A DNA stretch of 64,000 nucleotides from Rariglobus hedericola (GTDB lineage Bacteria; Verrucomicrobiota; Verrucomicrobiia; Opitutales; Opitutaceae), in assembly GCF_007559335.1 (NCBI RefSeq), contig NZ_VMBG01000001.1, forward strand, positions 1,488,001 through 1,552,000, written 5' to 3'. Every line of letters begins with the position of its first letter. Within the stretch, counting starts at the first letter, position 1. Positions 1 to 64,000 of the stretch are shown one piece after another. The translations under genes were made by a program, and so were the position numbers. The notes under the pieces were generated by a model that did not search any database, was not told the DNA's origin, and saw only the letters and a program-made list of their open reading frames with translations.

Positions 1-758
1 GAGTAGCCGTAGTAATGGAAATTAAACCCGTCGGTGTAGCTGGCGATTCCATTGGCCCAAAGGCGCTCCAGGTAAGGACCGGGGGGGAGCGCAAGGGGAG
101 CCATGATCACGAGCGGCTCGCGCCGCTCGTGAGTTGAAGAGGAAAGGTTAAGTTGAAGGTCAGACCACCCGCGTTTCTGCGTCCGCCAGGTAGATTGCAC
201 CGATTGCCACTTAAACTTAACCTTATGACTTAAACTCACCGCCGAAGCACTCGCTCCATTTTTTAATCCTAGGTAGAGTGCTTTATGGAAGGCGGTGTAT
301 GTCTCGGGATTGTCGGCGACGAAGCCGATGTCGGGCTCGTTTTCGATTTCCCACACATCCACCAGGTCGCCGTAAGCTGCACCTAGGATTCTCCCGCGCT
401 CATACGCCTCGCGTAAATCAAGGGGCAATCTACGGCCCGGCCCTGATCTCACTCCTTTAGAACCAACTGGTGGATGCCACAAAACTAGAACTGCGGTTTT
501 GATTCCCTGTCGCCTCAGTTTGGCCAAGCCCGCACGATCTGTTTCCACGGTTCGCCCTCCCACTGCAGTGGCTGCCGTCGGCTCAATCAAACCACGCACC
601 CGCATCCAAGTTCCCGCTTGGCCGGACAACCCTGCCGCCTCCAAATCCACCGCATAGGCAGCAGGCGGTGTGAGAACATCAAACCCATAGCCAGCGGCTC
701 GCACGATCGGGACCAGCAAGCCCCATATAACAGAAAGTGATACGACGGTCTTTAGCAC
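1..758 (-). CDS. Secreted glycoside hydrolase, clan GH-A-like (3' end beyond the window)
   Basis: The frame is open from a GTG at 758 to the left edge, so the C-terminal part is missing. The start gives a clear signal peptide (VLKTVVSLSVIWGLLVPIVRA, then AGYGF). Around residue 140 the sequence WEIENEPD matches the N-E-P acid/base motif at the end of a beta strand in clan A (TIM-barrel) glycosidases, and an ITxVLVLWHPP-like strand precedes it. The role would be hydrolysis of an extracellular or periplasmic polysaccharide; the substrate cannot be told. Residues of about 175-210 are encoded by repeat DNA (131-238) and probably are a recent in-frame insertion. The exact GH family is not resolved, and an upstream start is possible because the frame stays open beyond the GTG. 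Confidence 0.6.
   Translation of the reverse strand, partial: MLKTVVSLSVIWGLLVPIVRAAGYGFDVLTPPAAYAVDLEAAGLSGQAGTWMRVRGLIEPTAATAVGGRTVETDRAGLAKLRRQGIKTAVLVLWHPPVGSKGVRSGPGRRLPLDLREAYERGRILGAAYGDLVDVWEIENEPDIGFVADNPETYTAFHKALYLGLKNGASASAVSLSHKVKFKWQSVQSTWRTQKRGWSDLQLNLSSSTHERREPLVIMAPLALPPGPYLERLWANGIASYTDGFNFHYYGY
109..130. repeat. REP-like palindrome inside the glycoside hydrolase gene
   Basis: Perfect 9-base arms (ACGAGCGGC / GCCGCTCGT) with a 4-base loop TCGC. It lies directly beside the 108-base inverted-repeat insert. A related GAGCGGC palindrome sits at the 3' end of the sugar-transferase gene at 3248-3270. Confidence 0.7.
131..238. repeat. 108-bp inverted-repeat insert within a coding sequence
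   Basis: The segment starts with GAGTTGAAGAGGAAAGG at 131 and ends with the near reverse complement of it at 210-238 (CCTTATGACTTAAACTC). The arms are about 28 bases. Its length is a multiple of three, and the host frame is kept. It encodes a basic, serine-rich stretch (LQLNLSSST and nearby) that looks unlike the surrounding enzyme. The arms belong to the CTTAAACTTAA repeat family seen in many spacers of the window. Confidence 0.6.
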
Positions 759-784
759 AGGGACACGAGCTAGGGCTTCGCCCG

Positions 785-899
785 TTGAAGTTGGAAGTTT
801 AAGATGAAGGACACGGACAGATAGCTGCTAGCTAGCTTAAGACGGTTTAACGCAGAGGTCACAGAGACCGCAGAGATCCTAGCTGCTAGGGGCTAGTGG
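785..899. repeat. Mosaic of short-period repeats
   Basis: The 141-base gap between the glycosidase gene and vapC is filled by pieces of three repeat families: a GTTGGAAGTTTAAGATGAAGG piece, CTAGCTGCTAGC pieces at about 812-834 and 880-899, and a CGCAGAGGTC/ACAGAGACC array at 849-878. No gene is seen. The last CTAG-type unit runs straight into the vapC stop codon. Confidence 0.65.
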
Positions 900-1298
900 C
901 TACCAAATCGTCGTCACCACACCCGAATCGGTGATATTGCCGTCTTTGGTGATCAGCGGCACTCCGTGAATTTTTGCAGTGGCGGTGATGATACGATCAA
1001 ACTGATCGCCATGGGGCAGGCTTAACGCCGGCGCGGCGATGGCGATCTCCAGTGTAATGGGTAATACGGTGACATAATCCAGCATGACAGCCAGAACGGT
1101 GCTGGCCTTTCCCCTGAAGGAAAGCCGGTCCGAATGCAGCAGTAGTCCGATTTCCTGCAACGTCACATCGGCAATCCCCAAATGCTCGTAAGGCGTCGTG
1201 CTGATCACGCGGGCTGCCTTGCCGCCGAGCATCGGCTCATCGGTGGCCGCCCACAGAAAGGCATGCGTGTCTAAAATGTATTTGATCCGGGTCTTCAC
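900..1298 (-). CDS. vapC: PIN-domain ribonuclease toxin, VapC family
   Basis: VapC-type toxins cleave RNA with a Mg2+-dependent PIN nuclease fold. All expected acidic residues are visible from the GTG start: D10 in LDTHAFLW, E49 in VTLQEIG, D98/D101 in GDQFDRII and D119 in ITKDGN. The GTG at 1298 overlaps the TGA of the upstream antitoxin by four bases (GTGA), which supports this start over the TTG at 1313 and suggests translational coupling. The C terminus ends inside a CTAG-type repeat. The length of 132 codons is normal for the family. Confidence 0.88.
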   Translation of the reverse strand: MKTRIKYILDTHAFLWAATDEPMLGGKAARVISTTPYEHLGIADVTLQEIGLLLHSDRLSFRGKASTVLAVMLDYVTVLPITLEIAIAAPALSLPHGDQFDRIITATAKIHGVPLITKDGNITDSGVVTTIW

Positions 1299-1516
1299 AG
1301 TGACGGTTTCCAATCATCGTTGCTCAGCGTCGGTGCGGTAATATCCGCATGAAATGTGATCTTCCCCTTTGCCGCGCCCAAGAGAGACTTTCGAGTTTTC
1401 ACCACCGTGAAAAGAAATTCCCCCTCCTTGTCTTGCACGCGAACCATCTCCCCAGAACGAGCCTTTGCTTTGAATGCCGCGAAATCCCTCAGAAACTGAC
1501 GGGTATTGGTGACCAT
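1295..1516 (-). CDS. Antitoxin of the VapBC/Phd-like pair
   Basis: A 73-residue protein directly upstream of, and overlapping, vapC. Small proteins in this position bind and neutralise the PIN toxin and repress the operon. The C-terminal half (LLGAAKGKITFHADITAPTL followed by SNDDW) resembles the toxin-wrapping tail of antitoxins paired with PIN toxins of the LDTHAFLW class. The N-terminal half would be the DNA-binding part. The precise antitoxin family is not certain. Confidence 0.75.
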   Translation of the reverse strand: MVTNTRQFLRDFAAFKAKARSGEMVRVQDKEGEFLFTVVKTRKSLLGAAKGKITFHADITAPTLSNDDWKPSL

Positions 1517-1850
1517 GCCCTTATTTGTCTGACAAATTTTAATCCGTCAAGCATGTGGGCCAGGGGCTAGTCGCGAGTTTCTAGGTGCTAGTCACCAGGG
1601 GCTATCCGGATTTTTTTAACCACGGATTACACCGATGAACACGGATAACGATCATGAGGCGCTCCGTTTTCCGTATCGCCCCAAGGAGGACGGACCTCCC
1701 GGTCCGACTTGATCGCGCTTTCTGTGCCGCCGACCAAGACGACGGACCGGGAGGTCCGTCCTCCTTCAAGCCCGGCCTGACGCAAGGTCAGGCCCTACAT
1801 TTCAGACCGCCCCTCCCGCCCCTTAAACTTAATCTTAACTCTTCCGCCGC
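1517..1850. repeat. Repeat-filled spacer with inverted pair and REP
   Basis: No gene is seen. Contents in order: CTAG-type units (1563-1608), a CACGGATTACACCGATGAAC-like unit (1621-1650), an inverted pair GGAGGACGGACCTCCC... at 1685-1706 and its reverse complement at 1743-1764, a REP hairpin at 1774-1794 (arms GGCCTGAC / GTCAGGCC, loop GCAAG) followed by CCTAC, and a CTTAAACTTAATC-type unit at about 1822-1847. The REP is the same type as those around the RAYT gene at 25.0-25.6 kb. Confidence 0.7.
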
Positions 1851-1914
1851 GTCGAAGACGCGCTGACTCGACAAGCCAGCTTGTCTTTGTAGGGTGCGTG
1901 CAGGTTTTTGCGCA

Positions 1915-1952
1915 CAAAAAAGCCGGTGAAGGCATGCCCGCCCTCACCGGCT
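1915..1952 (-). terminator. Rho-independent terminator
   Basis: On the minus strand AGCCGGTGA and TCACCGGCT form the base of a hairpin, followed by TTTTTT. It lies about 30 bases after the stop codon of the 1980-2360 gene and suits termination of that transcript. Confidence 0.85.
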
Positions 1953-1979
1953 GTGTGTTTCAAACCAGATCCCCTCGGA

Positions 1980-2360
1980 TCAGGCTGCGTTGGCGATTCC
2001 GGTCGTCGACGCAGCTGTCGAGCGGACCGGCCGCTTGCGTTCCGACTTCTTCACGCCACCCGCCTGGGCATAAACGTCGCTGTTTTTTCCGTAATAGGCG
2101 CCAACGCCGGCCAGCATACGATCCGACCAATCGGCCAACTTTCGTTCAGCTATGACGAAGTCCCTGCGAGCCTGATCGGCATCCGCCAGCACCGAGTTGT
2201 AGTTGGCCAGCTTCGTGCGCGTGCCGGTGATCTCTGTCTGATAGGCGGTGAGCGTAAGCTCTCCGCCGAGTTCCAACGGTTGCGGGAGGGTGGCAATTGC
2301 CGCCGCTCTCGTTTCTGCATTTTCAAGCACTGCAGAGCGTGTGCGTTTGATTCGAGCCAT
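1980..2360 (-). CDS. Conserved small protein of unknown function
   Basis: The product has 126 residues, is charged and mostly helical, and has no signal peptide or membrane segment. The segment YGKNSDVYAQAGG followed by KKSERKRP looks like the signature of a widespread uncharacterised bacterial family; that is recalled from memory and not searched. The tail after it is basic and Ala/Thr-rich. It stands alone, with a strong terminator 30 bases downstream and a long AT-rich and repeat-filled spacer upstream. No function is proposed. Confidence 0.75.
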   Translation of the reverse strand: MARIKRTRSAVLENAETRAAAIATLPQPLELGGELTLTAYQTEITGTRTKLANYNSVLADADQARRDFVIAERKLADWSDRMLAGVGAYYGKNSDVYAQAGGVKKSERKRPVRSTAASTTGIANAA

Positions 2361-2627
2361 GGGCTATTATCGTTCTAACCTCACTGCGGCCCGAGAACTC
2401 GAGAATGAGCTTCTTCGGCAGTGCAATTAAAGAACCAAGGCCGAAATGAAACTAGTTCAATATATATGTTATCAGTCTTATTATGCCCTGTGAGTAACTC
2501 AAACTACACGGAAACACAGGAAACAAACCTTAGACTTAAAATCCTACAATAAGTTAACTATGAACCATTTATTTTAAAAAAAACAATAAGTGAATTGTTT
2601 TCATCCCATGTCACTAACTGCCACATC

Positions 2628-2775
2628 CTAGCTCAATTCAACTTTCACCAACCCCAAATCCTTGGGCCTCTTCTCAAAAACAGATTCAATAAGCCCAATA
2701 AGGCAGGAAATGAACCCAAAGAGCTTCAAGGGGTAGGCATATGGAACTAATGCGAACGCAAAGAAGCTTACTCAT
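2628..2775 (-). pseudogene. Possible frameshifted small membrane-protein gene
   Basis: An ATG at 2775 begins MSKLL and soon stops. Skipping one base after the first five codons joins it to an open frame to the TAG at 2628 (FAFALVPYAYPLKLFGFI, then SCLIGLIESVFEKRPKD and a short tail). The composite would be a protein of about 49 residues with one hydrophobic segment. It sits in an AT-rich island that lacks the surrounding repeats. This is a weak call and may be chance. Confidence 0.25.
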
Positions 2776-2789
2776 TAAGCAACTAGCTT

Positions 2790-3247
2790 CAGGTTTGTCG
2801 CCTCTGCGACCTCTGCGTTAAAGTCGGTTCCATCCGTCCTCTGTCTTCTGCCTCTATATTCCGTCCTCCGTATTGCTCCCTCGGCCCGCCCCGCCTTAAA
2901 CTTAATCTTGAGCCTTAATCTGTGGCGACCACGTCTCCTCTGCGACCTCCGCGATCTCTGTGTTTAAAAAACTTCGATTTCAGAATTCCTGATTTTTAAC
3001 GCAGGAGGCACAGAGACCGCAGAGATCGACCTTGTCCCACTTCTCAGGTTTCCAGTTTCAAGTCTCAGGTTTCACACCTCCCCCTGCCCTCTAAATTTAA
3101 TCTTCAGTCTTAATCTGTGACGAACTCCTCACCCTCTGCGCTCTCCGCGACCTCTGTGTTAAAGTCCGTTCCATCCGTCCTCTGTCTTCTGTCCCCTGTA
3201 TTGCTCCCTCACCCGCCCCCCCTTCCCCTTAAACTTTCGTCTTCATC
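2790..3247. repeat. Repeat-filled spacer
   Basis: The gap before the polysaccharide locus is packed with repeat units and no gene is supported. CTCTGCGACCTCTGCG-type arrays lie at about 2798-2820 and 2936-2965, with the opposite orientation at 3000-3025. TCCGTCCTCTGTCTTCTG-type units lie at about 2835-2880 and 3173-3205, a TCTCAGGTTTCCAGTTTC-type unit at 3042-3075, and CTTAAACTTAATC-type units at about 2894, 3092 and 3230. The order differs from other islands, so these look like mosaics and not one long repeat. Confidence 0.7.
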
Positions 3248-3270
3248 TGAGCGGCGCTACGCGCCGCTCA
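3248..3270. repeat. Palindrome spanning the stop codon of the sugar-transferase gene
   Basis: Perfect 10-base arms TGAGCGGCGC / GCGCCGCTCA with loop TAC. The outer TGA on the minus strand is the stop codon (3270-3268) of the polyprenyl glycosylphosphotransferase gene. It could fold in the mRNA as a 3' end structure. Confidence 0.75.
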
Positions 3271-4674
3271 ATACGCCGACTTCGGCGGAAACACCACCTG
3301 CCAGGCCGTGCGCAGGATGATCTGCAGATCCATCGCCAATGACCAGTTGCTCACGTAGTAGAGATCCCAATACACGCGCCGGTGCAGTTTTTCCGGTTCG
3401 GTGATTTCGCCGCGATAACCGCTTACCTGCGCCAGCCCGGTGATGCCCGGCTTGACCAGGGAGCGCACCCGGTAGGTTTTGCTGATCAGACTGAATTCGA
3501 TATCGTGCTGCGGCAGATGCGGACGTGGCCCCACGATGCTCATATCCCCAATGAGCACGTTGATGAACTGGGGGAATTCATCGAGACTGCTCATGCGCAG
3601 GAACCGGCCGAAGGGAAAGATACGGGTGTCACCGGATGTCGCCTGCTTGTTGATGTCGTGGTCCCGCGCATACATCGACCGAAACTTTAGCATGTGAAAC
3701 TCCAGTCGGTTACGCCCGCCCCGCGGTTTCACAAAGAACATGGGGCCGGGTGCCTGAAACCGCTGGATGAGCCAGACCATCGCACAAAGCGGAGGAAGAA
3801 TGAACAGGACGACCGGCAAAGACACGACGATATCCAACACACGCTTGAGTGCGCGGTTTATCGGATCTTCGAGAGGTTCGTTCTGGAGCGTGAGAAAATG
3901 GATACCCGCTTCCTCCACGGGAATAAACGTGCGGGCATAGCGGGCACCATAATCGTTATGAATGAGGAAACGGCAGCCCTCCTGCTCGCACAACTCTATC
4001 ATCTTCTCGACCTTGGCCGAGTCGTCGAACCACTCCAGCAAGATTACCTGGCCGATACGCCGCTCCTGCAAGATAGTCGCGAGCTGATCAATTTTTCCCA
4101 AGTAAGGAGCGATGGCCAACTCAGCACGAGTCGGTGCCTCATCGGCTAAAAACCCTACCGGCTGCACGCCAATATGCATGCGGTTGGTAATCCAGTGATC
4201 CAGATTTCCCAACCGATCACCTCGCCCAATAAATAAGGTCGGCATCTTAGCCGTTTCGCCAAACAAGAGCGCAGCGAGATCGCGAGGCACCCGTGCATGC
4301 ATCAAAGCAAGTAACCCAGTAAGCAACACGAGATAGCTGCCGAGGAAGAGACGACTGACTTGTTGGTCTTTTGTAGCAAAGACCAAGGTAAACACACAGG
4401 CTGAAACATAAAGGCCTTGTCGGATGGCGATACCCAACGCGGTCCACTTGGTCAAAGAGTGCAACCGACCATGGTTACGTCGTAAATGCCCGGAACTCGC
4501 CGCCATACCTACCGCTACCGCCATACAATAAGGCACGAGCGACACATTCTCCGAAAGCTGCACATAGGTAATCGAAGGCAATAACGCCGCATAAGCAGGC
4601 ATCAGTGCAACCGCAGCCGCATTAGCAAAAACGGCATACACATTGGCGAGCCCTCGCTGACGATAAGTAATCAT
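3268..4674 (-). CDS. Polyprenyl-phosphate glycosylphosphotransferase (initiating sugar transferase)
   Basis: This enzyme starts polysaccharide repeat-unit assembly by moving a sugar-1-phosphate onto undecaprenyl phosphate in the inner membrane. The 468-residue protein has several N-terminal membrane helices (about residues 10-130), a nucleotide-binding-like middle domain, another membrane helix near 285-305 and a C-terminal bacterial sugar transferase domain. Motifs seen there are KRVLDIVVS, MLKFRSMYARD, SSLDEFPQFINVL, MSIVGPRPHL and the KPGITGLAQVSGYRG strand. It is the last gene of the minus-strand polysaccharide locus and ends in a perfect palindrome. The sugar moved is unknown. Confidence 0.9.
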   Translation of the reverse strand: MITYRQRGLANVYAVFANAAAVALMPAYAALLPSITYVQLSENVSLVPYCMAVAVGMAASSGHLRRNHGRLHSLTKWTALGIAIRQGLYVSACVFTLVFATKDQQVSRLFLGSYLVLLTGLLALMHARVPRDLAALLFGETAKMPTLFIGRGDRLGNLDHWITNRMHIGVQPVGFLADEAPTRAELAIAPYLGKIDQLATILQERRIGQVILLEWFDDSAKVEKMIELCEQEGCRFLIHNDYGARYARTFIPVEEAGIHFLTLQNEPLEDPINRALKRVLDIVVSLPVVLFILPPLCAMVWLIQRFQAPGPMFFVKPRGGRNRLEFHMLKFRSMYARDHDINKQATSGDTRIFPFGRFLRMSSLDEFPQFINVLIGDMSIVGPRPHLPQHDIEFSLISKTYRVRSLVKPGITGLAQVSGYRGEITEPEKLHRRVYWDLYYVSNWSLAMDLQIILRTAWQVVFPPKSAY

Positions 4675-4744
4675 GAGTTTGAGCTAACTATCTACGGCCC
4701 GAGAGAATCCATGGTGAAACGAGTCAAATGCTGTTCGATCAAAA

Positions 4745-5494
4745 TTAACAGCTAGACTTAAATCTAATCTCTTCACCTTCGCGCTGAAGCCAAGGGAAAA
4801 GCTTAGTCGGCTTAAAAGCCACCATACAGAACGAATTGCTCTGCTTTTTGAAGATGGAGGAGAACACCAGTCCACTCAGCACCGCGATCTTATAGACCAC
4901 GGTTTTTAAGCCTGAGTAATTCCGCACTGGCGCATTAAAACCGTAGAAATACTTGAACGAGGGCTTACCCGTTGGATCGGCGCAGGAAATCGCCTTTTCA
5001 AAATCCCGCTCGGTCCAGCGATACACAAAATTGGGCACACACGTGTAATTGACCCCCGCACACACGCCTCCGTTGCCGATCACTGCCGATAACTCATAAT
5101 CCTCCACCCAGCCCAGTTTTACGCCCCAGCGCATGAGCAGATTGTCGCGTGACTCAAAGACAATCACTCCCCGCGTCGCCACCCGATACATCTCCAGCAA
5201 GGCTGCATGCGGAGAGTCGCAATGGTGCAAGCCGTCCGAAACAAACACCCACTCAAACGCCCCGTCGCCAAACGGCAATTTGCGCACATCGGCCAGACTG
5301 CCCGTAAACGGTGCCATCACGCCGCTCGTCACCACCGGATCGAGACTCGTAATCGTCACGTTTTTGAGCCCCAGCGAAGCAAACAAATCTCGCTCCGCTT
5401 CACCCGCGCACACCGCCAGCATGGAGCCCTGCGGAGAAAGGGCTCCGGCTTCCATCAAACGCTGCACCACGGACCGGCTGAATTCAAAACGCAT
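4745..5494 (-). CDS. Class I SAM-dependent methyltransferase
   Basis: The Rossmann-type methyltransferase core is recognised by the first strand and loop (MLAVCAGEAERDLFASLG), the acidic second strand end (TITSLDP) and LPFGDGAFEWVFVSDGLHH typical of the Methyltransf_11 group. The start MRFEFSR at 5494 gives 250 codons and leaves five bases after the preceding glycosyltransferase gene. A longer frame reaching 5668 would overlap that gene by about 170 bases and has a low-complexity Cys/Gly N terminus, so it is rejected. Methylation of a sugar or lipid-linked intermediate is likely from context. Confidence 0.8.
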   Translation of the reverse strand: MRFEFSRSVVQRLMEAGALSPQGSMLAVCAGEAERDLFASLGLKNVTITSLDPVVTSGVMAPFTGSLADVRKLPFGDGAFEWVFVSDGLHHCDSPHAALLEMYRVATRGVIVFESRDNLLMRWGVKLGWVEDYELSAVIGNGGVCAGVNYTCVPNFVYRWTERDFEKAISCADPTGKPSFKYFYGFNAPVRNYSGLKTVVYKIAVLSGLVFSSIFKKQSNSFCMVAFKPTKLFPWLQREGEEIRFKSSC

Positions 5495-5499
5495 AAAGA

Positions 5500-6477
5500 T
5501 CAGTTGGCTGACTTGCTCATTAAACGACTCACACCCGTTCGATAGGCTGCACGAGAAAAATCCTGCCGATACACCTCTTTGGCCGCCTGAGAATAAGACG
5601 CATAGTTTGCATAGACCGACTCGACCGCCGACACCCACTGCTCCACAGGCGCCGCTGACTCGATGCACACGCCCGCCGGCATGGCCGCAGAGCCTCCTCG
5701 CATCACCTTGATGCCGCCAATGGTGCTCGCCACAAAGGGAATGCCATTAGCCAATGCCTCGATGATCGAGAGAGGCTGCGTTTCATTCACGTAGCTGGAG
5801 GGTAGAATGAAAATCCCCCCGGCATCGAGAGCCGCCTGTTTTTCAGCATCCTGCGTGAACCCATGAAAATGCACGTCGGGAAAACGTGCGCTGTCCATGG
5901 AGAGAGGGCCCGCCCCGTAAACGTCCAAACGCCAGTCGTGATGTTGAGCCCTAAGCTTCAAGAAAACACTGTAAGCGATCGGAAACCCTTTTTCCACCGT
6001 CACGGCACTCATCCACAAAAGTCGCCGCACCGGTGCACGGGATTCAGCCGCGTCCGGTTCACTGCCATCCGCCAGAGTATTATTCAGCCGGATCGCCGGC
6101 AGGCCTGCGGACTCAAGCGCCCCGGAGATTTCATCGGTTAAAACCACAAAACGAAAATTCCCTTTGCCTAAAAACCGCCAGAACCACGCGTGCTTTTTAA
6201 AATTTCTCCAGGAAATGTTGTGGATATAAATATTCACCTGACATCCGCACAACCGCCACCACACCAACCATAGCACATCACGAAGGTGCCCGATTTTTTT
6301 GCCACCCGCCGCCAACCAGATCGAAGAACGCCACAACAGAAGATTACGCACGTCCGACCGTGAACGAGACATCACCTCTCTCCCCAAATCCCTCAAGGTG
6401 ACCTCAAGCTGACGCAGACACAGATTCTCACCCGTGACAGGAGGCGGCCGATGACCGATGACATAGACGCGTTCCAT
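5500..6477 (-). CDS. Glycosyltransferase family 4
   Basis: A GT-B fold retaining glycosyltransferase of 325 residues. The N terminus MERVYVIGHRPPPVTGENL has the proline/glycine loop typical of GT4. The C-terminal donor domain has the E-x7-E region ETQPLSIIEALANGIPFVAS followed by GGI. It would add one sugar to the lipid-linked repeat unit at the cytoplasmic face. It follows the gene at 6481 with almost no gap, which fits one long transcript. Confidence 0.85.
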   Translation of the reverse strand: MERVYVIGHRPPPVTGENLCLRQLEVTLRDLGREVMSRSRSDVRNLLLWRSSIWLAAGGKKIGHLRDVLWLVWWRLCGCQVNIYIHNISWRNFKKHAWFWRFLGKGNFRFVVLTDEISGALESAGLPAIRLNNTLADGSEPDAAESRAPVRRLLWMSAVTVEKGFPIAYSVFLKLRAQHHDWRLDVYGAGPLSMDSARFPDVHFHGFTQDAEKQAALDAGGIFILPSSYVNETQPLSIIEALANGIPFVASTIGGIKVMRGGSAAMPAGVCIESAAPVEQWVSAVESVYANYASYSQAAKEVYRQDFSRAAYRTGVSRLMSKSAN

Positions 6478-6480
6478 TGA

Positions 6481-7530
6481 TTAAACTGCTACCGTATCAG
6501 TTATTCTACCCAGCGTCTCAGCCCAGCGCCTAGGTGAGAAGTCAGCCGCTTTGGACAGCGAAACCCGGCTTCCCTCACTCATTTGCTCGGCACTCAAACC
6601 ATCCAACCACTCAAGCGCGCGTGCAATTTCTACCGAAGAAGACTCACGCATAATGTAACCATTCACTTCGTGGACGACCAGATCATCCACGGCACCACAT
6701 TGCTTCGTCGCCAAAATCAAGCATCCGCACAAAGCCGCTTCATGGACGACCACGCCCCAATGATCCATCTGGCTGGGCAATAAAAGAGCCCTGGCGCCGC
6801 GATAGGCTGTCGCCAGTTCTTCGGCTTGCATAAACGGTTCGAGCCGCATTCCGGCAGCCAATAGTCCCTCGGTAAGTGGACCGTGCCCTATCATGCGGAT
6901 ACGATTGCGCCAGGACGCCCCCGCGTTCGTATTCAAAAAATCAAGGATCTTATCCACCCCTTTTCTATATATAAATTGGCCTACAAAAACGACTTTATCA
7001 CGATTCACACCCGCGCCTGAATTATGAAATACAGCCGGAGAAGCACTATAAAGTCCTTCCAAAATCCTCGAATCAGGCATTCCGAGAAAGCGCATAAACC
7101 GACGTCCCCGACGCCCTGGAACCCACATGAAGTCAAACAATGACCGCAACCGGAGCCTGAAATACAAGGCTCCAGCCCACTGCTTCAATGTGCCGTGAAA
7201 GTAATTGTCCACCATCGATACAACCACGGCATTCTTGTTTTTCTTGGCCTCGATGGACAAAGCCGAGTAAGCGCGATGATTCCACGATGTAATCACACAC
7301 ACATCAGGAATATCCAACCCCAAGTCGGACCACTTGAGATCAGCCATTGAATCAATCCACATGACAGGTGCGCCACAGGCGATATCAATGTCCTTGTAAG
7401 GCACTCCCACGTTGGTCGCGATCACCACAATCCGATGATCGGGGAAAGCGCGTATCGCTGCGCTGATGCAGCTCGCCGCATAATAAGGAAGTCCATACCA
7501 AAGTATGGCTATGTATTTGGATTTTCCCAC
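6481..7530 (-). CDS. Glycosyltransferase family 4 (second)
   Basis: GT-B fold transferase, shown by VVFVGQFIYRKGVDKILDFL, the GHGPL loop and LLLPSQMDHWGVVVHEAALCG containing the paired-acid donor motif. The GTG at 7530 (GKSKYIAILWYG) is chosen because it lies two bases after the stop of the preceding gene. An ATG at 7599 would overlap that gene by 66 bases and adds a sequence not expected before the first strand. Part of the polysaccharide locus; acceptor and donor are unknown. Confidence 0.82.
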   Translation of the reverse strand: MGKSKYIAILWYGLPYYAASCISAAIRAFPDHRIVVIATNVGVPYKDIDIACGAPVMWIDSMADLKWSDLGLDIPDVCVITSWNHRAYSALSIEAKKNKNAVVVSMVDNYFHGTLKQWAGALYFRLRLRSLFDFMWVPGRRGRRFMRFLGMPDSRILEGLYSASPAVFHNSGAGVNRDKVVFVGQFIYRKGVDKILDFLNTNAGASWRNRIRMIGHGPLTEGLLAAGMRLEPFMQAEELATAYRGARALLLPSQMDHWGVVVHEAALCGCLILATKQCGAVDDLVVHEVNGYIMRESSSVEIARALEWLDGLSAEQMSEGSRVSLSKAADFSPRRWAETLGRITDTVAV

Positions 7531-7532
7531 GG

Positions 7533-8345
7533 TTAACTGCGACAGGAAAAACGATTGAGCATCGTTCCCCAAAAACGTCCGGCTCGGGCACCAGCCCATA
7601 AGGCGATACGCGTCGAATAAACACTTTTAGGCACGTCAACATGGACTGACCGCCGCGGAATCGACTTGGGAACAATCATATCTTCCCGTCCACCGGTAAA
7701 TCCCTTCATGAAGCAGCACCACACGCCGCCGGTATGTCGATAAGCCACGGGCACCGAACCTGAGAAAATCAATTTTTCTCCGCGACCCACTGCATCCACA
7801 CACCAATGCCAATCCTCTCCATAATTTAACGATTCATCAAAACGACGCTGCTGCCATGCGCTTCGTCGGTATGCGCAATTTGAATTCCCTGAGTATAATC
7901 CCAAAAAAAGCTCCATGCCGTCACCGTGCACAACAAGCTCTTCATCCGCACAAGGAACTATTTTTTTAAGCATCGAAGCAGCCCCGGCCACACAGGTCAC
8001 CGAACTTTCAGCACGAGAGAATGTTCGGGCATAATTCCCCACATACTCATCGCTCACAGGGATACAATGCGAACTCAAACAGATCACCCAGTCTGTATCT
8101 GCAACCTCAAAGCCTACATTTAACGCACGGCTGTAGCTGAACGGGCCTTTCAACTTTACCAAGCGGCAACCAAACCCGCCAATAATCGAAAGGGTATTAT
8201 CCGAAGAACCCGAATCCACACATATGATTCGCGAGGAAGGAAGTTTCCCCGTCAATTTTCCCAATACCAAAGGAAGCGTCTTTTGGCTGTTAAAAACCCG
8301 TATCAGAATACTTATGCTAGGCCCCGAAAAATCAGATCTGTTCAT
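7533..8345 (-). CDS. Glycosyltransferase family 2
   Basis: The N-terminal GT-A fold is clear: SISILIRVFNSQKTLPLVL, then IICVDSGSSDNTLSI for nucleotide-sugar binding, GPFSYSRALNVGFEVADTDW, and WVICLSSHC in place of the usual D-x-D strand. The length of 270 residues is normal. The start overlaps the stop of the polymerase-like gene by four bases, which suggests coupled translation. Role: transfer of one sugar during repeat-unit synthesis. Confidence 0.85.
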   Translation of the reverse strand: MNRSDFSGPSISILIRVFNSQKTLPLVLGKLTGKLPSSRIICVDSGSSDNTLSIIGGFGCRLVKLKGPFSYSRALNVGFEVADTDWVICLSSHCIPVSDEYVGNYARTFSRAESSVTCVAGAASMLKKIVPCADEELVVHGDGMELFLGLYSGNSNCAYRRSAWQQRRFDESLNYGEDWHWCVDAVGRGEKLIFSGSVPVAYRHTGGVWCCFMKGFTGGREDMIVPKSIPRRSVHVDVPKSVYSTRIALWAGARAGRFWGTMLNRFSCRS

Positions 8346-9781
8346 TTTTTGATACGAGACGTGTTCACGTCCGAACGCCTAGGTTGCCGATTGAACATGC
8401 CTGGCGGGTGAACCAAGGGAGCTTTTAAAAACGTAATCCCCGCCAAGCCGAGGAGACCTCCCAGATAAACAAAACGCATGGTCGTTCGTATGGGATACTG
8501 GTGGGCCTGAATTAAAGCCGAGAACAGCAGCACCAGGATAATGACCGATAACAGCACCCCCACCCAGCTGGTCGACTGAAGTTTTCTTATCATCACTAAA
8601 TAGCTCCAAAACCATATCACGGGAAGGCCAAGAAACAGGAAAATCGAAAGAACATAGAGTTCGGCAAAGGCACTGAACGGCGTGTAGAAATTCACAAATG
8701 GAGTATATTGAACGTATCTGCCACCAAACCCATCGATGAGACTAATGGTAGGAGAAAACGACAAAACCCAATACATCGCAGGATTCTCCGACATAAGCTC
8801 TTCACCACCGGACTGGCGTGCGATCGTATCCACTAAAATAGGAAATCCCTGTGAAAGGTTTTGGCCGACCGCAGAAAGCATTTCCGAGTATCGTGCCTCG
8901 CCATCAAACAATAATGCATTTTGCCTGAAAAAGACCATCATACCCGTGTCCGGCTGACCGCGAAGGCCAAGCGGCATATATAAACTGTATGCAAACAAAA
9001 GAGTAAGTATACATAATGCAATTACACGAGGCAGACGCCAGCGATACATCAATGCCACGACTGTAAACGGCACTAATACAGAAAATCCGCGGGATGCCTG
9101 ACTGATGAAGGGCATAAGGCAGAACAAAATGGCAGTGATTGACCACCATGGCCTGGAAGCAACCGCCAAAGCCGCAGCCGCCAACGTGCCGCCCAACAAT
9201 AATAAAGGGAGGAAAATTTTCAGATCCTCCAAAAATGAAAAAAGTTGGATATAAGACTGATCGAAACGGCCCAAGTCACTATGCCATAACCGGCCCCAGC
9301 CATTTGCGGTAAAGTATAATGCAAAAACCAAAAAACACGCGATACACAACCATTTGTCCAAGTTTCGCTCGCGGACAATCATGGTCCAACGCTGGGGCAA
9401 AGTGCTGACGCCCACCGCACCCATAAGCTGTATTGGAGGTTTTGTAGCAGAATAAACAACTGCGCCCATAATCCCGACTACGCTGATCGTGGATAATAAA
9501 AGCAACGCACGCCTGTAATACTCATACTGGATGCCAAATACACCACCGCCGATACCGAACATTTCCGGGCTTGCCAGTGAATGCCGAGAAGGAAACAGAG
9601 AGATAATCCACACACACGGCAATAACACCAACGCAACTTGGAAAGCAAGTATAGCTATGTAGCCAATAAACCCATAGCAGGAGACAAATCGCTTTCTCAA
9701 TAAGACACACAGCCACCCAACGAGTAAAACCAATGATAGCGACAGCATCAAGGCTTGATTATAGTTCTTAAGGTCGTCCAC
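8342..9781 (-). CDS. O-antigen polymerase (Wzy-like) membrane protein
   Basis: A 479-residue protein with about 11-12 hydrophobic helices spread over its length and a large extracytoplasmic loop near residues 260-340, the layout of Wzy-type polymerases that join lipid-linked repeat units in the periplasm. Sequence motifs in Wzy proteins are poor, so the call rests on topology and on its place between glycosyltransferases and near a Wzx-like flippase. Visible helices include ALMLSLSLVLLVGWLCVLL and FIGYIAILAFQVALVLLPC. An O-antigen ligase is the main alternative. Confidence 0.75.
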   Translation of the reverse strand: MDDLKNYNQALMLSLSLVLLVGWLCVLLRKRFVSCYGFIGYIAILAFQVALVLLPCVWIISLFPSRHSLASPEMFGIGGGVFGIQYEYYRRALLLLSTISVVGIMGAVVYSATKPPIQLMGAVGVSTLPQRWTMIVRERNLDKWLCIACFLVFALYFTANGWGRLWHSDLGRFDQSYIQLFSFLEDLKIFLPLLLLGGTLAAAALAVASRPWWSITAILFCLMPFISQASRGFSVLVPFTVVALMYRWRLPRVIALCILTLLFAYSLYMPLGLRGQPDTGMMVFFRQNALLFDGEARYSEMLSAVGQNLSQGFPILVDTIARQSGGEELMSENPAMYWVLSFSPTISLIDGFGGRYVQYTPFVNFYTPFSAFAELYVLSIFLFLGLPVIWFWSYLVMIRKLQSTSWVGVLLSVIILVLLFSALIQAHQYPIRTTMRFVYLGGLLGLAGITFLKAPLVHPPGMFNRQPRRSDVNTSRIKK

Positions 9782-10024
9782 GTTTTAAATTAATACTAAA
9801 ATCACATTTATAATAAAAGTCCAAGAAATCTAGAGCGGGCGGATCAAAAATAAAAATAAAAGATAAAAAGTAAAGATAACTACACCTAAATACGGTCTTT
9901 CTTCGGCTAAAAATCGGATTTCCCAGCCCCGCCCCCACCCCCAACTACTTATATTAAATTAATGGTTCACACAAAATAAATTCCATAAAGACAAAACTTT
10001 TCCAAATGCGAACTATAGCACAAA
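9782..10024. other. AT-rich intergenic spacer
   Basis: About 240 bases of AT-rich DNA with poly-A runs (for example AAAAATAAAAATAAAAG near 9846). No gene is seen, and none of the repeat families found elsewhere is present. It is the largest break in the polysaccharide locus and could hold an internal promoter for the genes from 9781 downward. No site is defined well enough to name. Confidence 0.4.
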
Positions 10025-10939
10025 TCAAATATTGCTACCAGCAACCATCGATTGCGTTCTAAAACTTAGCCACGCAACCTCCATAACAGCATGGATCTGA
10101 TTCACGAATAATGTCAGATTACCTCGAGCCAAGCCACGGATTGCAGTTTTGATGCCGGAAAGAATTACTTGCCGCGCAGCGGCATTACAAAGTTCATTGG
10201 TATTGCCTAGGTCGTATCGCAGGATTAGCTCACGCGAAGTTCTATATGACTCTATTACGGTCACGCCACTCAACTCCAACTTACTTGTGCCGTTCTGATC
10301 AGATACCCGATAACACGATAAATGTTCCGGTGAATATGCAACAGAACCAATTGCACATACCCTTGCCCACATTTCCCAATCAGCAGTATAAAAAAAGCTT
10401 TCATTGAAATCACCAACGATTTCATATGCAGTTTTCCTGACGACGATTGATGGCGGCTGAAAGCAATTCCCCAAGGCCAATAATTGCATAATATCCACCA
10501 GGACGCCTTGGGTTTTTACGATCGGCGCCACCTTGTAGATTTCGTTATCCCCAGGCCCAATTACAATAGAAGGAGATGCAATCATCACTACCTTCGGATA
10601 TTTTATCGCAAGCGAAAAATACTTTATATAAAATTCACTGCCCACCATGTCATCATCATGCAGTATATGAACCCACTCTCCACTAGCTAGTGCTATACAC
10701 TTATTCCAGTTCCCAAACATTCCGATATTCACGGAGTTTTTGATATAGTTTACACTCGGATACTTCGCAACAATTCCTGAGATGCCATCCCCTAATGTTG
10801 CGTTATCCACGACCATAATCTCGAAACCAACACCCAATCCAGATGTCGCACTAATTACACTATCCAAGCAGCGACCGAGATATTCACTACGATTATACGC
10901 AGGAATTACTATAGAAATGAATTTTTTATTGTTAGTCAC
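10025..10939 (-). CDS. Glycosyltransferase family 2 (second)
   Basis: GT-A fold with FISIVIPAYNRSEYLGRCLDS, the acidic strand FEIMVVDNAT, the SVNIGMFGNWNKCIALASGEW segment and the metal-binding ILHDDD. The length of 304 residues fits. Base composition is clearly more AT-rich than the housekeeping genes of the window, as in the next two genes upstream, which suggests horizontally acquired DNA. Confidence 0.87.
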   Translation of the reverse strand: MTNNKKFISIVIPAYNRSEYLGRCLDSVISATSGLGVGFEIMVVDNATLGDGISGIVAKYPSVNYIKNSVNIGMFGNWNKCIALASGEWVHILHDDDMVGSEFYIKYFSLAIKYPKVVMIASPSIVIGPGDNEIYKVAPIVKTQGVLVDIMQLLALGNCFQPPSIVVRKTAYEIVGDFNESFFYTADWEMWARVCAIGSVAYSPEHLSCYRVSDQNGTSKLELSGVTVIESYRTSRELILRYDLGNTNELCNAAARQVILSGIKTAIRGLARGNLTLFVNQIHAVMEVAWLSFRTQSMVAGSNI

Positions 10940-10949
10940 ATTAAATTTT

Positions 10950-12296
10950 TTATCTCACGCCTTTAACAGCCCTGTATACAGTCCACCAATTATTCCACAA
11001 TAGCTGAACAAGTCCTTGGGCTAGTATTAGCCCTAACACACCCCAACGTTCCGCCCCAAACCAAGCCAATGCAACTATCGCAACTCCGGAAATTAACGAA
11101 GGAAGAATAAAAGGGTTCTGATTCTCGGTGAGAATTAAATTTGCATACTGGGAATGATGCATCTCCAGAAGCCAAATTGCACCAAGGAGAAGAACTAAAC
11201 TTTGTGCCACAGTTCCAGTCTTCGCAGAAATCACTTCAAGAATAAGATTACCACCAAACGCTAGAATCAAAACCAAAATCAACCCCACGAATAGTCCTAA
11301 ATATAAGCGCGGCAAGAATAGAGTCCATATTTTATGCCGGTCGCCAACAATCCTAAGTCGAACGATTTCCGGCATGACAATAGACACAGGAATACTAGCG
11401 ATCTGAAAAATCACGGTGATTAGATACACAGTCAACCCATATTCCGCAGTTTCATCGAGCCCTACTTTCAATGAACAAATTAATGTAGTTGTCCGTTGAA
11501 TCATAAAAGCTCCAAGCATTACAACCCCTTGCCTCCAAGCCATTGGCCATAGAGTCTTCACACCATTAAATGCTTTAGAGAAGTTCTTTTGAGGCAACCT
11601 GGGATTAACTAATTTCAGAAAAAAGCGCCTATAAAGCCATAGGTTTATACACGATGTGAATACACCACTAATACCATATGCCCAGATTGACGATTTCAAT
11701 CCCAATAGCACACATAGTGTAAAGACCGACAATAATTGACTCCAGATTGTAATGATCGCAAAAGCTCTCAGCTGGCCCGAGCCTATTAATAAATTACTCC
11801 AACTACTAGCGTAAAAAAGACCTGCCTGCCCACAGGAAAATAGCAGCCATGCCCCCATCAGCGATTCGGATAATGACTCTGCTACTATACGAGTATATAT
11901 ATAATAAGACCCCCCACTAAACAAGAGAATTGCGAGAACGGCGCTCGCCCAACGATAATAGATTTCAACGGAAGTCGTTAACTCACCAAGCAAATTTAAA
12001 TTCACGCCTCCGATTCCCAAGGGTGGTATTCCATGACTAGTAAGCTTTTCAGCCCCCCCCATCGCATAACCCGCGTTACGACTTACTGCTGGTGCAAATC
12101 CAAAATCCAACAGATTAACTAAACCAGAAACAGCCAAAAACGTATAATAAAGTCCCATTTCCTGCTTAGGAATCAACCTTAATGCAAGAGGAAGGACTAA
12201 AACACCGCCGGCCATTCTAAGTCCATGCGCTATGAATATTAGTCCTGTTGGACTAGCCCACAACTTTTTGAAAAGCTCTCCGACAGATCTTTTCAT
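10950..12296 (-). CDS. Lipid-linked oligosaccharide flippase (Wzx-like, MATE/MOP superfamily)
   Basis: About 448 residues with 12 or more hydrophobic helices and a start typical of polysaccharide flippases: FIAHGLRMAGGVLVLPLALR followed by LIPKQEMGLYYTFLAVSGLV and NLLDFGFAPAVSRN. It would move the completed undecaprenyl-linked unit across the inner membrane. The ATG at 12296 shares a base with the TAA of the upstream gene (TAATG), which argues for this start over the one at 12326. AT-rich compared with the flanks. Confidence 0.82.
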   Translation of the reverse strand: MKRSVGELFKKLWASPTGLIFIAHGLRMAGGVLVLPLALRLIPKQEMGLYYTFLAVSGLVNLLDFGFAPAVSRNAGYAMGGAEKLTSHGIPPLGIGGVNLNLLGELTTSVEIYYRWASAVLAILLFSGGSYYIYTRIVAESLSESLMGAWLLFSCGQAGLFYASSWSNLLIGSGQLRAFAIITIWSQLLSVFTLCVLLGLKSSIWAYGISGVFTSCINLWLYRRFFLKLVNPRLPQKNFSKAFNGVKTLWPMAWRQGVVMLGAFMIQRTTTLICSLKVGLDETAEYGLTVYLITVIFQIASIPVSIVMPEIVRLRIVGDRHKIWTLFLPRLYLGLFVGLILVLILAFGGNLILEVISAKTGTVAQSLVLLLGAIWLLEMHHSQYANLILTENQNPFILPSLISGVAIVALAWFGAERWGVLGLILAQGLVQLLWNNWWTVYRAVKGVR

Positions 12297-13651
12297 TAAA
12301 AAATGTGCTTTCCACGCATCACACAATCATCAGTCCAGTAGTATTTCCATTGACCGAAGCGTCCAGCCATTACAACGGGGCCGCGCTCGGCCTTACTGAT
12401 TTTTTCCCAATCTGTGAGGGGATGAAGGTCGTCAGACTCTCTAGTGAGACCATAGCCCGCAAGCCAATCCCATATCACGCAGAGCGCCGGTCTTGTCTGA
12501 TGGTCGAAAATAACATTTGCCCAAGGTGCATAGGAGGTCGATGCATTTACTAATCCTTTTCGATATGCGTCCTCTTCCACCAAGCCCATTTCAACCAACT
12601 CTTTTTTTACCCGCTCGACGACTTCAGATGGATTGAGCAACAAGGGCTTGTGTCGACTGAAATAGACTTCTGCCTGAACTCCTGTCTTACCAACTGGAGC
12701 ATTACCTAAAGTTAATTTTTCCGTGCAGTTGATTCGGGTGGACAGCTTATCTTCGTCGTAAACATACATCCAATTTTCAGGCCGTTTAGTTGGGTGAGGA
12801 GCAGTTACATTGACGATCATCAACTGGGAACAACTCAACTGCCGACATGCCTCCAAAACAGGAGGCGTTGCCTGCTTGCACATTGAGATAAAAACCGGTA
12901 GGGGCAACGTATTTACTAAACGCGAATACGGATAGCGGGAGCCATCCGTCGTAAATACACATTTCTCAATTAAATCAACTTGGCAAACCTCTGCGCCGAA
13001 CAAGATATTTGCATTATCGGCTAAACTCTTCACAAAACTTTGGTATCCACCTTTTTTAGGATAACGTATTTTGGTTATGTAATGAGTTTTCCGATCCAAT
13101 GGCCCCTTACTTCCCTGTAAAACGTCATCAATTTCAGGGTAAAACACCCTTTGACCAATCCACTCAGTGGTAAGTTCCCGGGGTTCACGCGTCCAGTATT
13201 TTCTAGTATAAGCAGCGGGGAAAGTATCCGCAAATTTAGCTCCCATCGCCCGTTCAAGCCATTCGGCATAATTAGCCGGAACAGAATTACTCAATCCGGA
13301 GGAACGACTTTCAAGAAACGAACTGACGCAGGCCGCTCTGAGGTCCGCGGGTAACTGATAAAGAGAAGACTGAGCGGGATGATCAATCCAATGCCCCTTA
13401 TAATAGTTACTCGCCTTAATTGCGTATTCCTCAAATTCTCCACCTACACTGTTAGCGAATAACTCTCGCACATAATCGTGCTTGGTAAAGGATACATGAG
13501 GTCCTTGATCCCAGGTGAAGCCATCCCTATACTCGGCATGCAGGTGTCCAAAGGCGTGCAGACTCTTTTCAAGAATAATGCAATTTTCATGGCCCAAATG
13601 ATAGGAACATGAAAGGCCAGACAGGCCGGCACCCAGTATTAGATTCATCAC
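12296..13651 (-). CDS. FAD/NAD(P)-binding amine-oxidase-like protein of polysaccharide loci
   Basis: The N terminus MMNLILGAGLSGLSCSYHLG is a dinucleotide-binding Rossmann motif, followed by IILEKSLHAFGH and DQGPHVSFTKHDYV. The overall pattern is that of NAD(P)-binding flavoproteins related to UDP-galactopyranose mutase and protoporphyrinogen oxidase that are common in O-antigen loci. The reaction is unknown: a sugar-ring mutase is possible, but mutase active-site residues cannot be confirmed by eye. It overlaps the upstream RmlD-like gene by four bases. Confidence 0.7.
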   Translation of the reverse strand: MMNLILGAGLSGLSCSYHLGHENCIILEKSLHAFGHLHAEYRDGFTWDQGPHVSFTKHDYVRELFANSVGGEFEEYAIKASNYYKGHWIDHPAQSSLYQLPADLRAACVSSFLESRSSGLSNSVPANYAEWLERAMGAKFADTFPAAYTRKYWTREPRELTTEWIGQRVFYPEIDDVLQGSKGPLDRKTHYITKIRYPKKGGYQSFVKSLADNANILFGAEVCQVDLIEKCVFTTDGSRYPYSRLVNTLPLPVFISMCKQATPPVLEACRQLSCSQLMIVNVTAPHPTKRPENWMYVYDEDKLSTRINCTEKLTLGNAPVGKTGVQAEVYFSRHKPLLLNPSEVVERVKKELVEMGLVEEDAYRKGLVNASTSYAPWANVIFDHQTRPALCVIWDWLAGYGLTRESDDLHPLTDWEKISKAERGPVVMAGRFGQWKYYWTDDCVMRGKHIF

Positions 13652-14514
13652 GGAGTTTTGATAGCGGCGTATATTTTAACGTAGTCTGCCAACGCTTCCT
13701 GCCAGCTGGGGAGAGGAGACATCCCCCAATCTTTATTTCTCACACTGGAAATCGCTTCGAAATCGGGAACGGGCGCAGCACGTTTAAAGTTGGAGGAATC
13801 CACCGCTTGCACAGTGGCTGTCGAATTTAAGGCGGCAAGAATGCCACAAACATACTCGTGCCTGCTGACAACCCCGGCATTGGCAACATGCGCCACCCCG
13901 CCGGCGGAGATATCAATCAAATCAACAATTCGATCAGCCGCATGTTTTGCCCAAGTAGGACTACCCCACTTATCATTGGCCGACATCATTGGCTTACCCG
14001 TAAGCGCTTCTTTACGGCGGGCTTCGACGAAGTTTTTTTTCTGGGTCAGACTTCCTCCAAAGAGCCAGCCTACACGACAGACTAGAAAATCAGGATTAGT
14101 TTCCTGCACCCTCAACTCCCCGTGATATTTGCTGGCTGCATAAATGGTTCGAGGCTTCGGAATGTCGGTTTCCAAATAGGAAACGCGACTGTCACCTGAA
14201 AAAATACCGCAACTGCTGATATAAACGAGCCTCGATCCGGCTGCTTGAATCGCTGCAGCCAAGGCCGCGGTCGCGTCTTCGTTGATCAGTTTGGCCCAAT
14301 CCGGCTCAAGTTCGCATTTATCGACGTTAGTCTCTGCTGCGCAATGAACAGTGACATCGGGCTTATATTTGCCAATTAAATACGCCGCTTCCTCCGGCTT
14401 TGCCAGGTCCCAATCCACTCTTGATGCTGCGATAGATTCCCATCCCTTTGCTTGAACTGATTGAACGAGTTCATTGCCCAAAAGACCTGCGGCCCCTGTG
14501 ATTAATATTCTCAT
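13648..14514 (-). CDS. NAD(P)-dependent sugar reductase, RfbD/RmlD-like SDR
   Basis: Extended short-chain dehydrogenase of 288 residues. Seen: MRILITGAAGLLGNELVQ (nucleotide loop), VHCAAETNVDKCE, LVYISSCGIFSGD and the YAASK catalytic pair. This matches dTDP-4-dehydrorhamnose reductase relatives, which reduce a 4-keto-6-deoxyhexose. No rmlA or rmlB is present, while a cytidylyltransferase and CDP-glucose dehydratase lie upstream, so the likely substrate is a CDP-linked keto sugar. This substrate is inferred. Confidence 0.78.
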   Translation of the reverse strand: MRILITGAAGLLGNELVQSVQAKGWESIAASRVDWDLAKPEEAAYLIGKYKPDVTVHCAAETNVDKCELEPDWAKLINEDATAALAAAIQAAGSRLVYISSCGIFSGDSRVSYLETDIPKPRTIYAASKYHGELRVQETNPDFLVCRVGWLFGGSLTQKKNFVEARRKEALTGKPMMSANDKWGSPTWAKHAADRIVDLIDISAGGVAHVANAGVVSRHEYVCGILAALNSTATVQAVDSSNFKRAAPVPDFEAISSVRNKDWGMSPLPSWQEALADYVKIYAAIKTP

Positions 14515-14515
14515 C

Positions 14516-14977
14516 TTACCCGTGTTTGATATCCCAGGAATAGGGGATTTTTTGGGTAAACGGATCCATTCTATCTATTTCATCAGCACGATGGGAGATA
14601 TCCGTGCAATTAGCAACTATGGCCATCTTTTCTCCAATCCCCTTGAATCCGTTCCAAACAAAAGGCGGAACCGTTACCAAACAATAATTGGACTCACCAA
14701 TGAAAAGTTCCTGCAAAACGCCTTTTGTAGGGGACCCCTCGCGATCATCGTATAAAACAAATTTTATATTCCCCCACACCACGGCATAATTAAGGGTCAT
14801 TTCTTTGTGTATGTGCCAAGCCTTGATCGCACCTGGATTTACACACGAGAAGTATATCTCGCCAAACGCTTTAAAATGCGGCGCATCAGCACGCAGCATG
14901 TGCATAATTTTACCACGTTCATCCGGGATCTGACGCAATGGCGTGATAACGACTCCTTCGATTTTTGAAGTGCTCAT
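14516..14977 (-). CDS. RmlC-like cupin (4-keto-6-deoxysugar epimerase or isomerase)
   Basis: A cupin of about 153 residues starting MSTSKIEGVVITPL. It keeps the RmlC-family layout: IPDERGKIMHML, GEIYFSCVNPGAIKAWHIHK, then FVLYDDREGSP and TVPPFVWNGFKG. The usual AHGF after the proline is WNGF here, so it belongs to a side branch of the family. The ATG at 14977 is preferred over an upstream start that would run into rfbG. It stands between a 4,6-dehydratase and a 4-reductase, which fits a CDP-6-deoxyhexose pathway. Confidence 0.72.
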   Translation of the reverse strand: MSTSKIEGVVITPLRQIPDERGKIMHMLRADAPHFKAFGEIYFSCVNPGAIKAWHIHKEMTLNYAVVWGNIKFVLYDDREGSPTKGVLQELFIGESNYCLVTVPPFVWNGFKGIGEKMAIVANCTDISHRADEIDRMDPFTQKIPYSWDIKHG

Positions 14978-14993
14978 GTTTATTGTAGAAAAA

Positions 14994-16124
14994 TTATTTT
15001 GCCCAACGGATACCCATTTTGAAGGCATCTTCCGAATACTCGTTGATGTGTTGTCTGGTGCAGTTTGCGGCTTCTGCTTCCGCAACGATTGCATTGTGAT
15101 ACCAATCAACCGTCTTCTCAATGGTTGTGCCAAAAGACCAAGCAGGGGACCACTCAAGGAAATGATGGGCCTTGTCAGTGGCGAGGTTGAGCAGTTTGGC
15201 CTCGTGAACAGCCTTTGGATCGCTCTTGTCCGTCCAATCACCTGGCCAGTGTTTTAGGATTTCCTGAACGAGTTCGGCCACCGTGCGGTTGGAAGCGAGA
15301 GCCGGACCGAAATTAAAAGCGCCAGGGAGCTGTGAGCTAAAAGCTGTGAGTTCAGAGTTATGCAAACAGGCACCTAGCCAGAGATAACCGGAGAGCGGCT
15401 CCAGCACATGCTGCCAGGGGCGGGTCGCGATCTTGTTGCGCACCGGGATGGTTTCTCCGCGCTGCAGCGCACGGATACAATCGGGCACAATGCGATCCAA
15501 TGCCCAATCCCCGCCGCCGATGACGTTGCCGGCACGCGCCGAGGCGAGTTTGATCGGGGAGTCGGCGGCCGAAAAATACGATTTCCGGTAAGATGCGATC
15601 ACTAGCTCCGCGGCTCCCTTGGACGAGCTGTAGGGATCGTAACCGCCCATCGGATCTTCTTCCCGATAACTATGCACCCATTCCTTGTTCTCGTAGCACT
15701 TGTCGGTGGTGATGGCCACGACGCTACACGGACGGTGGACGAGACGCACCGCCTCAAGCACGTTCACCGTGCCCATGACATTAGTCGCATATGTCTCGAC
15801 AGGCTGATCATAAGAGAGCCGGACCAAAGGCTGCGCTGCGAGATGGAATATAAACTCGGGCTTTGTGTCGTCCACAACTTTGCGCACGGCGGAAAGGTCA
15901 CGAACGTCGCCTTCGATGTGCCGGAGTCGTGAATCGAGTCCCAATTGAGTGAACAGCGACGGTTGAGTAGAGGGAGGAAGCGCAAACCCGGTGACATCAG
16001 CACCAAGTGAAATCAGCCACTCAGCAAGCCATGAACCTTTAAAACCGGTGTGGCCGGTAAGTAAAACGCGTTTTTTTCTATACACGCCGCAGAAGGCCGC
16101 ACTTGGTTTAATTTCAGATTTCAA
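14994..16124 (-). CDS. rfbG: CDP-glucose 4,6-dehydratase
   Basis: RfbG converts CDP-glucose to CDP-4-dehydro-6-deoxyglucose with tightly bound NAD. Seen: the NAD loop KRVLLTGHTGFKGSWLAEWL, FHLAAQPLVRLSYDQPVET with YATNVMGTVNVLEA typical of this enzyme, ITTDKCYEN, and YDPYSSSKGAAE with the catalytic Tyr/Lys. The length of 376 residues is close to normal. A repeat-like stretch (15325-15357, encoding HNSELTAFSSQLPG) lies just before the conserved FNFGP. The partner rfbF lies one gene upstream at 17337. Confidence 0.93.
   Translation of the reverse strand: MKSEIKPSAAFCGVYRKKRVLLTGHTGFKGSWLAEWLISLGADVTGFALPPSTQPSLFTQLGLDSRLRHIEGDVRDLSAVRKVVDDTKPEFIFHLAAQPLVRLSYDQPVETYATNVMGTVNVLEAVRLVHRPCSVVAITTDKCYENKEWVHSYREEDPMGGYDPYSSSKGAAELVIASYRKSYFSAADSPIKLASARAGNVIGGGDWALDRIVPDCIRALQRGETIPVRNKIATRPWQHVLEPLSGYLWLGACLHNSELTAFSSQLPGAFNFGPALASNRTVAELVQEILKHWPGDWTDKSDPKAVHEAKLLNLATDKAHHFLEWSPAWSFGTTIEKTVDWYHNAIVAEAEAANCTRQHINEYSEDAFKMGIRWAK
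15325..15357. repeat. Likely repeat insert in rfbG
   Basis: GGGAGCTGTGAGCTAAAAGC followed by TGTGAGTTCAGAG is built from two near-copies of AGCTGTGAG. It encodes a serine-rich loop in a place where related dehydratases are expected to be shorter. The reading frame is kept. Confidence 0.4.
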
Positions 16125-16199
16125 TTTCTAGAATACTACGAATCGATTTTGATTTGCCCATTGCTTAGAACAACGCGACGAAGCTACTATTCAATAATT

Positions 16200-17282
16200 T
16201 TATTGGGCTATTAATGGCACTATTACTGGCCGCTTTACATGGAACATTTTCTCAAGGACGGATCGGCACCACGATGAAAGAGGCCTCTCAATAATTCCAT
16301 ACATTAAAAGCCCACCCAAAATAGAAATAAAAACGAAAGCTACTCCTGCCAATACACTGCTACCCAAAGAGACCTTTCGTGCAACTAAAAGCGCAAACGG
16401 CTGTATCAAATACAGAGAATACGAAGCATCACCTAAATAAATCACAAAACCTGGAAATCTCAAGCCCTTAATTTTATCTACGTATACTGCACACAATGTG
16501 ACACACAAACCAAACCCACCCCAGATAAGTAATCGATAAAAACTCAATAGGTGATCAGCCAATACTTCAATATGCCAACCAAGCCTCTCAGTCACAAAAA
16601 CACCGTATGTAAAAATAGGCAAAGCACACACGCATATAATAAATACAAACTTATTCAGCCTATCAATGTATTTAAATAGCAGTATACCGGAACAAAATTC
16701 AAGAACCATGGGATTAAATAAAAATGACGGCAAAAACCAACTGCAGTCATACAACGGAAAGATAAAGATTACAGTAACACCCAAAAAAACAGGAACCATG
16801 AACACTGTTCGTTGAGCACCGAAAAATGCTACTCCACACCCAAATATAAGATAAAACCAAACTTCAAATGACAACGTCCATCCGTAATCATGATAATGAC
16901 CAGAGAGTGAGTCAAAATCAAAGATCGGTAAAAACATAACCGTGTTCCATAGTCGCTGTAAACACAAACCTTCATTGGAATACAATGCCCTTGCTACTAA
17001 AAATAGCGACACAAACCAAAACAACGGAACAACACGTGCAATGCGATGCGCAAAAAAGAGTTTATAATTCGACCCAATTTTACTAGCAGACAAACTTATC
17101 ACAAAACCACTTATGACAAAAAAGACATCTACACCGACAGCCCCAAATCCACCATCTAATAGTAAGTAGCCTGTATACCCGGTTGCAAACTTAAGGTGCG
17201 TTAATAAGACAAGAGCCGCAGCAACAAAACGCAGTGCTTGGACATTCAAAAATTTTCCATGACTTCCTAAATTCGTGCTCAT
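16200..17282 (-). CDS. Acyltransferase family 3 (OafA-like) membrane protein
   Basis: A 360-residue protein of about ten membrane helices. The N terminus (FLNVQALRFVAAALVLLTH) and the VGVDVFFVISGFVISLSASK segment are the conserved start of acyltransferase-3 proteins that O-acetylate surface sugars. Also seen: FFAHRIARVVPLFWFVSLF and a late YSLYLIQPFALLVARK. It would decorate the polysaccharide with acetyl or another acyl group. It sits between the rfbF and rfbG genes and is clearly AT-rich. Confidence 0.9.
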   Translation of the reverse strand: MSTNLGSHGKFLNVQALRFVAAALVLLTHLKFATGYTGYLLLDGGFGAVGVDVFFVISGFVISLSASKIGSNYKLFFAHRIARVVPLFWFVSLFLVARALYSNEGLCLQRLWNTVMFLPIFDFDSLSGHYHDYGWTLSFEVWFYLIFGCGVAFFGAQRTVFMVPVFLGVTVIFIFPLYDCSWFLPSFLFNPMVLEFCSGILLFKYIDRLNKFVFIICVCALPIFTYGVFVTERLGWHIEVLADHLLSFYRLLIWGGFGLCVTLCAVYVDKIKGLRFPGFVIYLGDASYSLYLIQPFALLVARKVSLGSSVLAGVAFVFISILGGLLMYGIIERPLSSWCRSVLEKMFHVKRPVIVPLIAQ

Positions 17283-17336
17283 ATTGCAACTAATACTTCG
17301 GACCGTCTTAGATGTGCACTAACTCGAATAGGAGAT

Positions 17337-18107
17337 TTACCCCCAAGCTTTCCAAGGAGCCTTGCCACTAGCCCATAGCTCCTCGAGAAGCTGTTTATCC
17401 CGCAGAGTGTCCATTGGCTGCCAAAAGCCAGCATGTTTATAGATACCAAGTTGCCCAGCCCTAGCCAGCGCCTCCACCGGCTGCCTCTCCCATGTCGTAG
17501 AATCACCTTCGATCAAATCGATAACCGAGGGTTCTAATACGAAAAAGCCACCGTTAATCCAGCTGCCATCACCATCGGGTTTTTCCTGAAAGCTATTCAC
17601 TTGATTACCAATAAGATCCAATGCACCAAAACGACCAGGAGGTTGAACGCCAGTCAGCGTAGCTTTGCGCCCTTCGCGTTTATGAAATGCGATAGACTCG
17701 GTAATGTCTACATTGCCCACACCATCGCCGTAGGTGAAGCAGAACGTCTCGTGGTCCAAGTAATCACGGACACGTTTGAGACGGCCGCCGGTCATAGTTG
17801 AATCACCTGTGTCGACGATCGTCACGCGCCAAGGCTCAGAGCGGCGCTGGTGAACCTCCATGCGGTTTTCCTTCATATCAAATGTAACGTCTGACATATG
17901 AAGGAAGTAATTGGCGAAATATTCTTTAATCACATAGCCCTTGTAGCCGGCACAAATGACAAAGTCATTGATACCGTGGGACGAATAACACTTGAGCACA
18001 TGCCAAAGAATCGGACGGCCGCCGATCTCAATCATGGGCTTGGGCTTAAGGTGAGTCTCTTCACTAATCCGAGTGCCAAGACCGCCGGCAAGAATGACTG
18101 CTTTCAT
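17337..18107 (-). CDS. rfbF: Glucose-1-phosphate cytidylyltransferase
   Basis: RfbF makes CDP-glucose from CTP and glucose-1-phosphate, the first step of the CDP-deoxysugar branch. The nucleotidyltransferase signature [20 protein letters not shown] is followed by [14 protein letters not shown], then [30 protein letters not shown] and [12 protein letters not shown]. All are typical of RfbF. The length of 256 residues is normal. Its partner rfbG lies downstream at 14994. Confidence 0.95.
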
Positions 18108-18127
18108 AATGTATGTATCAAAACACT

Positions 18128-19072
18128 TTAGTTAAATGATGCTATGTATTTACGCAAACGATCATCGATATCCCGAGGTATACGTTTAACACCAAAAGAA
18201 TGGGCTACAGCAAAACGGCGAACATTTAAGCTTTTACCATAAAAGCAATACCACCCCAAATCCTCACGCCTAATTCGATTTACCAGCCCCTTGCTTATGG
18301 AAACAGGTCCGATAATCTTGAGTATCCGACCGAATGCACGGGCAAAAATATTATAACCCAGCAATCGATGTCGGATTTCGATATACTTCATCTGTATCGC
18401 AATCTCCGACAAAATATACGGCAATCCCATACGACCGCGCCCGGCGAGCACATGATGCAGCAGTGTCGGCAACATGACTTCCTCCGCAAAATAGGATCTC
18501 TTGGCCGACATATCAAAGTTCGCTGTTTCAATAATCTGCAACACCGCGCGTAAATCCTTCACCTGCGCGTAAAGGCCTTCGATCTGAGACTTTATAATAA
18601 TCGGGCAATTCAAGGATTTCAGAAGATCCAGAAAGGGCTGATCCTCACGGACCCGGGTGGCATAAACCGCCTCGTTTTTTTCATCCAAATACCCATCCGA
18701 AAAATACCCGGCATCATAGGACTGCAAGTGCTCTTCCAGACCATGCCTCACCAACAGATCGTTCGATGCCTGAAATGAAATAAAGTCAGTCCCGGCCGGA
18801 GCAAGAGTCAGAATATGTTTAATATTCAGCAGATGAGGGTAAAGCAGGTTCACCTTATTGGTGGCCACGCTCTCGGGATTAAAATACACCTGCCCCAGCG
18901 CCTTTGCCTCAGCTATGAATGACTCAGGGGGATTGAAGCCCAACGATAGGTGCACAACCACGACTGCACCCGGTGCGAAACGTCTGAAGTTCCTGAGCTG
19001 ATCCATGATCACTTCAGGTTTTTCGTGAACCAGAAGCGAAATATATAAACGCTTGGTTTGTTGCATACTCAA
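18128..19072 (-). CDS. Putative glycosyltransferase, family 14-like
   Basis: A 314-residue soluble protein. The order of elements resembles core-2/I-branching type transferases: [49 protein letters not shown] and late [14 protein letters not shown]. The match is by pattern only. Position between rfbF and a nucleotidyltransferase supports a sugar-transfer role. If it is not a GT14 relative, it is a hypothetical protein of the locus. Confidence 0.5.
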
Positions 19073-19077
19073 TCCGT

Positions 19078-19800
19078 TTATGAGTTTTTCAATTGTTGCT
19101 CAAATAGCGCGAGCGCCTCAGGAGTGCCTAAATCATGCATCGCATGAACCGGCACCGCTTTGATGCGTTCACCCCGCGCCAGCATGCGGCCGTAGAGGGG
19201 CATGACATAAAATTCTCCCTTAACACGCTCATCTCCTTCCACCATCCGCCGGGCGTCTTCAAGGAAACGTCCGGTATGCGCAAAATAATAGAGCCCTGTG
19301 CTGGCCCATTCACTGATGCGCACTTTTTCCGTCACGCGACTTACGTTCCAATCGGCATCGCAATCGGCAAAGCTCCAACGGTCTCCCGGCATGGATGCAA
19401 CGGAGACAATCCCGCGCACATCAGCGTTGCCGGAACCAGTCAGCGATGCCGGGACGGGCAGCGGACCTTCAATCATCGTATCGCACGGCGCAATCAGCAG
19501 CGGTGCATCCGTATCCAGTCGCTCTGCGGCGCACAGCACGGTGCAAAGCTGACCTTGGGTCACCTCGGGGATCAGCAGACATCCCGCGCCGGGCATGTGC
19601 GCGGCCACGGTAGCCACCAGCCCAAAATCACGCTCATGCTCCTCAAGCGCGATCACAGTCACCCGGGCCTCGGGCAGGCCGGCCAGCCAGCGGGTTGACC
19701 AAGCCAGCAAGGGCTTGCCCGCCACCTCAACCAGTGGTTTGGGAGCGCCGAGTGCCGAAAGACGGGATCCCCTCCCCGCCATGGGAATGACAACGTTCAT
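19078..19800 (-). CDS. Sugar nucleotidyltransferase (MobA-like/NTP transferase fold)
   Basis: The N terminus MNVVIPMAGRGSRLSALGAP then KPLVEVAGKPLLAWS is the nucleotide-binding signature of NTP transferases, and LLIAPCDTMIEG holds the metal-binding aspartate. The 240-residue length means one catalytic domain and no acyltransferase or LbH tail. Its start overlaps the HAD gene stop by four bases, so the two are probably co-translated. The sugar phosphate is unknown. Confidence 0.8.
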   Translation of the reverse strand: MNVVIPMAGRGSRLSALGAPKPLVEVAGKPLLAWSTRWLAGLPEARVTVIALEEHERDFGLVATVAAHMPGAGCLLIPEVTQGQLCTVLCAAERLDTDAPLLIAPCDTMIEGPLPVPASLTGSGNADVRGIVSVASMPGDRWSFADCDADWNVSRVTEKVRISEWASTGLYYFAHTGRFLEDARRMVEGDERVKGEFYVMPLYGRMLARGERIKAVPVHAMHDLGTPEALALFEQQLKNS

Positions 19801-20201
19801 TTAACGGATGAAACAACGGGCGCGGCTGCTTTCATGCGTTTCTCATGGCTGACCGGAAGATCGGAGCCATCACCGGCAATTTTATCCCAGCCCGTGAAAC
19901 GATAGGCGTTGTCGTCGATGTAAACGTCGGCATGCGGCTTGCCGAACCAGAGTTCGTCATAGACGAATCCGTGTTCCGCGAGCCAGTCGATCAGGGTTTT
20001 GCCCTGGCGGGCGACAACCAAGCCGACGTTGCTGTTGCAAGTCGCCATGTGGCGCGCGGTGTTGAGGATGAGGTAATGGCCGGCGGCTTTGAGCGCCTGG
20101 AGCTTTTCAACTGCGCCCGGCAGCGGACGCACTTGCGCGTAGGTTTCTTCAGGCTGGCGGAGAGTGCAAAGCACGCCGTCGATATCGATGCAGATTTTCA
20201 T
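19797..20201 (-). CDS. HAD-like phosphatase of capsule loci
   Basis: A short (134-residue) HAD-superfamily protein. The catalytic MKICIDIDGVLC has both aspartates, LILNTARHM carries motif II Thr, and HADVYIDDNAYRF supplies the motif IV acids. Such cap-less HAD proteins next to sugar nucleotidyltransferases probably dephosphorylate a sugar phosphate. The C-terminal tail after the Asp-Asp motif is short and basic. Confidence 0.75.
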   Translation of the reverse strand: MKICIDIDGVLCTLRQPEETYAQVRPLPGAVEKLQALKAAGHYLILNTARHMATCNSNVGLVVARQGKTLIDWLAEHGFVYDELWFGKPHADVYIDDNAYRFTGWDKIAGDGSDLPVSHEKRMKAAAPVVSSVK

Positions 20202-20220
20202 AAAAATTCAGGAAAGTGCT

Positions 20221-21843
20221 TTAGAGCTCTTCGTTCAAAATACAAATGCCGGAGAGCAACATGGCCAGTTGGCGACGCGGGTGGTCTGCATGCAACGGCA
20301 ACATGGAGAGGAATAGGCTCCCCTCAATGAGACGCACTTCACGTTTTGATATCCCTGCGGGAAGGATCGCCTCGAGTCGGCGAAGCACATGTTCACGGGC
20401 GCGTGGCCGGTAGCAGTCGAACTCGGCGGCATCACCCGTCACCCGAACGCTAAACATATCGTTGATGATGGCGTCATAATGTCCGTCCACCGAATGCCAG
20501 AGCTTGGCATAGTCGTAACGGGCATCGCCGAATACGCCGACTTCGTGGAATGACCCGCGAGGGTCAATCAGCCGAAGCGTTTTGTTGAGGGGCTCCAGCA
20601 GGATGTTGGCAAAGCAGAGGTCGCCGTGAATCACGGAGCCCGTCACGTTGCGACTCAAGCCGGCCAGTTCCTTCAGGAGGGAATCCAACAGGGCGGGAAC
20701 GCCGCGCATCACGGCTCCGTTAATCCTTATTTCATCAAGCTCCAGGAGTCGGCCTAATTCACCTGATTGTGCCCGGGCGTCGCCGAGCCGGCGGGAAAGT
20801 TTCGAAGTATAAAACGCCGCGCAATCCGCCGCCGTAATGACCGCCCGTCGTTTTGAAAACTCGGCCAGCACCGCCCCCAACTTGTCGATCACGGCCGTCC
20901 AAAAATAGTCCCCATACTCCTCGTAGATGTAAACTTCACTGATAGTTGGGTAGGCGTAATACTCGAGTTCCACATGAGCGTCGGGCTGGGAAGTCTCATG
21001 TGAAATCAGGCGAGGGAAAAACACCGCGAGGTCATGCGGCAGCAGGCGGTAATAATTGATCTCATGGCGAAACTTGTCGCCGTGGGTGGAACGCTTGCGA
21101 ACGGTCCCTCGCAGTTCGTCGATCACTAAGGAATTAAACGAGCGCGCGGCGATCATCCTGCGACGTGTGGCCACAAGAAGATCGACGTTTCCACAATCGA
21201 GCCAGCCTGTGATGCGCCTCCGAGAAAGTCCTTGGGCAATCCGCACACGCTCAAGAATCGCGGAGATTTCAATGCGCGCACCAGGAATCTGCGTGATTGC
21301 GCTCCACGTGGCGGCATCGACACGGCCAAACCAGTAACAGCCGACCGCCGCCTCGGCCTCTGCATCCGATCTGGAGGGTTTATCCACGAGCGCGGTGACC
21401 GAGCCATCGCCCGCAGCCGAAACCATACACCACCGCTGAGGCTCCTCAACCGGTGAAGTAAAGACGGCGTTCTCAGAACCCAGCTTAAAGGAACCGTCGC
21501 GCTCGATCAATGTATCACCCAATAGGACCAGTGCGCCTTTTTCAAAATCCTCAGGACAGAGCGCCTCGACCATGGTGCCACCAGGACCGCGATCTGAAGT
21601 AATTTCCACAATACTGACCGGCACCTCGAACAATCGGGCATATTGGGCCAAATATTCACGCAGACGGCTGTCTCGGCTGCGTAGGGCAACGCTGATCTCG
21701 GTGGCACCGAGCTGTTTCAGAAAATCTATCTGTAATGCGATCAACGGCCGTCCATTGATTGGAATCAAGCCAACCGATGGGCACCTGAAGAGGGCCGTAA
21801 TTTCATGAGGAACCGATCCGGCGCTAAGAATAACTGCCTTCAT
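20221..21843 (-). CDS. Fused sugar nucleotidyltransferase and aminoglycoside-phosphotransferase-like kinase
   Basis: Two enzymes in one 540-residue chain. Residues of about 1-230 are an NTP-transferase domain (MKAVILSAGSVPHEI, VGLIPINGRPLIALQIDFLK, VLLGDTLIERD). Residues of about 250-540 look like a small-molecule kinase: VIHGDLCFANILLEP is the catalytic H-G-D-x-x-x-x-N loop and LRLIDPRGS the metal-binding D-x-R/G. Together with the HAD and nucleotidyltransferase genes just downstream it forms a unit that could phosphorylate and activate a sugar. This reading is inferred from the domains. Confidence 0.75.
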   Translation of the reverse strand: MKAVILSAGSVPHEITALFRCPSVGLIPINGRPLIALQIDFLKQLGATEISVALRSRDSRLREYLAQYARLFEVPVSIVEITSDRGPGGTMVEALCPEDFEKGALVLLGDTLIERDGSFKLGSENAVFTSPVEEPQRWCMVSAAGDGSVTALVDKPSRSDAEAEAAVGCYWFGRVDAATWSAITQIPGARIEISAILERVRIAQGLSRRRITGWLDCGNVDLLVATRRRMIAARSFNSLVIDELRGTVRKRSTHGDKFRHEINYYRLLPHDLAVFFPRLISHETSQPDAHVELEYYAYPTISEVYIYEEYGDYFWTAVIDKLGAVLAEFSKRRAVITAADCAAFYTSKLSRRLGDARAQSGELGRLLELDEIRINGAVMRGVPALLDSLLKELAGLSRNVTGSVIHGDLCFANILLEPLNKTLRLIDPRGSFHEVGVFGDARYDYAKLWHSVDGHYDAIINDMFSVRVTGDAAEFDCYRPRAREHVLRRLEAILPAGISKREVRLIEGSLFLSMLPLHADHPRRQLAMLLSGICILNEEL

Positions 21844-22556
21844 TGCTTAACAGTATATAAATTCTCACCACCTATAACACGGTCCATCAGTCCGGTGCAG
21901 GCTCGTATCGGAGGTTCATTAAGTTGCTGTGTAATATCTCGATTGCTCGAAATGCGGATAAAGAGCTGCTGCTGTGCTGGTGTGGTGACCGAAGTCCACA
22001 CTTGATAGATTCGGCGCTTCGTGCGCTCAACCATGCCCATTCCCTCTTCAAATACGCTGAACGACTGACGAATTTTATGGCCGTTAATATGCCAAAAAAG
22101 GACGGTCAGATCCTGACCTCCAGCCATGAATCGCCGGTTATTGGGCACTGCCAAAGAACGACCGGATTCTAATACTTGGTCAGTGAGCTTGGGAAGCTTT
22201 GTCATTTTCCAACCATTATTAGGCCAACAAATATCAGGAGTATGAGCATCAACGCCTTGTGGATGTATTTTCCCCGGAAGCCAATATGCCATATAAACCG
22301 TTATTTCATCGCTACCTCTTCTATATACCCGAAACACAGCGCTATCGAAATTAAGAACCTCACTCACGGCACGCTGCATCTCAGGAGACTCCGCGATAGG
22401 TTTATCTTCCACCAACCAACCAGGAATCGAATTGGGAATCAGCCGGCTAACATCAGGTGAGATTAAGTTTTTTCGTTGATTGGCTAAACCAAAAAACTGA
22501 AAGCCTGTAGCTAAAATCAATCCGCCCCCTAAGAAGCATAGTAAAAATTTCCTCAT
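21840..22556 (-). CDS. EpsI-like exosortase-associated protein
   Basis: After an N-terminal membrane anchor (FLLCFLGGGLILATGFQFFG) the protein has the EpsI/DUF3485 pattern: IPGWLVEDKPIAESPEMQRA, VYMAYWLPGK, VDAHTPDICWPNNGW and a late VLFWHINGH. EpsI domains accompany exosortases and polysaccharide export loci. No exosortase is visible here. The ATG at 22556 (MRKFLLCF) is chosen over a TTG at 22595 because it begins the membrane segment properly. It overlaps the next gene by four bases. Confidence 0.82.
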   Translation of the reverse strand: MRKFLLCFLGGGLILATGFQFFGLANQRKNLISPDVSRLIPNSIPGWLVEDKPIAESPEMQRAVSEVLNFDSAVFRVYRRGSDEITVYMAYWLPGKIHPQGVDAHTPDICWPNNGWKMTKLPKLTDQVLESGRSLAVPNNRRFMAGGQDLTVLFWHINGHKIRQSFSVFEEGMGMVERTKRRIYQVWTSVTTPAQQQLFIRISSNRDITQQLNEPPIRACTGLMDRVIGGENLYTVKQ

Positions 22557-22701
22557 TATATACGATGCGTTTTTATAAAAATCTTTTAAAAACAACCGAG
22601 CTTCGCCCCGTCACTTCCCGAAGGAAATAACCGAGGTATTGAAATTCGACTTTTCTGATCGCTGACAAAAATGAGCCCGTTGCAGCCAACGGTAACCGAC
22701 C

Positions 22702-23427
22702 CTACCCTAGCAACTTGCCGATCATGGGTAACACCGTGTTGGCGCGCTTGTGCCACGTTTTGAGCTTATCGAGGCGGTTGGATAGCGTCTCTTGCTGGTC
22801 GGTCGCCGCAGTTGAAGACGAAAGTTTAAAATTAAGCGCCACCGCCGTCTTCTGTTCGCCGTCCTCCGTCCTCTGTCCTCTGTCATCCGTATCCCGTCTT
22901 CCCTCCTCCGCCTTCGCGAAGTCTTCAATGCGAAGCGTCTTAACCCGAGCACCCCACTCTTCCAGTTGCGGGTTCAGGCGTTCCTTCAAAAAACCACCGA
23001 CCAGGGCTCGCAGCTCCACCACCGGTTCAAAAAACTCACGTCGATCCTGGGCGATGACCACCGGCTTGATTGCCCCCACCGTGCGCAAGAACCGCAGCCC
23101 TTGGCTCACGGATCCTTTGCTCAATTTGAGACGATCGGCGATTTCCTGAAACGGTAGTGGCTCCGGTGTGGCAAACAGGAGCCCGTAAATTTCCCCCAGC
23201 GAGCGCGGTGCACCCAGTGCTTGGGACATCTGCACGAAAATCGCGATCACTTCACGTTCACCGATGGAGAGGGTTGAAACCTGAGACTTGAAACCTGACT
23301 CAGAAGGGTCGGTCGAAACAGCCGAACGGGTCCCGCCAAAAGGAGAGCGGGACGCCCGTCGCACGGCAGGATCGGCAACCGGCAGCGGCGAACGGCTATT
23401 GGACGTGGGGGTGGATCGTGACATCAA
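22702..23427 (-). CDS. MarR/GbsR-like transcriptional regulator carrying repeat-encoded segments
   Basis: A winged-helix regulator: SLGEIYGLLFATPEPLPFQE, IADRLKLSKGSVSQGLRFLR and TVGAIKPV form the DNA-binding domain at about residues 75-130. It is the first minus-strand gene upstream of the polysaccharide locus, so control of that locus is plausible but unproven. Three parts look foreign: residues near 45-54 (SGFKSQVSTL) come from a TCTCAGGTTTC-type repeat, residues near 176-192 (RRDTDDRGQRTEDGEQKT) from a GGACAGAGGAC-type repeat, and LNFKLSSST from an AAGTTTAAAATTAAG-type repeat. The start is uncertain, since the first 50 residues are low complexity. Confidence 0.75.
   Translation of the reverse strand: MMSRSTPTSNSRSPLPVADPAVRRASRSPFGGTRSAVSTDPSESGFKSQVSTLSIGEREVIAIFVQMSQALGAPRSLGEIYGLLFATPEPLPFQEIADRLKLSKGSVSQGLRFLRTVGAIKPVVIAQDRREFFEPVVELRALVGGFLKERLNPQLEEWGARVKTLRIEDFAKAEEGRRDTDDRGQRTEDGEQKTAVALNFKLSSSTAATDQQETLSNRLDKLKTWHKRANTVLPMIGKLLG
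22811..22911. repeat. Two repeat families inside the regulator gene
   Basis: 22811-22836 (GTTGAAGACGAAAGTTTAAA and on) belongs to the CTTAAACTTAA family. 22844-22911 (CGTCCTCCGTCCTCTGTCC and on) belongs to the GGACAGAGGAC family. Both are read in frame. A TCTCAGGTTTC-type unit lies in the same gene at 23274-23302. Confidence 0.7.
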
Positions 23428-24106
23428 TCGTGAACTACCAGCTAACTTCCCTCACTAAGCCGAGTGGTTTCATCGAGTTCAATTCAAAATGAACAAAATG
23501 AGTTTGGTTCATCAGGGCGAAGCGCGCGCACCCGGAATTCTTAACGCAGAGGGCGCGGAGAACGCGGAGGACTGAGGACGGAAGACGGAGTCACGGAAGA
23601 CTGAGGACAGACGGAGCCGAGAGGCGGAGATGGTCACATGCGAAGCATGTGGCCCTGGAGCGTGAGCGGAATGGGTGAGTGAGCGCGGGTGCCCTTTGGG
23701 CGGGCGAGGGAGCAATACGGAGGGACGGAACCGTTTATCAGGATTTTTAAACGCAGAGGTCGCCGAGAACGCAGAGGACAGATTTACGGAGAACTGAGAA
23801 GAGACAGAATAGAGGACAGAGCACGGAGGACGGACGAAGCTGTGAAACTTGAGGGCGGACGGATGGGTTGTCGGTCACATCCGATCTCTGCGGGCTCTGC
23901 GCTCTCTGCGTTAAACCGGTATTGAACTGGGAGTTTTAAATACAGCGATCTCCGCCTATCGGATTCGTCCGTGCTCAGTCATTCCGCACTCCGTGTCCTC
24001 TGTGCCCTCTGTGTTTAAAACTCCGATCTCAGGAGGCAGTCGTGCGCCGTTTCTCATTCAGGCCTCCCCGCCTCCGGTCTCAGGTTTCAGATTTCAGATT
24101 TCAGGT
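23428..24106. repeat. Large repeat island
   Basis: About 680 bases with no supported gene. CGCAGAG arrays lie at about 23541-23570 and 23750-23780, with the opposite orientation at 23884-23915 and 23996-24018, giving inverted pairs. GGACTGAGGACGG-type units lie at about 23567-23610 and 23815-23835. A short hairpin CACATGC/GCATGTG lies at 23636-23652. TCTCAGGTTTCAG and CTAG-type units (24078-24123) run into the next gene's stop codon. Apparent reading frames here are repeat artefacts. Confidence 0.7.
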
Positions 24107-24739
24107 TCAACTAGTTCCTAGTTTTCTAACGACCAGCTCTCCTCGTGAAATCGGCAACCGGAGCTGACGGCGAACCAGCAGGCTTAATAACAGCGGTTCA
24201 ATCAGGAGCAGCACCGTGGCCGCCATCCAAACATCCACTTTGAGAATCAGGTATCCAAAGATCCCCGCCGCTGCCGAACCGCAGAAAAAGAACGCTCCCC
24301 AGCCTCGAAACGCCATCAGGCAGGCGCCGGCCAAAACCACCACCAAGATGGCAACCTCGGGCGGCATTAAGCCAAAAACGATCCCCGCGGTGTAACCCAC
24401 GGGGGCAAACAAGACGCCATCATCGCGACGGGTGTGCATCTGCACCCCGACGGCCAACGCCAGCACCACAACGGTCGCGAGGAGCGGCAGATGACGCCAG
24501 AGCCCCGGCAGCGGCGGCTCGATCACCCAGGCATTGCGCAAAAGCCAGGAGCCAGCAAACGCCCGCAAAGGGTCCACCCAAAACCAAGGCTGCCGCCACC
24601 ACGCATCCGGCGCGTCCAGCCGGTCCTCGCGCAGGCGCTCATAATCACGCAGTCGCACATGATGGCCGTGAAGCCAATTATCCAACGGATAAAACACGAG
24701 CAGCAGTGCCGGAAGAAACAGGAGCCAGTTGATTTCCAT
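24107..24739 (-). CDS. Membrane protein of unknown function (paralogue of 25847-26461)
   Basis: About 210 residues with some six hydrophobic helices, starting MEINWLLFLPALLLVFYPLD. A soluble loop holds DAWWRQPWFWVDPLRAFAG, and later come FGLMPPEVAILVVVL and RRQLRLPISR. The same three landmarks in the same order occur in the plus-strand protein at 25847-26461, so the two are paralogues on either side of the RAYT gene. The ATG at 24739 is chosen by alignment with the paralogue's start. No function is known to me. Confidence 0.65.
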   Translation of the reverse strand: MEINWLLFLPALLLVFYPLDNWLHGHHVRLRDYERLREDRLDAPDAWWRQPWFWVDPLRAFAGSWLLRNAWVIEPPLPGLWRHLPLLATVVVLALAVGVQMHTRRDDGVLFAPVGYTAGIVFGLMPPEVAILVVVLAGACLMAFRGWGAFFFCGSAAAGIFGYLILKVDVWMAATVLLLIEPLLLSLLVRRQLRLPISRGELVVRKLGTS

Positions 24740-24931
24740 AATCGAATGAACAGTTACCTCCGTCCATAACAGCACATGCAATGCACAATGACTGCAACTA
24801 GGGTGTTTACCTGTGTAAAACCTGTATCCGCACCGTCACCACCCTACTGGGGTCTGGCCACTAGTCACTAGCCAGGGGGACAGAGGACCGAGAACGGAGG
24901 ACAGAGGACTGAGGACGGACGAGGTAGCCCC

Positions 24932-24956
24932 GTAGGGCCTCACCTTGTGTGAGGCC
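24932..24956 (-). repeat. REP element downstream of the RAYT gene
   Basis: Hairpin arms GGCCTCAC / GTGAGGCC with loop CTTGT at 24936-24956, preceded by GTAG on the plus strand. A GTAG tetranucleotide beside an imperfect palindrome is the known layout of REPs served by RAYT proteins. Its orientation is opposite to the copy at 24991-25015. The spacer before it (24850-24930) is made of GGACAGAGGAC-type units. Confidence 0.75.
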
Positions 24957-24990
24957 GCTCCGTCCTTCGTGCCTCGGCACAACCGATCAA

Positions 24991-25015
24991 GGCCTGACGC
25001 AAGATCAGGCCCTAC
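24991..25015 (-). repeat. REP element overlapping the RAYT stop codon
   Basis: Arms GGCCTGA / TCAGGCC around CGCAAGA, followed by CCTAC. Read on the minus strand it begins GTAGGGCC, and the TAG of that GTAG (25014-25012) is the stop codon of the RAYT gene. Confidence 0.8.
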
Positions 25016-25563
25016 GTCGAAATTTGGATGCAGGCGTCCACGTCCTTGACGTGATCCAGCCATTCAACCGAAGGCGCTCCATCCGTGCTCAACCCCTCCT
25101 CAAACCGCCAGCGCGCGTCCGCACCACTCAACCATCCCATCCACCGGGTGTTCACGGCCATGAGCCCAGCCCGATACGGATTCATGAAGATATAAAATGC
25201 GTAATCCTCCGCGTCTTCGTCGGCGCGCAAGCGATGCTCAAACACATTCGCTTGCCAGCGCCAAACCGCATCCGCGATACGAGCACGCGACTTCAATTTC
25301 GCGATCACGCGATCAAGCGGTAAACGCTCACCCAACGTAAACAAGATGTGCACATGATCCGGCATAACCGTAGCCGCGAGCAGCCGCCAGTCACCCGCCA
25401 GCGTCAACTCGTTGATCCCTGCCAAAACTCGTTTCAATGGTGCATCCCCCGCCAGCACGGATTCACGACCCGCGACACACGCCGTGATAAAATACCGCGC
25501 ACCCGGAACTGAAACGCGACCGCTCCGAAGACGTTCAGTTTGGCGCACAGGCAATTCGGCCAT
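25012..25563 (-). CDS. REP-associated tyrosine transposase (RAYT, Y1/HUH superfamily)
   Basis: RAYTs are single-copy relatives of IS200 transposases that nick and join REP palindromes. Counting from the alternative TTG at 25572, the HUH pair is H73/H75 in TVMPDHVHILF, and the likely catalytic tyrosine is Y127 in YIFMNPYRAGL. The N-terminal half carries GARYFITACVAGRESVL, usual for the family. The ATG at 25563 is preferred. The gene is enclosed by REP hairpins with GTAG tags on both sides, and its stop codon is part of one of them. A length of about 183 residues is normal. Confidence 0.93.
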   Translation of the reverse strand: MAELPVRQTERLRSGRVSVPGARYFITACVAGRESVLAGDAPLKRVLAGINELTLAGDWRLLAATVMPDHVHILFTLGERLPLDRVIAKLKSRARIADAVWRWQANVFEHRLRADEDAEDYAFYIFMNPYRAGLMAVNTRWMGWLSGADARWRFEEGLSTDGAPSVEWLDHVKDVDACIQIST

Positions 25564-25582
25564 GATCGCCAAACTACGTCGC

Positions 25583-25771
25583 GGCTCGACACAAGGTCGA
25601 GCCCTACCTTTTCAGCCGACCTGCCCCGAACACGGCCTGACGCAAGGTCAGGCCCTACACGCACCGCAGTGCTTGACCGTAGGGCCTCACCTCGCGTGAG
25701 GCCGTTCCGTCATTGTGCCTCCGCACGGCGCCCCCACCCATCACAGCCTGTGACGCAAGATCAGGCCCTAC
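25583..25771. repeat. Cluster of four REP elements upstream of the RAYT gene
   Basis: Hairpins at 25583-25603 (GGCTCGAC / GTCGAGCC), 25634-25654 (GGCCTGAC / GTCAGGCC), 25683-25703 (GGCCTCAC / GTGAGGCC) and a decayed copy near 25746-25766. Loops are ACAAG, GCAAG and CTCGC for the first three. The first, second and fourth are followed by CCTAC and the third is preceded by GTAGG, so orientations alternate as in composite REP clusters. The arms differ in compensating pairs, which shows that the hairpin is what is conserved. Confidence 0.8.
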
Positions 25772-25846
25772 ATCGAACAGCACCCGCGCCTCTCCGATCA
25801 TAATTGATCAGAAGCTTTGGCTTCCTTATGCCATTTTCGGACAAAC

Positions 25847-26461
25847 ATGATCATTCACTGGTTGCCGCTCTTGTGCGGACTTTTTTTCGGACTCATCCCA
25901 CCCCGCCTGCTGATCAACAGTGAGTGCCGCTACCTGAGCTGCGAGGGGCTGTGGAGCCGAGTCGTCACGCGGGAGAAATCGAATCAGCGGCGCCGTCGTT
26001 GGTGGAAGCTGCCAATCGTGTGGATCGATCCGGTGCGCGGCTTTGTAACCGCCATGCTGATCACCACCGCCTTCGAGGTCGTGGACAAACCCACCGCTCT
26101 GCAAAAACTCGCGCCGGTAGCGGCTACATTTCTCACGTTGCTCGTGGTGCTGTGGATCCAATGCCGGGGACGAAATACCGACCGAGAAACGCTTTCACCG
26201 TCGGCCTTTCTGGCCGGCCTGATGCTGGGCATGCTGCCGCCGGTCGTGGCCTTGTCGGCAATCGTCATCGGCATCACGACAGCCATCGCCATGACCAGTT
26301 TTATGGCCGGCTATGTGGTCGCGACCCTCACGACCGCCGTGATCGGTTACGTTTTCCTCGGACGCAGCCCGTGGCTGGCTGCGTATACGATTCTCGTCGC
26401 GAGCCCGCTGCTCATCAACTGGCTGCGCCGCACGCAGCTGGTGATGCCGGTCAGATGCTAG
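25847..26461 (+). CDS. Membrane protein of unknown function (paralogue of 24107-24739)
   Basis: About 204 residues with roughly six hydrophobic helices, starting MIIHWLPLLCGLFFGLIPPR. It shares with the minus-strand gene at 24107 the loop WWKLPIVWIDPVRGF, then LGMLPPVVALSAIVIG and a final RRTQLVMPV. The ATG at 25847 is chosen to match the paralogue; an upstream in-frame ATG at 25827 region is less likely. The stop codon is the first base triplet of a palindrome at 26459-26479. No known function. Confidence 0.65.
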   Translation: MIIHWLPLLCGLFFGLIPPRLLINSECRYLSCEGLWSRVVTREKSNQRRRRWWKLPIVWIDPVRGFVTAMLITTAFEVVDKPTALQKLAPVAATFLTLLVVLWIQCRGRNTDRETLSPSAFLAGLMLGMLPPVVALSAIVIGITTAIAMTSFMAGYVVATLTTAVIGYVFLGRSPWLAAYTILVASPLLINWLRRTQLVMPVRC

Positions 26462-26479
26462 CCGCGCCACGCGCGGCTA
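26459..26479. repeat. Palindrome spanning a stop codon
   Basis: Perfect arms TAGCCGCGC / GCGCGGCTA with loop CAC. The first TAG is the stop codon of the membrane-protein gene. The layout repeats what is seen at 3248-3270 for the sugar-transferase gene. Confidence 0.75.
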
Positions 26480-26757
26480 AAAACCTGAAACCTGAGGGAT
26501 GAAACCTGAAGGTGACAGCGGACGGAAAGACTGAGGACAGCGTAACAGAGGACTGACGGAACCAAGAGAAGTCGGAATTTTTAACACAGAGAGCGCAGAG
26601 GACACGGAGGACGGCCTAAAACCAAAAGGCAGATAGACGGGTAGCAGACAGCACTAATTGCTAGCAACGAGTCACTAGCAGCTATCCGATCTCTGTGGTC
26701 TCTGCGACCTCTGCGTTAAAACTCCGCTTTTGTTCGCGGTTGGTGATTTGAACACGC
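26480..26757. repeat. Repeat-filled spacer
   Basis: No gene is seen. Units in order: AACCTGAAACCTGAGGG (26483-26510), GGACGGAAAGACTGAGGACAG (26518-26545), a TTAACACAGAGAGCGCAGAGG array (26579-26610), CTAG-type units (26655-26685), and a CTCTGTGGTCTCTGCGACC array (26692-26720). The last array is in the opposite orientation to that at 26579 and can pair with it. Confidence 0.7.
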
Positions 26758-27867
26758 TCAAGCCTTCGGCCTAAGGCGCCTGAGGGTGCGTTTGACGAAC
26801 CGGAGCGGAGAGGTGACGCGCCAGCTGAACGAGGTTTGCATGCGGGTGACCTTGTCCTCCCAGTAGCAAGCCACCTTACCCGTTTTGGCGCCCGCAGAAA
26901 CAGACAAGGGCTCCGCCATATCAAGGAGCGCAGGCAGGGCTTCGCGGGGAACTTCCACTGCACGGCCGGTTGCCTCGGAGAATAACAGCGCGTGCTCGGG
27001 CAGATGCAGCAAAGCCCCCAGCTCATCTTCAACGTGATCGGGCTTGAACGGTGAAATGCCGTTGCCCGGATAAAACGTGAGTTCTCCAAAGAGGACTTGG
27101 TGTTCGTGATAATAAAGGTCCACACGAACAAAGGAAAAATCCGCCGAGAGCGTCCGCGCCACCGCGCACATCTCGGCGAATTTTTCCGGTCGGGCTACGG
27201 CATACGGGATGGGCGCATTCGAACCGCGCCGGTAAGGCAGCCGGTTCCACTCCAAGTCGAAGTAGTCCACGTGAAGCACGCCGGAGATGCGCGTCGCGAC
27301 ATAGAGGAGCTTGGGCTCTCCATGGAAACAGAGGAACTTGTAGTCATCGAGTTTACCGAGTCCGGGCACCAAGGGTTCCACGAGCATCGTCGGCTGGATG
27401 TAGCGGTAAGCCCATTCGTAGTTCTGGGCATAGTAAGAGAACGTGGGGCCGAGCCAGTCCTCGATCAGCTCCTTGATGCGGGCTTCGCTGAACGAGTGCG
27501 GACCTTCATAAAACAGCATCGCACCGGAGCCATTGTTGAGCTTGAGCACAAACTTCGGCGGCATCTCCGCCAGGTTGAAGTCCGCCACGGAGCGAAAGGT
27601 CTTGAGCGTGGGGATGCAGATGTCGCGCCCGAGTTTTTCCCTGACGTAATTTTTAACCGCGACCTTGTCGGAGCAGAGGGTGACGAGCGGGTCTTGGTTG
27701 AAGAGTTTCAACCACTGGATTTTTTCGCAAAACGTTTTGGGGTTGATGAGATTCAACTCAAAGCCCACGGAGCTCTTAAATTGAGATTGAATGTAACTTA
27801 TCTTGTTCAAGGCGCGGATGAAAAAAGGGGAAACGGGGAACTCAAGACCGGACTCCGCCCCTGCCAA
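26758..27867 (-). CDS. TupA-like ATP-grasp protein
   Basis: The family is named after a teichuronopeptide synthesis protein and is common among surface-polymer genes; it probably ligates an amino acid or similar group. Seen: LNLINPKTFCEKIQWLKLFN, VLKLNNGSGAMLFY with the lysine and glycine-rich ATP loop, LVEPLVPGLGKLDDYKFLCF, FVRVDLYYHEHQVLFGELTF and NGISPFKP. The only in-frame start is a TTG at 27867 and the first 15 or so residues read through repeat-like DNA, so the true N terminus is uncertain. It stands alone among repeat islands. Confidence 0.8.
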   Translation of the reverse strand: MAGAESGLEFPVSPFFIRALNKISYIQSQFKSSVGFELNLINPKTFCEKIQWLKLFNQDPLVTLCSDKVAVKNYVREKLGRDICIPTLKTFRSVADFNLAEMPPKFVLKLNNGSGAMLFYEGPHSFSEARIKELIEDWLGPTFSYYAQNYEWAYRYIQPTMLVEPLVPGLGKLDDYKFLCFHGEPKLLYVATRISGVLHVDYFDLEWNRLPYRRGSNAPIPYAVARPEKFAEMCAVARTLSADFSFVRVDLYYHEHQVLFGELTFYPGNGISPFKPDHVEDELGALLHLPEHALLFSEATGRAVEVPREALPALLDMAEPLSVSAGAKTGKVACYWEDKVTRMQTSFSWRVTSPLRFVKRTLRRLRPKA

Positions 27868-27884
27868 AATTCGAAATCATCGGA

Positions 27885-28184
27885 CGGATGGATGACTGAG
27901 GACAGAGGACAGAGAACGGAGAACGGATGACTGAGGACTGAGGACGGAGGACGGACGGATTGTTAACACGGAGACGCCGACGGCGCGGATGAAGACTCAA
28001 GATTAAGTTTAAGGATGATGGGAAGGTAGCAGTCAGAACCTAATGGCTATCCGATCCGATCTCTGCGCTCTCTGCGTTAAACCGGTATTTAAGTCGGAGA
28101 TTTAAACACAGAGGTCGCAGAGAACACAGAGGATGCAGAGAGCGGAATGGACGATCATCCTTAAACTTAATCTTCCCCCTTAAA
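27885..28184. repeat. Repeat-filled spacer upstream of the TupA-like gene
   Basis: No gene is seen. GGACAGAGGACAGAGAACGG-type units fill 27893-27955. A CTCTGCGCTCTCTGCG array (28060-28080) and an ACACAGAGGTCGCAGAG array (28106-28135) face each other around a short AACCGG-containing loop and can form a hairpin. CTTAAACTTAATC units lie at about 28000 and 28162. Confidence 0.7.
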
Positions 28185-29942
28185 CTACCGCGCACCAAAC
28201 GCGCGTTTCACCTCCGCCAGGGGACGCGCGTTGAGCACGTGTTCGCGGGTGAGCCAGCCTTTGCGCGCCGAGTTAATGCCCGCACGGACGTGTTCAAGGC
28301 CGGAGGTTTCGTGGGCATCGGGATTGATCGCGCAGAGTAGTCCGCGCTCGGCGGCTTTGCGCCAATGACGCCAGTCCATGTCGAGGCGCCAAGGGCTCGC
28401 GTTGAGTTCGATGATCACGTCGTTGGCGATGGCGGCGTCGATGATCTGGGTGAAATCCACCTGGTAACCTTCACGCCGCAGCAACAGGCGCCCCGTGACG
28501 TGGCCTAGCATGGTGGTGTAAGGGTTCTCGATGGCCCGGATGATGCGTGCCGTCATGTCGGCCGATGACTGCGTGAAGGCCGCGTGAACCGACACGACAA
28601 CGTAGTCCAACGTAGCCAGCATCGCGTCGTCATAGTCGAGCCGGCCGTCGCTCAGAATGTCGCACTCGGTGCCGGTGAAAACGTGGGTCTTAAAGCGGCC
28701 GGAGGCGTTGAGTGCATGGATCTCGGCCACTTGGGCGGCAAGGCGTTCTTCACTGAGACCCTTGGCTTGCACACTGGATTTGGAGTGGTCGGCGATACCG
28801 AGATACTCCCAGCCCAGCGCCTCGGCGGCAGCGGTCATCTCGACGAGTGTATTGCGGCCGTCGGACGCGGTCGTGTGGTTGTGAAACGCACCGCGCAGGT
28901 CGGCGAGTTCAATGAGCCGCGGGAGTTCACCGGCCTCAGCCGCTTCGATTTCCCCGAGACCTTCGCGCAACTCAGGCGGAATGAAGCGCAGGTCGAGCGC
29001 GGCGAAGAGCGCGGTTTCATCCTTGGCCTTCACGCCGTGTGCGCCGCCTTCGGCTTTGGCCTTTGCAGTGCCCTCGCCCTCCGCCGGCACCAGACCCCAT
29101 TCGCTCAGCGACAGGCCGCGGGCGAGCGCACGTTGACGCATGAGGACGTTGTGATCTTTCGAGCCGGTGAAATGATGCAGCGCAAAGGCGAACTGCTCGG
29201 GCGGCACGAGGCGCAGGTCCGCCTGCAGTCCGCTCACAAAGCGCACGCTGGCCTTGGTCTCGCCGCGCGCGGTGATCTCCTGCACGCCCGGCTGCGTCAC
29301 AAACCATTCGACCACGGGAGCGACGTCCACCGCCGCAACGATGAAGTCGAGATCGCCCACCGTTTCGAGTCCGCGACGCAGACTGCCTGCCGCCTCGGCT
29401 TGCGATACCTGCGGCAATGCACGCAATCCGGCCACGATGGGCGTCGCTATGGCCCCGGCCTCCCACCACATGTGGCGTTTGCCATAGGCCTCGCGGTTGC
29501 GGATGCCTGCGAGGATTTTTTCCTGGGATTTTTCGCCAAAGCCGGCGAGCGCGGCCACGCGACCATCGGTGCACGCGGACGCCAGACCCTCGATCGTGGT
29601 AACGCCAAGCTGGTCGTGGATGGCTTTGATTTTTTTGGGCCCGAGCCCGGGCACATCGAGCATCTCCACCAGACCGGGCTCGATGGAGGCCTTCAGCTTA
29701 TCAAAAAACTCCAAGCGCCCCGTAGAGTGAAGTTCGCCGATTTTCTGAGCAAGGGCGTCGCCGATGCCTTTGACGGACTTGAGCCGTTCCTCGCGGATCA
29801 GGGTGTCGAGCTCGTCCTGCTCCATGGATTCCAGCACACGCGCACCAGCCTGGTAGGCACGTGTCTTGAAAGGATTTTCTCCTTTGAGTTCGAGCAGGGT
29901 TCCGATCTCGGTGAGCACGTCGGCGATCTCGTTTTTAGTCAT
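28185..29942 (-). CDS. polX: DNA polymerase/3'-5' exonuclease PolX
   Basis: A family X repair polymerase with a PHP nuclease tail, 585 residues. The N-terminal helix-hairpin-helix domain ([55 protein letters not shown]) is followed by the nucleotidyltransferase palm with [11 protein letters not shown]. The C-terminal PHP domain has [28 protein letters not shown] and INPDAHE. Role: gap filling in base excision repair in the cytoplasm. An inverted repeat pair fills the promoter-side gap before the divergent thioesterase gene. Confidence 0.95.
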
Positions 29943-29955
29943 GGGATTTTTCAGA

Positions 29956-30085
29956 AGTAGCGAGTATCGGGTAGTGTGTAGCCAGTAGGTCGAGCCTTTG
30001 ATCTCTCACAGAAAATTCAATCACGACGTCGTCCAATAAGCTACTTTCCAACCTACTCACGACCGGTTACTCACTACTCGCTACT
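29956..30085. repeat. Inverted repeat pair between polX and the thioesterase gene
   Basis: 29956-29989 (AGTAGCGAGTATCGGGTAG and on) and 30041-30085 (ending CACTACTCGCTACT) are reverse complements in their outer parts, with short GTAG/CTAC steps inside. They occupy most of the gap between two divergent genes. Confidence 0.6.
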
Positions 30086-30098
30086 TCAAGCCGCCCCC

Positions 30099-30506
30099 AT
30101 GCCTTTCGCCTATTCACGCACCGTGCACTTTCCCGACACCGATGCCGCCGGCGTGGTGTTTTTCGCGCGCTACCTGTCGATCTGCCACGAGGCTTACGAA
30201 GAGTCACTGGCGGCCGCAGGCGTGCCGTTGGGGACGTTTTTCGCCGATTACGGCGTGGTGGTGCCGGTGGCCAAAAGCGAGGCGACCTATCTGCGCCCTT
30301 TGGTGTGCGGAGACAAGTTGCGCATCGATGTGACACCCGTGGCGCTCTCTGAAAACAGCTACGCGATCGACTACGTCATCTGGAAAACGGGTGCCGCCGA
30401 AAAACGCGCCGCCGTGGTCCGCACCGAACACGTGTGTATCTCGTCGAAGACCCGCGAACGTCTCCCCCTCCCCGCTTCCGTAGCCGTGTGGGTTCAGGCG
30501 GGGTGA
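30099..30506 (+). CDS. Hotdog acyl-CoA thioesterase, probable 1,4-dihydroxy-2-naphthoyl-CoA hydrolase
   Basis: A 4HBT-type thioesterase of 135 residues. FPDTDAAGVVFFARYLSICH followed by EAYEE carries the catalytic aspartate (about residue 15) of the YbgC/DHNA-CoA hydrolase group. menE and menC lie close by on the other strand, so hydrolysis of DHNA-CoA in menaquinone synthesis is the likeliest role. A general YbgC-like function is the alternative. Confidence 0.8.
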   Translation: MPFAYSRTVHFPDTDAAGVVFFARYLSICHEAYEESLAAAGVPLGTFFADYGVVVPVAKSEATYLRPLVCGDKLRIDVTPVALSENSYAIDYVIWKTGAAEKRAAVVRTEHVCISSKTRERLPLPASVAVWVQAG

Positions 30507-30518
30507 AGCGACCAGACC

Positions 30519-30716
30519 CTAAACTGTTTTCCGCAAAGAAGTTTTCCGGCTTAAAATAAACTCCGCCGCCTGCTCCAACCAACGCAGCCTGGCTCCTGGA
30601 GTCATTCTGGAAAATTCGGTGTGCCCGTCATAATCCTGCGGGGTGCTCTGCTTCAACGCAGCCCAATCGGCTTTCGACGCAAAGGACGAATCCCGCGAAT
30701 TGAGTTCAATTTTCAT
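30519..30716 (-). CDS. Small partner of a nucleotidyltransferase module
   Basis: A 65-residue protein whose start overlaps the end of the nucleotidyltransferase gene upstream. The part FSRMTPGARLRWLEQAAEF has the R-L-x-W-L-E-x-A pattern common in short proteins paired with such enzymes. A second pair of the same design lies at 33620-34343. A toxin-antitoxin or regulatory role is possible but not shown by sequence. Confidence 0.6.
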   Translation of the reverse strand: MKIELNSRDSSFASKADWAALKQSTPQDYDGHTEFSRMTPGARLRWLEQAAEFILSRKTSLRKTV

Positions 30717-31197
30717 GACGGCTTAAAAATTCGATATCCAAGGCATCTTTGGCGCGTGCCGGAATAATGGCCAGCTTGATAGCCAGCAATCGCGGGCGAT
30801 TTATAATTCTCACCGCCATACCATCTACATCCACCCACTGCGAATCTGGCAGCAGTGATTCGTAGCCGAGATCGGCCTTAAGAAAAATATCCACGTGGCG
30901 GACAGGCCGGTCCGGATCAAGAAAGCTAAACACCAAAGCATGTTTATCTTCGATCATCATGCGAATAAATGCCGGCTCGAGCAAAGCGGAAGGAGCAATG
31001 GGCACACGTGGTTTCAATCCCAAGGTCGCCATCACATCGATGAACTCACGCAAATTATCCGGCACCATGTGCACGGAAAGATCGATATCCATGGTCACAC
31101 GCTCAACCCCATGCAGCACACAGGCCACTCCACCGCCGACAATGAAATCAACTCGTGCGTCGGTGAGGGCCTTGAGGATTTCAGTGTAAGGTCCCAT
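30706..31197 (-). CDS. Nucleotidyltransferase-fold protein (AbiEii/MNT-like)
   Basis: About 163 residues. FIVGGGVACVLHGVERVTMD followed by IDLSV holds the G-G-x(n)-D-x-D signature of the nucleotidyltransferase fold, and LLAIKLAIIPARAKDALDIE is the typical C-terminal part. The ATG at 31197 is used; a TTG at 31215 is in frame. It overlaps the small downstream gene by 11 bases. Such proteins often belong to toxin-antitoxin or defence modules. Confidence 0.72.
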   Translation of the reverse strand: MGPYTEILKALTDARVDFIVGGGVACVLHGVERVTMDIDLSVHMVPDNLREFIDVMATLGLKPRVPIAPSALLEPAFIRMMIEDKHALVFSFLDPDRPVRHVDIFLKADLGYESLLPDSQWVDVDGMAVRIINRPRLLAIKLAIIPARAKDALDIEFLSRHEN

Positions 31198-31233
31198 GGG
31201 CAATATGCGTAACAACCTGAGCCTTCCGATCGC

Positions 31234-32505
31234 CTAAGTCGAGACTCCGCCCTCCAATGATACCCGCAGCGTCGCGCGATTGACCTTCCCTTGCGCGTTG
31301 CGGGGCCAGCGGTCGAGGGCGACATAACGCTTGGGGTGCTTGAAAGCCGCCAGGTGACTCGCAAGCACGCGCGCCACCGCCTCCAAATCATGCGGAGCAA
31401 ACTCCGCCGGATAACACGCAACCACGACTTCGCCCCACTGCGTATCGGACACGCCGATCACGGCCACATCGGTAAACTGACCCGTGCCACGCAACACCCG
31501 CTCCACCTCCGCCGGATCCACTTTTTCGCCTCCCGTGATGATCAACGCATCGCGCCGTCCGCTCACCTGCAGGCTGCCGCTTTCGTCCATCCGCCCGAGA
31601 TCCTCCGTAAGCCAGATATCTCCCGTGCGCAGCTCGGGCCAGTATCCACGAAACAACGACGCGCCGGCGATCCCGATGCGGCCCTCCGCATCAAACGTGA
31701 TTCGCGCATGCGGCATCACCGCGCCATTGCCACGCGCACCGGATAAAAACTCCTCCGGCTTCAAGGCCGCGATCATCGCCGCCGTCTCGGTCATGCCATA
31801 AGAAAACGCCAGCGGCAGCCGCGCCTTCGCCCCGGCCTCGATCAACTCCGGCCACGCCGGGGCGCCACCGATGAACACCGCCCGAAACCCGCGCAACCAG
31901 TCCTCGGCTTCGGCATCGCCCAGCAGGCGTTGCAACTGGGTCGGCACCAGCGACAGGAACCAATCGCCATCATCCGCGGGCAACGCCGGACGCTCCCCCG
32001 ACTCCACAGCTTTCCAACTGCACGGCAGGTAACTCCCACCCGTCAAAACCGTGCGCATCCACGCCATGAATCCACTTACATGATACAGCGGGAGCAGCCC
32101 GACCACGTTGACCTTCGTCACGCCGAAGTGGGCGCAAAATCCGTTCACCGCGGCCGAGATGGTTTGCTCATCGTGCCGCGCCAGCTTGAGCCGACCCGAC
32201 GAACCGCCGGTCGGAATACACAGCCAGCCGGAAGTCGCAGCAGGCAGACCTGAAACTTGAGATGCGAGACCTGAAGACGCACCGGCGGAGCGCGCCACCG
32301 GTTGAGCAGACGTGAGCGCGTTGAATTGTGCCCGCTCACTTTCGCCCCACGAGGGATCAGCCAAAAACACCGTGCCGCCGGCCGCGACCGCATCGGAAAA
32401 CGATTCGATAAACACGGCCGGCTCGCGTTCCTCCACGATGACATCGCGCATCTCCGCCACGACCGGTGGCATGCCCAGCAGACGGATCAGGTCAGCGCGT
32501 TCCAT
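31234..32505 (-). CDS. menE: o-Succinylbenzoate-CoA ligase
   Basis: Adenylate-forming enzyme that activates o-succinylbenzoate for menaquinone synthesis. Seen: WLCIPTGGSSGRLKLARHDE (phosphate loop), FSYGMTETAAMIAAL, GDIWLTEDLGRMDESG, GRRDALIITGGEKVDPAEVE and the final PRNAQGKVNRATL with the catalytic lysine. The start overlaps menC by 19 bases. A TCTCAGGTTTC-type repeat (32246-32277) in the N-terminal part encodes SSGLASQVSGLPA just before the phosphate loop. 423 residues. Confidence 0.9.
   Translation of the reverse strand: MERADLIRLLGMPPVVAEMRDVIVEEREPAVFIESFSDAVAAGGTVFLADPSWGESERAQFNALTSAQPVARSAGASSGLASQVSGLPAATSGWLCIPTGGSSGRLKLARHDEQTISAAVNGFCAHFGVTKVNVVGLLPLYHVSGFMAWMRTVLTGGSYLPCSWKAVESGERPALPADDGDWFLSLVPTQLQRLLGDAEAEDWLRGFRAVFIGGAPAWPELIEAGAKARLPLAFSYGMTETAAMIAALKPEEFLSGARGNGAVMPHARITFDAEGRIGIAGASLFRGYWPELRTGDIWLTEDLGRMDESGSLQVSGRRDALIITGGEKVDPAEVERVLRGTGQFTDVAVIGVSDTQWGEVVVACYPAEFAPHDLEAVARVLASHLAAFKHPKRYVALDRWPRNAQGKVNRATLRVSLEGGVST
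32246..32277. repeat. TCTCAGGTTTC-type repeat inside menE
   Basis: AGACCTGAAACTTGAGATGC and the rest of the segment form two imperfect inverted copies of the family unit. It is read in frame and gives the peptide ASQVSGL, close to peptides encoded by the same family in mfd and the regulator gene. Confidence 0.65.
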
Positions 32506-33530
32506 ACGGCCTCCGCGTTGAGTTTTTCGACATCTTCCTTGCGAATAAACGGTGCGACATACGGCCCGTCGAATACGCTTTCATGAAACAGCGGCCACAC
32601 GCCGAACCCGAGCGCGCGGGGCTTTTCGCCCGGCCAGGCGAGCGCCAGCTGCAACGCGGCCCGTGCGCCCACCGCCGTCTCCAGCGCCGAGGAGAACACC
32701 ACGTCGGCCTTGGCCGCGGCCAGGCGCGCCATCACCGGGGTGGGATCACCGAAGAGCGCGGGCTTGATCACAAACACCCCGCGCCAGCCCTCGGCCAGCC
32801 AATGCTCCACGTCCTGCGCACCGACCAATGATTCGTCGAGGGCGAGCGGCGTCGGATAATCCTCGGCCAGCCCTCGCAACACATCGTCCATGCGGCGACG
32901 CGTGCCGGCATCCTCGTTTTTCCCGGCAAAACACGGTTGCTCGATATACTCGATAGGCCGGTCCGCCGTGCGTTCCAGCCAGCGACGCGCCACCCGCGCA
33001 TCCCAACCCCCATTGGCATCCAGTCGCAACCGTGCGCCCGCTGGAAGTTGTCCCAAGAGGTCATCCAAAATCGCCAGTTCGTCGGCCGGATCGCCCACGC
33101 CCACCTTCCATTTAAAGGTGCGAAAACCGAGTTCCGCCTTGGCCGCCACCGCCGTGAGCACCGCGCGACCGGCGGGCAGCAAGGCCGCCACAGGCAGATA
33201 CGCGTGCCCGGCGTCCGACGATGATTCCGAGCCGCGCAATGCGGACAACGCGCCGGCGATGGCAAACCGCAGACAACCGAGCCGCGCAGGCACGGCCACG
33301 AGTTGTTCTTCGGTCACCCATTCTCCGAAGCTCGCCAACGCCGCCTCGATTTCGTCAGGCGTCTCCGTGCCGAACCACGGAATCGGCGCGGCTTCGCCGT
33401 GACCGGCCCGTCCGCTTTCATCGGTGAGCCGCACCAGCACACCTTCGCGCTCCGCCCAGACCCCGTGCGCCGTGCGCACTGGAGTGCGAAACGGCAGCAA
33501 ATAACGGCGGTAGGCGAGTCGCAGGCGCAT
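32487..33530 (-). CDS. menC: o-Succinylbenzoate synthase
   Basis: Enolase-superfamily dehydratase, step before MenE in menaquinone synthesis. Seen: FKWKVGVGDPADELAILDDL (catalytic K-x-K), LRLDANGGWDARVARRWLE and IEYIEQPCF (metal-binding acids), then LALDESLVG and GVFVIKPALFGDP with the second lysine. 347 residues is normal. menC and menE overlap and are probably one transcript. Confidence 0.92.
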   Translation of the reverse strand: MRLRLAYRRYLLPFRTPVRTAHGVWAEREGVLVRLTDESGRAGHGEAAPIPWFGTETPDEIEAALASFGEWVTEEQLVAVPARLGCLRFAIAGALSALRGSESSSDAGHAYLPVAALLPAGRAVLTAVAAKAELGFRTFKWKVGVGDPADELAILDDLLGQLPAGARLRLDANGGWDARVARRWLERTADRPIEYIEQPCFAGKNEDAGTRRRMDDVLRGLAEDYPTPLALDESLVGAQDVEHWLAEGWRGVFVIKPALFGDPTPVMARLAAAKADVVFSSALETAVGARAALQLALAWPGEKPRALGFGVWPLFHESVFDGPYVAPFIRKEDVEKLNAEAVWNALT

Positions 33531-33619
33531 GTGGATTTACATCAAGCCGGACGATCCCCCCGACCTCAAGAGCGCACCGACAAAGACCAAATGATACCAC
33601 CCTTGGCAGCCAAGCTCGC

Positions 33620-33802
33620 TTATAGCTTCCAGTGATCCCCGCCGGTAATAAATTTACGCGGAGCCGTCGGCACAAACTGTGATGAAAAACGGAGGAAATC
33701 CAGATACTCCGCCAAATCCCACTTCACAAATTTCGCAGGCCTCGCCGCATCAGGCCGAACCTGAGAAATCTGTTGTCGTTCGATTTTACTGAGCCGAGGC
33801 AT
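33620..33802 (-). CDS. Small partner of the second nucleotidyltransferase module
   Basis: A 60-residue basic protein that overlaps the end of the nucleotidyltransferase gene by 17 bases. KWDLAEYLDFLRFSSQF recalls the W-L-x-x-A-x-E-F region of the protein at 30519-30716, although overall similarity is low. No function is assigned. Confidence 0.55.
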   Translation of the reverse strand: MPRLSKIERQQISQVRPDAARPAKFVKWDLAEYLDFLRFSSQFVPTAPRKFITGGDHWKL

Positions 33803-34343
33803 AGTAGCTTTTTAGCTCAGCAAGCTTGGTTTCCAAATTAAAAATCCCGAGATAATCGCCGACTAACAGCCAATTGATCGCCACACCCTGCCCTGCCGCA
33901 GCTTCCAATATCATCCGAATATCCGACCAATCACGAGCCGCCCTATTCGGGTCATTTACCGAAGCCTGCACCTTCAGGCCGATCAGATCTTCGATATGCA
34001 CCACACGAATACTAAAGTCGCCCAAGACCGGCATCACTTCGGCACGCTCAAGCATTCCAAGGGTAGGTCCGCGAAATGCATGCAAGATATCAATACGCCC
34101 CCAGCTTTTATCAGCCGAAATATAATGCGATACGTTGGCCGACTGAAACACCCGTTCATATCCGCATGACTTCAGGATGGCATCGGTTTTTTCCATGTCT
34201 TCGAGCATCAGGATAAAATCCAAATCCATCGTCGCCCGCTGCACGCCTCGCAACGCCATGGCAAACCCGCCAATCAATGCATAATGAATACCTGATTCTT
34301 CCAATGCTCCCACTACACGGCGTATAACGACTTCGAAATTCAT
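33786..34343 (-). CDS. Nucleotidyltransferase-fold protein (second module)
   Basis: A 185-residue protein with HYALIGGFAMALRGVQRATM then DLDFIL, the G-G-x(n)-D-x-D signature. VVHIEDLIGLKVQASVNDPN with RAARDWSDI is the usual C-terminal half (AbiEii/DUF6036-like). It lies upstream of menC, as the first module lies downstream of menE, with all genes in one direction. Confidence 0.72.
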   Translation of the reverse strand: MNFEVVIRRVVGALEESGIHYALIGGFAMALRGVQRATMDLDFILMLEDMEKTDAILKSCGYERVFQSANVSHYISADKSWGRIDILHAFRGPTLGMLERAEVMPVLGDFSIRVVHIEDLIGLKVQASVNDPNRAARDWSDIRMILEAAAGQGVAINWLLVGDYLGIFNLETKLAELKSYYASAQ

Positions 34344-34528
34344 GGGATGCGACGACCGCTATGGTCGGTTAAAAATAGATAGCCTTCGAGTCCCCTCCTT
34401 CGTCAACGCCCAAGGTGAACCAACCATTCCCAGAGGAACGCCCCGCCGCTGTTGAGGCTTCCCCCCGCGCCAAATCGAAAAACGATTTGCCCTTTAACGG
34501 GTCAGGCTTATTACGTTCACGGCAACTC

Positions 34529-36109
34529 ATGACAAAGGTTGCCACTCCTTCCGCCGCGGCGTTCGACGCCGAATTCTACCAGCCGGCCGACGCCTTCTTC
34601 CGCGCCAACCGCCCCGTCGCGCTCACGTTTGACGACGTTTCCCTGGCGACGCTCTATTCGGAAATCCTTCCCAAGGATGCGGATACCTCCACCGCACTCT
34701 CCGAGGTGCTTAAGCTATCCATCCCCGTCATTTCGTCGGACATGGACACCGTCACCGAGGCCCGCATGGCCATCGCCATGGCCCTCAACGGCGGCCTCGG
34801 CCTCATCCATTACAACATGCCGGCCCGCGACCAGGTGAAGGAAGTCGCCCGCGTCAAACGCCACATCCACGGCCTCATCCAGGATCCGATCACGGTTTCC
34901 CCCACCCAGCATGTGGGTGACGTGCTCGCCCTCATCGAAACCCGCCGCTTCGATTTCCGCACGTTCCCCGTCGTGGATGCCGATGGCAAACTCGTCGGCC
35001 TCCTCTCCGGCAGCACCGTGCGCGAGCGCTACAAATCCAAGACCGTCGCCGAGGCCATGACGCCCCGCGCCGACATCCTCACGATCCACGAAAAGGCCCT
35101 CAAACCCGATCCCATCAAGGCCGCCGACGCCTTCTTCACCGAGCATGTGGGCATCCACAAGATGCTCGTGGTCGACGACGAAGACCGCCTGCGCGGCTTG
35201 GTTACGTTCTCCGATATCGACCGCATCCTCACGGAATCGAAGTCGCGTCGTAAACCCGCCCGTGACGCCGATTTCCGCCTCGTGGTCGGTGCCGCCATCG
35301 CTCCCGTCCGCCTGCCCGATGGCACGCTCGACGACGAAAAAATCATCACCCACGTCAGCCAGCTGGTCGATGAACACATCGACGCCGTCGCGGTCTCCAC
35401 CGCTCATGGCCACACCGCCGGCGTCGGCGACATCGTTAAGCTCGTCCGCGACGCCTTCCCCGACCTCACCATCATCGCCGGCAACGTCACCAGCGCCTCC
35501 GGCGTCGATTACCTCGCCGCCTGCGGTGCCAACGCCGTCAAGGTCGGCCAGGGCCCCGGCTCGATCTGCACCACGCGCGTCGTCGCCGGCGTCGGCATCC
35601 CGCAACTCACCGCCCTCTACGTCGCCGCCCAAGGTGCCAAGGCTCGCGGCGTGAAGATCATCGCCGACGGCGGTATCACCAAGTCCGGTGACATCGTGAA
35701 GGCCCTCACCCTCGCCGACGCCGTCATCCTCGGAGGTCTTCTTGCGGGTTGCCGCGAAGCCCCCGGCGAGATCATGGAAATCAACGGTAAATTGTATAAG
35801 CAGTATCGCGGCATGGGTTCGCTCAGCGCGATGAAAGCCGGCAGCGCCGCGCGCTACGGCCACGACAAGACCGACAACGCCCGCAAACTCACCGCCGAAG
35901 GCATCGAGGCGCTCAAGGAAGTATCCGGCTCGGCCGATGACGTGCTGGGCAACTTGGTCGGTGGTGTGCAAAGCGGCATGGGCTACCTTGGCGCGAAAGA
36001 CCTCAAGTCGCTGCGCGAAAAGGCCCGCTACATCCGTGTCTCCCCCGCCGGCCAAAAAGAAGCCGCCCCCCACGACGTCGTCGAAATCAAGACCCAAGCC
36101 AAAGGCTGA
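34529..36109 (+). CDS. guaB: IMP dehydrogenase
   Basis: Oxidises IMP to XMP, the first step to [21 protein letters not shown] begins the barrel, [20 protein letters not shown] follows, and residues of about 130-250 form a CBS pair. The catalytic loop is [20 protein letters not shown] with the active cysteine, followed by [19 protein letters not shown] and [10 protein letters not shown]. The ATG at 34529 gives about 526 residues, the usual size; an in-frame GTG at 34415 would add 38 low-complexity residues. A long CGCAGAG hairpin separates it from purA. Confidence 0.95.
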
Positions 36110-36113
36110 TTTT

Positions 36114-36185
36114 TTTAAACACAGAGGCCGCAGAGGACACGGAGGTATTCAATCCTCTGTGCGCTCTGCGGCCTCTGCGTTTAAA
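36114..36185. repeat. Long inverted CAGAG repeat between guaB and purA
   Basis: 36114-36144 (TTTAAACACAGAGGCCGCAG and on) is nearly the reverse complement of 36153-36185 (ending GCGGCCTCTGCGTTTAAA), with a loop of about eight bases. The RNA would form a hairpin of some 30 pairs just after the guaB stop, without a U-tract. It may end or protect the guaB message. Confidence 0.75.
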
Positions 36186-36235
36186 ATTCCGCGATTGAAC
36201 CGCGCCGCCCCGCCCGCTTTCGTTGGCGGTTTGCC

Positions 36236-37780
36236 ATGTCGCTACTCCCTTTTTCCAGCCAGCTCATCGCCGATGTCGGCATCTCCCTCGGTGACGAGGG
36301 CAAAGGCCGCCTGATTCCCGAGGTCGTCCACGAGTTGCGCGATGGCGCCCACCCCGTCTCCACCGTCCTCAAGGTCAACGGTGGCGCCAACTCCGGCCAC
36401 ACCGCCGCCGGCATCAAGCTCAACCTCCTCCCCTCCGGCGTCGTCGAAAAGGAACTCGCCCACCTCGCCATCGGCGCCGGTGTCGTCGCCGACCCGCGCA
36501 AAGCCTGGTGGGAGGCCATGCCCCTCGAAAAGAAGGGTTATCCCGTCCTCAACCGCCTCGTGATCGACGAACGCACCCTCGTCTCCGATCTCACCCACCG
36601 CCTGCTCGACCTCGCGTGGGAAGATTACCGCGTCAACGTCCTCCAGGAAGAGCCCCGCGGCTCCACCGGCCGTGGCATCACGCCCGCCTACCAGGACGAA
36701 GTCGGCCAGTGGCAGATCACCTACGCCGATTTCCTCGGCTCCCGCGAAGCTTACGCCAAAAAACTCGCCCAGCGCGCCGACCGCGCCGTCGCGACCATCC
36801 AGCACGTTTGCAAAGTCTCCGCCGAAACCTTCGCCGGCTTCTTCCAAAAACTCGGCGACGCCGAACTCCGCGCCAACACCGAGGCCATCGAACTCGGCGT
36901 GTTCACCAAAGAAGACTTCGATTTTACGATCTTCCGCGGTGACGGCCCGTTCTCCATCAACCTTGCGACGCTCACCGAGACCTATTGGCTGGCCGGCCAG
37001 CGCCTCGCCAAAAACATCGGCGAAGTCCGCGAACTCATCCTCCGCGAGCTCCGCGCCGGCCACACCATCATCGGCGAATTCGGCCAAGCCTACTGGCTCG
37101 ACAAACGCCACGGCTACTCGCCCAACGTCACCGCCTCGCACACCTTCACACCCGAGTTCTTCGAGAGCGCCGGCATTCCCGTGCAGCGCATCCACACCTT
37201 CGGCGTCGCCAAGGCCTACGACACCAAGGTCGGCACCCACGTGTTCCTCACGCAGATGGACGACGCGCACCCGCTCTCCGTCCTCCTCAAGAAACTCGAA
37301 TTCGGCACCTCCACCGGACGCCAGCGCATGGTCGGCTGGTATGACGCCGTGGAAAAAGGCGATGCCCTCCGCTACGGCGGCTACCAGGACGTGATGATCA
37401 ACAAACTCGACGCCCTCACCCACCGCGGCGAGTGGAACAGCGAGCTCCTCATCTGCACCTCCTACGAAGATGTCTCAGGCAAACGTTACCATCACGTCCC
37501 CCGCAACGACGCCATTCGCAAGACGCTCAAACCCGTTTACACGAAACACGCCGGCTGGACCGAAGATGTTTCGACGGTCCGCCACTTCGCCGATCTCCCG
37601 AAGAACGCCCAGCGCTACGTCGCCGCCATGGTGAAGTCCCTCCTCGATGTCGCCTTCCACGGCGAACCGCTGCCCGCGTGCGAAAAGCTCCCGAATCTGC
37701 GCTACCTCGGCGTCGGCCCCGAGCCGTCCCAGATCATCAAAGACGTCCCCGCGACGTCTGAGCTGATCAAGCTGGTTTAA
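36236..37780 (+). CDS. purA: Adenylosuccinate synthetase, divergent form
   Basis: Joins IMP and aspartate with GTP to make adenylosuccinate. Kept motifs: [11 protein letters not shown] (catalytic Asp), [20 protein letters not shown] (catalytic His), [31 protein letters not shown] and [17 protein letters not shown]. Different from usual: the GDEGKG loop ends in R, the region normally EGAQG reads [10 protein letters not shown], and the chain is long at 514 residues against roughly 430 in most bacteria, with extra sequence around residues 180-260. The position right after guaB places both IMP branch enzymes together. Confidence 0.88.
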
Positions 37781-37792
37781 AATTAAAGTTCA

Positions 37793-37858
37793 TTAAACAC
37801 AGAGGCCGCAGAGAACACGGAGCACGCGCTCGGTGAACTCTGCGGCCTTTGCATTTTA
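37793..37858. repeat. Inverted CAGAG repeat after purA
   Basis: ACACAGAGGCCGCAGAGAAC at the left is mirrored by ACTCTGCGGCCTTTGC at the right. It has the same type and position as the hairpin after guaB, with a longer loop. Confidence 0.7.
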
Positions 37859-37905
37859 CCGTTCACCGGTTGCAACCTTCCGCTCCAATTCGAGTCTCTC
37901 GTAGC

Positions 37906-38118
37906 ATGCAGATCATCCGCTTCATCATCGCTGGTATCGTGGTCATTGTCGGCCTGCTTGCCGCCATCGCGGTGATGCTGTTCGGCGTAGCCTTTTACAT
38001 CGTGCAACGCTTGCGCGGTCGCCCTGCAACGCGTCCCGCATTCCGCACGTCAGCACGCCCGCGCCCGATGCGGACCGCCGACGTGATCGACATCGAAGCA
38101 ACGGAAGTGAAGAGCTGA
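37906..38118 (+). CDS. Small single-span membrane protein
   Basis: A 70-residue protein with one strong N-terminal membrane helix (IIAGIVVIVGLLAAIAVMLF, continuing GVAFYIV), then a basic, proline-rich tail ending DVIDIEATEVKS. The ATG at 37906 is used because upstream codons are low complexity. The helix looks like a real anchor, so the gene is probably expressed. Function unknown. Confidence 0.6.
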   Translation: MQIIRFIIAGIVVIVGLLAAIAVMLFGVAFYIVQRLRGRPATRPAFRTSARPRPMRTADVIDIEATEVKS

Positions 38119-38128
38119 GCACCCGACC

Positions 38129-39436
38129 TCAAAAATCCTGCAGCCGGTTCTCGATCGCACCACGTTCAGGCTGGATGCGGGCCATGACTTCGCCGAGCAA
38201 ATAAATCGAGCCCGTCACCACCACCGTATCGTCGGGCCCGCCCACGGTGCAGGTCTGCGCATCGGGAAACACTCCGGCGACGGTCGCTCGGCTCACGCGC
38301 CCCGTGAACGTTTTCGGGATCAACGCCTCCAGTTCCTCGAAACCGCTCGCCCGTGACTGCTGCGGCATCACCAGGTGAATCTCCGCCGCGCAGCGACTGA
38401 TCGTCTCCAGCAACGGTCGCGCCCGCGCCGCGCCCAACACGCCCGTCACCACCACCGGCTTGCGTCCCGTCTCCACCACCAGAGCGCGTAATTGATTCTC
38501 CAATACGCCGGCACCTTCCGGATTGTGCGACGCATCTAGGATCAAATCCCGCCCACCGATCTTCGCCCGCTGCCAGCGCCCGGGCCAGCGAGCCGCGTGC
38601 AGGCCGCGCTTGATGACATCCTCGGTCAGTTTCCAACGCGTATCGAAACAGCGTGCCACCAACACCGCAGTCGCGGCATTCCAGCGCTGATAATCCCCCT
38701 CGAATGCCGCCGTCGGATATCCCTCGATAGCTTCGCCGAACACGTCGCGCACCGAAATCACCGGAGCGCCCTGCTCCGCCGCCACCCGGCGAATCACCGC
38801 CTCCGCTTCCGCCGGCAGCCGTCCGATCACCACCGGTTTTCCCGGCTTGATGATGCCCGCCTTCTCGGCAGCGATTTGCGCGATCGTGTCGCCCAGCATG
38901 TCGCAATGATCGAGTCCGATCGACGTGATCACCGCCACCTCCGGATCAACCACATTGGTCGCATCAAGGCGTCCGCCGAGACCGGTCTCGATGATGGCGA
39001 TATCGCAACGCTTCCGGGCGAATTGGAGAAACGCCATCGCGGTCATGAACTCGAAAAAGCTCGGATGATCGTCCGGACTTCCATGGCTCACCGCCTCGGC
39101 GACCGGCAGCAACTCCTGCGTAAACGCCACGATCTCCACCTCGCTCAAAATCTCCCGCGCCACCTGCACGCGTTCGCCGAGTTTCACCAGATGCGGCGAC
39201 GTGTAGAGGCCGGTGCGCCAGCCCGCGGTCGAAAAAATCGCCTCCAGCATCGCTGCGACGGAGCCCTTGCCGTTGGTGCCGGCCAGGTGAATGACCGGCG
39301 TGGCGAGCTCCGGATGCCCGATGCCCGCAACGAGCAGGCGCATCCGGTCGATGCCGAACTTCACTCCCTTCGCCTTGAGCGAAAAAAGATAATCCTGCGT
39401 CGCGTTGTAACCAGTGATTCCGGAATCAACGTTCAA
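38129..39436 (-). CDS. folC: Dihydrofolate synthase/folylpolyglutamate synthase
   Basis: Mur-ligase family enzyme adding glutamate to folates. Seen: VIHLAGTNGKGSVAAMLEAI (P-loop), LYTSPHLVKLGERVQV, DIAIIETGLGGRLDATNVVD, SIGLDHCDMLGDTIAQIAAE, KAGIIKPGKPVVI and LILDASHNPEGAGVL. The first codon (39436) seems to be TTG and lies inside the TTGAACGTTGA repeat, so the initiation region is repeat-derived. About 435 residues, normal length. Confidence 0.93.
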   Translation of the reverse strand: MNVDSGITGYNATQDYLFSLKAKGVKFGIDRMRLLVAGIGHPELATPVIHLAGTNGKGSVAAMLEAIFSTAGWRTGLYTSPHLVKLGERVQVAREILSEVEIVAFTQELLPVAEAVSHGSPDDHPSFFEFMTAMAFLQFARKRCDIAIIETGLGGRLDATNVVDPEVAVITSIGLDHCDMLGDTIAQIAAEKAGIIKPGKPVVIGRLPAEAEAVIRRVAAEQGAPVISVRDVFGEAIEGYPTAAFEGDYQRWNAATAVLVARCFDTRWKLTEDVIKRGLHAARWPGRWQRAKIGGRDLILDASHNPEGAGVLENQLRALVVETGRKPVVVTGVLGAARARPLLETISRCAAEIHLVMPQQSRASGFEELEALIPKTFTGRVSRATVAGVFPDAQTCTVGGPDDTVVVTGSIYLLGEVMARIQPERGAIENRLQDF

Positions 39437-39462
39437 CGTTCAACCTCCAACATCCAACGCTC
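39427..39462. repeat. Left arm of the TTGAACGTTGA inverted pair
   Basis: CAACGTTCAACGTTCAACC and following CTCCAACATCCAACGCTC. It is the reverse complement type of the array at 39848-39887; the two enclose the four-helix-bundle gene. It also supplies the likely start codon of folC. Confidence 0.75.
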
Positions 39463-39473
39463 ATAATGAGCCG

Positions 39474-39848
39474 TCATTTTGTGCCTTTCTTGCGGGCGGT
39501 TTTAAGACTCGAAAAGAAAATACGAATCAGCTCTTCGGTTTCCGCCAACAAAGGCAGCACGATATCCGGCTTGGGGATCAAGGGAACCCTTTGGATCAAT
39601 CGCAGCCAACGACGGGTCTCTCTCAACTCCTTAAGACATATGCTCAGCTTATGAATAAAATCCGCGTTGGATTCGGCCGCTTGCGCCTCACCATGATTAG
39701 GTAAGACTGCAGTTCCTGAACGCAGCATTTGGTTGGCGACATGCGTTCCAGCTGGCGAACGGCGAATCGACTCCGCCAGACGCACGATATTCGCCACGTA
39801 GTCTAACAGGCGGTCCTCCAAATCAAAACGCGACGTCTTCTCATCCAT
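39474..39848 (-). CDS. Four-helix-bundle protein (S23/Avd-like)
   Basis: A 124-residue helical protein of the family first seen in 23S rRNA intervening sequences. Typical features are DLEDRLLDYVANIVRLAESI, GTHVANQMLRSGTAVLPNHG with EAQAAES, and DFIHKLSICLKELRETRRWL followed by RLI. It has no known enzymatic activity; relatives act as nucleic-acid-associated proteins and as accessory proteins in retroelements. It is placed between folC and accD, exactly between two inverted repeat arms, which suggests a mobile or hitchhiking gene. Confidence 0.85.
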   Translation of the reverse strand: MDEKTSRFDLEDRLLDYVANIVRLAESIRRSPAGTHVANQMLRSGTAVLPNHGEAQAAESNADFIHKLSICLKELRETRRWLRLIQRVPLIPKPDIVLPLLAETEELIRIFFSSLKTARKKGTK

Positions 39849-39887
39849 TGAACGTTGAGTGTTGAACGTTGGATGTTGGACGTTGAA
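39848..39887. repeat. Right arm of the TTGAACGTTGA inverted pair
   Basis: TTGAACGTTGAGTGTTGAAC followed by GTTGGATGTTGGACGTTGAA. It begins at the start codon of the four-helix-bundle gene. A second inverted pair of the same family, without a gene inside, lies at 42735-42833. Confidence 0.75.
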
Positions 39888-39910
39888 TCCGGACCCGAGG
39901 CATCAAGCCT

Positions 39911-40774
39911 TCACTTCTTCGCCGTGGGCAGCTTGCGCAGATACAAAGCCTGCAGGATGTCCCGCAAGCGGTCGCGCATATCGAGGCGGCTCACGATCTG
40001 GTCGATCAAGCCGTGCTTCTGCAGAAACTCCGCCGTCTGGAAACCAGGAGGCAGGGTCTGCTTCACGGTGTCTTTGATCACGCGCGCACCGGCAAAGCCG
40101 ATCAAGGCGCCCGGCTCGGCGATGTTGATATCGCCCAGCACCGCGAAGCTGGCGGTGACGCCACCCATGGTCGGATGCGTAAGAATCGAGATGTAGGGCA
40201 GCTTTGCCTCGGCGAGACGGCCCAGCGCGGCGCTGGTCTTGGCCATCTGCATGAGGGAGAAAATACCTTCCTGCATACGCGCGCCACCCGAGGCGCTGAA
40301 AATCAAACACGGCGTCTTGTTCTTGAGCGCGATTTCGATGGCGCGGGTGATCTTCTCACCGACCGCCGAACCCATCGCGCCGCCGCAGAAACGAAAATCC
40401 ATCACCGCCACAGACACCGGAATGCCGTGGATTTTGCCCGTGCCGCAAACGACCGCCTCGGTCAGGCCGCTTTCCTTTTCGTATTTCTTGATACGGTCGG
40501 GATACTTTTGCGAGTCGACGAACTTAAGCGGATCGGCCGAGCGGATGCTGGCATCGATCTCCTCAAAGGTGCCCTCATCGAAGAGCGCCGTGATGCGCTG
40601 GCGGGCCCCGATCGGGAAGTGATAACCGGACTTCGGGACGACCATCTGGTTCTCCTCGAGTTCCTGATTGAAGACGATCTCTCCAGAGATGGGACACTTG
40701 GTCCACATACCCTTGGGGATGTCCTTCTTTTTGACGACGACCGTCGAATACTTCGGTTTGCTAAAGAGCGACAT
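39911..40774 (-). CDS. accD: Acetyl-CoA carboxylase carboxyltransferase beta subunit, zinc ribbon lost
   Basis: Carboxyltransferase half of acetyl-CoA carboxylase in fatty-acid synthesis. Crotonase-type core: [60 protein letters not shown] and [20 protein letters not shown]. The N-terminal ribbon normally has four cysteines; here the matching positions are C27, S30, V46 and S49 (WTKCPISGE ... VVPKSGYHF), so zinc cannot bind in the usual way. 287 residues. An accA gene is not in the window. Confidence 0.93.
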
Positions 40775-40785
40775 GCGGGAAAAAA

Positions 40786-41517
40786 TTAACCGTGGCCGAA
40801 CGTGACGACGTTCAGGTTCAACGCACCTGCACGGCGGAGAACGCCAGCGCAGGAATTGAGGGTTGAGCCTGTTGTAAAAACGTCATCGACGAGGATGTAG
40901 GGTGAGGCGGGATTTATGGTCGCCCCTTTGGCGAGTGCAAAGGCATTTTTCAGGTTCGCCCGACGGGCCTTGCGGTCGAAAGTCGTTTGCGATGGCGTAT
41001 CCACCACCCTATCCAGCAGTGCCTCAATTCGCGTCGTGCCTCCCGCCGCTCGCGCCAAGGCACCAGCCAGCAACGCAGTCTGGTTGTAGCCGCGCTCACG
41101 TTCCTTCCGCGGATGCAGCGGCACCGGCACCAATATCGACCCACGGACAAATTCCATCACATGCGCAGAACCGCGCACGACCTCCTCTACATCCGCCAGC
41201 ACGTGGTGACCTTTGTGATATTTGAGCTCATGGATGAGCGCCCGCGCCGGACCTTTGAACAACGTCACCGTGCGGCCTTCGCCATATTGAGGATGCAGGC
41301 CTTCGCAGTGGGGACACATCCGCTCGCCCTCGACCTCGCCAAAAAACGGACTGCCGCAGGTCGAACAACTCGGTGGTTCGACCAAATAAATCATCGGCTC
41401 GCACTTCACGCATATATGACGCAAGCGGCCACCCTCGACCAAGCCTCCGCAGCCCAGGCACACCGGCGGAAACACCATGTCGGTCATTCCCCGCAGGATC
41501 TCACGCGCGGCGTTCAT
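40786..41517 (-). CDS. ComF-family phosphoribosyltransferase-like protein
   Basis: N-terminal zinc-binding cysteine clusters (CLGCGG, CVKCE, CSTCG, CPHCEG) lead into a phosphoribosyltransferase fold with [20 protein letters not shown]. ComF-like proteins (GntX/ComFC) are linked to DNA uptake. It lies four bases from truA and 11 bases before accD, in the same direction. 243 residues. Confidence 0.88.
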
Positions 41518-41521
41518 CGCT

Positions 41522-42289
41522 TCAATAAAACACCTTCACCAGACACAATCCCTGTGGCGGTGCCGTGAACACGCGTTGGGTGCGCACCTGGCTGGCCAGA
41601 ATTTCCGTCATGTCGTCGGGCTTCAACCGGCCCGCGCCCACATCGACCAAGGCCCCGGTGAGGCTGCGCACCATCTTGTAGAGAAAGCCGTTGCCCTCGG
41701 CCGCGATGCGCAGGCGCGTGCCGCGTCCGGTGATATCGAGACGTTTCACCGTGCGCACGGTATCTTCCTTTTCCACGCCGCTGCCGGGCATCGCGGTAAA
41801 CGCACGAAAATCATGCGTCCCCACGAGCAACTTCGCCGCTGCGCGCATCGCCTCGATGTCGAGCGTGCGCGCCATCGACCACGTGTAAGCCTGCGTAAAC
41901 GGATCGGCGAACGCCCCATGACAGATGTCGTAGTGGTAGATTTTCCCCTTGGCCGAAAACCGCGCATGAAACGTCGCCGGCACTTTTTTCGCCGTGAGAA
42001 TCTGAATCGTCGGCGGCAGTCCGATGCGCATCGCGGTGAGCAGCTTCGCCGGATCGTGCGACCACTGTGCGTCGAAGTGAAAGACCTGCCCGCGCGCATG
42101 CACCCCCGAGTCGGTGCGGCCGCTGCCGGTGATATCGACCGGCGTTTTAAACACCGCCGCCAGTCGAGCCTCGATGACCGACTGCACGGTCTCGGCGTTG
42201 GGCTGAATCTGCCAGCCAGCCAACGCCGAACCGTCGTAAGCGACGGTGCATTTCCAGCGGGAAACCTCGGTCGGTTGCGCACTCATCAC
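41522..42289 (-). CDS. truA: tRNA pseudouridine synthase A
   Basis: Makes pseudouridine at positions 38-40 of tRNA anticodon stems. The catalytic aspartate lies in GSGRTDSGVHARGQVFHF, with KCTVAYDGSALAGWQIQPNA before it and FLYKMVRSLTGALVDVGAG later. 255 residues, normal. The start overlaps the ruvX stop by four bases. Confidence 0.94.
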   Translation of the reverse strand: MMSAQPTEVSRWKCTVAYDGSALAGWQIQPNAETVQSVIEARLAAVFKTPVDITGSGRTDSGVHARGQVFHFDAQWSHDPAKLLTAMRIGLPPTIQILTAKKVPATFHARFSAKGKIYHYDICHGAFADPFTQAYTWSMARTLDIEAMRAAAKLLVGTHDFRAFTAMPGSGVEKEDTVRTVKRLDITGRGTRLRIAAEGNGFLYKMVRSLTGALVDVGAGRLKPDDMTEILASQVRTQRVFTAPPQGLCLVKVFY

Positions 42290-42720
42290 GCTTCGGGACC
42301 GGACAACGCCGGCGGGAAACGTTGGTCCAGATAATCCTGCAGGATGATGGCCGCCGCACGTGAATCGACGATCCCCTGACCGCGGATTTCACGGAGCTGT
42401 TTCTGATTCAGTCCGGCTTCGGCCATGTGCGAGGTCAGCCGTTCGTCGATGAAGTGCACGGGCAGCGCAAACTCGCGCTTCAAACTCTCCGCGAAGCCCT
42501 CGACTTCCTTCGCCTTGAAGCCGACCGAGCCGTCCATGTTGTAAGGAAATCCAATGACCAGCTCGGTGATCCGGCGCTGCTTCACGACGGCGGCCAGACC
42601 CTCGCGGCGTTGCTTCGGCTCCGCCTCGATGAGCGCGGGCAACGGCGTGGCGATGCCGAGCTCGTCCCCGTAGGCGAGCCCGATGCGCCGCGTGCCGTAA
42701 TCGATGCCGAGGAATCGCAT
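42286..42720 (-). CDS. ruvX: Pre-16S rRNA nuclease/Holliday junction resolvase-like YqgF
   Basis: RNase-H fold: MRFLGIDYGTRRIGLAYGDE (first acid), ELVIGFPYNMDGSVG, and HFIDERLTS followed by VDSRAAAIILQDYL. The start at 42720 removes a repeat-derived N-terminal extension. Role: trimming of the 16S rRNA 5' end. 144 residues. Confidence 0.9.
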   Translation of the reverse strand: MRFLGIDYGTRRIGLAYGDELGIATPLPALIEAEPKQRREGLAAVVKQRRITELVIGFPYNMDGSVGFKAKEVEGFAESLKREFALPVHFIDERLTSHMAEAGLNQKQLREIRGQGIVDSRAAAIILQDYLDQRFPPALSGPEA

Positions 42721-42734
42721 GAGTAGAGGAATCT

Positions 42735-42833
42735 CAACGTCCAACATCCAACGCCCAACGTTCAACATCCAAGGAGAGAATGTTCGGAGCGTTCATTGAA
42801 AGTTGGAGGTTCGATGTTGAGTGTTGAACGTTG
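42735..42833. repeat. Gene-less TTGAACGTTGA inverted pair
   Basis: 42735-42772 (CAACGTCCAACATCCAACGC and on) and 42796-42833 (TTGAAAGTTGGAGGTTCGAT and on) mirror each other across a 23-base centre. The same family flanks the four-helix-bundle gene at 39427-39887. It separates ruvX from manC. Confidence 0.75.
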
Positions 42834-42854
42834 CACAGACCGTGGCGCCGCAGC

Positions 42855-43943
42855 TCAGAGCCACTTCGCGCCGCCCTTGAGCGCTTCGACTTTTTTGAGG
42901 AGCGCTTTGATCTCCTGTGATTTCGACTTGGGGCAGACGAGGGTCGCATCAGCGGTGTGCACCACGATCAAATCATCCAGGCCGACGACGGTCACGAGAT
43001 GCCCTCCTTCGCTGAATACGAGGTTGTTGCTCCCCTGCTCCACCACGGCGAGTCCGCGCGAGACATTGCCCGCTGAATCCGGCGTGAAGTGCTTGCAGAC
43101 CGCCGGCCAGGCCCCGACGTCGTCCCAATCAAACGATGACGGCAGCACCACGACATTCTTGGATTTTTCCAAGAGCGCGTAGTCCACGGAAATCTTCGGC
43201 AACGTCGGATAAGCCTTTTTGAGGACGCCGGCCAGCGGACGCTTTTTTGCCAGCGCGACACGGATCGGCTTCAGCGCGGCATCGAGCTCGGGCGCGTGCT
43301 GTGCGAGGGCCGTCTCCACCACCGGAACGCTCCACACAAACATGCCGGCGTTCCACACGTAGTCGCCGGCTTTGAGGTAATCCTCGGCTACCGCTTGTTT
43401 CGGTTTTTCCACGAAACGCTTCACGCGAAACACCGGACGGCGGTTGAAGGATTTCCATTTTTCACCGCGCTGGATGTAGCCAAAACCGGTGGCCGGTTCG
43501 GTCGGCGTGATACCGATGGTAACCATGACCGCATCGGCCTCGGCCGCCGCGAACGCCGCCCTGAGATCAGCCTCGTAAGACTTACCGTCATGGATGACGT
43601 GGTCGGCGGGCAACACCGCAAAAATACCCTGCGGATCGCGCACGGCCACGATCGCGGCGGCCAAGCCCACGGCAGCGGCGGTGTCACGTCCGACGGGCTC
43701 GGCGATGATGTTGGCGGCAGGGATCCCTTTGCAGACCTCGCGCACGGCCTTCGCCTGAATGGCGCTGGTGATGACGTAAATATTCTTGGCGGGAACCAGC
43801 GGCTTAACGCGATCGATGGTTTGGGCGAGCAACGGCTTGGAACCGACCACGGGCAGAAGATGTTTCGGACGAGGGGCGCGACTCTGGGGCCAGAAACGCT
43901 CTCCTTTACCGCCGGCGATAATGACAATGAAATGCTGAGGCAT
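42855..43943 (-). CDS. manC: Mannose-1-phosphate guanylyltransferase
   Basis: Makes GDP-mannose. Seen: VIIAGGKGERFWPQSRAPRP then KHLLPVVG, the ILPADH-like AVLPADHVIHD, ITPTEPATGFGYIQRGE, FVEKPKQAVAEDYLKAGDYV and WNAGMFVWSV. About 362 residues, so the C-terminal mannose-6-phosphate isomerase domain of bifunctional enzymes is absent. It supplies a sugar donor for surface glycans. The start at 43943 (MPQHFIVII) is chosen over 43988. Confidence 0.92.
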   Translation of the reverse strand: MPQHFIVIIAGGKGERFWPQSRAPRPKHLLPVVGSKPLLAQTIDRVKPLVPAKNIYVITSAIQAKAVREVCKGIPAANIIAEPVGRDTAAAVGLAAAIVAVRDPQGIFAVLPADHVIHDGKSYEADLRAAFAAAEADAVMVTIGITPTEPATGFGYIQRGEKWKSFNRRPVFRVKRFVEKPKQAVAEDYLKAGDYVWNAGMFVWSVPVVETALAQHAPELDAALKPIRVALAKKRPLAGVLKKAYPTLPKISVDYALLEKSKNVVVLPSSFDWDDVGAWPAVCKHFTPDSAGNVSRGLAVVEQGSNNLVFSEGGHLVTVVGLDDLIVVHTADATLVCPKSKSQEIKALLKKVEALKGGAKWL

Positions 43944-44026
43944 GTGGGAGGATTTTGCGCGGTGGAGGGAGCTTGGTGCAATTTCCATTTGCGGGCCCCC
44001 GCCGAACGGTTGTCGTGACCGTCATC

Positions 44027-44362
44027 ATGTCCGACACCCACCCGATCGAAGTCTCCGTTGAAGAAACCAAGCGCCTCCTGGATGAAACGCCCGGCGACGT
44101 GGTGCTCATCGATGTGCGCGAGCCGTTCGAAGTGGAAACCTGCCGCATCGCCGGCGCCGAGCACATCCCGATGCGCCAGATCCCGGAGCACGTCGGTTCA
44201 CTGCCGAAGGACAAACATTTGCTCATCCACTGCCACCACGGCGGACGCAGCCTGCGCGTGACCCAATACCTGCGGGCCAACGGCTACGATGCCGTGAGCA
44301 ACGTCGCCGGCGGCATCGATGCGTGGTCACTGGTCATCGACCCGACGGTGCCCCGTTATTGA
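44027..44362 (+). CDS. Rhodanese-like sulfurtransferase
   Basis: A single rhodanese domain of 111 residues. VVLIDVREPFEVETCRIAGA and HIPMRQIPEHV lead to the active loop LLIHCHHGGRSLRVTQYL, whose cysteine would carry the persulfide. YDAVSNVAGGIDAWS closes the fold. It is divergent from manC and stands alone. Likely cytoplasmic. Confidence 0.9.
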   Translation: MSDTHPIEVSVEETKRLLDETPGDVVLIDVREPFEVETCRIAGAEHIPMRQIPEHVGSLPKDKHLLIHCHHGGRSLRVTQYLRANGYDAVSNVAGGIDAWSLVIDPTVPRY

Positions 44363-44394
44363 ACGAGAGGCTCGGCGCACGAGCGCGGTCCGCA

Positions 44395-45315
44395 TCACAC
44401 CAGTTGCTGCGGACGCTCCTCGATATAGGCGGCCACATACGCGGCGAAGGCGGTTTTCAGCCGCAACGTCAGCGTGTCGGCGCCGGTCGTGAACACGACG
44501 TCATCGATCGCGTGCACGGGCACGATATCCTTGGTCGTGGCGGTGAGAAAACACTCCTGCATACCGGCCAAATCCTCGGGCCGCACCGTCTGTTCACGCA
44601 CCGTGACGCCGACCGCCGGCGCGAGGTGATCAATCAATATACGACGCGTAATCCCTTCCAGAATACCCGCCTCCACCGGCGGCAGAACCAGTTCACCGTC
44701 ACGCACAAAACCGATATTGCTCACGGCCGCCTCGGTGATCTGACCCGCAAGATTGGTGATCACCACTTCATCCGCTCCGCGTGAACGCGCTTCGCGCAGA
44801 CAGAGGAGATTATTAAGATAATTACCCGTCTTCCACGCGGGGTTGAGCGTGCCCGGATGGTTGCGATGCAATGTGCGCGCCAACGAGAGTGTGATCCCCT
44901 TCGCTTCCACCTCCGCCGTCAGTAACGGACACGGTTGCACCAGCAGCACAAAATCTTCGCCATCGGATAGCGCGACATCGAGCCCGATGGCCCCACCCCC
45001 GCGCGTGATTTGCAGGCGGATATAGAGTTCCACCGCATCGCCTCCGGTCTTCGTCCGCCAGGCCGCGACCGTCTTTTTAACCTCGGCGAGCATCTGCTCC
45101 TGAGACCACCGCAACGTCATATATAGCGACGCAGCCGAACGTTCGAGACGCTGCCAATGTTCATCCCAGGCAAAAACCACTCCATTATAAGTCCGCCAAA
45201 CCTCATAGATGGCATCGCCATAAAGAAATCCACGATTGAGCGGAGCGATGGACGGTTCGTCGGCGGAGTGGAGGCGGCCATTGGTATTGGCCTGTATAAA
45301 ATGGGCGGGAGGCAT
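44395..45315 (-). CDS. Class IV PLP aminotransferase (branched-chain or D-amino acid type)
   Basis: Fold type IV transaminase of about 306 residues. Seen: IAPLNRGFLYGDAIYEVWRT, then ELYIRLQITRGGG, NPAWKTGNYLNNLLCLREA with the PLP lysine, ADEVVITNLAGQITEAAVSN and ILEGITRRILIDHLA. Whether the substrate is branched-chain, D-amino or aminodeoxychorismate-like is not resolved. The start at 45315 (MPPAHFIQA) is used; upstream codons read through the terminator hairpin of the next gene. Confidence 0.87.
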   Translation of the reverse strand: MPPAHFIQANTNGRLHSADEPSIAPLNRGFLYGDAIYEVWRTYNGVVFAWDEHWQRLERSAASLYMTLRWSQEQMLAEVKKTVAAWRTKTGGDAVELYIRLQITRGGGAIGLDVALSDGEDFVLLVQPCPLLTAEVEAKGITLSLARTLHRNHPGTLNPAWKTGNYLNNLLCLREARSRGADEVVITNLAGQITEAAVSNIGFVRDGELVLPPVEAGILEGITRRILIDHLAPAVGVTVREQTVRPEDLAGMQECFLTATTKDIVPVHAIDDVVFTTGADTLTLRLKTAFAAYVAAYIEERPQQLV

Positions 45316-45372
45316 GAGGATTTGGCTGACCTGAACCCACACCCGCACGGGCCGGTGGCGCAAGCGGTAAAA

Positions 45373-45406
45373 CAAAAACGCCCCCGTGTAATTAAACACG
45401 GGGGCG
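45373..45406 (-). terminator. Rho-independent terminator
   Basis: An 11-base-pair stem CGCCCCCGTGT / ACACGGGGGCG with loop TTAATT, followed on the minus strand by TTTTTGTTTT. It lies about 30 bases after the stop of the lysine-rich protein gene. Confidence 0.93.
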
Positions 45407-45438
45407 TCGCAATAAAAGCGGACGAAGACCGGAAGGTC

Positions 45439-45888
45439 TTACGAAGCAGCGGGAGCCTCGGGAGCAGCGGCGGTGTCGCCGGAGTTACCACGAGCCTTCA
45501 CGAGGCCGGCTTCCTTCTTGATGTTCTGCACGCTCGGGAGCGAGAGGCCCAAGGAGGAGGCGATTTCAGCACCGGACTGACCGGCCTGAACGGCGGCGAT
45601 CACCTGCTGCTTGAGCTCGGGGGTGATCTTGGCGCGGGTGCGCTTGCCTGCCTTGGGAGCCTTCGGGGCCTTGGCGACTTTCGCGCCCTTGACCTTCTTG
45701 CCTTTACCTTTGCCAGCCTTACCAGCGGCGGCCTTCAGGGCCTTGATAAATTCATTAAGGTTTCCGTAACCATACTCAGCGGGGAGTTTGGCGAGAGCCG
45801 ACACGCGGTCGGAAGCGAGTTTGGCTTCGGCTTGAGCAATCTTGGCTTTGGCCTTGGCGAGTTCTGCAATTTGGTCGGTGAATGACAT
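45439..45888 (-). CDS. Lysine/alanine-rich HTH protein, nucleoid-protein-like
   Basis: 149 residues in three parts: an N-terminal helical region (AELAKAKAKIAQAEAKLASD, then SALAKLPAEYGYGNLNEFIKAL), a basic linker of K/A/G repeats (KAGKGKGKKVKGAKVAKAPK), and a helix-turn-helix (TPELKQQVIAAVQAGQSGAE then IASSLGLSLPSVQNIKKEAG). The layout, a helical oligomerisation part joined by a histone-H1-like tail to an HTH, suggests a nucleoid-associated protein. A strong terminator and a palindrome near its promoter point to a highly expressed single gene. The family is not known to me. Confidence 0.7.
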   Translation of the reverse strand: MSFTDQIAELAKAKAKIAQAEAKLASDRVSALAKLPAEYGYGNLNEFIKALKAAAGKAGKGKGKKVKGAKVAKAPKAPKAGKRTRAKITPELKQQVIAAVQAGQSGAEIASSLGLSLPSVQNIKKEAGLVKARGNSGDTAAAPEAPAAS

Positions 45889-45931
45889 ATCGAGGCGAAT
45901 ATCAAAACAGATGGCGGCTTTATCAAGTCTA

Positions 45932-45946
45932 TATTATCGAATAATA
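45932..45946. promoter_or_regulatory. Palindrome upstream of the nucleoid-protein-like gene
   Basis: TATTAT CGA ATAATA, a perfect 6+3+6 palindrome 44 bases before the start codon at 45888. It could be an operator, or the AT-rich core may belong to a promoter. No protein is known to bind it. Confidence 0.4.
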
Positions 45947-45968
45947 AAACCGCCAGCCGACCGCTAAA

Positions 45969-46754
45969 TCAAATGGTCATCGCATGATAACCGCCGTCCA
46001 CCACAATCTCCGCACCGGTGATAAAGCTGCCCGCATCTCCCGCCAGTAATAGCGTGGCACCAATCAGTTCCTTGGCTTCACCAAAGCGCTTGGCCGGCGT
46101 ATGACCGAGGATGGAAGCGACGCGTTCCGGCGTGAGAACCTTGCGATTCTGTTCGGCGGGAAAGAATCCGGGCACGAGAATATTAACGCGCACATTCTTC
46201 GGAGCCCACTCACGGGCGAGGTTTTTGGAGAGATTATGCACGGCCGCCTTGCTGGCCGAATAGGTGAATACACGCGAAAGCGGGACGAGGCCGGACATCG
46301 ATCCCAAGTTGATAATAGAGCCGCCTTGGCCACGCTCGGTCAGGTATTTACCAAATACCTGGCAACCGAGAAACACGCCTTTGACATTGATATCCATAAT
46401 GCGTTCGAACTCCTCTTCCGTGATATCCAGGAATGGCGTAGGCGAGTTCACGCCCGCGCCGTTGACCACTATATCAACGTGGCCGGAGCGCTTGAGCACG
46501 GCTTCGAGCAAGTTGTTTAATTGCGCTTTATCACTCGCTTCCGAAGGCAGAAAGTAGGCTTTGCCTCCCGCCGCGTGGATTTTAGCGAGACGGGCGGACG
46601 CCTTTTCTTCATTGCGACCCACCAGCACCACTTCAGCGCCCGCGCCCGCCAGACCTTCCGCCATGGCTCCGCATAATTCACCGGTGCCACCAATCACGAC
46701 GGCCACTTTGCCGGCCAGGGAAAACAAGGAGGTAAGATAATCAGGGGAGCTCAT
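45969..46754 (-). CDS. SDR-family oxidoreductase (gluconate/fructuronate reductase-like)
   Basis: Classical short-chain dehydrogenase. [20 protein letters not shown] is the cofactor loop, [14 protein letters not shown] follows, [10 protein letters not shown] holds the catalytic serine region and [16 protein letters not shown] the Tyr/Lys pair. The ending [18 protein letters not shown] is typical. Start at 46754 ([11 protein letters not shown]). The sequence is near the group acting on sugar acids such as fructuronate or 5-keto-gluconate; the divergent Gfo/Idh/MocA gene fits sugar metabolism. Confidence 0.85.
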
Positions 46755-46908
46755 ATGGATATAGATAGGATTGGCGCCAGACAACAGGTCCGGCGGGCCG
46801 GCGCCCAGCATGCTGTTGTGAATCAATTTTCAGTTAAGTGCACGGCGGGAAGCGTCTGCATACTTGCCAGCATGGCCGGCTCCTTATTCAGATAAGGACT
46901 TCCCTTTC

Positions 46909-48015
46909 ATGGACTCCTCATCGTCCCCTCTCACTTTCGCCATCGTCGGTTGCGGCAGTATTTCGCCGACTCATGCCAAAGCGTTGCGCGCCTTGCCGCC
47001 CGCCGATGCCCGCCTCACCCACTGTTGCGATATCAACACCACGCTGGCCGAGGCCTTCGCCAAGCAGTTTGACCTGAAGATCGCCTCGTTCGAGGAACTC
47101 CTCGCCGACCCCGCGATCGACGTGCTGACCTTTTGCACACCCAGCGGATTGCACGCCTCGCTCGGTGCCCGCGCCCTCGCCGCCGGTAAACACGTGGTGA
47201 TCGAGAAGCCCATGGAAATCACTGCGGCGGCCTGCGAACCCTTGATCGCCGCGCAACGCGCCGCCGGCTGCAAACTCGCGATCATTTCGCAGCATCGTTT
47301 CGACCCCTCCAGCCAGCAGGTCCGCGGCGCCATCGACCGCGGCGAACTCGGCTCGCTGGTCCTCGCCGAAGCGCGCGTGCCCTGGCACCGCAGCCAGGAG
47401 TATTATGACTCCGGCGACTGGCGCGGCACGTGGGCGCTGGACGGCGGCGGCTGTCTCATGAATCAAGGCGTGCACACCGTTGACCTGCTGCTCTGGCTGG
47501 CCGGTCCCGTGAAGACGGTTTACGCGCAGATGCGCACCGCCGCCCATGAGCGCATCGAGGTGGAAGACGTCGTCACCGCCACGCTCACCTTTGCCAATGG
47601 CGCCATCGGCAACCTCATGGCGACCACGTCGGCTTATCCCGGTTTCCCCGCTTATCTCGGACTGCACGGCACTCAGGGCTCGGCCGTCATCGAGGGCGAC
47701 GAACTGCACCTGCTCGCCATCAAAGGGCGCGATACCATCCACGGCAAAACCGCCACGGCCCACGCCCTCCAAGTCGCCACCGGCGGCACCAAATCCGCCA
47801 CGGCCAACGCGTCCGCCATTCCCGCGACTGCGCCCGCCGACGGAGCGTGGGCCTGGGGCGATGCGCACCGCGAACAATTTGCCGATTTTATCCGCGCCGT
47901 GCGCACCGACGGCACGCCACTCGTCGATGGCGTTGCCGGCCGTGCCGCCGTGGCGTTGATCAATGCTGTTTATGAGTCCGCCCGCACGGGTCGTGTGATC
48001 ATCCTCGCGGACTGA
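46909..48015 (+). CDS. Gfo/Idh/MocA-family oxidoreductase
   Basis: NAD(P)-dependent sugar or inositol dehydrogenase type. TFAIVGCGSISPTHAKAL is the Rossmann start, FCTPSGLHASLGARALAAGK and HVVIEKPMEITAAAC carry the catalytic lysine of the E-K-P motif, and GGGCLMNQGVHTVDLLLWL the conserved histidine. The start at 46909 gives 368 residues. The substrate is unknown. Confidence 0.9.
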   Translation: MDSSSSPLTFAIVGCGSISPTHAKALRALPPADARLTHCCDINTTLAEAFAKQFDLKIASFEELLADPAIDVLTFCTPSGLHASLGARALAAGKHVVIEKPMEITAAACEPLIAAQRAAGCKLAIISQHRFDPSSQQVRGAIDRGELGSLVLAEARVPWHRSQEYYDSGDWRGTWALDGGGCLMNQGVHTVDLLLWLAGPVKTVYAQMRTAAHERIEVEDVVTATLTFANGAIGNLMATTSAYPGFPAYLGLHGTQGSAVIEGDELHLLAIKGRDTIHGKTATAHALQVATGGTKSATANASAIPATAPADGAWAWGDAHREQFADFIRAVRTDGTPLVDGVAGRAAVALINAVYESARTGRVIILAD

Positions 48016-48064
48016 TTCCGGCCTTCCTGCTTGCGCGATCCGGCGGAGCACCCGTTATTAACGC

Positions 48065-48895
48065 ATGGCCCGCCTCCCCCTCGAAGATAATTTCACCGAC
48101 GTCATCGCCAAAGCCCAGCGCGGCCTGAAAATCAGCGACGAACAACTCGCCGAGCGCGCCGAGGTTTCCGTCGAGGCACTCGCCGCCGTGAAAGCCGGCG
48201 AGGTCAACGATGTCGTCATCCGCCGCATCTCGCGCCACCTCAAGCTCAGCGCCAACGCCCTCGACGACCTCGCCCACAAGCGCTTTTACCCCGTTGCGCC
48301 CGTCTTCCCCCGCGGCTTCGTGATGTTCAACACCGCGTTCGAAGACATGACGGTGAACAGCTACCTGCTCTGGGATGCCCGCTCGCGCTTCGCCGCCGTC
48401 TTCGACACCGGCGCCAATGCCGACGGTCTCATCGACATGATCGAGGCCGAGGACCTCGATGTGCGCCACATCTTCATCACGCACACTCACGACGATCATA
48501 TCGCCGCCCTGCCCGCTCTTGCCGCCGCCTGCCCCCGCGCCGAAGTCTGGGCCAGCGAACTCGAGCCGGTGGACTTCCCCGGAGCCAGGACGTTCGCCGA
48601 AAACGCGCACTTCCACGTGGGCAACGAGCTCGCCATCAAGACCCTGTTCACCTGGGGCCACTCACCGGGCATGACCACGTTCTTCGTGACCGGCCTCAGC
48701 TGGCCCGTCGCCATCGTGGGCGATTCGCTCTTCGCCTCCTCGATGGGCGGGAGTCCGACTCATTACGCCGACCAGTTGCGCAACAACCACGAGAAGATTT
48801 TCACCCTCCCGCGCAACACCGTGATCGCCCCCGGCCACGGCCCGCTCACGACCCTCGCCCTCGAGAAACAACATAACCCGTTTTTCGCACGCTAA
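48065..48895 (+). CDS. HTH-metallo-beta-lactamase fusion hydrolase
   Basis: Residues of about 10-75 form an XRE-like helix-turn-helix (KISDEQLAERAEVSVEALAA with VKAGEVN). Residues of about 85-276 are a metallo-beta-lactamase fold with FITHTHDDHIAALPAL, HSPGMTTFFV, AIVGDSLFASSMGGS and VIAPGHGPLTTL, the glyoxalase II-like metal ligands. The N-terminal domain could sense or bind DNA, or may serve only as a dimerisation unit. The substrate is unknown. Confidence 0.82.
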   Translation: MARLPLEDNFTDVIAKAQRGLKISDEQLAERAEVSVEALAAVKAGEVNDVVIRRISRHLKLSANALDDLAHKRFYPVAPVFPRGFVMFNTAFEDMTVNSYLLWDARSRFAAVFDTGANADGLIDMIEAEDLDVRHIFITHTHDDHIAALPALAAACPRAEVWASELEPVDFPGARTFAENAHFHVGNELAIKTLFTWGHSPGMTTFFVTGLSWPVAIVGDSLFASSMGGSPTHYADQLRNNHEKIFTLPRNTVIAPGHGPLTTLALEKQHNPFFAR

Positions 48896-48949
48896 GGTTC
48901 AGATTCGCGATACGCCCTCTTCTCAAGTCCAACCACCCACCGGATATTT

Positions 48950-49840
48950 ATGTCTGAGACCATCGCCTTTGTCGGAGTCGGCCGCATGGGAGCCAACATG
49001 GCCCGCCGCCTCAAAGATTGCGGACACACCATCGCCGCCGTTTACGATGTCCACGCCCCCTCAGCCGCCGCCCTCGCCGCCGAATTGGGTGCCCGCCACG
49101 CCACCTCGCTGGCCGAAGTCACCGCGTCAGCCGATCTGATTTTGACCGTCGTCACCGACGATGCCGCGCAGCTCGCCGTCTTCGGCGCACCCGCCGCCGG
49201 TGATTCACTGCTCATCAGCGCCAAGGGCAAAACCTTCGTCAACTGCGCCACGCTCACGCCCAAGGTTCACGTTGAAACCGCCCGCCTCGCCGCCGAAGCC
49301 GGCGCCTCCGCCCTCGAAGCCTGCATGGCTTCGTCCATCCCGCAGGCCCGCAACGGCACGCTCTATCTGATGTGCGCCGGTGAACGCACCACGTTTGACC
49401 GCCTCGAGCCCGTGTTGCTCCACCTCAGCAACGCCCTCCGCTACATCGGCCCCGCCGGCCAGGCCGCCCAGGTCAAAGCCCTCGTCAACATGGTCATGAA
49501 TATCAACACCGCCGCGCTCGCCGAAGGCTTGGGCCTCGGCAACGCGCTGGGCTTGGACCTGGATATGTTGCGCGAAGTATTCGCCCAGACCGGCGCCAAT
49601 TCCCAAGTCCTCAAAACCGACGGCGAGGACATGCAAAATCGCGCCCACGATTGCTACTTCTCCGGCGCTCACGCCGCCAAGGATTCCACCATCGCCTGGA
49701 CGCTCGGCGCCGAAGCGGGCCTGAGCCTGCCGCTGGCCGCCGCCACCAAACTCCAATACGACCGCCTCGTCGCCCTCGGTCGCGGCGCCCTCGATAAATC
49801 CGCCGTGGCCGAACTCACCTTCCCCGGCCGTCTCGACTGA
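48950..49840 (+). CDS. 3-hydroxyisobutyrate-dehydrogenase-family oxidoreductase
   Basis: IAFVGVGRMGANMARRLKDC is the NAD(P) loop of beta-hydroxyacid dehydrogenases. FVNCATLTPKVHVETARLAA and ALEACMASSIPQARNGTLYL carry the substrate loop, and AAQVKALVNMVMNINTAALA includes the catalytic lysine. The NH2-G-x-x-G region ends normally at about 296 residues. The metabolite is unknown; it could share a pathway with the upstream sugar-type oxidoreductases. Confidence 0.88.
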   Translation: MSETIAFVGVGRMGANMARRLKDCGHTIAAVYDVHAPSAAALAAELGARHATSLAEVTASADLILTVVTDDAAQLAVFGAPAAGDSLLISAKGKTFVNCATLTPKVHVETARLAAEAGASALEACMASSIPQARNGTLYLMCAGERTTFDRLEPVLLHLSNALRYIGPAGQAAQVKALVNMVMNINTAALAEGLGLGNALGLDLDMLREVFAQTGANSQVLKTDGEDMQNRAHDCYFSGAHAAKDSTIAWTLGAEAGLSLPLAAATKLQYDRLVALGRGALDKSAVAELTFPGRLD

Positions 49841-49902
49841 TTCGTCCGTCCCGCCTAACCGTCCGCAAAGTTTTACAAGGCCCTATCAACCTGCGGTGCA
49901 TT

Positions 49903-49918
49903 TGGCATAGACTAGGCT
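49903..49918 (+). promoter_or_regulatory. Weak sigma-54-like promoter before the histidine kinase
   Basis: TGGCATAGACTAGGCT keeps the GG and GC doublets at the spacing of -24/-12 promoters but differs at several other positions. It starts 42 bases before the start codon. It could equally be chance. Confidence 0.3.
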
Positions 49919-49944
49919 CACGTTATCAGCCAGTGATTACCCCC

Positions 49945-51426
49945 ATGAGTTCAGCCCAGCGCAGGAAATCAGTTCTGATCTTCGCACTGGCTTTTGCCCT
50001 CCTCGCTTCCCTCGGCGCGATCATTATTCCGTCGATTGACAGCAACACGGAGGTTTCGCCGCAGTATTATATTCTCTGTCTCTCCGTCATCGGGTGCGTG
50101 CTGCTCGTTCTCGGTGGTTACGTGTGGGACCGCTCTCTCATGCAGCGCCTGCGCGACATGAATCATAGCGCGGAGACACAAGTCCCCGAGGCTGATAACG
50201 ACGAGATTCACGACGAAGTCATCGGTCTCGCGCGCAAGATCGAGCGCATGGCCCAGTCGCTGCAAAAACTCGAAGCCAGCTATCGCGCCGTCGTCGAGGA
50301 CCAGTCCGACCTCATCTGCCGTTATGCGCCCGACGGTAAACTCACTTTCGTCAACGGTGCCTATGCCCGTTTCCTGGGCCGCAAGCGTCTTGAACTTATC
50401 GGTCATCCCTGCCTGTTGGTCACCTCAGGCCTGATCAAGCCACACACCGCCGCCCTACCCGAAGCCGCTCTTTTCGAACAAACTTCAACGGATGCCAGCC
50501 AGACGGCCGTCATCCTTTCTTGGACACATCGCGCCATTAAAGACAGCGAAGGCACCATCATCGAATACCAGGCCGTCGGTCACGACGTGACCACTCGCAA
50601 GGAAGCCGAGCTCGCGCTGATCGCCGCCAAGGAAGCCGCGGAATCCGCCGACCGCGCCAAGAGCGAATTCCTCGCCATCGTCAGCCACGAGATCCGCACG
50701 CCGATCAACGGCGTCATCGGCTTCGGCAAACTGCTGCGCGACTCCAATCTCACCGCCGAGCAACGGTCATTTGTCGATATGATCACCAGCAGCGGCCAGA
50801 CGCTGGAAACCCTCATCAGCGACATCCTTGATCTCTCCAAAATCGAAGCCGGCAAGATCGAGATCGAACACGCCCCGTTCGCACTCCGTGATTGCATCGA
50901 CGAGATCAGCGCGCTCTTCGGCCCCCGCGCCCGCGAAGCCGGCCTCACCATCACCACATCTCTCGCCCCCGGTATGCCCGCGCTGGTCAACAGCGACCAC
51001 GGCCGCCTCCGCCAGATCCTCAGCAACCTCGTGGGCAACGCCATCAAGTTCACCGAAAAAGGCGGCATCACCATCTCCGTCGCCGCCGCCCCCGAGGAAA
51101 TCCTTTCCGGCGGCGTCCACCGCGCCGTGCGCCTCCAATTCAGCGTGCGCGACACCGGTATCGGCATCCCCGCCGATAAGATCAACCAACTCTTCCGCCC
51201 GTTCAGCCAGGTGGACACCTCTGCCAAACGCCGTCGCGGCGGCACCGGCCTCGGTCTGATCATCGCCAAACGTCTCTGCGAACGCATGGGCGGCGCCATC
51301 TCCGTCGAAAGCCGCGTGGGCGAAGGCTCGGTTTTTTACTTCAGCATTCTGGCTGATTACGAAATCGGCCACAGCCTCGCGCCGTTCAACACGACCGACG
51401 CAAAAAAAGCATCCCTCACAAGCTGA
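49945..51426 (+). CDS. PAS-domain sensor histidine kinase
   Basis: Two membrane helices (about residues 11-32 and 46-64) flank a very short extracytoplasmic loop. A PAS domain follows (YRAVVEDQSDLICRYAPDGK, LTFVNGAYARFLG), then HisKA with FLAIVSHEIRTPINGVIGFG (phospho-accepting His), and the ATPase with NLVGNAIKFTEKGG, VRDTGIGIPADKI and GGTGLGLIIAKRLCERMGG. No receiver domain and no response regulator gene adjacent. The ATG at 49945 is preferred to the GTG at 49933. Confidence 0.93.
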   Translation: MSSAQRRKSVLIFALAFALLASLGAIIIPSIDSNTEVSPQYYILCLSVIGCVLLVLGGYVWDRSLMQRLRDMNHSAETQVPEADNDEIHDEVIGLARKIERMAQSLQKLEASYRAVVEDQSDLICRYAPDGKLTFVNGAYARFLGRKRLELIGHPCLLVTSGLIKPHTAALPEAALFEQTSTDASQTAVILSWTHRAIKDSEGTIIEYQAVGHDVTTRKEAELALIAAKEAAESADRAKSEFLAIVSHEIRTPINGVIGFGKLLRDSNLTAEQRSFVDMITSSGQTLETLISDILDLSKIEAGKIEIEHAPFALRDCIDEISALFGPRAREAGLTITTSLAPGMPALVNSDHGRLRQILSNLVGNAIKFTEKGGITISVAAAPEEILSGGVHRAVRLQFSVRDTGIGIPADKINQLFRPFSQVDTSAKRRRGGTGLGLIIAKRLCERMGGAISVESRVGEGSVFYFSILADYEIGHSLAPFNTTDAKKASLTS

Positions 51427-51484
51427 GTTTCCGTTCTTGCGGAGGACTCTTTTTTCACACAAGTTCCGCGCTCCTTCAGTCCAA

Positions 51485-51558
51485 GGCGCGATAGCCAAGT
51501 GGTAAGGCCGAGCTCTGCAAAAGCTCTACCGCCGGTTCGATTCCGGCTCGCGCCTCCA
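51485..51558 (+). tRNA. tRNA-Cys (GCA anticodon)
   Basis: The acceptor stem GGCGCGA pairs with TCGCGCC, the discriminator is T as expected for cysteine tRNA, and CCA is encoded (51556-51558). The anticodon stem-loop GAGCT CTGCAAA AGCTC gives anticodon GCA. The T arm is CCGGTTCGATTCCGG. No integrase or attachment duplication is seen next to it. Confidence 0.96.
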
Positions 51559-51565
51559 AATTTTA

Positions 51566-51597
51566 AAACCGCCGGTCCCTCGACCGGCGGTTTTTCT
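51566..51597 (+). terminator. Rho-independent terminator after tRNA-Cys
   Basis: AAACCGCCGGT and ACCGGCGGTTT pair around CCCTCG and are followed by TTTTTCTTT. Confidence 0.93.
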
Positions 51598-51640
51598 TTG
51601 CCCCCCGCCCATTCGTCATTGGTCATGGGGCATTACCAAA

Positions 51641-52420
51641 ATGTCCTCCCTCGTCTTCACCATCGCCAACCAGAAGGGCGGCGTCGGCAAAACCACCACC
51701 GCCGTCAATCTCGCCGCCGCGCTCGCCGAGAAGAAAATCCACACCCTGCTGATCGATCTCGACCCCCAGGCCAACGCCACCAGCGCCATCGGTGTTGAGA
51801 AAATCCCCGGTCGCTCCCTCTACGGCCCGCTCAACGGTGAAGGGACCGCGCTCGAGATGGTTGTCCCCACTCAATACGAGCATCTCGCACTCATTCCGTC
51901 CGAGGAAGATCTCGCGGCCGCCGAAATCGAGATCGCCCAGTCCGAAAACTACCTCGCCAAGCTCCGCACCGTCCTCGAGCCGCTCAAAACCTCGGGTGGC
52001 TTTAAAGTCATCATCATCGATTGCCCGCCTTCCATGGGCATGCTGTCGATGAACAGTCTCGCCGCCGCCGACTACCTGCTCATCGCGCTCCAGTGCGAAT
52101 ACATGGCCCTTGAGGGTCTCGGGCAGATTCTGCGCAACCTCGAGCGCATCAAAAACGCCGGCATCAACGGCGGTCTCGAACTCGGTGGCGTCGTCATGAC
52201 GATGTTCGATATCCGCACCAATCTCTCGCGCCAAGTCGTCGAGGAAGTGAAGAAGCACCTGCCCGAAAAAATCTTCAACACGGTCATCCCCCGCACCATT
52301 CGCCTCAGCGAGGCACCCAGCTTCGGCAAGACGATCTTCGACTACGATCCGCTTTCCCCTGGAGCCACCGCCTACAAGAACCTCGCCAAAGAGGTCATCG
52401 CCCGCTTCGGCCTTAAGTAA
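51641..52420 (+). CDS. ParA/Soj-family partition ATPase
   Basis: Deviant Walker [19 protein letters not shown] following [20 protein letters not shown] and [20 protein letters not shown] are the ParA signatures. 259 residues with no N-terminal HTH, as in chromosomal Soj. No parB follows, since an ABC permease gene comes next, so a partition pair is not complete here. Acts on the nucleoid or as a positioning ATPase. Confidence 0.93.
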
Positions 52421-52484
52421 TTGCCCGGATTCCGCTCCGCGCCCTTTGCGACTTGGCGTCTTTGCGTTAAACCTCCGCCTCCGC

Positions 52485-53288
52485 ATGTCTTTCGCCAAAT
52501 ACCGGCACGCCTTCCTGATAGGCCTTCAGAGTAACATCGTTTATCGATGGAACTTCGGTATCCGCGCGCTCTTTTCGCTCTTCCACCTCGCGTTCGTCTT
52601 CATTCTTTGGGGTGCCGCGTATCAAGGTCAGACGGAAATCGCCGGCTTCAGCCTCGACCAGACGCTGACCTACTTCGTGGTCATTCTGATCATGCAGTTC
52701 TTCATCGGTGCGTTCAACGAGGACTACCAGATCAGCGAAGATATCCGCAACGGCATCATCAATCAGTTCCTGCTGAAACCGATTAACTACTACCTCTACC
52801 GGTTTAGTATTTTCGTCGCCGCGCGACTGGTTTCCGGACTCCTCGCCCTCCTGCCCATTCTTATCGCTCTACCCCTTCTCAAAGACCACATCGCCCTGCC
52901 CGATGAACTGTGGCGCCTGATGCTCGGCCTGCCCGCCATGCTCATGGCCGCATTGATCCAGTTCACCATCGCCTACATCTTCGGCCTGCTGACGTTCTGG
53001 TTCCTCGAAATCCAGTCCTTCATCATTCTCTCGCTCGCGATCGAAACCGTTCTCGGCGGCCAGATGTTCCCGCTCGATCTGATGCCCGGCTGGTTCTACC
53101 GCATCTCGCAGTGGCTGCCGTATTACTACCAGATGTATTTCCCAACGGCGATTTTCACCGGACGTCTTGATCATACCTCCGCGTTGAACGGCCTCGCGAT
53201 CCAATCGTTCTGGGTCGTCGCCTTGTTGATCCTAGCCCAATTCCTCTGGACCCGCGGTCTGCGCCGCCACACCGCCGTCGGCGGCTGA
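52485..53288 (+). CDS. ABC-2 type transporter permease
   Basis: Integral membrane protein of 267 residues with six hydrophobic helices. FAKYRHAFLIGLQSNIVYRW and then the ISEDIRNGIINQFLLKPINY segment are typical of the DUF990-like ABC-2 permeases. The start at 52485 (MSFAKYRHAF) is used. It lies ten bases before a second permease, so they likely form a heteromeric channel. No ATPase gene is adjacent. Confidence 0.83.
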   Translation: MSFAKYRHAFLIGLQSNIVYRWNFGIRALFSLFHLAFVFILWGAAYQGQTEIAGFSLDQTLTYFVVILIMQFFIGAFNEDYQISEDIRNGIINQFLLKPINYYLYRFSIFVAARLVSGLLALLPILIALPLLKDHIALPDELWRLMLGLPAMLMAALIQFTIAYIFGLLTFWFLEIQSFIILSLAIETVLGGQMFPLDLMPGWFYRISQWLPYYYQMYFPTAIFTGRLDHTSALNGLAIQSFWVVALLILAQFLWTRGLRRHTAVGG

Positions 53289-53297
53289 TTCCCCATC

Positions 53298-54092
53298 GTG
53301 AAACTCATCGATTACATCCGCATCTGGCTCGCCTGCGCCCGCTACTCGGTCGTGCGCACGATGATGTTTCGTTTTGATTTCATCATGTGGGCGCTGGTGG
53401 AGTTTTTCTGGATGGGCGTGAACCTCCTGCTGATCCAGGTCGTCTACGATCACACCGATTCCATCGCTGGCTGGAGCAAATACCAGATGCTGCTCCTCGT
53501 CGGCAGTTCGATGCTCGTGCAACGGTTCATCATGGGCTTCGTGTGGACGAATCTCTTCGAAATGGCGCGCAACATCCGCACCGGCCACTTCGACTTCTTC
53601 CTGGCCCAGCCCGGCAACCCGTTGATCATGGTCTCCACGCGCAAGCTCGACCTCGACGGGCTCTCCAACGCCGTCGTCGCCACCGCCGTGGTCATCTATG
53701 CCGCCAACCGGCTCGGCATCGACCCGTCACTGCTCGATCTCCTCGCCTACGCCGCGATGATTTTTTGCGGCTTCCTCATCAATTACGCGATTTTGCTCAT
53801 CACCGTGTCGCTCACGTTCTGGCTGGGTGCGGCCCAGGGCATTGAGGGCAGTTATTTCACATTGATGGAGTTCTCACGCCTCCCCCGCCAGGCCTTCAAG
53901 GGCGCTGCCGGCGTCCTCTTCGTATGGATTCTTCCCGCCGTCGTCGTGAGCAATGTCCCGGCTTCCACGCTCATTCACGGCTTCAGCCTGACCAACGCGT
54001 GCTGGTTGCTGGCCGTCACCGTTTTCTGGATGAGCCTGGCTCTCTTTGTTTTCAACCGCGGTCTCCGTCGCTACGCCAGCGCCTCGTCATGA
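53298..54092 (+). CDS. ABC-2 type transporter permease (second subunit)
   Basis: 264 residues, six hydrophobic helices. FIMWALVEFFWMGVNLLLIQ then RNIRTGHFDFFLAQPGNPLI is the counterpart of the R-N-G-x-x-x-x-F-L-L-K-P segment in the upstream permease. The stop overlaps the rnc start by four bases (ATGA). The exported substrate is unknown. Confidence 0.83.
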   Translation: MKLIDYIRIWLACARYSVVRTMMFRFDFIMWALVEFFWMGVNLLLIQVVYDHTDSIAGWSKYQMLLLVGSSMLVQRFIMGFVWTNLFEMARNIRTGHFDFFLAQPGNPLIMVSTRKLDLDGLSNAVVATAVVIYAANRLGIDPSLLDLLAYAAMIFCGFLINYAILLITVSLTFWLGAAQGIEGSYFTLMEFSRLPRQAFKGAAGVLFVWILPAVVVSNVPASTLIHGFSLTNACWLLAVTVFWMSLALFVFNRGLRRYASASS

Positions 54093-54766
54093 CCGATTCA
54101 CTTCAGCATCGCCTCGGCCACACGTTCGCCCGGCCCGCGCTCCTTCAGCAGGCCCTCACCCATCCGGGCTACTCCAACGAGCACCCCGATGACGGCGACC
54201 ATTATCAACGTCTCGAATTTCTCGGCGACGCCGTGATTCAATTCGTCGTCACCGCCGCGCTCTTCCAACTGCGCCCCGTCGAACGTGAAGGCGAACTCAG
54301 CCGCCTGCGCGTCGCGTTGACCAACGGTCTTTTCCTCGGCGAACTCGCGCGCGAGCTCGAACTGCCCGCCCACCTGCGCCTTTCCGCCGCCGAGCAAAAA
54401 ACCGGCGGTTCACCCACCGTCGCCGGCGACGCCTATGAAGCCGTGGTCGGCGCCGTTTTCCTCGATGCCGGACTGTCCGTCGCCCAGGCGTTTATTATGC
54501 GCACCTACGGCGACCTCGAAACCCGTCTCGCCAGTCTCCGCCTCGACGAAGCCAACCCCAAGGGTCGTCTCCAAGAGCGCGTGCAGCCCACCCACGGCAC
54601 CGGCGCCTTGCGCTACGAAACCGTCCTGTCCGGCGGCCCTGACCACGCCAAGGAATACACCTCCACCATCTTTCTCGCCGACCGGGTCCTCGGCACCGGT
54701 TCAGGCTCCTCCAAAAAAGCCGCCGAAGAATCCGCCGCCCGCGCCGCCTTGGTCTCCAAAATGTAG
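54089..54766 (+). CDS. rnc: Ribonuclease III
   Basis: Double-strand-specific RNase. ALTHPGYSNEHPDDGDHYQR with LEFLGDAVIQFVV carries the signature and catalytic acids. AGDAYEAVVGAVFLDAGLSV follows, and the C-terminal double-stranded RNA-binding domain starts near NPKGRLQERVQPTHG and ends GSSKKAAEESAARAAL. The ATG at 54089 overlaps the permease stop. 225 residues, normal. Confidence 0.95.
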   Translation: MTDSLQHRLGHTFARPALLQQALTHPGYSNEHPDDGDHYQRLEFLGDAVIQFVVTAALFQLRPVEREGELSRLRVALTNGLFLGELARELELPAHLRLSAAEQKTGGSPTVAGDAYEAVVGAVFLDAGLSVAQAFIMRTYGDLETRLASLRLDEANPKGRLQERVQPTHGTGALRYETVLSGGPDHAKEYTSTIFLADRVLGTGSGSSKKAAEESAARAALVSKM

Positions 54767-54798
54767 TCGGCGCACTTGCAGCCCGTTCCGCTGTCCAT

Positions 54799-54862
54799 TC
54801 CGTCCGTCTTCCGTCTTCCGTCTTCCGTCTTCCGTCCTCGGTTCTCTGTCCTCCGTCCTCGT
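54799..54862. repeat. GGACAGAGGAC-type repeat between rnc and mfd
   Basis: GTCCGTCTTCCGTCTTCCGT and further CGTCTTCCGTCC, TCTGTCCTCCGTCC units form four tandem 7-base steps followed by degenerate ones. Confidence 0.7.
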
Positions 54863-54873
54863 CAGCGTCGTCC

Positions 54874-57800
54874 ATGTCCGTCACCGCCCACCTCACCCGC
54901 ATCAAGCTCACCGGTGTCTGCCCGCCCGCCCGCGGTGCCGTCATCGCCGAGCTCACGCGCGGACACCCTGCCCCCGTGTGGCTGGTCATCACCGAGGATC
55001 TTAAACACGCCGAGCAACTCGCCGAGGACATCTCGTTTTTTCATCGTTCCGCCGGTGGAAATCCCGCCGCCGTCGAGACCCTCATCTTTCCCGAGTCGAT
55101 GCCCGACAGCCGCGATATGCGCGAAGCCTTTGCCGCCTCCGCCGATCGCACCACCGTCCTCAGCCGGCTCCGCTCCGCCCGCTCGATCACTCAGGTTTCA
55201 GGTTTCAGTCCTCAGGTTTCTCTCGTAGTCCTGACGACGCCCGCCGCCCTCCTCCAACCCGTTCCCGCCCTCGAAGCGTTTTCCAACCGTGAAATCACGC
55301 TTAAGCGCGGACAATCCCAACCCTTCAAAGCCCTGCTCGAAACGCTCCACGGCCTCGACTACGACAGCGAAGCCGTCTGCGAATCCCCGGGCCACTACGC
55401 GATCCGCGGCGGCATCATCGACGTTTACCCTATCACCGCCACTCAGCCCTACCGCCTCGATTTTTTCGGAGACGAAATCGAAGACATCCGCGCCTTCGAC
55501 CCCGTCACCCAACGTTCCGGCGAACAGATCGACACGATCACACTCTCCGCCTCACCGCGCCTCAAACTCGACGCCTCCAAAACCGGCCTCGCCGACTACC
55601 TCTCGCCTCTCACCCAGCTTGTCTTCGTCGAGCCCGCCTCCCTCGACGAGGAATTCTCCTCCTTCGCGCGCGAGGGCTTCGACGGACTCTCCCCGCTACT
55701 CCTCAAAGCCTCCGGCGCCTTCGGCCTCGCCGACATCGACGAAGCCGCCGCGCTCTTCGACGGCGAGGGCGTCACCGAGATCACTTGGGACACCGAGAGC
55801 CTTGTTCACCACCGCACCTACCCCTCCGACGACCTCGTCGCCCAAGAACGCCTCTCCGCCGAAGAAGACGCCCGCCGCACGTTTCTCACCCAACTTGTCG
55901 CCTGGAAAAAAGACGGTTACGGCCTCGCCTTCGTCGTCTCCAAGGAAGGCGAAGAACAACGCGTCAAAGAAATCCTCGCCGAGGACCCGCGCTTCAAAGG
56001 CCTGCAACCCCTCTGGGTCCGCGGCACGCTGAACGAAGGTTTCCGCTGCACCTACCGCGCCGGCGCCGGGCTCCTTTGGTCCACGCTCCCCAAGCGCAAA
56101 CTCGGCGAGATCGGCGGACTCGTTCTCGTCACCGAAACCGAACTCTTCGGCCGCCAGCGCACCCGCCGCGTCACCGGCACGCAACAACGCGCCCTCGTCA
56201 CCCGCGCCCAGGTCGACCAGCTCCTCGACTTCTCCGAACTCGTCGAAGGCGATTTCGTCGTCCACCTCCAGCACGGAATCGCCCTCTACCGCGGTCTCAC
56301 GAAACTGGATACACGTGACGGACAACGCGAAGTCATCTCCCTCGAATTCGACGACGGCGTCACCCTCCACGTCCCGCTCCAAGAATCGCACCTCATCAGC
56401 CGCTACGTCGGCCTCGGCAAAGCCAAGCCCCAACTCGGCAAAGTCGGCTCCGGCCGCTGGGAAAAAACCCGCCAGGCCGCCGAACGCGCCACCATCGACC
56501 TCGCCGCCGACCTCCTCAAAATCCAAGCCCAGCGCGAAGCCCAACCCGGCCACGCTTTCCCGCCCGATAACGACTGGCAGAAAGAATTCGAAGGCTCGTT
56601 CCCCTTCACCGAAACCAAGGACCAGCTCACCGCCATCGAGGCCACCAAAGCCGACCTCGAGCGCGCCCGCCCGATGGACCGCCTCATCTGCGGCGACGTC
56701 GGTTTCGGCAAAACCGAGGTCGCCATCCGTGCCGCCTTCAAAGTCGTCCAAGGCGGCAAGCAGGTCGCCATCCTCGTCCCCACCACGATCCTCGCGCAGC
56801 AACACCTCAACACGTTCCGCGAACGCATGGCCGGCTACCCTATCGCCGTCGAGATGATCAGCCGCTTCCGCACCAAGGGCGAAGTCAACCGTATCCTCGC
56901 CGCCACCTCCTCGGGCCAGGTCGATATCCTCATCGGCACTCACGCCCTCCTCACCGACCGCGTCGCCTTCAAAGACCTCGGCTTGGTGATAGTGGACGAA
57001 GAGCAACGCTTCGGCGTGAAACACAAAGAGCGCCTCAAAGCCATGCGCACCTCCGTGGACATTCTCTCCATGTCCGCCACGCCCATCCCGCGCACACTCT
57101 ACATGGCCATGACCGGCGCTCGCGACATGTCCGTCATCGAAACCGCGCCCGTCAACCGCCACCCGATCCAGACCATCGTCAAAACCTACGACGAAAAACT
57201 CGTCGTGGACGCCATCCGCCACGAGCTCCGCCGCGGCGGACAAGTCTTTTACCTCCACAACCGCGTGCAGACGATCAACCTCGTCGCCGCCCGCCTCCGC
57301 GAGATGTTGCCCGACGTCACCATCGGCGTCGGCCACGGCCAGATGGACGAACACGAACTCGAGCGCGAGATGACCGACTTCGTCGCCGGCAAACACCAGG
57401 TCCTCGTCTGCACCACGATCATCGAAACCGGCCTCGATATCCCCAACTGCAACACAATCATCATCGAAGGCGCGGACCGCTTCGGCCTCTCGCAACTCTA
57501 CCAACTCCGCGGACGCGTCGGCCGCTTCAAACACCAGGCCTACGCCTACCTCCTCCTCCACCGCCACACGCGTCTGGTCGAGATCACCCGCGAACGCCTC
57601 AACGCCCTGCGCACCCACAACCAACTCGGCGCAGGTTTCCGCATCGCCATGCGCGACCTAGAACTCCGAGGCGCCGGCAACCTCCTCGGCTCCCAACAAA
57701 GCGGCCACATCATCGGCGTCGGCTTCGAACTCTACTGCCAACTCCTCCGCCAATCCGTCGCCCGCTTGAAAGGCGACAAACACGCCGCGGCCATCCGCGC

Positions 57801-58320
57801 CAACGTGAAGCTCGATTTCGTCTTCGTCGGCGAATCCGCCGCTTCCGGCCTTCAAGTCTCAGGTCTCAACCCTCAGGTTTCTCAGTCCTCCTACCAAGCG
57901 ATCAAAGCCGCCGAGCAATCCGCCGACGGAGCCGTCGAGGTCGCTAAAATCCAGGCCCGCATTCCGTCCACTTACATCACCGAAACGCGTCTCCGCATCG
58001 ACTTTTACCGCCGCCTGGCGATGGCCGCCGGCGCGCTCCAGCTCAAAGAAATCGAAGCCGATCTCCATGACCGCTTCGGCAAATTCGGCGACGAAGTCCG
58101 CGCGTTGCTGCTCATCACCGAGATCCGCATCCGCGCCGAGCAAAAGGGCATCATCAACGTCGAGACGGAATCATCCCGCCTCAAGTGCCTCCGAGGTTCC
58201 GGCGTCCGCGACGACTACGTCATGCTCGCTGGGTCCCGTTTCCCTCGCCTAGTCGCCCCGAAGGCCCTGGCCCGCCTTAAGGAAATCCTCACCTTCCTCG
58301 GCAACCTGCCGTCGGCCTAA
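54874..58320 (+). CDS. mfd: Transcription-repair coupling factor
   Basis: Removes stalled RNA polymerase and recruits UvrA. Order of domains in 1148 residues: UvrB-like module (about 1-330), RNA-polymerase-interacting domain (DFVVHLQHGIALYRGLTKLD near 470), helicase with GDVGFGKTEVAIRAAFK, VDEEQRFGVKHKERLKAM, SATPIPRTLYMAMTGARDMS, IETGLDIPNCNTIIIEGADR and GRVGRFKHQAYAYLL, and the C-terminal TRCF domain. Two short stretches (near residues 107-117 and 993-1004) are encoded by TCTCAGGTTTC-type repeats and look like in-frame inserts in surface loops. Confidence 0.96.
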   Translation: MSVTAHLTRIKLTGVCPPARGAVIAELTRGHPAPVWLVITEDLKHAEQLAEDISFFHRSAGGNPAAVETLIFPESMPDSRDMREAFAASADRTTVLSRLRSARSITQVSGFSPQVSLVVLTTPAALLQPVPALEAFSNREITLKRGQSQPFKALLETLHGLDYDSEAVCESPGHYAIRGGIIDVYPITATQPYRLDFFGDEIEDIRAFDPVTQRSGEQIDTITLSASPRLKLDASKTGLADYLSPLTQLVFVEPASLDEEFSSFAREGFDGLSPLLLKASGAFGLADIDEAAALFDGEGVTEITWDTESLVHHRTYPSDDLVAQERLSAEEDARRTFLTQLVAWKKDGYGLAFVVSKEGEEQRVKEILAEDPRFKGLQPLWVRGTLNEGFRCTYRAGAGLLWSTLPKRKLGEIGGLVLVTETELFGRQRTRRVTGTQQRALVTRAQVDQLLDFSELVEGDFVVHLQHGIALYRGLTKLDTRDGQREVISLEFDDGVTLHVPLQESHLISRYVGLGKAKPQLGKVGSGRWEKTRQAAERATIDLAADLLKIQAQREAQPGHAFPPDNDWQKEFEGSFPFTETKDQLTAIEATKADLERARPMDRLICGDVGFGKTEVAIRAAFKVVQGGKQVAILVPTTILAQQHLNTFRERMAGYPIAVEMISRFRTKGEVNRILAATSSGQVDILIGTHALLTDRVAFKDLGLVIVDEEQRFGVKHKERLKAMRTSVDILSMSATPIPRTLYMAMTGARDMSVIETAPVNRHPIQTIVKTYDEKLVVDAIRHELRRGGQVFYLHNRVQTINLVAARLREMLPDVTIGVGHGQMDEHELEREMTDFVAGKHQVLVCTTIIETGLDIPNCNTIIIEGADRFGLSQLYQLRGRVGRFKHQAYAYLLLHRHTRLVEITRERLNALRTHNQLGAGFRIAMRDLELRGAGNLLGSQQSGHIIGVGFELYCQLLRQSVARLKGDKHAAAIRANVKLDFVFVGESAASGLQVSGLNPQVSQSSYQAIKAAEQSADGAVEVAKIQARIPSTYITETRLRIDFYRRLAMAAGALQLKEIEADLHDRFGKFGDEVRALLLITEIRIRAEQKGIINVETESSRLKCLRGSGVRDDYVMLAGSRFPRLVAPKALARLKEILTFLGNLPSA
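55191..55221. repeat. First TCTCAGGTTTC-type repeat in mfd
   Basis: TCAGGTTTCAGGTTTCAGTC followed by CTCAGGTTTCT, in frame, encoding TQVSGFSPQVSL between SRLRSARS and the conserved VVLTTPAALLQ. Confidence 0.8.
57851..57885. repeat. Second TCTCAGGTTTC-type repeat in mfd
   Basis: TTCAAGTCTCAGGTCTCAAC followed by CCTCAGGTTTCTCAG, in frame, encoding LQVSGLNPQVSQ. The peptide matches the first insert at V-S-G-x-x-P-Q-V-S, although the host positions are 880 residues apart. Confidence 0.8.
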
Positions 58321-58324
58321 GCGA

Positions 58325-59239
58325 TCATCCACCGAACACGCTTTCCACGGTCGCCAACTGTGCCGACAGCACACGATGCTCAGGAAGCTGCGTGCGAAAC
58401 CAGGTGCGCTGTTTTTTCACCAACGCACGCGTGTTCTTAACAATCTCCGCCGCGAGTTCCGTGCGTGGCAGCACACCGTCGAGCATCGCCAGCGTCTCGC
58501 GGTAACCAATCGCCCGCGCTGCGCTCAGGTTTTTCTCCAGGCCCTCCACGCGCAAACGCTCCACTTCGTCCACGAGTCCGTCGTCAATCATCCCATCCAC
58601 ACGACTTGCAACGCGATTATCCAACTCCGCCGCCTCACGGTCCAGTTGCGTGCAGCGCACATCCCAACCGGCAAAGGGCGATGGCATGCGCGCGAATTCC
58701 GCCGCCAGCACATCAAGCGGTTTACCCGAAGCGCGACAGCGCTCCAACGCCCGTGTCACCCGTCGCGGATTCGCCACATCAAGCGCACCCAGACCTTGCG
58801 GATTCAGCGCATGCAAATCCGCGACCAAGGCCGCCAGCCCTTCGTTCGCCAGCTTCGCATTGATCTCCCCACGCAGCTCCGCAGGCACTTCGACGTCGTC
58901 GGCCACCGGCGCAAAAAAACTCTTCAGATAAAACCCGCTGCCACCCGCCACCAGCACGCGTTTGCCGCGCGCCGTGATGTCCGCCACCGCCGCCTGGGCT
59001 TTCGCGACATACGCGGTTACGTCCATGCCTTCGCTCACCGCACACAAATCAATCAGATGATGCGGCACCCGCGCCCGTTCGTCCGCCGTGGGTTTCGCCG
59101 TGCCGATGTCCATGCCGCGATAAAACAACAACGCGTCGCACGACACGATTTCGGCGTCATTCGTCTCCGCCCAGCGCAAAGCCAGCTCGGTCTTGCCGAC
59201 CGCCGTGGGCCCTGTGAGCACATGAATGATTCCCTTCAT
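58325..59239 (-). CDS. miaA: tRNA dimethylallyltransferase
   Basis: Adds a dimethylallyl group to A37 of UNN-reading tRNAs. HVLTGPTAVGKTELALRWAE is the P-loop, followed by EIVSCDALLFYRGMDIGTAK, PHHLIDLCAVSEGMDVTAYV, VAGGSGFYLKSFF and AIGYRETLAMLDG. 304 residues, normal. Convergent with mfd with almost no gap. Confidence 0.95.
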   Translation of the reverse strand: MKGIIHVLTGPTAVGKTELALRWAETNDAEIVSCDALLFYRGMDIGTAKPTADERARVPHHLIDLCAVSEGMDVTAYVAKAQAAVADITARGKRVLVAGGSGFYLKSFFAPVADDVEVPAELRGEINAKLANEGLAALVADLHALNPQGLGALDVANPRRVTRALERCRASGKPLDVLAAEFARMPSPFAGWDVRCTQLDREAAELDNRVASRVDGMIDDGLVDEVERLRVEGLEKNLSAARAIGYRETLAMLDGVLPRTELAAEIVKNTRALVKKQRTWFRTQLPEHRVLSAQLATVESVFGG

Positions 59240-59372
59240 TGAAGGCCTTAATTCCTTCGCACCCTTCGCGTCCTTCGCGAGACATTCCTTTTGTTACGCT
59301 CAGGTAATATCCAACCGTCCGCCGACGTTTCCCCTCGCGCCCGCCGCTCCGCGCGTTTCCAACGCTCTTCGC

Positions 59373-60542
59373 GTGAATATCGCCCTCGTCACCGAAACCT
59401 TTCCGCCTGAGATCAACGGAGTGGCCATGACGCTCGCCCATCTGGTCGAGGGTCTCGCCCGGCGTGGTCATCGCGTCACGGTCATCCGCCCGCGCCAGAA
59501 TTCCCGCGATCTCCCGCGCTCCGACGGACTCTACGAGGAGTTGCTTTGCCCCAGCGTGCCAATCCCCGGTTATTCGTTTCTTCGCGCCGGCCTGCCCGTG
59601 CGTGGACGCCTGCTCAAGTCCTGGCGCTCCGACCGGCCCGATCTCGTGCACATCGCCACCGAGGGCCCGCTCGGTTACGCCGCGCTCTCCGCCGCCGATA
59701 AACTCGGCCTGCCGCTCACGTCGAGTTTTCACACCAACTTCCACAGCTACTCCAAACACTACGGTTTCGCCTTTCTCACGCGTCCCGCCCTCGCCTACCT
59801 GCGGCATTTTCACAACCGCACACGCATCACGCTTTCGCCCACTGCCGAGCTCAACGCCGAGCTCACCCGCGACGGTTTCCACGGCATGCGCCTGCTCTCC
59901 CGGGGCGTGAACACCGAGGTCTTCACACCTGCCGTCCGTGACGACGCCCTGCGCCGTTCGTGGGGCGCCGGCTCTGAGGATTTGGTCGTCGTCCATGTCA
60001 GCCGTCTCGCCGCGGAGAAGAACTACCCGGCGTTGTTCGAAGCGTTCGCCCGCATACGCGCTTCGCAACCATCCGCCCGTTTCGTCGTGGTCGGCGACGG
60101 CCCGCTGCGCAAAAAACTCATCCGCGCCTACCCGTGGATTCGCTTCACCGGCTTTCTTTCGCGCGCCGATCTCGCACGCCACTACGCCTCGGGTGACGCA
60201 TTTCTCTACGCGAGTCTCACCGAGACATTTGGCAACGTCGTCACCGAGGCCATGGCCAGCGGGCTGCCCGTGCTGGCCTTCGACTACGCCGCGCCCGCCC
60301 GCTATATTCGCAATCTTGAAAACGGCCTAACCGTTCCCTTTGGCAATCTCACGGCCTGGCATCACGCCGCCGACACGCTCGCCGCGAATCCGTCGCTCCG
60401 TCGCCGCATCGGCGAAGCCGCCCGTCGCACCGCCGAGGGCATTTCGTGGAACCACGTCATCGACGGGTTCGAACGCGATCTGCATGAGGTCGCCGGTTTG
60501 ACCGTGCCAAACGCCGTCCCCGCGGCCATCGTCGCCTCGTGA
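59373..60542 (+). CDS. GT4 glycosyltransferase, sugar-to-lipid type
   Basis: IALVTETFPPEINGVAMTLA followed by HLVEGLARRGHRVTVIRP is the start of GT4 enzymes acting on diacylglycerol or other lipids (mannosyl/glucuronosyl type). VVHVSRLAAEKNYPALFEAF and ETFGNVVTEAMASGLPVLAF give the donor site. The GTG at 59373 is chosen since the longer frame overlaps miaA. The lipid kinase gene follows with a four-base overlap, which supports a lipid acceptor. Confidence 0.85.
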   Translation: MNIALVTETFPPEINGVAMTLAHLVEGLARRGHRVTVIRPRQNSRDLPRSDGLYEELLCPSVPIPGYSFLRAGLPVRGRLLKSWRSDRPDLVHIATEGPLGYAALSAADKLGLPLTSSFHTNFHSYSKHYGFAFLTRPALAYLRHFHNRTRITLSPTAELNAELTRDGFHGMRLLSRGVNTEVFTPAVRDDALRRSWGAGSEDLVVVHVSRLAAEKNYPALFEAFARIRASQPSARFVVVGDGPLRKKLIRAYPWIRFTGFLSRADLARHYASGDAFLYASLTETFGNVVTEAMASGLPVLAFDYAAPARYIRNLENGLTVPFGNLTAWHHAADTLAANPSLRRRIGEAARRTAEGISWNHVIDGFERDLHEVAGLTVPNAVPAAIVAS

Positions 60543-61423
60543 TCAAGACGCGGTTCATCTTCAACCCCCGCTCCGGGCATAACGCCAAGAATCCCCACCT
60601 CCTCGAACGCGCGCGTGCCTTTATCCGTGAACGCTCGCTCGATGCCGATGTCGTGCTCACCGAGCGCCCGCGTCACGCCACCGAGTTGGCCCGCCGTGCC
60701 GTGATCGACGGCTGCGGCCTCGTGGTCGCCATCGGCGGCGACGGCACGCTCAACGAAGTGGCCGCCGGTCTCGTCGGCACGTCCGCCGTCTTTGGCCTCA
60801 TCCCGTGTGGCTCCGGCAACGGCCTTGGCCGCCACCTCGGCATCCCCGGTCCCGGCAAGGGCGCCTTTCGCACGCTGGTCGAAGGCCGCGTGCGCGTGAT
60901 CGATACCGGCGAGGTCAACGGCATCCCGTTTTTCAACGCGATGGGCATCGGCTTCGATGCCGAGATCGCCGATCGCTTTAACCACCTCACGCGCCGCGGT
61001 CTCGCCTCCTACGTGCGCACCACGCTTGGCACGCTCTTCCATTACAAGCCGCAAACCTACCTGATCCGCAACGGCGTCGCCTCGCTGGAGACGCCCGCCT
61101 TCATCCTCACCGTCGCCAACTCCGACCAATACGGCAACGACTGCTACATCGCCCCCGGCGCCTCGGTCGATGACGGCTTGCTCGACCTCACGGTCATCAA
61201 ACGCGCCAACGCCTTCAACGCCGCACCGCTGGCCGCCCGCCTGTTCCTCAAAAAAATCGACGGCAGTTCTTCCGTGTCCCGTATGCGGGGCAACCACTTC
61301 ACCATCGAGCGAGCCGCTCCCGGCCTCATCCACACCGATGGCGAAACCCACCAGGCCGCCGCCTCGCTCGATATTACCGTGCGTCCCCGCAGCCTGCGCA
61401 TCATGGTTCCAGCCACTTCGTGA
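60539..61423 (+). CDS. Diacylglycerol kinase-family lipid kinase (YegS/BmrU-like)
   Basis: GTG start overlapping the upstream stop. FIFNPRSGHNAKNPHLL, the VVAIGGDGTLNEVAAGLVGT nucleotide loop, and IPCGSGNGLGRHLGIP are the DAGKc signatures. NAMGIGFDAEIADRFN and SDQYGNDCYIAPGASVDDG follow. 294 residues. It phosphorylates a lipid, probably together with the preceding glycosyltransferase and the following phosphoesterase in membrane-lipid modification. Confidence 0.92.
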   Translation: MIKTRFIFNPRSGHNAKNPHLLERARAFIRERSLDADVVLTERPRHATELARRAVIDGCGLVVAIGGDGTLNEVAAGLVGTSAVFGLIPCGSGNGLGRHLGIPGPGKGAFRTLVEGRVRVIDTGEVNGIPFFNAMGIGFDAEIADRFNHLTRRGLASYVRTTLGTLFHYKPQTYLIRNGVASLETPAFILTVANSDQYGNDCYIAPGASVDDGLLDLTVIKRANAFNAAPLAARLFLKKIDGSSSVSRMRGNHFTIERAAPGLIHTDGETHQAAASLDITVRPRSLRIMVPATS

Positions 61424-61488
61424 CGTTCGCGTGACTAATCACCCCACCCCCTAGTCAGCGGCCGTCACATTTGTTAAACTCCTCACCG

Positions 61489-62331
61489 ATGGACACCAAG
61501 CCACTCCAGTTTCGGACGATCATTATTTCCGACGTCCACCTCGGCACTCACGACTGCAAAATTCGTGAGGTGAATCATTTTCTCAAATACACGCAGTCCG
61601 AGAAACTGATTCTAAACGGCGACATCATCGACGGCTGGAAACTCAAACAAGGCGGCCACTGGCCGAAAACGCACACGCGTTTCATCCGCCTCATCCTGAA
61701 AAAACTCGAGAAGAAGGACACCGAGGTCGTCTACCTGCGCGGCAACCACGACGACGTGCTCGCCAAGTTCCTCCCGATCGCCTTCGAGAATCTCGTGATC
61801 GTCGAGGATCACGTTCACCACGCTGTGCGCGGCGATTACTTCGTTCTTCACGGCGACGTGTTCGACACCATCACCAAGAATTTTGTGTTCCTCGCCTACG
61901 CCGGCGACTGGGGCTACCGCGCACTCATGCGCATCAACCGCCTCTACAACAAATGGCGCGCCTGGCGCGGCAAGGACTACTACTCGCTCTCCAAGGCCAT
62001 CAAGGCCCGCGTCAAACAGGCCGTGAATCACGTCTCGAATTTCGAGGACCACATCGCCGAGCTCGCCAAGAGCCGCGGGTGCATCGGCGTCATGTGCGGC
62101 CACATTCACACCGCCGCCGATCGCATGATCGGCGATGTCCACTATCTGAACTCCGGCGACTGGGTTGAATCGCTCACCGCCGTGGTCGAGCACTTTGACG
62201 GACGTTTTGAAATCGTCGATTTCGCCGACTTCCGGAAACAGTTCCCCCTCGAAGACGAGGCCGTGGAAACCGACGAGGCGACCGCCGCCTCCGTCGCGGC
62301 CGATGCAAATCGCGCGCTCGCCACTGCGTGA
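61489..62331 (+). CDS. UDP-2,3-diacylglucosamine hydrolase-like metallophosphoesterase
   Basis: Calcineurin-type phosphoesterase: IIISDVHLGTHDCK, LILNGDIIDGWKLKQGGHWP, VVYLRGNHDDVLAKFLP, DYFVLHGDVFDTITKNF and VMCGHIHTAADR with YLNSGDWVES. The group includes LpxH-related enzymes that split UDP-diacylglucosamine and also proteins of glycolipid pathways. The start at 61489 (MDTKPLQF) is used. About 280 residues, with an acidic C-terminal tail. Confidence 0.87.
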   Translation: MDTKPLQFRTIIISDVHLGTHDCKIREVNHFLKYTQSEKLILNGDIIDGWKLKQGGHWPKTHTRFIRLILKKLEKKDTEVVYLRGNHDDVLAKFLPIAFENLVIVEDHVHHAVRGDYFVLHGDVFDTITKNFVFLAYAGDWGYRALMRINRLYNKWRAWRGKDYYSLSKAIKARVKQAVNHVSNFEDHIAELAKSRGCIGVMCGHIHTAADRMIGDVHYLNSGDWVESLTAVVEHFDGRFEIVDFADFRKQFPLEDEAVETDEATAASVAADANRALATA

Positions 62332-62358
62332 CGTTTTTGTGAATCGCGCAAAGCCAGT

Positions 62359-62374
62359 TGGCACGCGTGATGCA
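62359..62374 (+). promoter_or_regulatory. Sigma-54-type promoter
   Basis: TGGCACGCGTGATGCA matches the -24/-12 consensus TGGCACR-N4-TTGCW at all but one position. Transcription would start near 62385 and run through a 46-codon frame to the Hsp20 gene at 62662. An ATTGTG/CACAAT inverted repeat overlaps its 3' side (62374-62395). Confidence 0.65.
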
Positions 62375-62401
62375 TTGTGTAGAGTAACTCACAATTACTC
62401 A

Positions 62402-62542
62402 ATGAACCGGACAAACCACCATCTCCTCAGCACCGCCGGCACTTCGATCACGAAGGCCGTCGTCCAATGCTGCGCACAGATGCGTCCGGCCACCTGCCAA
62501 CGTTGGAGCAAATCCAAACAAGGCGCGGGCTCACAGGCCTAA
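62402..62542 (+). CDS. Possible 46-residue leader peptide gene
   Basis: ATG at 62402 to TAA at 62542, about 17 bases after the predicted sigma-54 start site and 120 bases before the Hsp20 gene. The product is basic, with a C-C-A-Q-M-R segment and Trp-Ser-Lys-Ser-Lys near the end, and no known domain. Its position in the leader is the main support. The rest of the leader (62543-62661) holds no gene but has GGAGGCC/GGCCTC-like pairing potential. Confidence 0.35.
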   Translation: MNRTNHHLLSTAGTSITKAVVQCCAQMRPATCQRWSKSKQGAGSQA

Positions 62543-62661
62543 ACTTCCTCCTAGAAGGACCGAAGTTACCACCTGATGAAGCCCGGAGGCCACAAGCCCC
62601 AGGAAGCCACCGCTTAGTCCCGATCACTCAAAAACCAATTTTCACTTTTTCTCCTTTTCCC

Positions 62662-63072
62662 ATGAACACCATCATCCACCCGCTGAAGCCCGCCAGTCGC
62701 AGCACCCGCAGCCCGGACGCCACGGTTAACACCGTCGACGCCCGAAAGCCGCACTATGACTGCCAGGAGCTGCAGGACGCGCTGAAGGTCGTCGTCTATG
62801 TTCCGGGCGTGGACGCAGCCGGCGTGGAAATCACCACCCGCGGTCCCGACCTCCTGGTCACCGCCCGCAAGAGCCACTTCGTCCGCGTCAACTTCGGTGC
62901 CCTCAACCTTGAAAGCGTGCAGCGCGACTACTCGCTGAGCCTCCGGCTCGGTCGCAACCTCGACTACACCGCCCTCCAGGCCGAAATCCACGAGGGCGTC
63001 CTCACCTTGACCGTTCCCAAGAAGATCCCCGCCCAGTTTCCCACCCGCGAGGCTCTCTCCTTTGTAGCCTGA
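62662..63072 (+). CDS. Small heat-shock protein, Hsp20/alpha-crystallin family
   Basis: ATP-independent chaperone. 136 residues: a short disordered N terminus (MNTIIHPLKPASRSTRSPDA) and an alpha-crystallin domain (DALKVVVYVPGVDAAGVEIT through DYSLSLRLGRNLDYTALQAE), ending with the typical I-H-E-G-V-L-T-L-T-V-P-K strand. The C-terminal I-x-I motif is not clear. A sigma-54-like promoter lies about 300 bases upstream and a strong terminator 50 bases downstream. Confidence 0.85.
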   Translation: MNTIIHPLKPASRSTRSPDATVNTVDARKPHYDCQELQDALKVVVYVPGVDAAGVEITTRGPDLLVTARKSHFVRVNFGALNLESVQRDYSLSLRLGRNLDYTALQAEIHEGVLTLTVPKKIPAQFPTREALSFVA

Positions 63073-63121
63073 TTAGCCTAATACTTGCAGGAAGGCGTCT
63101 CGACGCCCCTGTCGGTCTGTT

Positions 63122-63158
63122 GTCCGCCGGCCTTTTTTTGGCCGGCGGACTTTTTTTA
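63122..63158 (+). terminator. Rho-independent terminator
   Basis: Perfect 11-base-pair stem GTCCGCCGGCC / GGCCGGCGGAC with a T7 loop, followed by TTTTTTTATT. It ends the Hsp20 transcript. Confidence 0.95.
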
Positions 63159-63239
63159 TTATTCGCCGCACTTTTCCGCTAAATTCCTGTCGCTCTCGTA
63201 ACGATAAAAGGTTCAATCCATCTCACCCCGCTTACCCCA

Positions 63240-63425
63240 ATGATCTCGCAAACCCATACCCTCCCGCCCAAGCCCGCCGTGTCCGTTGAAGCCTCCGCAC
63301 CGTTCGATGTGCTCTGGGGCAAACCCATTTTTCGCGCTCCCGACATGCTCCCGCGCGTCGCCGTCGCCGCCAGCGTTCCGTTCACCGCCCATCGCGTGAC
63401 CGAGACCCGCCGCTCGGCCAAATAA
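63240..63425 (+). CDS. Small protein of unknown function
   Basis: A 61-residue product rich in Ala, Pro and Val: FDVLWGKPIFRAPDMLPRVA is its most distinct part. No membrane segment, no known domain. It lies between strong terminators, and both a plus and a minus terminator follow it, which supports a real transcript. Confidence 0.5.
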   Translation: MISQTHTLPPKPAVSVEASAPFDVLWGKPIFRAPDMLPRVAVAASVPFTAHRVTETRRSAK

Positions 63426-63451
63426 AAAACCTCGCGGTCACCCGCGAGGTT
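63423..63451 (-). terminator. Terminator for the DUF4197 gene
   Basis: On the minus strand AACCTCGCGG GTGA CCGCGAGGTT is followed by TTTTATT. It starts directly after the stop of the small plus-strand gene and lies about 45 bases past the stop of the DUF4197 gene. Confidence 0.88.
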
Positions 63452-63467
63452 AGCCCGGTCCACTTTC

Positions 63468-63496
63468 AACGCGCCGTTTTTCACGGCGCGTTTTTT
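63468..63496 (+). terminator. Terminator for the small plus-strand gene
   Basis: AACGCGCCGT / ACGGCGCGTT stem followed by a T-run whose last bases overlap the stop codon (63497-63495) of the converging DUF4197 gene. Confidence 0.87.
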
Positions 63497-64000
63497 ATTT
63501 CTTAAACAGCGCGAAGGCTTTTTGCGCGAGAGGATTGCTGCTCAGCAGCGCAGGGTTGGCGCGCACCGCGGCCTCCTGTTTCGACATCAGCGCAAAGCTC
63601 TGGGCGATCACCTGGTCGCACACATAACCATCGAGATCGCTCACGGCTTTGCTGCCGCCAAAACCCGCCAGCGGTCCGGCCAGTGCCAGCATGTCCTTGG
63701 CCTTGGTCGCGAGACCGGTCGAAGCCGTCGCCTGCTTCACGAGCGGCAATAATTTTTCGCGCAGCGCGGGAGCGGCGGATTTTTTCAAAAACTGCGTGGC
63801 CGCATCGGTGCCACCACCGAGCACGCTCGACGCATCAGCCACCGAAAGATCCTTCACCGAGGTCTGCAGCAGGCTGCTCATCTGCGGAGACAGCTTGGCC
63901 ACCGTCGCCGCGAGTGCGTCACTGAAACCCGAAGCCGTCTCGGCTTTGTCGGTTTTCGAAAGCGCCGTTTGAAGCTTGGCCAGAGCGGGCGGAGGCGTGA
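63495..64000 (-). CDS. DUF4197-family protein (N-terminal part beyond the window)
   Basis: The frame is open to the right edge. The part seen (about 168 residues) has LSVADASSVLGGGTDAATQF then LKKSAAPALREKLLPLVKQA, DGYVCDQVIAQSFALMSKQE and a final NPLAQKAFALFKK, in the order known from DUF4197 proteins. Those usually carry a signal peptide and act in the periplasm with unknown function; the N terminus is outside the window. An in-frame GTG at 63902 is internal. Confidence 0.8.
   Translation of the reverse strand, partial: TPPPALAKLQTALSKTDKAETASGFSDALAATVAKLSPQMSSLLQTSVKDLSVADASSVLGGGTDAATQFLKKSAAPALREKLLPLVKQATASTGLATKAKDMLALAGPLAGFGGSKAVSDLDGYVCDQVIAQSFALMSKQEAAVRANPALLSSNPLAQKAFALFKK

Follow-up and report, generated by a model that had tools for sequence, protein, structure and literature searches.

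A short repeat found between genes is also read in frame at two sites of mfd in Rariglobus hedericola, which raises the question of what this repeat is and how it came to lie twice in a house-keeping gene. The window analysed here is a stretch of 64,000 nucleotides of this genome, termed G000 below (assembly GCF_007559335.1, contig NZ_VMBG01000001.1, positions 1,488,001 to 1,552,000). Its initial annotation proposed that one repeat family had been inserted twice in mfd, encoding the same peptide, and likened it to the palindromic elements of Rickettsia. The features of the window are collected in Table 1.

Two heptamer arrays in Mfd

Both peptides are present in frame. The DNA of site 1, CTCAGGTTTCAGGTTTCAGTCCTCAGGTTTC, is translated as TQVSGFSPQVSL, and that of site 2, TTCAAGTCTCAGGTCTCAACCCTCAGGTTTCT, as LQVSGLNPQVSQ. 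The two sites belong to the same family, as proposed, but the repeat is not a fixed insert: it is a short tandem array of degenerate heptamers, TCARGTY. The exact word CTCAGGTTTC occurs 8 times in the 64-kb window, against 0.08 expected from shuffles. Site 2 has a periodicity score of 10/14, a value equalled by 2 of 80 control values, and its assignment therefore relies on the match to the TCARGTY family. For site 1, 3 of 76 control values come up to 10/14 as well; these lie in two rows from outside the genus.

As placed by sequence alignment, both arrays lie in length-variable loops, in agreement with the initial annotation; orthologues without the repeat have other sequence there. Both loops vary across all Opitutaceae rows of the alignment and might be ordinary fast-evolving, low-complexity loops that mimic repeats by chance; in addition to the control values at site 1, site 2 taken alone is borderline and could be chance at the level of a few per cent. 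The excess of lag 7 over control lags (see below) and the count of the exact word argue against such mimicry, which is extremely improbable. The loop window of site 2 measures 63 nt here, 54 nt in the sister species G010 and 63 nt in G001; being 9 nt longer than the former yet equal to the latter, it suggests replacement as much as insertion. The clean insertions with target-site duplications that had been anticipated did not materialise: by eye, no duplication was recognised at Mfd site 2, in the UvrA2 loops described below or at the hairpin of Table 1.

Table 1. Heptamer arrays of the 64-kb window and the genes that carry them
Feature	Position	Strand	Remarks
TCARGTY array, intergenic	3042..3076	+	
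Second in-frame array in regulator, GGACRGA family	22845..22905	-	Purine strand in sense (exception)
In-frame TCARGTY array in regulator (22702-23427)	23273..23303	-	Units TCAGGTT-TCAAGTC-TCAGGTT-TCAACCC; peptide SGFKSQVSTL; family match; sole Pfam match of regulator HTH_20, below threshold
TCARGTY array, 3' end of minus-strand gene	24063..24114	+	
GGACNGA heptamer array, upstream of minus-strand gene	24874..24928	+	
GGACNGA heptamer array	27883..27963	+	~18 nt upstream of minus-strand gene start
In-frame TCARGTY array in menE-like gene (31234-32505)	32245..32278	-	Units TCAGGTC-TCGCATC-TCAAGTT-TCAGGTC; peptide SSGLASQVSGL; gene named menE by the initial annotation, Pfam match AMP-binding enzyme
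GTTGRRY array	39416..39465	-	Common to sister species G010
GTTGRRY array	39845..39889	+	Common to G010, core identical 40/40
Hairpin of two inverted GTTGRRY arms	42732..42836	-	Absent from 6/7 aligned genus genomes; seventh (G001) with unrelated insert
TCTTCCG/TCCTCTG heptamer array (GGACRGA family)	54794..54862		End 11 nt upstream of mfd start
mfd, 1148 aa	54874..58320	+	Pfam UvrB_inter, CarD_TRCF_RID, DEAD, Helicase_C, TRCF; PDB profile match E. coli Mfd
Mfd site 1, in-frame TCARGTY-family array	55190..55220	+	TQVSGFSPQVS; precedes and adjoins segment VVLTTPAALLQP; whole-genome family match
Mfd site 2, in-frame TCARGTY-family array	57851..57882	+	LQVSGLNPQVS; junction of helicase part and C-terminal TRCF domain; family match, one mismatch; weak periodicity

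Families, dispersal and orientation of the arrays

About six heptamer families are distinguished in G000 (GGACRGA, GTAGYGR, GTTGAGN, GTTGRRY, GAGTGAY and TCARGTY), a grouping of our own in which, for the clustering count, one array may fall under more than one related family. Period-7 arrays number 40 in 1.264 Mb of G000, compared to 0-2 at ten control lags, and 24 in a sample of G010, compared to 0-4. Lags divisible by three likewise score at many places in G000 (20-35 less an N run), as codons would, and only lags divisible by neither 3 nor 7 therefore serve as controls. In G002, a sample of 200 kb exhibits no lag-7 excess (2 places), yet this genome holds 106 CATTGRN matches. The arrays are dispersed and lie mainly outside coding sequence: 12 of the 40 in G000 are deep inside called genes, while called coding sequence makes up 89% of the sample, with gene starts taken from our own unvalidated gene caller. 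Same-family copies cluster in G002 (6 pairs at most 5 kb apart, 0.8 expected), and the clustering of TCARGTY in G000 is biased because the finding originated from this window. Four heptamer elements fold as hairpins, with z values from -3.5 to -9.1. Within the family, GGACNGA is recorded in 7 of 15 genomes, against 1 for the reversed control; across the order, where the test is weak, in 21 of 177 genomes against 14 (30 and 28 in G014 and G133).

Arrays are read in frame, leaving the genes unbroken, in mfd, the menE-like gene and the regulator, the last two having been credited earlier with similar peptides, as well as in the genes of UvrA2, an SNF2 helicase, a methyltransferase and DsbD. Tolerance in at least four coding places had been claimed, and more genes are involved than that. 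UvrA2, encountered via an evenly spaced sample, is a double UvrA of 1955 residues with seven in-frame arrays; in G000 its gene carries arrays of three families, and each family occupies two or three loops. Some arrays spell apparent signal peptides, the four of this kind not being four independent cases, as L203 is related to L206.

Directly upstream of start codons, the pyrimidine strand of the arrays is in sense, and array orientation is consistent in 20 of 20. When inverted, 12 of 16 internal arrays would acquire stops in two or more frames, and the strand of most coding arrays is thus attributed to a stop-codon filter. This filter fails to explain the strand of GGACRGA, since six of the seven arrays tested are free of stops when inverted and the seventh acquires one in a single frame.

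Kept positions and differing repeats in relatives

At Mfd site 1, heptamers of four families are found in 10 of 12 genomes of the genus, and none in the two basal ones nor in nine rows of other genera. G010 and G001 encode a similar peptide and G009 an altered one; site 1 is common to all three, each of which has family matches, so that the same peptides were not met in repeat-free genomes. For G010, TCARGTY matches number 3 genome-wide, one of them mfd itself, against 1 for the reversed control. The similarity among these species and the double occurrence of QVSGxxPQVS in Mfd could indicate that the peptide has a binding partner and owes its spread to selection. In other species, however, this loop contains peptides of the SLELRAK type, QLSALTSQL or QLSTLNAQL, the menE-like gene and the regulator share the peptide without a known common function, and the frame of the repeat yields it for free, which makes selection of the peptide very unlikely.

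The UvrA2 loops of relatives harbor, at the same positions, other heptamers, GTAG-tagged REPs or nothing. Outside G000, 15 of 46 of these loops score at least 11/14 at lag 7, as compared to 1 of 184 control values. The inserts agree with the repertoire of the genome that carries them: CATTGGT is present in UvrA2 of four genomes, each with 22-153 genomic matches, and 5 of 13 genomes have no match. GTAG-tagged REPs are located in UvrA2 loops of G009, G010 and G011 and in an Mfd loop of G005. Tag and stem-loop are present together at UvrA2 site 2 of G011 and also, if a single mismatch to the pattern is allowed, at Mfd site 2 of G005, and the GTAG tag with a single stem-loop is absent from the mfd inserts of G000. 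Upstream of mfd, G010 carries a GTAG-REP and TTTGGNN heptamers, whereas G000 carries an array of the GGACRGA family.

Between sister species the position is often kept while the repeat differs, as seen in the single pair compared in depth, G000 and G010. Among 19 positions, classified by eye and including 14 from G010 loci chosen for their genes, 3 hold the same array, 1 the same family, 11-12 another repeat and 3-4 none. Leader arrays provide an objective counterpart: 9 are present in both species, 5 and 5 in one only, and 62 leaders have them in neither (Fisher p 1e-5 with the most permissive of the three cuts). The corresponding counts are 4, 4, 5 and 68 at a cut of 15 (p 0.004) and 2, 4, 5 and 70 at a cut of 16 (p 0.08); with lag 7 alone, the association gives p 0.0005 at a cut of 14 and is not significant at 15 or 16. 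A worn CATTGGT-like leader is kept in G000, and some of the turnover may therefore be decay and not exchange.

Each loop might also have grown its own microsatellite by independent local slippage, without copying between loci. A period of 7 suits polymerase slippage, and the two GTTGRRY arrays shared with G010 change little. With 70 of 71 bases identical, as compared to 600 of 731 in their flanks, these two arrays are conserved above what would be expected from drift and slippage alone, which weighs against the reading favored below. The occurrence of the same family at unlinked loci of one genome while it is missing from relatives, and that of three families at several loops each in the G000 UvrA2 gene, argue against purely local slippage, which is unlikely.

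Proposed origin and comparison with known repeats

Beyond the observed arrays, frames, positions, species differences, orientation and hairpins, the reading favored here, with a probability of roughly two in three, is that the mfd inserts represent short arrays of TCARGTY, a dispersed and degenerate repeat whose copies seed tolerant positions and which is exchanged over time. Copies would seed where extra sequence is harmless, namely in intercistronic spacers, in the few bases before start codons and in variable loops. They would survive provided that the frame is kept, no stop arises and, before start codons, no purine-rich mimic of a ribosome-binding site is formed. The peptide would be a by-product, a linker rich in Ser, Gln, Leu and Pro. 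An occupied position would often stay so, its repeat being swapped for one from a family that the species has in abundance. Because copies of one family lie in clusters and some are arranged as two inverted arms, copies most likely move by replication slippage and template switching between arrays, with selection probably acting as a mere filter; neither a template-switch junction nor a donor copy was seen. More tentatively, a genome-wide process could write arrays at preferred positions and periodically rewrite them with the dominant family, relatives keeping the positions and swapping the sequence, thereby supplying loops, signal peptides and leaders; this is possible, though doubtful.

No heptamer-moving enzyme was found. 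RAYT was considered and set aside: Y1_Tnp is present in 11 of 13 genomes, but Mfd heptamers occur in G006 and G012 without a Y1_Tnp hit, an absence that is not firm in these drafts (87% and 93% complete). A likeness of GTTGRRY to the attC core heptamer was dropped, as it does not extend to the other families.

A mobile palindromic element of the kind known from Rickettsia (RPE) or Wolbachia (WPE), inserted in frame twice, would also yield in-frame inserts that lie in loops and are dispersed and species-specific. RPEs are elements of ~150 bp in protein-coding genes (PMC10969869), and addA, addB and priA contain in-frame WPE-like pieces (PMC4224334). The outcome is thus alike, dispersed repeats being carried in frame by house-keeping genes, and true hairpins exist among the heptamer elements, with inverted arms discerned by eye at Mfd site 1 of G002 and G006. 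The elements themselves differ: the mfd arrays are 31-32 nt long and consist of about four or more degenerate heptamers, of which there are several families, in another phylum; insert 1, the one tested, is unfolded (z 0), and no fixed ends were recognised. Given this lack of a fold, and with neither target duplication nor moving enzyme found, the mfd repeat is quite unlikely to be a Rickettsia-type palindromic element, and that part of the initial annotation is not retained.

Since arrays in genes add differing peptide to the same loops of conserved DNA-repair proteins across species of the genus, non-coding repeats apparently provide proteins with new segments. If true, this would offer a measurable route from non-coding repeat to protein sequence, apparent signal peptides included, and a natural map of insertion-tolerant loops in Mfd and the double UvrA. 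To our knowledge, bacterial heptamer repeats have been regarded mainly as intergenic features with no established mode of spread. A literature search, with thin coverage of subscription journals, returned no report that places heptamer arrays in Verrucomicrobia or within the reading frames of Mfd or UvrA. Cyanobacterial STRRs are short tandem degenerate heptamers that fall into several families and can fold in RNA genes; their units and their phylum differ from those described here, and STRRs are not known to lie in in-frame loops with exchange of families. REPs are single stem-loops with a GTAG tag, paired with RAYT (Y1) transposases, whereas the heptamer arrays have no such tag.

The direct repeats of the heptamer TAACTGA in Beggiatoaceae, Cyanobacteria and Bacteroidetes are located just upstream of start codons, and some in ORFs, according to PMC4679880; a section heading there describes ribosome binding sites as rare, and its introduction cites Mrazek et al. 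as proposing slippage for period 7. Compared by eye, TAACTGA differs from all six unit profiles of G000. The TAACTGA system has one exact unit, related heptamers being rare, and its ORF cases are mostly at protein ends, whereas about six degenerate families in a single genome are found here, with arrays in internal loops of conserved proteins. As different families occupy the same positions of DNA-repair genes in sister genomes, their turnover can be traced position by position.

Tandem heptamers in the window and across the genome

Seven-base units arranged in tandem make up the repeat, and within the unit some positions are conserved and others variable. The window (1488001-1552000 of contig 1) belongs to the 4.15 Mb genome of R. 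hedericola (G000), whose closest named relatives are Opitutaceae (Verrucomicrobiota), and contains CTCAGGTTTC eight times as compared to 0.08 expected; the eighth copy, at 26487-26496 on the minus strand, falls in no array found here. The initial annotation had described two repeat peptides encoded in mfd: reading the coding strand at both sites yields exactly these, and the same array type also occurs, as it had proposed, in a menE-like gene and a regulator.

Coordinates of mfd, its two in-frame arrays and the double UvrA gene of G000 (L114, a sampled stretch of the genome)
Feature	Position	Basis or sequence
mfd	54874-58320	Pfam
Mfd site 1 array	55190-55220	coding strand CTCAGGTTTCAGGTTTCAGTCCTCAGGTTTC
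Mfd site 2 array	57851-57882	coding strand TTCAAGTCTCAGGTCTCAACCCTCAGGTTTCT
Double UvrA of G000	L114:9190-15057	

Sixty-one stretches of G000 (1,264,000 bases including 7,500 N) were scanned for self-matching with a threshold of 20 of 28. Lag 7 returned 41 places, one being an N run, hence 40 arrays, while control lags 4, 5, 8, 10, 11, 13, 16, 17, 19 and 20 returned 2, 2, 0, 2, 1, 2, 1, 0, 1 and 0 (N run subtracted). Lags that are multiples of three gave 20-35 places, as codon periodicity would, and lag 14 gave 23. The figure of 40 includes an A+T-rich run (window 9842) judged to lie outside the families, and is a lower bound for the sample as the mfd arrays are too short for the threshold. 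Unit profiles were grouped by us into six families, of which related ones overlap: GGACRGA, GTAGYGR, GTTGAGN, GTTGRRY, GAGTGAY and TCARGTY. Twelve arrays, spread over five called genes, are 60 nt or more within the gene, 4 are located at the 5' edge of a gene and 24 outside genes, called coding sequence (our own codon-model script) representing 89% of the sample. The sister species G010 (799,687 bases) exhibits 24 places at lag 7 and 0, 1, 4, 3, 0, 2, 1, 0, 2 and 0 at the same control lags; the excess is absent from a 200-kb sample of the congener G002 (2 places).

Of six sequences folded, four are hairpins built from two inverted arms (z -6.3, -7.1, -9.1 and -3.5), and neither mfd insert 1 nor the array in the mfd leader forms one (z 0). 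Six of seven genomes that could be aligned at 42732-42836 lack the hairpin found there in G000, the seventh, G001, having an unrelated insert. Same-family copies cluster in G002, with 6 pairs within 5 kb versus 0.8 expected and 0 of 2000 random placements reaching 6, for a position list that may be slightly short and lengths assumed for two of three contigs. Other units were also encountered: a hairpin of 9-base units (ACACAGAGG-type) directly follows a stop codon at window 36113-36186, and this family recurs within the window. Upstream of mfd in G002 (stretch L087), a hexamer hairpin of CTCGTT/CTCCTA units shows that periods other than 7 exist.

In-frame arrays in Mfd and the double UvrA

Mfd site 1, located ahead of a segment of the UvrB-like region, was compared by alignment of the genus and relatives, plus further fragments. 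Its loop harbors heptamers in 10 of the 12 genus genomes with Mfd, the two without being G003 and G005; in the thirteenth, G011, a real Mfd match was not found. The units are TCARGTY in G000, G010, G001 and G009, CTCTCAN in G004, CTCAACN in G007, and GAGCTNN/NNAGCTC in G002, G008, G012 and G006. A periodicity of at least 10 of 14 is attained by 8 of the 10 genus rows that were scored, by none of the 9 rows representing other genera and by 3 of 76 control values, G006 and G007 having been assessed by eye outside this score. In the Mfd tree with loops removed, G000 and G010 are sisters (100/99), and G003 and G005 fall outside the other ten (94/96). The evidence is weaker at site 2, which follows the helicase part and precedes the C-terminal domain: 3 of 20 rows attain at least 10 of 14 (G000 10, G006 12, one other genus 10) versus 2 of 80 control values, and several other species possess short palindromes instead, one of them, in G005, being GTAG-REP-like.

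The 1955-residue double UvrA-like protein of G000 (UvrA2; domains UvrA_inter, UvrA_DNA-bind and ABC_tran) is an independent case, caught in an evenly spaced genome sample without selection for it, and holds seven in-frame arrays from three families. It exists in addition to an ordinary UvrA-like gene. Twelve of the 13 genomes of the genus have close matches to the double form, some of them fragmentary; those in G001 (77% complete) are ordinary-UvrA-like only. Nine other genomes supplied ten orthologous rows; read by eye, the same loops there contain CATTGGT (G010, G004, G002, G012), CTCAACTCTCA (G003, G004), AGCTCNN (G002, G012) or GTAG-REPs (G011, G010, G009), and the remainder are plain loop sequence. 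In an objective score, 22 of 53 species-loops reach at least 11 of 14 at lag 7, whereas the control lags 5, 8, 10 and 11 do so in 1 of 212 values; since the loops were picked on G000, the count excluding it is also given (15 of 46 versus 1 of 184). UvrA2 site 6 of G009 (stretch L148) carries an in-frame octamer array (CCCTTCGG-type; 12 of 14 at lag 8). Further hosts of in-frame arrays are an SNF2-type helicase (two arrays), a methyltransferase and DsbD.

The inserts follow the repeat repertoire of their own genome. CATTGRN has 153 matches in G010, 106 in G002, 102 in G004, 40 in G009, 22 in G012, 7 in G006, 2 in G001, 1 in G005 and 0 in G000, G003, G007, G008 and G011 (overlapping matches, not loci; control pattern 0 in every genome). 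REP-pattern matches number 62 in G010, 50 in G009, 45 in G011, 26 in G007, 11 in G005 and 0-8 in the other eight (controls 0-4). G000 contains 14 TCARGTY matches, distributed over about ten loci, five being in the window (control 1). Across the order, GGACNGA triplets occur in 21 of 177 genomes versus 14 for the reversed control, and inside the family in 7 of 15 versus 1, so that an order-wide spread is not established. A worn CATTGGT-like array, of a family whose pattern has no match in G000, lies at window 51551-51640, ahead of the gene at 51641.

Leaders and turnover between sister species

Start-proximal arrays, within 20 nt of a called gene's start or overlapping it, have the pyrimidine strand in sense in 20 of 20 cases for GGACRGA, GTAGYGR and GTTGAGN, and mixed orientation for GTTGRRY (n=3). 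G000 leaders are pyrimidine-rich in general, and few of them have the ribosome-binding motifs GGAG/GAGG/AGGA (26 of 521 array-free leaders and 0 of 15 with arrays, in sampled stretches with our own start calls); the orientation is therefore likely explained by the false ribosome-binding sites that purine-rich repeats in sense would create. With so few motifs in the sampled leaders, G000 translation starts look largely SD-independent. Four N-terminal arrays spell, by eye, apparent signal peptides, e.g. MNASILRALFSVLCLLSSVVLA; two of these proteins are related to each other, and that of stretch L127 is a solute-binding protein, in whose orthologues a 9-base TTTCGTGTN-type repeat covers the same stretch in three species (by eye, ten rows).

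For 21 of 59 G000 arrays both flanks were available in G010, representing 19 positions once hairpin arms are merged (14 in loci chosen for their genes, 5 in sampled stretches). By eye, G010 has the same array at 3, the same family at 1, another repeat at 11 or 12 and none at 3 or 4. An objective test covered 81 orthologous leaders out of 780 genes tried (lags 6-9, threshold 14 of 21): repeats are present in both species in 9, in G000 only in 5, in G010 only in 5 and in neither in 62, with p 1e-5; the control lags gave 1 and 1. The association falls at stricter cuts (p 0.004 at 15, 0.08 at 16), and at lag 7 alone p is 0.0005 at 14 and not significant at 15 or 16. Two GTTGRRY arrays common to both species are identical at 70 of 71 positions (flanks 600 of 731), which speaks against rapid change.

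Probable origin and comparison with known repeats

The identity of the arrays, their placement and their differences between species at the same places are observed directly. During replication, slippage and template switching among arrays probably spread copies, and filtering would afterwards act through reading frame, stop codons, leader composition and the tolerance of loops. No responsible enzyme was identified among the 13 genus genomes. Y1_Tnp, present in 11 of them, was considered as the mover and rejected: the draft genomes G006 and G012 gave no hit, yet both have heptamer arrays in Mfd. The window itself holds a Y1 (RAYT-type) transposase locus (24930-25777; ORF 25012-25572, minus strand), flanked by several GTAGGG-tagged palindromes, the layout expected for a RAYT-REP locus.

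The outcome resembles that of the palindromic elements of Rickettsia and Wolbachia, but the arrays here lack a palindrome of fixed kind. A similar placement, upstream of start codons and in some cases within ORFs, is described for the TAACTGA heptamers of Beggiatoaceae (PMC4679880), but they consist of one exact unit, unlike those reported here. The heptamer arrays of this genus are neither of the palindromic-element type nor of the TAACTGA type.
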